Source of the DNA: Halovenus sp.
Lineage (GTDB): Archaea; Halobacteriota; Halobacteria; Halobacteriales; Haloarculaceae
Length of the DNA stretch: 11,911 bases
Reading direction: 5' to 3'
Assembly (NCBI GenBank): GCA_028275145.1
Contig: JAQCNG010000225.1
Coordinates: forward strand, 1 to 11,911
In this document: piece after piece, positions 1-11,911 of the stretch
Layout of the letters: each line of letters starts with the position of its first letter
Numbering within the stretch: the first letter of the stretch is position 1
Made by a program: the position numbers and the translations under genes
The notes under the pieces: generated by a model
Told to the model about the DNA's origin: nothing
Databases searched by the model: none
What the model saw: the letters and a program-made list of their open reading frames with translations, nothing else

Positions 1-4
1 TAGT

Positions 5-913
5 TCACACACCGCGGTGCTGGAGTTGCTCGTCCTCGGGCAGGTCGACGTTGGCGTCGCCGCTCATGCCCTTGCCGGGTTCGGCGGCAATCTCGGCCAG
101 TTTCTCGGGGTTGTCCCAGTTGTTGACCGATTCGACGATAGCCCGTCCCATCGCACGGGGGTTCTCGGCGCCGAAGACACCAGACCCGACGAAGATGCCG
201 TCACAGCCGTGGTGCATCATCAGCGCCGCGTCGGCGGGCGTGGCGATGCCGCCGGCGGCGAAGTTGACCACCGGCAGGCGGCCCCGGTCGGCAGTCTCGT
301 GGACCAGGTCGATCGGGGCCTCGTGCTCGCGGGCCCACTTCTTGCGCTCCTCGTGGGTCATCCCCTCGAGTTTCCGGATGGCGCTTTTGATGTTGCGCTG
401 GTGGTGGACGGCCTGGTTCACGTCGCCGGTGCCCGCCTCGCCTTTCGTCCGAATCATGGCCGCGCCCTCGTGGATGCGCCGGAGTGCCTCCTGGAGGTTC
501 CGGGCGCCACAGACAAACGGCGCTGTGAACTCGCGCTTGTCGATGTGGTACCGGTCGTCGGCCGGGGTCAGCACCTCGGACTCGTCGACCATATCCGCGC
601 CGGCAGCCTCCAGAATCTGGGCCTCCTTTGTGTGACCGATGCGGGACTTGCCCATCACCGGAATTGACGCCTCGTCGATCACCTCTCGAAGCGCCGCCGG
701 GTCGGCCATCCGCGCGACACCACCGCGCTTGCGGATGTCGGCGGGGACGGACTCCAGGTGCATCACAGCAACCGCACCCACCTCCTCGGCAATCCGGGCC
801 TGCTCGGCGTTTACCACGTCCATGATGACGCCGCCCTTCTGCATCTTTGCGAACCCGCGTTTCACCAGGTCAGTTCCCTGGCGTAACTCTTCGAGGTCTG
901 TAGCGTCTGCCAT
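5..913 (-). CDS. pdxS: Pyridoxal 5'-phosphate synthase lyase subunit PdxS
   Basis: PdxS (Pdx1/SNZ family, 302 aa, full length) makes pyridoxal 5'-phosphate from ribose 5-phosphate, glyceraldehyde 3-phosphate and ammonia; the ammonia comes from the glutaminase PdxT, which is not in this window. The protein is a (beta/alpha)8 barrel that assembles as a cytosolic dodecamer in known members. Visible hallmarks are MDVVNAEQA with Asp32, VMGKSRIGH with the Schiff-base lysine Lys89 (Lys81 in the Bacillus enzyme), RTKGEAGTG with the second catalytic lysine Lys157, and the phosphate-binding FAAGGIATP and FVGSGVF segments near the C terminus. The ATG at 913 is supported by a TATA-like box about 25 bases upstream, which implies a nearly leaderless mRNA. 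The gene is divergent from the regulator/transporter pair. Identification is close to certain. Confidence 0.98.
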
Positions 914-933
914 ATCTACTAGTTGGCCCGCGC

Positions 934-941
934 GTACTTAA
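934..941 (-). promoter_or_regulatory. TATA-like box of pdxS
   Basis: On the minus strand the sequence TTAAGTAC is centred about 25 bases before the pdxS ATG. This is the A/T-rich island expected for an archaeal TATA box in otherwise GC-rich DNA. Transcription would begin at or next to the start codon. Inferred from position and composition only. Confidence 0.5.
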
Positions 942-1067
942 CCCGCACGTCTGTGTGTGGCCACCCCCGTCGGCTACGAGTCCGGGCGCTACCACCGCCG
1001 GCCACCAACCGGGCATCATCTCGCCTGCCGGTCATGCCTCCTCTGCCGCCGGTGTGAATCCGGACGA

Positions 1068-1074
1068 TATATTA
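1068..1074 (+). promoter_or_regulatory. TATA-like box of the RHH-transporter operon
   Basis: TATATTA, centred about 27 bases before the ATG at 1098, is a clear archaeal TATA-like element. It places the transcript start almost at the ATG, so the mRNA is probably leaderless. It also argues against the longer upstream reading frame starting near 957, which would contain this box. Confidence 0.65.
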
Positions 1075-1097
1075 CCCGAGTGCTCTCAAACGAACAC

Positions 1098-1316
1098 ATG
1101 CCGAAGATAAGCGTCGAGGTTCCCGAGGAACTGCTCGCGGACCTGGACAGACACGTCGGTGGGGACGGCAAGTTCGTCAACCGCAGCGAGGCGGTCCGGG
1201 CGTCCATCCGGAAGACGCTCGATATGCTCGACGACATCGACGCACGCCACGGACGTCTCGACGCCGAGCGCGGGACTGACAGAGACAGCGACACCGGAGG
1301 AACAGATGGCAACTGA
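1098..1316 (+). CDS. Ribbon-helix-helix (CopG/NikR-type) DNA-binding protein
   Basis: This 72-aa protein has the classical short RHH layout. A beta strand, PKISVEVPEELL (residues 2-13), is followed by helix 1 (DLDRHVG), a turn, and helix 2 (NRSEAVRASIRKTLDML, about residues 28-44). The G-x-x-x-NRSEAVR pattern is typical of the CopG/NikR N-terminal domain. The tail after residue 50 is short, acidic and probably disordered; there is no NikR metal-binding domain. The ATG at 1098 is chosen because the RHH fold begins there and a TATA-like box lies 27 bases upstream. An in-frame extension back to 957 reads as Arg/Cys-rich non-protein sequence. The 3' end overlaps the transporter start by 11 bases, so the two are very likely co-transcribed and translationally coupled. 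It may regulate the operon or the divergent pdxS; its DNA target is unknown. Confidence 0.85.
   Translation: MPKISVEVPEELLADLDRHVGGDGKFVNRSEAVRASIRKTLDMLDDIDARHGRLDAERGTDRDSDTGGTDGN
1296..1300 (+). promoter_or_regulatory. Shine-Dalgarno site for the transporter
   Basis: GGAGG lies five bases before the ATG at 1306, inside the end of the RHH gene. It is one of the few strong ribosome-binding sites in the window and fixes the start of the second gene of this operon. Confidence 0.75.
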
Positions 1317-2034
1317 CACCGATACCGCCGGACGAGAGCGACGGGCGTCGCCGGAGGCCGGGGCGAAACTCGCGGTCCCACAGCTCGGACTGGCCGCGCT
1401 CTTTGTCACCGCACTGGTCGCGGCACAGGTGACCGCGGTGAAGGTTCTCTCGGTGGAACTGCCGGTTTCGCTTCCGGTGACGGGCAGCGAGATACTCGTC
1501 CCGGCGGCGGTGTTTGCCTACGCGCTCACGTTCTTCGCGTCTGACTGTTACGCCGAACTGTACGGCAAACGGGCTGCCCAGGTGCTGGTCAACGTGGCCT
1601 TCGTGATGAACTTCGTGTTGCTGGCGCTTCTGTGGCTGGCAATCTGGGCACCCATCTCGGGGGCCTCCAACGTCGCACAGGAGCCGTTTGCCGACACGCT
1701 CGCGGCCAGCACCGGTGTCGTCGCCGGGAGTCTGCTCGCGTACATCGTCAGCCAGAACTGGGATGTCGTCGTCTTTCACCGACTCAGAGCCTACACCGGA
1801 AGAGAGCGTCTGTGGCTGCGCAACATCGCGTCGACGGCCACCAGCCAACTCATCGACACGGTGATTTTCATCACCGTCGCCTTTCTCGTCTTTCAGGGGT
1901 TACCGACCGACGCCGTGGTGGAACTGATAGTCGGCCAGTACCTGTTCAAACTCGCGCTGGTCGGACTCGATACCCCGTTTGTCTATCTCGTGGTCGGACT
2001 GGTCCGCCGACGTGGTCTGGCCAGACCGGCCTGA
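1306..2034 (+). CDS. yhhQ: Queuosine/archaeosine precursor transporter, YhhQ family (COG1738)
   Basis: This is a 242-aa integral membrane protein with about six hydrophobic segments, at roughly residues 26-50, 62-78, 92-115, 133-150, 182-198 and 207-233. Family signatures are FFASDCYAELYGK (residues 76-88), SQNWDVVVFHRLR (149-161) and the following LRNIASTATSQLIDT, which in known YhhQ proteins line the transport region. Bacterial YhhQ imports preQ0/preQ1, precursors of queuosine. In archaea preQ0 is used to make archaeosine (G+) at position 15 of tRNA, so salvage of preQ0 or a related 7-deazaguanine is the likely role. The ATG at 1306 has a GGAGG site five bases upstream; an in-frame extension back to 1159 is only the shadow of the RHH gene. 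Family assignment is strong; the exact substrate is inferred. Confidence 0.92.
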   Translation: MATDTDTAGRERRASPEAGAKLAVPQLGLAALFVTALVAAQVTAVKVLSVELPVSLPVTGSEILVPAAVFAYALTFFASDCYAELYGKRAAQVLVNVAFVMNFVLLALLWLAIWAPISGASNVAQEPFADTLAASTGVVAGSLLAYIVSQNWDVVVFHRLRAYTGRERLWLRNIASTATSQLIDTVIFITVAFLVFQGLPTDAVVELIVGQYLFKLALVGLDTPFVYLVVGLVRRRGLARPA

Positions 2035-2087
2035 CCGCCGCCGTCTGAGTCCCCCCTCGCAGATTGGGTCCCCACGGCCCCGTCTGC

Positions 2088-2735
2088 TCACTGCGGCCGG
2101 GCGACCACACCGAGGTGGTCGGTGTGTTGCGGGTCGAGTCGCTCGGTTGCCAGCACCTCGTAGCCCTCACCCAGCGTGTCGAGCACGTCCTCGAAGACGG
2201 CATCCGGGTCGCGGGTCACGTCCTCGCTGCGGGACTTTATCGCCAGCACGAGTCGCCCGTTCCCGCGGAGAAACTGCCGGTTCGCGAGCGCGACGTCGGC
2301 CTGCCCGCGGGTCGCAACGTCCTGTACGATAGTATCGACCGGTTCGACCACGTGGGCGTACCGCTCCGGTCTGCGGGCGTCCGCGAGCAGCGGGAACAGG
2401 TTCGACCGCGCCTCGGCAACCGCCAGCAGGTCCCGGGTCGGTCGCGGGGCGAACTCGACGGCGTAGGTCGGGCCGGCGAAGTCGGCGACGTGGCTGACGG
2501 TCGTTCCGCTCGCGGCACCCAGATACAGCACCGTCTCCCCGCCCGCGATACCGGTCTCGACCCCCCGCGAGAGCAACGCTCCGAGTTTCGAGCGTCCCGG
2601 CTCCCAGCGCCGCCACGGACCGTCGGTCGCCTCGCCGTACACTGGCTCCCCCCGCGTCGCCAGCCCTGTCTCCCCGCCGATTGCCCGGCGTTCGACACCC
2701 GCCGGCAGCACTGACTCCTCGTGGTCCTCGCTCAC
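2088..2735 (-). CDS. flpA: Fibrillarin-like rRNA/tRNA 2'-O-methyltransferase FlpA
   Basis: FlpA (215 aa) is the catalytic subunit of the archaeal box C/D sRNP. With Nop5, L7Ae and a guide RNA it transfers methyl from S-adenosylmethionine to ribose 2'-OH groups on rRNA and tRNA. Seen here are a short N-terminal beta region, the conserved WRRWEPGRSKLGALL block (residues 41-55), the SAM-binding motif VLYLGAASGTT (69-79) and the PTYAVEFAPRP strand (89-99). The K-D-K-H catalytic tetrad is plausible as Lys50, Asp139, Lys167 and His207. The start is a GTG at 2735 whose bases overlap the nop5 TGA stop (GTGA), a tight coupling expected for two subunits of one complex. It is convergent with the yhhQ gene, with about 50 bases between stops. 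Confidence 0.96.
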   Translation of the reverse strand: MSEDHEESVLPAGVERRAIGGETGLATRGEPVYGEATDGPWRRWEPGRSKLGALLSRGVETGIAGGETVLYLGAASGTTVSHVADFAGPTYAVEFAPRPTRDLLAVAEARSNLFPLLADARRPERYAHVVEPVDTIVQDVATRGQADVALANRQFLRGNGRLVLAIKSRSEDVTRDPDAVFEDVLDTLGEGYEVLATERLDPQHTDHLGVVARPQ

Positions 2736-3565
2736 GCGGAATCACGCGCCTGGATACGCTCGATCCGTTCCTCGAGGTCGGCCGCAAGCTCCGGCCGGGA
2801 CTCGCCGCTGTAGTGGTCGATTCGCGCGGCGATTGTCAGTTTGCCGGCGAGCGCACGCGCCGCCGACCCCCGGTGCTCCGGGGCGGTCCCGCGAACCGCC
2901 TCGTGGGTGTAGATGACACCGTGTTTCGGCGGGTCAGCGCCGCCCCGCAGGTGGGCAAAGAGCGCCTCCTCCGCGCCGAGAACCTGCACCGTGCCCGAGG
3001 GCTTCTTTGCGAGTGACTCCAGTCCGCCGGCGAGTGCGACGAGTCGTGCTGTGAGCACCGGACCGGCAAGTGCGGCGAGGTTCGGTGCAATCTCCGGCGC
3101 TGTGCGCTCGATGTACGCCCGCAGTTGCGCCTGCTGGTCGTCGAGGGCGGCGACACGCCCGGCCAGCGAGCCGACCTGCTCCTCGACCGGTGTCTCAGGG
3201 GTCCGAGAGGCCAGTTCGCGCACGTACTCGATGTCGACTGCGGCGTCGGCATCTTGCGTGCCGGCCCACTCGGTGACCCGCTCTGTGAGTTCGTTTGCCG
3301 TCCGCGCGCAGTCGTCTAGTGCCCGCACCGCGTGAACGAGTTGCTGGTCGTCGGCGCTCTCGCGCTCGGCGACGGCCTCGCGGGCCGCGGTGAGTGTCGC
3401 CTCCCGGAGACACTCGTAGTAGGCCGACTCGTCGTCGACGACACCCCGCTCGACGGCCAGTCGTGGCCACTCCCGTGGTCGGTCCGCGCTCCCCTCGCGA
3501 ACGGCCGCCGCTCCTCGGCCGTTTGCCCCTGCGCGCTCGAACCACCCCGGGTCGTCGTCGGTCAT
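2732..3565 (-). CDS. nop5: Nop5/Nop56-family box C/D sRNP scaffold protein
   Basis: Nop5 (277 aa) is the scaffold of the archaeal box C/D methylation complex. Its N-terminal region binds fibrillarin, its central coiled coil dimerises, and its C-terminal Nop domain holds L7Ae and the guide RNA. The Nop domain is clear from about residue 150 to 255: the APEIAPNLAALAGPVLTARL stretch, GGLESLAKKPSGTVQVLGAEE, ALFAHLRGG and PKHGVIYTH. Residues 60-150 are helical and suit the coiled coil. The protein is shorter than many non-halophile Nop5 proteins. The Lys-rich C-terminal tail is missing and the N-terminal fibrillarin-binding part is reduced and acidic; from memory other haloarchaeal versions are also short. 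The ATG at 3565 is supported by a TATA-like box about 28 bases upstream. It is first in an operon with flpA. Confidence 0.94.
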   Translation of the reverse strand: MTDDDPGWFERAGANGRGAAAVREGSADRPREWPRLAVERGVVDDESAYYECLREATLTAAREAVAERESADDQQLVHAVRALDDCARTANELTERVTEWAGTQDADAAVDIEYVRELASRTPETPVEEQVGSLAGRVAALDDQQAQLRAYIERTAPEIAPNLAALAGPVLTARLVALAGGLESLAKKPSGTVQVLGAEEALFAHLRGGADPPKHGVIYTHEAVRGTAPEHRGSAARALAGKLTIAARIDHYSGESRPELAADLEERIERIQARDSA

Positions 3566-3589
3566 ACCTCCGGGTACGCCACCCCGCGG

Positions 3590-3596
3590 TATATGC
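3590..3596 (-). promoter_or_regulatory. TATA-like box of nop5-flpA
   Basis: Minus-strand GCATATA is centred about 28 bases before the nop5 ATG at 3565. The spacing predicts a leaderless mRNA for the nop5-flpA operon. Confidence 0.6.
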
Positions 3597-3640
3597 GTTG
3601 TCTCGTCGCGTTCTCACCGGTCCTCCCGGGCCGGTCCGAC

Positions 3641-4621
3641 TCACGACCCGAGAAACTCGAACACAGAGACGCCGCCGTACCGTATCGACTGCAACAGCCC
3701 TGCACCGTCGTAGACGACCCGGTTGTTGTCGACGGCGTTGCTCAGTGCCCCACCGGGGTCGTCGGTCCGCTGGAGCGTCCTGATTACACCGTAGTCGGTG
3801 TAGACACGCACTGTCGGGTTGTCGTGAGGGCCGCGCTCGATGGAGGTGACCTCACCACCCCCGGTGTCGATGGCCAGACGGAGCCTCGAGCCGTTTGCCC
3901 GGCGAACGTGCAGGTCGACCTGCTCGGAGCCAAAGAAGCGCTCGGCCCCCGAGACCGACGCCATCGAGCGGTCGGCCGCCTCCTCGACATCCGCAATCGT
4001 GACCGGGTCGGCCCACGTCTCCGTGTTCGCTCCGTTGATGAGTTCACGTGGCTGCCGGGTCCGCTCGCGAATCGCCTCCGCGCGTTGCTGGTGTTCCTCG
4101 AGGCGGGCCGTGAGGTTGCGCTGCTCGCGCTGTGTGGCCGGCAGGTCAGGCACCGCCGTCTCGATGTCTCCGAGCAGCCGTGCCAGCGCCTCCGCCTCGG
4201 CACCGGCCGACACGGCCCGTGCCGTTTTTCCACTGGCCGGTCTGCTGGCCGCGAGCTCTGTCACGGTTCTCTCGAGTTCTGTGAGTCGCTCGTCGGTTGT
4301 CGACAGCCGGCTGTCGACGACCTCTGCTCGCTGTGCCGGCGACCCGGCCGCCTCGAACGCTGCCTGGAACGCCCCGCGGTCGACGCTTCCCCGAACCGTC
4401 TGGTCTGCTGTGGCGACCAGCCCCGCCAGCTGTTCACCGGCCCCGACCCCCCCGTCCGGCACCCCGACCGGCTGTTCGCTGTGGTTGTCCGTGTTTGCCG
4501 GCGTCGTCGGCCCGTCGCCGGGTGCGAGAAACTGGGCACCCGCGCCCGCGACTGCGAGCGTGAACCCCGCGACAACGGCGACTGCGAGCGCGAGTCCGAC
4601 GAGCTGCGATGTCCGTGTCAT
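3641..4621 (-). CDS. Membrane-anchored coiled-coil protein of unknown function (haloarchaeal)
   Basis: I do not recognise a characterised family. The 326-aa product has one N-terminal hydrophobic segment (about residues 7-28, after MTRTSQ), either an uncleaved anchor or a signal peptide. A Pro/Gly/Asn-rich linker (32-65) and two heptad-like helical stretches (about 97-130 and 160-192, rich in Glu, Arg, Leu and Gln) follow. The C-terminal domain (about 203-326) has predicted beta-rich segments such as VDLHVRR, RLRLAIDTGGGEVTSI and VRVYTDYGVIR. Most of the protein probably lies outside the membrane. The ATG at 4621 is chosen because a TATA-like box sits about 29 bases upstream. A longer in-frame start at 4690 would run into the preceding gene and add non-hydrophobic residues before the TM helix. 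Its neighbour on the same strand, the membrane winged-helix protein, may be a functional partner; this is inference. Confidence 0.8.
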   Translation of the reverse strand: MTRTSQLVGLALAVAVVAGFTLAVAGAGAQFLAPGDGPTTPANTDNHSEQPVGVPDGGVGAGEQLAGLVATADQTVRGSVDRGAFQAAFEAAGSPAQRAEVVDSRLSTTDERLTELERTVTELAASRPASGKTARAVSAGAEAEALARLLGDIETAVPDLPATQREQRNLTARLEEHQQRAEAIRERTRQPRELINGANTETWADPVTIADVEEAADRSMASVSGAERFFGSEQVDLHVRRANGSRLRLAIDTGGGEVTSIERGPHDNPTVRVYTDYGVIRTLQRTDDPGGALSNAVDNNRVVYDGAGLLQSIRYGGVSVFEFLGS

Positions 4622-4646
4622 CACGTCGCTGTTCGGCCACCAGCGA

Positions 4647-4654
4647 CTAATACC
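4647..4654 (-). promoter_or_regulatory. TATA-like box of the coiled-coil protein gene
   Basis: Minus-strand GGTATTAG is centred about 29 bases before the ATG at 4621. It suggests the gene has its own promoter rather than only reading through from the upstream membrane regulator gene, which ends at 4687. Confidence 0.55.
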
Positions 4655-4680
4655 TCCCCCCTCTCTTTGCCCCAGTTTGC

Positions 4681-4700
4681 CCGGATTCACCCGGATTCAC
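4681..4700 (-). repeat. Tandem 10-bp repeat at a stop codon
   Basis: The unit CCGGATTCAC occurs twice back to back on the plus strand (GTGAATCCGG on the minus strand). It spans the last codons and the TGA stop of the membrane winged-helix gene: the TGA lies in one copy, and the equivalent bases of the other copy are read in another frame. Gain or loss of one 10-bp unit by slippage would move the stop and change the C-terminal tail. Confidence 0.7.
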
Positions 4701-5847
4701 CCCCGCTCTCGTCGCCCGACTCGTAGCCCAGCCCGGTCCCCGGCAGCGCGAGGACGTTGTTCCGCCCGAGCCGGTAGACCTCTATCCGGTTGCTCTCGCG
4801 CAGGTCCGACACCACCTCGCTCGTTTTCGTCTCCGACCAGTCGAGTGTCTGGACGACATCCTGCTGTTTGACCCGCCCCCCTTTCTCCTCGAGCAGCGCC
4901 AGCACGCGCTCCTCGTTGCTCAGCAGTTCCTCGGGAGGTTCGCTGCCAGCCGACTCTCCCGCCTCGGACTCCGGTGCTCCCTCGCCGGCCGCAGATTCCC
5001 CGGGCGCGGCTGTTGTCTCTGCCGGCGCGTCCTTGTCGTCCTCGCTCTCGTCTGCGCTCCGGCGGCGACGCAGTGCGAGAGCCCCGGTCCCGACCAGTCC
5101 GGCGAACACGAACAGTGCAACACCGAGCGTCAGGAGCACGTCGTTACTCGAGATGCTCCAGACGAGCTCCGGGCCAAACGAGAGCGACTCCGACTCCAGC
5201 ACCACCGTCGGCTCTCCGGGGGCGAACTCGAGTGGCCCGTCCCAGACAACGGCGGTGTCCCGGCCGTCGTCGGGTTCGGGTGACGCCTCCGCAAGCGTCG
5301 CGTTTGCCGGCCAACTCATCAGCAGCGTCGTCTTGTTGTCCAGGAACAGTCCGTCCAGCGCATCGCCGGCACGCAGTGTCTCCTTTGTCTCGGCGAACCC
5401 GTACCACCGGAACTCGAAGACGACGATACCGTACTCCTGGGGGAGTTGCTCGCGCTCTGCGCTCACCGAGATGTTCTCGACGACCATCACACGGCCCGTG
5501 TCCTGTTCGGCTGTGGTCGCTGTTGCACGTATGCCCTCGGTGAAGTTCGCGCGGAACGCCTTTGAGTCTGCCTCGATCCGGTCACGTGTCCGTTCGAACC
5601 CCTCGGTTGCGGCCTCGTCGTCGAGCCTGATGCGAGACTCGATGCGCCACCTTGCCGACCCGTCCGACTGGAGTCCGATTTCCATCACGACCTGGTCGGC
5701 TCCGTCCACCTGTCCCAGGAGGCTATCCTGCCCGCCCTCGGTTTCGCTGTTGGCCCTATCCGGCGCTGTGCCGGCCGCCAGAGCCCCGGATGTCACGACG
5801 AAACAGCACAGAAACACGACAACCGCCGCCAGGGACCGTGCCGTCAT
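4687..5847 (-). CDS. Membrane-bound winged-helix regulator with extracytoplasmic domain
   Basis: This 386-aa protein has four parts. An N-terminal signal peptide (about residues 1-25, ending ALAAG) precedes an extracytoplasmic beta-rich domain (about 40-230). That domain has four N-x-S/T sequons (Asn101, Asn125, Asn171, Asn182), possible N-glycosylation sites. One transmembrane helix (about 236-259) is followed by an RRRR stop-transfer motif. The cytoplasmic part is a disordered Glu/Ala/Pro linker (264-307) and a winged helix-turn-helix domain (308-370: NEERVLALLEEKGG, VKQQDVVQTLDWSETKTSEVV, then NRIEVYRLGRNNVLAL). The fold order matches predicted haloarchaeal membrane-associated transcriptional regulators (COG2512-like; I recall such C- and N-terminal regions being labelled DUF7343/DUF7345 but cannot confirm that). 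The role would be to sense an extracellular or envelope signal and pass it directly to DNA. The target is unknown. ATG at 5847 with a TATA-like box about 32 bases upstream. Confidence 0.85.
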   Translation of the reverse strand: MTARSLAAVVVFLCCFVVTSGALAAGTAPDRANSETEGGQDSLLGQVDGADQVVMEIGLQSDGSARWRIESRIRLDDEAATEGFERTRDRIEADSKAFRANFTEGIRATATTAEQDTGRVMVVENISVSAEREQLPQEYGIVVFEFRWYGFAETKETLRAGDALDGLFLDNKTTLLMSWPANATLAEASPEPDDGRDTAVVWDGPLEFAPGEPTVVLESESLSFGPELVWSISSNDVLLTLGVALFVFAGLVGTGALALRRRRSADESEDDKDAPAETTAAPGESAAGEGAPESEAGESAGSEPPEELLSNEERVLALLEEKGGRVKQQDVVQTLDWSETKTSEVVSDLRESNRIEVYRLGRNNVLALPGTGLGYESGDESGGESG

Positions 5848-5875
5848 CGTGTAGATTGGTTTCCTACGCGACTAC

Positions 5876-5882
5876 TAATATC
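5876..5882 (-). promoter_or_regulatory. TATA-like box of the membrane regulator gene
   Basis: Minus-strand GATATTA is centred about 32 bases before the ATG at 5847, so the mRNA leader would be only a few bases long. This separates the gene from the noncoding RNA candidate upstream, which then need not be its leader. Confidence 0.55.
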
Positions 5883-6020
5883 TTTGTCTGTCCGATAGGT
5901 TGTTCGGGCCAGCGGCTGCTCTCTGTGCGAGATGCGGTATGAATGGGTCCCACAACGAACGCGGGTACTGCACCGAACGGGAGACGTTGTCCCTGGTCCA
6001 CACGGCCGGTGACAGCTTTC

Positions 6021-6216
6021 GGCGGGCTCTCACCGCCCTCGTCGACTCGCCTGGCTTTGCCCGGGTTTACACCGGGTCTTGCCGATGTCGGGGGGTCGGT
6101 GGAGTTCGCACGCGTCCCGCAAGGGAGTTGTGCTCGTCCGCGACTCTCGGTCGGCGATAGCCGGACTCTCGCCGGCGTTGCCGTCACGAACCGACCTCAG
6201 CCGGGCTTTCACCGGC
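6021..6216 (-). other. Four matching GNRA-tetraloop hairpins in the RNA candidate
   Basis: On the minus strand the hairpins are 6216-6200 (GCCGG-TGAAAGC-CCGGC), 6176-6160 (GCCGG-CGAGAGT-CCGGC), 6076-6060 (CCCGG-TGTAAAC-CCGGG) and 6037-6021 (GGCGG-TGAGAGC-CCGCC). Each is a 5-bp GC stem, a closing pair (U-G, C-G, U-A, U-G), a GNRA loop (GAAA, GAGA, GUAA, GAGA) and one bulged pyrimidine on the 3' side. They form two pairs, spaced 40 and 39 nt within a pair and about 140 nt between pairs, which hints at a duplicated module. Confidence 0.75.
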
Positions 6217-6273
6217 GTGCCGTCGTATTCCCGAACCCCGCTTGCGCGTGGTCCGGTAGTTGGCCTTGCTCCA

Positions 6274-6291
6274 CCACCGCCGCGGCGGTGG
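6274..6291. repeat. Perfect 18-bp palindrome
   Basis: CCACCGCCGCGGCGGTGG is its own reverse complement. It lies inside the RNA candidate between the CCAG/CTGG helix and the GCAA-capped helix. In RNA it would be a long GC hairpin needing a few central bases for the loop, or a dimerisation site; as DNA it could be a protein-binding site. Confidence 0.8.
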
Positions 6292-6458
6292 CGCACTGGA
6301 CCAGTTCGGTTCTCCTTCGGGACCTGGGCCTCCACATCCTCCCAGATGTGTCGGCGTCGGCCCCCATTCCGGATCATCTCGACTGTCGCCGATCCGACCC
6401 GGAACGTTCGTGTGCGCCCTCGTCCGCTGTGGGGATTTCGAGATTGTAGCGGTAGGAT

Positions 6459-6470
6459 AATAAAAATTTC
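6459..6470 (-). promoter_or_regulatory. BRE/TATA promoter of the noncoding RNA candidate
   Basis: Minus-strand GAAATTTTTATT is the most A/T-rich stretch in the window. Its layout, a purine-rich BRE-like GCGAAA followed by a TATA-like TTTTTATT, is typical of strong archaeal promoters. The expected start 25-27 bases downstream falls on the purines near 6439-6436, just ahead of the 5' strand of the closing helix. No credible ORF begins downstream. Confidence 0.65.
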
Positions 6471-6503
6471 GCTCAAACACGTCTTTCACTCCCGATGGTA
6501 GAA

Positions 6504-6518
6504 ACCCGGCGGCCGGGT
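6504..6518 (-). terminator. Possible terminator hairpin after the HerA-like gene
   Basis: Minus-strand ACCCGG-CCG-CCGGGT, a 6-bp stem with a 3-nt loop followed by TTTC, lies about 14 bases after the stop codon of the HerA-like gene. Together with the separate promoter at 6459-6470 it would insulate the RNA candidate from herA-like transcription. Archaeal terminators usually rely on longer T runs, so this is tentative. Confidence 0.4.
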
Positions 6519-6531
6519 GTCGGGGACTGGC

Positions 6532-7587
6532 TCAGTCGCTCGCGACACTGTCGCTGGCGCGCGGGCTGTCACCTCCGTGTGGTGTCGCCCGCCGGCGGAC
6601 CAGCGCGGTGTGGACGGTCTCTGTGGCGTCGTCGACGACCAGCACCTCTCCGGGTTCAGTCGGCATCCGCTCGGTCAGCGAGCCCTCCATGTATGTCGGC
6701 CGGGCCGCCCGGAGCGCCTCGATATCTTCGCGGGCGGTGAGCCGGTGGGTACAGAGCAGGTCCGACTGCGAGACGCCGGCCGCGGGTATCGCCCCCGGAC
6801 GCTGGGTGGCGAGTCCGAGGCTGACACCCGGCGCTCGCCCGCGCGTAAGAATCCGGTTCAGTGTCGCTCCCGCGACACCCCCGAAGAAGGTGTGTGCCTC
6901 GTCGACCAGGAGCCAGGGGAGTCGGTCGAGGTCACCGGTCACCCGGGACCGGTACAGCCCCTCTCCAACGGCACGCGCCACGGCGTTCATCGGCGCGTCC
7001 GCGAGTCCCGAGAGGTCGAGCACGGTCACCCGGCCGCTCCCGAGTCTCGTCGCGTCGAGGCCGTCGGCTCCGAACACCCCCCACGACGCGGCGAGCGCGA
7101 GGTGGTTGTCGGCCGCGCGTCTGTCCGGTCCCGGAGCGTCGGTGGCAGCGATTGCCCGGCGCATGCCCGGCAGCGAGTCCACCTCGCGGGCGGCCTGCCA
7201 GACGAGTCCACCGGGACCGCCTCCGGGGTCGAGTCCGACGAGCGCACACCACGAGCGGGGGTCGAGCGCACCGGGGTCGACCCGCGGCGTGGCGACCACC
7301 TCGGCGGGAACGGGTTCGCCGTCCGCGGGGTCGTCGAGGGTGCTGAACACACCCATCGGGTCGACCACCACCGGCGCGACCCCCGGCGTCCGGGCGAGTG
7401 CCTCGGCGACCACCCCGAGCGTGTAGGATTTCCCGTAGCCGCGCTTGCCCACCACCAGCATCGCGTGTGGCCCGTCGAGGTCGAGATACAGTGGTGCGCC
7501 CGCGCTGCCGTCGAGCGCACGGTACGTGCCCAGTTGTCCCGTCGGCCCCGCTCCCGGCCCCTCCTCGCGCCCGATGACGAAACTCAT
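6532..7587 (-). CDS. HerA/DUF87-like P-loop ATPase
   Basis: This 351-aa ATPase belongs to the HerA-FtsK branch. It has the Walker A motif GKRGYGKSYT (residues 47-56), a VVVDPMGVFS strand after it (73-82), Walker B LLVDEAHTF (226-234), a candidate arginine finger in ILTRGRAPG (246-254), and a sensor strand GLATQRPGAIP (258-268). The N terminus has a short beta segment like the HerA HAS-barrel remnant (YRALDGSAGAPLYLDL); the tail is disordered. Archaeal HerA works with NurA in DNA end resection. No nurA or Mre11/Rad50 gene is nearby, so this is probably one of the several orphan DUF87 ATPases of haloarchaea, acting on DNA or at the membrane. ATG at 7587, divergent from purS with 91 bases between starts. 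A clear TATA box was not seen. Confidence 0.85.
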   Translation of the reverse strand: MSFVIGREEGPGAGPTGQLGTYRALDGSAGAPLYLDLDGPHAMLVVGKRGYGKSYTLGVVAEALARTPGVAPVVVDPMGVFSTLDDPADGEPVPAEVVATPRVDPGALDPRSWCALVGLDPGGGPGGLVWQAAREVDSLPGMRRAIAATDAPGPDRRAADNHLALAASWGVFGADGLDATRLGSGRVTVLDLSGLADAPMNAVARAVGEGLYRSRVTGDLDRLPWLLVDEAHTFFGGVAGATLNRILTRGRAPGVSLGLATQRPGAIPAAGVSQSDLLCTHRLTAREDIEALRAARPTYMEGSLTERMPTEPGEVLVVDDATETVHTALVRRRATPHGGDSPRASDSVASD

Positions 7588-7678
7588 GTGTGGTGTGGCT
7601 CGTCATCCGGTTTCAACGGCGGGGGTGGCCGGCCCGGAATCACAACTGTTTTCGACGCTGCCGACCGCCACACAGGTG

Positions 7679-7930
7679 ATGACCGGTTACACGGCGACCG
7701 TCACAGTTCGGCTCAAACAGGGCGTGCTCGACCCCGAGGCCGAGACCACACAGCGTGCCCTGGAGCGTCTGGGGTTCGAACTGACCGACCTGCGCGCGGC
7801 CGACGCGTTCGAGATTGAGTTGGAGGCCGACAGCGCCGGGCGGGCCCGCGAGCGCGCCACCGAGATGACCGAGCGACTGCTCGCGAACCCGACACTCCAC
7901 GACTACGAGGTCGAGGTCGACCAGCGATGA
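7679..7930 (+). CDS. purS: Phosphoribosylformylglycinamidine synthase subunit PurS
   Basis: PurS (83 aa, normal length) is the small structural subunit that bridges PurL and the glutaminase PurQ in FGAM synthase, the fourth step of purine synthesis. The family pattern is plain: a first strand YTATVTVRLKQGVLDPEAET, the helix TTQRALERLGFE, the strand residues AFEIELEAD, and the final MTERLLANPTLHDYEVEV. The ATG at 7679 gives the standard N terminus; an in-frame extension back to 7445 is the complement of the HerA-like gene. The stop overlaps the purQ start as ATGA. purL is not in the window. Upstream the region is only weakly A/T-rich, so the promoter is not certain. Confidence 0.96.
   Translation: MTGYTATVTVRLKQGVLDPEAETTQRALERLGFELTDLRAADAFEIELEADSAGRARERATEMTERLLANPTLHDYEVEVDQR
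7913..7916 (+). promoter_or_regulatory. Possible Shine-Dalgarno site of purQ
   Basis: GAGG within GAGGT lies ten bases before the purQ ATG at 7927, inside the end of purS. With the ATGA overlap it supports coupled translation of the two subunits. Confidence 0.45.
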
Positions 7931-8601
7931 CCGTCGCTGTCGTGCAGTTCGGCGGGAGCAACTGCGACCGCGACACGGTGCGTGCGCTGTCCGCGCTGGA
8001 TATCGACACGAGACTGGTCTGGCACGAGGACGGTCTCCCCGCCGAGACAACGGGTGTTGTCCTCCCCGGTGGCTTCTCGTACGGCGACTACCTCCGGGCG
8101 GGCGCGATGGCGGCCCGGTCGCCGGTGATGGACGAGGTGCGCGCGGCCGCCGAGTCGGGGACGCCGGTGCTCGGCATCTGCAACGGCGCACAGGTTGGCT
8201 GCGAGGCCTCCCTGACCCCCGGTGCGTTCACAGTCAACCAGAGCGCCCGCTTCCAGTGCGAGCACGTTCATCTGCGTGTCGAGAACGCCGACACTCTCTG
8301 GACCGCGGCGTACGACGCCGGCGACGTGTTGCGGTTCCCGATTGCCCACGGCGAGGGCCGGTTCGAGATTGCCGACGACCGCCTGGAGACACTCGCCGCG
8401 GAGAACCGCATCCTGTTCCGGTACTGTGACCCGGAGGGACGGGTCACCGAGGCGGCGAATCCGAACGGCTCCACCGGGGGCGTCGCCGGCATCGTCGGCG
8501 ACCACGACACCGTCGCTGTCATGATGCCACATCCCGAGCGGGTCTCACTACCCGATATCGGGCCGACCGACGGCCAGGGTGTGTTGCGCGCGTTCGCGTA
8601 G
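7927..8601 (+). CDS. purQ: Phosphoribosylformylglycinamidine synthase subunit PurQ (glutaminase)
   Basis: PurQ (224 aa, full length) is a class I glutamine amidotransferase that hydrolyses glutamine and channels ammonia to PurL in FGAM synthase. Motifs seen are the N-terminal VAVVQFGGSNCDRD (residues 3-16), the oxyanion strand VVLPGGFSYGDYLRAGAMA (44-62), the nucleophile elbow VLGICNGAQ with Cys85, the FPIAHGEGRF strand (137-146), and the catalytic MMPHPER with His202 and Glu204. The start overlaps the purS stop by four bases. It is convergent with a regulator gene; the 141-base gap between them (8602-8742) has no recognisable gene or tRNA. Confidence 0.97.
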   Translation: MTVAVVQFGGSNCDRDTVRALSALDIDTRLVWHEDGLPAETTGVVLPGGFSYGDYLRAGAMAARSPVMDEVRAAAESGTPVLGICNGAQVGCEASLTPGAFTVNQSARFQCEHVHLRVENADTLWTAAYDAGDVLRFPIAHGEGRFEIADDRLETLAAENRILFRYCDPEGRVTEAANPNGSTGGVAGIVGDHDTVAVMMPHPERVSLPDIGPTDGQGVLRAFA

Positions 8602-8742
8602 CGACACCACACCGCAGTGGCTCTCCCCCGTCTGTGCCGGGAACTCCGGGGCTCTCCGACTGCCGTGTCGGGTGAGCGCACGTAGACCGACCCTCCGGCG
8701 GGAGAACTGCGACGCCGGCCCGTTCTGGTGGAACTGCCCGAC

Positions 8743-9330
8743 TCACCCGTCGTCGAACCTGTCCCAGAACACGTCCGGCAACTCCCGGTCGGGGTTCTCC
8801 TCGAGATAGCTCTGTTTTGTCACGTTTGCCTCCTCGATGAGGGTGGCCGCCTCGCCGGCCCAGACGTAGAACCCAATCAGCGTCTCGCGGCGCATCTCGT
8901 CGATGTCGATCGTGTGATACATGTTGACAACACCCCTTTGCTCGCGGTTCAGCGTCGACCGCTGGAGCAGGCCGAAGTCGACGAGTTCGTTCAGATACCG
9001 GGTCACTGTGCTCCGGTCGTAGCCGAGTTTGTCGGCAACCTCGCTCGCCGGCAGCGGCCCGTCACCGATGACACAGAGACAGATGTCGAGCCCCGCCTTC
9101 GGCAGGCCAAACGCCTGCAGGAGCACCTGTCTGACCTCCGGTTGCTCGACCCTCATCTCGGCCTCTGTCACCTGCTTCATCGGGTCGCCGTGACAGGACA
9201 TCGGCGGGTCGTCGCTCCCGAGCGCGAGGGCCACGTTGTCACAGTGATGACACTCGTAGATATCGTACCGGCTGTCCTCCGGGTCGTAGTCGAGTTTCTC
9301 TGTGCTCCCCGGTGACTGTTGCTCTGGCAT
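8743..9330 (-). CDS. Zinc-ribbon plus winged-helix transcriptional regulator
   Basis: The 195-aa product joins a small metal-binding knuckle to a winged helix. Residues 26-51 read ECHHC, then SCHGDPM, with Cys27, Cys30, Cys46 and histidines as likely Zn ligands. A helical part follows, and residues 82-128 form a TrmB/MarR-like HTH: CLCVIGDGPLPASEVADKLG, then YDRSTVTRYLNELVDFGLL, the recognition helix. The C-terminal region (130-195) includes NREQRGVVNMYHTIDIDEM and a helix with FYVWAGEAATLIEE. The arrangement resembles haloarchaeal regulators annotated as DmsR or TrmB-like, but I cannot name a target. The ATG at 9330 is preferred because a longer in-frame start at 9405 would overlap the TATA-like box at 9371-9376. 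The cysteines suggest a metal or redox signal; this is inference. Confidence 0.85.
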   Translation of the reverse strand: MPEQQSPGSTEKLDYDPEDSRYDIYECHHCDNVALALGSDDPPMSCHGDPMKQVTEAEMRVEQPEVRQVLLQAFGLPKAGLDICLCVIGDGPLPASEVADKLGYDRSTVTRYLNELVDFGLLQRSTLNREQRGVVNMYHTIDIDEMRRETLIGFYVWAGEAATLIEEANVTKQSYLEENPDRELPDVFWDRFDDG

Positions 9331-9370
9331 ACTGTTAGGCCCCGTACGGTCGGTCAGACGAGTGGTACGG

Positions 9371-9376
9371 ATATAA
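9371..9376 (-). promoter_or_regulatory. TATA-like box of the zinc-ribbon regulator gene
   Basis: Minus-strand TTATAT is centred about 43 bases before the ATG at 9330, which predicts a short leader of roughly 15-18 bases. It decides the choice of the shorter start. Confidence 0.55.
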
Positions 9377-9441
9377 CTGCTGGGCCCTCGCGAGCGGAGC
9401 AACATCTACGAGTGTATCTCGTTCGGGACTCGGCAGTGCTC

Positions 9442-9455
9442 GACTCGCACGAGTC
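9442..9455. repeat. Inverted repeat in the 9331-9477 spacer
   Basis: GACTCG-CA-CGAGTC is a perfect 6-bp inverted repeat with a 2-base centre, 22 bases after the UPF0058 stop and about 110 bases before the zinc-ribbon regulator start. It could be an operator for that regulator or part of a UPF0058 terminator. The rest of this spacer shows only short GC inverted repeats. Confidence 0.5.
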
Positions 9456-9477
9456 ACAGTCTCGGGATTCGCAGCGT

Positions 9478-9756
9478 TTACAGTTTGCTCTCGGCGTCCT
9501 CGGCGAGTTCCTGCATCCGCTTGCCGACCCGGCCGGCATCCGAGAACTCGTCCTCGCTCATCGCCGTTGCCAGCGCGTTCCCGAGCACGAACACCGCGTG
9601 CTTGTGCTCGCTTTTCGACATGTGTACGTCGTCCGGGGTGACGCTCAGTTCCTCGTAGGCATCGAACAGACTGTCGTCGACGTGTTCGAGGTCCCTGAAA
9701 TACTCCATTATCAGCACCATCTGTTCGTGCAGTTCGAGCAGTTCGTCCTTGTGCAT
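9478..9756 (-). CDS. UPF0058 family protein
   Basis: The 92-aa acidic helical protein matches the archaeal UPF0058 family throughout: MHKDELLELHEQMVLIMEYF at the N terminus, then the segments FDAYEELSVTPDDVHMSKSE, HKHAVFVLGNALATAMSE and GKRMQELAED. I know of no established function; the small all-helical shape would suit a dimeric adaptor. The ATG at 9756 begins the conserved MHKDELLELH; an upstream in-frame ATG at 9831 would overlap the DUF2797-like gene and add unrelated sequence. A weak TATA-like stretch lies about 25 bases upstream. Confidence 0.9.
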   Translation of the reverse strand: MHKDELLELHEQMVLIMEYFRDLEHVDDSLFDAYEELSVTPDDVHMSKSEHKHAVFVLGNALATAMSEDEFSDAGRVGKRMQELAEDAESKL

Positions 9757-9774
9757 ACCCGCTTTTTGGACCCG

Positions 9775-9785
9775 ATTACTTAGTA
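9775..9785 (-). promoter_or_regulatory. Weak TATA-like box of the UPF0058 gene
   Basis: Minus-strand TACTAAGTAAT is centred about 25 bases before the ATG at 9756. It is A/T-rich compared with its surroundings but a poor match to a TATA box. Confidence 0.35.
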
Positions 9786-9827
9786 CGTTTACGCTCACAT
9801 ACTCGTCTGCCCGACACCACGGGACAG

Positions 9828-10589
9828 TCACTCGAAGGCGGCGAAACTGGACTGGAGCGGGCGGTCGTCCCGGTCGGTGAGTTCGTATCCGACGAGGTCA
9901 CGCATGTCGACGGCGTAGGTGCTACCGGCCCGTTCGAGCACGAGCACCCGGCCTTTCGTGCCCCTGACGCGCCCGCTCGCGAGTCGCTCCCCCACCGGTC
10001 GCTCGGCCAGGTCGAGTCCGTACGCGAACGCGAACGTGTCGATCGGGTCGAACCTGGCGAGCAGTTCCGCCCAGGCGGACTCGTCGACGGACTGTGCGAG
10101 GCCGCGTCGCTTCGCCCGGACGCGCACCCGGTCGCCGACGTCGGTCGCGATGTCGGCCTCGATACGGCGGGCGGTTCTGCCGTCGGCGACCGTCCGGAGG
10201 TGCGCCCCGCGGTCGGCACCCTGCTCGCGCAGACGGGTTTCGAGACGCCACGAGCGGGTGACCCCCACCTTGAACATCGCGGGGGCGAACGCGGCCAGGT
10301 ACACCGCGTGTTCCTCCCGACAGGTCGACAGCGGCCGGTCGCACTCGCCCGTACACCGGGCGCAGGCCCACCTGCCCGTGTGGCGGTCGCAGTAGGGCAC
10401 CCCCTCGTTCGGGCAGCGCTCGTGTGTCCCCCCGTCGCGGACCCCGGCACAGTGGCGCTCGCCGAGTCCGTACGCCAGTTCCGCTCCCGGGGCGAGCGAG
10501 CACCGCCGGGCCTGCCCGTCGTCGGCGAGCCACAGCGCGGCGTCCTCGTCGTCCCCGACGGCCCCCGTCTCGTAGTCGACAATCTGCAC
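9828..10589 (-). CDS. Cys-rich DUF2797-like protein
   Basis: The 253-aa product has a short N-terminal beta region (residues 1-45), then a Cys/His-rich segment (about 47-94: Cys47, Cys59, Cys67, His70, Cys76, Cys79, Cys83, Cys90, His94) suited to two zinc sites. A domain beginning HAVYLAAFAPAMFKVGVTRS follows, with RLETRLREQGADR and an ADGRTARRIEADI helix. From memory this matches the haloarchaeal DUF2797 family. The order YLA-FKVGVT-x-RLREQGA recalls GIY-YIG-like (T5orf172/MUG113) domains, where a strand KVGIT precedes an Arg-rich helix; this is only a likeness. The C-terminal part ends TYAVDMRDLVGYELTDRDD. I chose the GTG at 10589, since protein-like sequence starts at QIVDYETG; the upstream in-frame ATG at 10703 lies within trm56 and gives basic, unrelated residues. 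Confidence 0.8.
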   Translation of the reverse strand: MQIVDYETGAVGDDEDAALWLADDGQARRCSLAPGAELAYGLGERHCAGVRDGGTHERCPNEGVPYCDRHTGRWACARCTGECDRPLSTCREEHAVYLAAFAPAMFKVGVTRSWRLETRLREQGADRGAHLRTVADGRTARRIEADIATDVGDRVRVRAKRRGLAQSVDESAWAELLARFDPIDTFAFAYGLDLAERPVGERLASGRVRGTKGRVLVLERAGSTYAVDMRDLVGYELTDRDDRPLQSSFAAFE

Positions 10590-10647
10590 ACGCCTGTGTA
10601 GAGCAACCGCGGCAAAGTGGCTGACGCTCCGTCCGGTCGTGTCGCAG

Positions 10648-11217
10648 TCAGGCGTCCTCGACGCGCTTGCCTTCCGCCTGTGGCACCACGACGCGGTCGG
10701 CATTTTCCCACTCCCGGTCGAGTTCCCTCCCCTCGAAGAGGTGGTCGAGAAACACCGCGAGCGACGCCACCTCGGAGTGGGGCTGGTTCGTCACCGCCAC
10801 GTTCCAGTCGGCCGCCTCGTACACCTCGAACGCGACCTTCTCCGCGCCGACCACCACCAGCAGTGGCCGCTCGGTCTGCTCGCGCTCTGTCCCGCCTTTC
10901 GCGCTGTCCCGGAGCGCCGCCCGGATGTCGTCTTCGACCTCCTGCACCGGGAGTCCGTACATCGTGAGGTGGACCACCGTGCCCGGCCACGTCTCGAGCA
11001 GGTCTCCGGGGTCGTCGGTCGTCTCCACCGCGAACGGGCCGCCGAAGTGGTCCGTGACCGAGACGACGCTCTCACGCCGGTCGGCGGCCGCCCCGGCAAG
11101 CACGAGACGGTCGGCTCCGAGCGCGCGCGCCGTCAACCCGACGTGGGTGGTCATCCGCTCGTCACGGCCGGGCCGGTGGCCGAGTCGCAACACCGCAACC
11201 TCCGGGGTGTCCTCCAT
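10648..11217 (-). CDS. trm56: tRNA (cytidine(56)-2'-O)-methyltransferase aTrm56
   Basis: aTrm56 (189 aa) methylates the 2'-OH of C56 in the T loop of archaeal tRNAs, using SAM. It is a SPOUT-class dimer that works without a guide RNA. Signatures are VLRLGHRPGRDERMTTHVGL (residues 9-28, containing the catalytic arginine region), the ALGADRLVLAG strand (32-42), the trefoil-knot segments PLLVVVGAEKVAFEVYE (118-134), and NVAVTNQPHSEVASLAVFLD (139-158). The ATG at 11217 shares one base with the TGA stop of the upstream lipoprotein gene (TGATG). A GTG at 11220 is one codon upstream and is also possible. Coupling to a DsbA-like gene is curious, as the two have no known link. Confidence 0.95.
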   Translation of the reverse strand: MEDTPEVAVLRLGHRPGRDERMTTHVGLTARALGADRLVLAGAAADRRESVVSVTDHFGGPFAVETTDDPGDLLETWPGTVVHLTMYGLPVQEVEDDIRAALRDSAKGGTEREQTERPLLVVVGAEKVAFEVYEAADWNVAVTNQPHSEVASLAVFLDHLFEGRELDREWENADRVVVPQAEGKRVEDA

Positions 11218-11846
11218 CACTGCTCGGCCAGGGCCTGGTCGATCTCCGGTCCCAGATTGCTCCCGTCGACGGTGCTGCCGTCGATGACGAACGACGGGGT
11301 GCTGCTGACGCCGAGACTCTCGCCGCGCTGGATGTCCGCATCGACCTCGGAGTCGTGGGCCAGACTCTCGCCGGCCTCCGTGACGGCGGACGGTTCCTCG
11401 ACCCCGATACCCCCGGCAAGTTCACCGAACAACCCGGGGGTTTCTGTCCCCAGACGGCTCTGGTTGTCGAACACTGTCTTGACGAACGCCCAGAACGCCT
11501 CGTCGCCGGCCCGTTCGAGCACCTCCCGGGCGGCGTTTGCGGCCTGTCTCGCCGGGGGGCCAGTCACGACGAAATCCCGGTGTTCGTACCGGATGCGGCC
11601 GCTGTCGAGGTACTGGTTCCGGACGCTGGGGAACACGTTCTGCACGTAGTTCTGACAGGCCGGACAGCCCATGTCCTCGTACACCTCGAGTGTCACGTCG
11701 GCGTCGGGGTCACCCCGAACCGGCACGTTGTCAGCGCCGGATGCGCTACCGCCAAGACACCCGGCCAGTGCCACAGTTGCCCCCGCTCCGGCACCGAGTA
11801 ACACCCGTCTGCGCGTTGCCGTCCCTGGCGAGCCGTTTTCTGTCAT
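11217..11846 (-). CDS. DsbA-like thioredoxin-fold Tat lipoprotein
   Basis: The 209-aa precursor starts with a Tat signal (TRRRVLLGAGAGA, residues 11-23) ending in the lipobox LAGC with Cys30, so it should be exported folded and anchored by lipid outside the cell membrane, as is usual in haloarchaea. The mature part is a thioredoxin fold with a helical insertion, as in DsbA (thioredoxin_4 type). The strand VTLEVYEDMGCPAC contains the CPAC active site (Cys61, Cys64). HRDFVV and the helical stretch with AFWAFVKTVF follow, and the cis-proline loop is SSTPSFVID with Thr183-Pro184. It probably catalyses disulfide exchange in extracytoplasmic proteins. No DsbB-like partner is in view. The ATG at 11846 has a TATA-like box about 27 bases upstream, so the mRNA is probably leaderless and carries trm56 too. 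Confidence 0.93.
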   Translation of the reverse strand: MTENGSPGTATRRRVLLGAGAGATVALAGCLGGSASGADNVPVRGDPDADVTLEVYEDMGCPACQNYVQNVFPSVRNQYLDSGRIRYEHRDFVVTGPPARQAANAAREVLERAGDEAFWAFVKTVFDNQSRLGTETPGLFGELAGGIGVEEPSAVTEAGESLAHDSEVDADIQRGESLGVSSTPSFVIDGSTVDGSNLGPEIDQALAEQ

Positions 11847-11870
11847 GACCGGAGATTGTGAGTCCAGGGG

Positions 11871-11876
11871 TATAAC
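11871..11876 (-). promoter_or_regulatory. TATA-like box of the DsbA-like/trm56 operon
   Basis: Minus-strand GTTATA is centred about 27 bases before the ATG at 11846 and lies directly after the TGA of the preceding gene. It predicts a transcript starting at the ATG. Confidence 0.6.
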
Positions 11877-11911
11877 TCACCCGCCTCGCTGTGCGGCGTA
11901 CAGCTCCGCGT
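11877..11911 (-). CDS. C-terminal end of an unidentified protein
   Basis: At the window edge the minus strand reads AELYAAQRGG and then a TGA stop (11879-11877), a plausible protein tail with local codon use. The stop is about 30 bases before the DsbA-like start, so the gene is likely just upstream on the same strand. Too little is visible to name it; trm56 lies near the tfe gene in some archaea, but this tail does not match the TFE ends I recall. Confidence 0.4.
   Translation of the reverse strand, partial: AELYAAQRGG

Follow-up and report, generated by a model that had tools for sequence, protein, structure and literature searches.

A large structured RNA family of haloarchaea with a probable link to the RNase P-like protein HARP

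Introduction

Large and intricately folded RNAs with genes of their own are known from bacteria and phages, OLE, GOLLD and ROOL among them, and archaeal RNase P RNA falls in a size range similar to that of the haloarchaeal RNA described here. This RNA shares with OLE, GOLLD and ROOL its large size, intricate fold and apparent own gene, and multimers are conceivable for it through the palindromic tips of one of its hairpins (P7); it differs from them in its archaeal hosts, its link to the protein HARP, and the lack of an Rfam match in the region or of a match in the phage and viral searches made. Like archaeal RNase P RNA (RF00373), it is associated with an RNase P-like protein, although the RF00373 model finds no match in the region and the distribution of the RNA is patchy.

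HARP is a protein-only RNase P homologue of the PIN family whose role in archaea is unsettled; it co-occurs with Rnl3 (TIGR01209), a HARP-linked ligase with circularisation activity, and RNA clients, namely C/D box RNAs, have been proposed for both HARP and the ligase (Seshadri and Gopalan, mBio 2025, PMC12153264, in the portion of the article drawn on here). The observations presented below resemble that linkage: the two proteins are the same, and their occurrence is again patchy and strongest among halophilic archaea. However, whereas that portion of the account names no linked noncoding RNA of such a kind, a large RNA tracks HARP in the genomes considered here. Searches of an open-licence library listed no paper that describes such an RNA in its title or the opening of its abstract. 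We class the RNA as new, its link to HARP being probable but unproven.

Results

A noncoding gap contains a structured RNA gene

The stretch of DNA analyzed (the window, 11,911 nucleotides) corresponds to one entire contig, G000:C146, from a haloarchaeal assembly of 77% completeness. Within it, a gap at 5848–6531 separates a HerA-like gene, whose stop lies at 6532, from a membrane winged-helix gene, whose start lies at 5847; both are on the minus strand. The HerA-like gene is named for weak HerA matches, and the membrane winged-helix identity of the gene at 4687–5847 is our own reading of a sequence that has no NCBIfam match. A sequence-only reading of the window had proposed that this gap holds an undescribed structured RNA of about 490 nucleotides. 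From its homologues, its covariation, its lack of a coding pattern and the absence of Rfam matches, we conclude that positions 5949–6433 of the minus strand, from P1 to P1, are a structured RNA gene of about 485 nucleotides, the long form of a family whose reality we consider close to certain.

The gap is indeed there; overlapping open reading frames lie within it, and they look fortuitous in the phase of their mismatches, their indels and their stops. When the window is compared with seven close relatives of 74–81% identity, mismatches are spread evenly over the three codon positions (31/35/35 for locus L072) and one-base indels are present, which together argue against a protein gene. Furthermore, over the 530 nucleotides compared, every frame is interrupted by a stop in the window and in three of the seven relatives. 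With no codon-phase substitution bias and no conserved open frame, a protein-coding gene was rejected.

The extensive minus-strand pairing that had been proposed is borne out by folding: the minus strand of 5940–6445 folds at −259.8 kcal/mol (z = −5.9), and none of 100 shuffled sequences folds as well. The plus strand of the same stretch has z = −3.3, likewise with none of 100 shuffles as good. A TATA-like box, TTTTTATTA (6466–6458, minus strand), lies 25 nucleotides upstream of P1, where a promoter had been noted, and its position is kept in part of the relatives: a TTTAT-like box occurs 38–52 nucleotides upstream of the P2 strand in 33 of 58 other loci compared with 6.4 in shuffles, a count made on the relatives with a recognizable P2 strand and with an interval chosen after the sequences had been seen. 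We infer transcription of a stand-alone, promoter-driven noncoding RNA.

The two flanking genes had also been suggested as a guide to homologous gaps in other haloarchaea, but they are not conserved neighbors: neither the HerA-like nor the membrane winged-helix gene is found beside the RNA in near relatives. Indeed, when the neighbors at 82 loci are clustered by sequence, they change frequently. A homologue (370 amino acids, cluster c90) of the membrane winged-helix protein, whose gene is downstream of the RNA in the window, does lie upstream of the RNA at L147, in a genome of another family, and c90 stands beside the RNA in 2 of the 82 loci, possibly by chance. Elsewhere in the window, 10648–11220 (minus strand) and 7927–8601 (plus strand) are ordinary genes, for tRNA (cytidine(56)-2′-O)-methyltransferase and PurQ.

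Homologues and distribution

A DNA search of 59 relatives gave matches in 17, of which seven are near full length (77–84% identity) while the more distant ones comprise the core only; one of the 17, a 39-nucleotide match in G002, was not confirmed by the later covariance model. Fifteen cores aligned with MAFFT, in an alignment not fitted to structure, yielded a consensus fold of 33 pairs, and both partners change in 18 of these. Of 293 Halobacteriales genomes, 79, from 36 of the 87 genera, contain the core according to a covariance model built from these 15 sequences (R1), probably a lower bound because 10 candidates were scored per genome; the homologues that the sequence-only reading had called for in related genomes are therefore at hand. 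A second model, built from 82 sequences (R2), found the same 79 genomes, an agreement that is not independent because R2 was built from the matches of R1. The window's own genome has a single match, and there are one or two per genome elsewhere.

The RNA occurs in 11 families of the Halobacteriales and in two families outside the order. Among 246 genomes of the phylum, nine match and three of these nine lie outside the Halobacteriales: G323 (E = 1.6e-11), G332 (2.5e-9) and, weakly, G341 (2.9e-4). Inspection by eye shows in all three the core and the 3′ motif, preceded by an A+T-rich, TATA-like stretch. We guess that G323 and G332 are halophilic methanogens.

For the largest alignment (A3), the window was joined by 80 fetched regions, giving 82 matches, 80 of them distinct. 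R1 gave 83 places besides the window, 70 of which were fetched, and 11 regions came from the DNA search; the 13 places left out of A3 are in G193, G234, G262, G306, G220, G313, G062, G036 (twice), G246, G042 and G079 (twice). Each double match in G036 and G079 more likely reflects one RNA whose core carries an insertion, as in L013. A tandem arrangement is seen at L132 (G230), where two RNA cores lie 0.3 kb apart, at 5823–5963 and 6267–6406 of that locus.

Covariation supports the fold

In the 82-match alignment, 94.9% of pair cells are paired compared with 74.9% after shuffling, 28 of the 33 pairs change on both sides, and double changes number 499 against 138.8 in shuffles; because this alignment was fitted to the model, it favors the structure. 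The covariation score is 0.535, as opposed to 0.182 when shuffled (reached in none of 500) and 0.07–0.09 for slid pairings. Thus the helices covary strongly, in favor of the sequence-only reading, by shuffle and slide controls used in place of R-scape, and the compensatory changes exceed both chance and the controls for relatedness, as is expected of a structured noncoding RNA.

Additional helices close the RNA outside the first consensus. Pairing reaches 94.0% in P11 (GGAGA/UCUCC; 20 distinct rows) compared with 80.3% in shuffles, 93.7% in P10 (CUGGUCC/GGACCAG in the window; 57 rows) compared with 75.5%, 97.2% in P2 (21 rows) compared with 92.2%, and 98.2% in P2b (21 rows) compared with 81.9%; in each case the observed pairing was reached by none of 1000 shuffles, and slid pairings of P10 and P11 drop to 31–62%. 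P2, P10 and P11 were first spotted by eye in the same sequences and counted afterwards, and the P2 count covers 73 relatives with a recognizable 5′ strand, the window not being among them. The two-pair "helix 4" (GG/CC) called by RNAalifold gave way to P11, where its GG is instead paired with the 3′ domain.

Architecture of the RNA

The secondary structure that emerges from these comparisons is one in which P1 and P2 close a junction with P3, P4-P5-P6 and P11-P10, and P11-P10 in turn encloses P7, P8 and P9 (all features of the window are on the minus strand). In P1, the 5′ strand at 6417–6433 pairs with the 3′ strand at 5965–5949 with one mismatch (predicted duplex energy −28.5 kcal/mol), and in 39 of 58 other loci the 5′ strand pairs better with the 3′ strand of the same locus than with 95% or more of those from elsewhere. 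The complementarity of 6433–6428 with 5954–5949, part of the earlier proposal, belongs to this 17-position terminal helix. The companion pairing of 6411–6406 with 5960–5955 is complementary as it was written; it is not backed by relatives, in which the 5′ strand instead pairs as P2. The 5′ strands of P2b (6415–6412) and P2 (6410–6405) together span 6405–6415, and the 3′ strands (CGUUCG and GUGC) span 5970–5979, P2 taking 5979–5974; both helices covary in relatives, and in the window they were paired by eye. P3 (6367–6404) is a hairpin that varies among relatives, assigned by eye and present in the predicted fold.

The P4-P5-P6 stem (6319–6364), which comprises helices 1–3 of alignments A2 and A3, is supported by covariation, as are the strands of P11 (GGAGA at 6311–6315, pairing with UCUCC at 5984–5980), those of P10 (CUGGUCC at 6298–6304, pairing with GGACCAG at 5999–5993) and the P8 hairpin with its GCAA tetraloop (6232–6255). 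Between P7 and P8 runs a highly conserved single strand, AAGGCCAACUAC (6256–6267), seen in alignments A2 and A3, and the search for the 3′ domain revealed a conserved internal-loop strand between P10 and P11, GGACAACG (5985–5992), which reads GUGGAAAACG in many relatives. With E up to 5 allowed, 86 of 87 loci match the conserved 3′ domain, which reads GUGGAAAACGUCUCCCGUCCGGGUCCAA in many members: L148 has no match, L208 matches weakly (2.2), and L205–L207 give 0.006–0.012. The 5′ strand, which reads GCGAGGACACACCGGACGAC in many members, could be recognized in most small forms; within the window's clade, a weak match in L077 was the only one.

Family members differ in P9, whose length, taken as the distance from the end of the core to the 3′ match, is bimodal: 8–45 nucleotides in small forms, where P9 is a short hairpin, and 81–222 in long ones. 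The window, at 220, has an extended P9 domain (6000–6228). This domain carries four hairpins of the form GG-YGNRANN-CC, each with a 7-nucleotide loop: a (6200–6216, loop UGAAAGC), b (6160–6176, CGAGAGU), c (6060–6076, UGUAAAC) and d (6021–6037, UGAGAGC). Over all loci, such hairpins number 68 in 44,357 nucleotides of RNA regions compared with 19 in 980,648 nucleotides outside, a density roughly 80-fold higher than that of the flanking DNA (examples besides the window are L072, L077 and L079).

P7 (6274–6291) is, by alignment and a survey of hairpins, an 18-nucleotide perfect palindrome with a self-complementary tip. Zero-loop palindromes through the tip, of at least 12 nucleotides, occur in 41 of 76 distinct sequences, with tips CATG (16), CCGG (13), CGCG (9) and CTAG (3). 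They may allow dimers through kissing loops, and the P7 tip of the window is a possible site of this kind. Several other P7 hairpins carry GNRA or UNCG-type loops, and such ordinary loops in many lineages weaken the idea of a universal homodimer.

The GUYCNA stretch that follows P2 at the 3′ end of many relatives resembles a tRNA T-loop, and in L093 a T-arm-like hairpin (CCGAG UUCAAUU CUCGG) can be drawn by eye as an alternative to P2. Mimicry of tRNA through such a 3′ end was considered and set aside, as the stem overlaps P2.

Comparison with known families

That the RNA resembles neither RNase P RNA, SRP RNA nor a group II intron had been noted from the sequence, and a search of the window with Rfam 15 agrees: the RNA region has no match up to E = 10, so that these three, known riboswitches and the other Rfam 15 families were all set aside for want of a covariance-model match. 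At L205–L207, outside the order, the same threshold leaves a single overlap, with a microRNA family on the strand opposite to the RNA of L207, and its score is at chance level (E = 3.2; 20.9 bits against a gathering score of 78). RF00373 itself, at E up to 10, matches neither the window nor L205–L207. A viral origin was looked for in two exact-pattern scans of viral contigs and in one phage search, none of which returned a match.

Co-occurrence of the RNA with HARP and Rnl3

The most frequent neighbor of the RNA, present in 25 of the 82 loci, is a protein of 207–234 amino acids (one member, at L149, was called as a longer, 635-residue frame) encoded on the strand opposite to the RNA, either upstream or downstream. 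The protein encoded at L081 belongs to TIGR03875 ("RNA ligase partner"), which we equate with HARP on the basis of its linkage to the ligase, its distribution and the match given by a Haloferax volcanii control. On this assignment, 117 of the 293 Halobacteriales genomes contain HARP: 74 have both the RNA and HARP, five the RNA only, 43 HARP only and 171 neither (Fisher p = 3e-32, phylogeny ignored), so that HARP is found in 74 of 79 genomes with the RNA compared with 43 of 214 others. By genus, 34 of 36 with the RNA hold HARP compared with 17 of 51 others (34, 2, 17 and 34; p = 2.6e-9), a genus being scored as holding both even when the two are in different genomes; this softens, and does not remove, the problem that genomes are non-independent samples. 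Outside the order, all three genomes with the RNA have HARP, which is present in 13 of the 40 genomes tested there.

Rnl3, scored in the same 293 genomes, is present in 83, always with HARP. The 117 HARP genomes divide into 40 with both the RNA and Rnl3, 34 with the RNA alone, 43 with Rnl3 alone and none with neither; that is, all 34 HARP genomes that lack Rnl3 have the RNA, and these belong to 11 genera of six families. The form of the RNA also varies with the ligase, as Rnl3 is present in 18 of 20 HARP genomes whose RNAs bear the GGYGNRANNCC motif compared with 16 of 43 whose RNAs are free of it.

Proximity also varies with the ligase. In 24 genomes, from seven genera of five families and in more than one arrangement, the starts of the RNA and HARP matches are at most 2.1 kb apart, and these comprise 22 of the 34 genomes without Rnl3 compared with 2 of the 40 with it. 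Contiguous triple loci are found in G046 (RNA, HARP, Rnl3, in that order) and G108 (HARP, Rnl3, RNA). The Rnl3 gene of the former (L091; G046:C74:8871-9866) has one TAG stop in frame and is possibly decaying or misassembled. In Halorussus halophilus ZS-3 and H. caseinilyticus DT72, the RNA lies, unannotated in the gene table, next to an "RNA ligase partner protein" on plasmids; these strains are G112 and G143 of the 293-genome sample and hence not extra evidence. The three non-Halorussus HARP plasmids among the five named have no convincing RNA within 6 kb of HARP (best E = 0.015). An "RNA ligase" gene lies next to HARP on the plasmids of Natrinema and Halocatena, and no ligase is shown there on the plasmid of Salinigranum.

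The association has exceptions. HARP is not within 10 kb of the RNA in 54 of the 79 RNA genomes, some of whose assemblies are fragmented, and 46 loci around HARP or Rnl3 gave no RNA match (best E = 0.16), whether or not the genome has the RNA at a distant site. A repeat search of 40 of the 43 HARP genomes without the RNA, in which the number of candidates scored was raised from 10 to 79, gave one match, a weak one (G203, 7.6e-6). Conversely, the RNA occurs without HARP in G019 and G067 (both 99% complete), G116 (89%), G000 (77%) and G052 (63%). G000 is the window's own genome, in which TIGR03875 has no match, and within its genus the RNA is found in G000, G003, G006, G007, G009 and G017 (63–88% complete), none with HARP, whereas HARP is found in G010, G012 and G013, none with the RNA. 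Over the 59 nearest relatives, RNA and HARP are weakly associated (12, 9, 11 and 27; p = 0.03). The window thus carries the long form of the RNA in a lineage where the link to HARP is not seen, and there the long form seems either to have outlived HARP or never to have needed it.

Discussion

The sequence-only reading had left the partner of this RNA open; co-occurrence and adjacency indicate that it is probably HARP, and we consider a functional link between the two to be likely. We propose that HARP, Rnl3 and the RNA form a processing module. The mechanism that we rank first, at somewhat less than even odds, makes the RNA a dedicated client and partner in it. Following this proposal, P1 would bring the two ends of the RNA together; HARP would bind the closed RNA and trim its 5′ leader at P1, in the way that it trims a pre-tRNA at the acceptor stem; Rnl3, where present, would seal the juxtaposed ends into a circle; and the mature RNA, perhaps as a dimer formed through the palindromic tip of P7, would act through its conserved core. 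Taken as a whole, we would give about even odds to the explanation that best accommodates the data, a stand-alone RNA without an Rfam match that works with HARP as both client and partner.

It is also worth considering that the RNA may instead regulate HARP, acting as a decoy or inhibitor by which other RNAs are spared from the nuclease, in the manner of a toxin-antitoxin pair, with Rnl3 as an alternative safeguard that repairs the cuts. Such a regulator would account for the complete lack, among the 117 HARP genomes, of any in which Rnl3 and the RNA are both missing, and for the concentration of close RNA-HARP pairs in genomes that have lost Rnl3; two of the HARP-RNA pairs lie on megaplasmids, and a toxin-antitoxin idea for HARP and the ligase is raised, and doubted, in the portion of PMC12153264 drawn on here. 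However, HARP deletions are described in the literature, as excerpted here, as having no growth effect under the conditions tested, which says nothing on toxicity, and an antitoxin would be idle in the three genomes of 89–99% completeness, and in the window's genus, that have the RNA without HARP. We favor the role of client and partner, with the regulator, itself rather unlikely, not far behind. Somewhat less likely still is an independent RNA, a ribonucleoprotein or ribozyme of some other pathway (for example ribosome or tRNA maturation at high salt) that shares the lineages of HARP for ecological reasons. The pattern in the window's genus, the many RNA genomes with no HARP nearby, and the GNRA loops and conserved unpaired segments of a large, conserved core would all fit such an RNA, but shared ecology is hard to sustain in view of the proximity to HARP in several families, the triple loci and the presence of the RNA in every HARP genome without the ligase.

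Two further explanations carry little weight. Because the RNA is linked to an RNase P-like protein, and because RF00373 was not found in the 77% complete assembly that holds the window, one might suppose a divergent RNase P RNA; this is extremely improbable, as the RNA region has no RNase P match even at E = 10, and presence in only 79 of 293 genomes is too patchy for an essential RNA. In addition, all HARP-encoding archaeal genomes also code canonical RNase P components, according to the excerpted text of a review (PMC10941002). The frequent change of neighbors could likewise suggest a remnant of a mobile element such as a group II intron core or an IS605 omega RNA, and the GGUGARAGYCC hairpins resemble a hairpin of group IIC introns. 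Nonetheless, there is one match in the window's genome and one or two in others, no Rfam intron matches the RNA, and two exact-pattern scans found no viral contig, so that we give this origin hardly more credence.

That no HARP gene is found without either the RNA or Rnl3 in 117 genomes, and that the RNA lies near HARP in 22 of the 34 genomes without the ligase, invites a broader reading, to which we would assign an even chance: in halophilic archaea, HARP may be, rather than a solitary stand-in for RNase P, the protein of a nuclease-RNA system, with an old RNA as its client, guide or inhibitor. Co-inherited and often nearby, the RNA is a concrete natural partner of HARP to test, and it could explain how some HARP genomes manage without the ligase. 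More generally, it would add to the archaea a large structured RNA family that combines a deeply conserved core with modular expansions.
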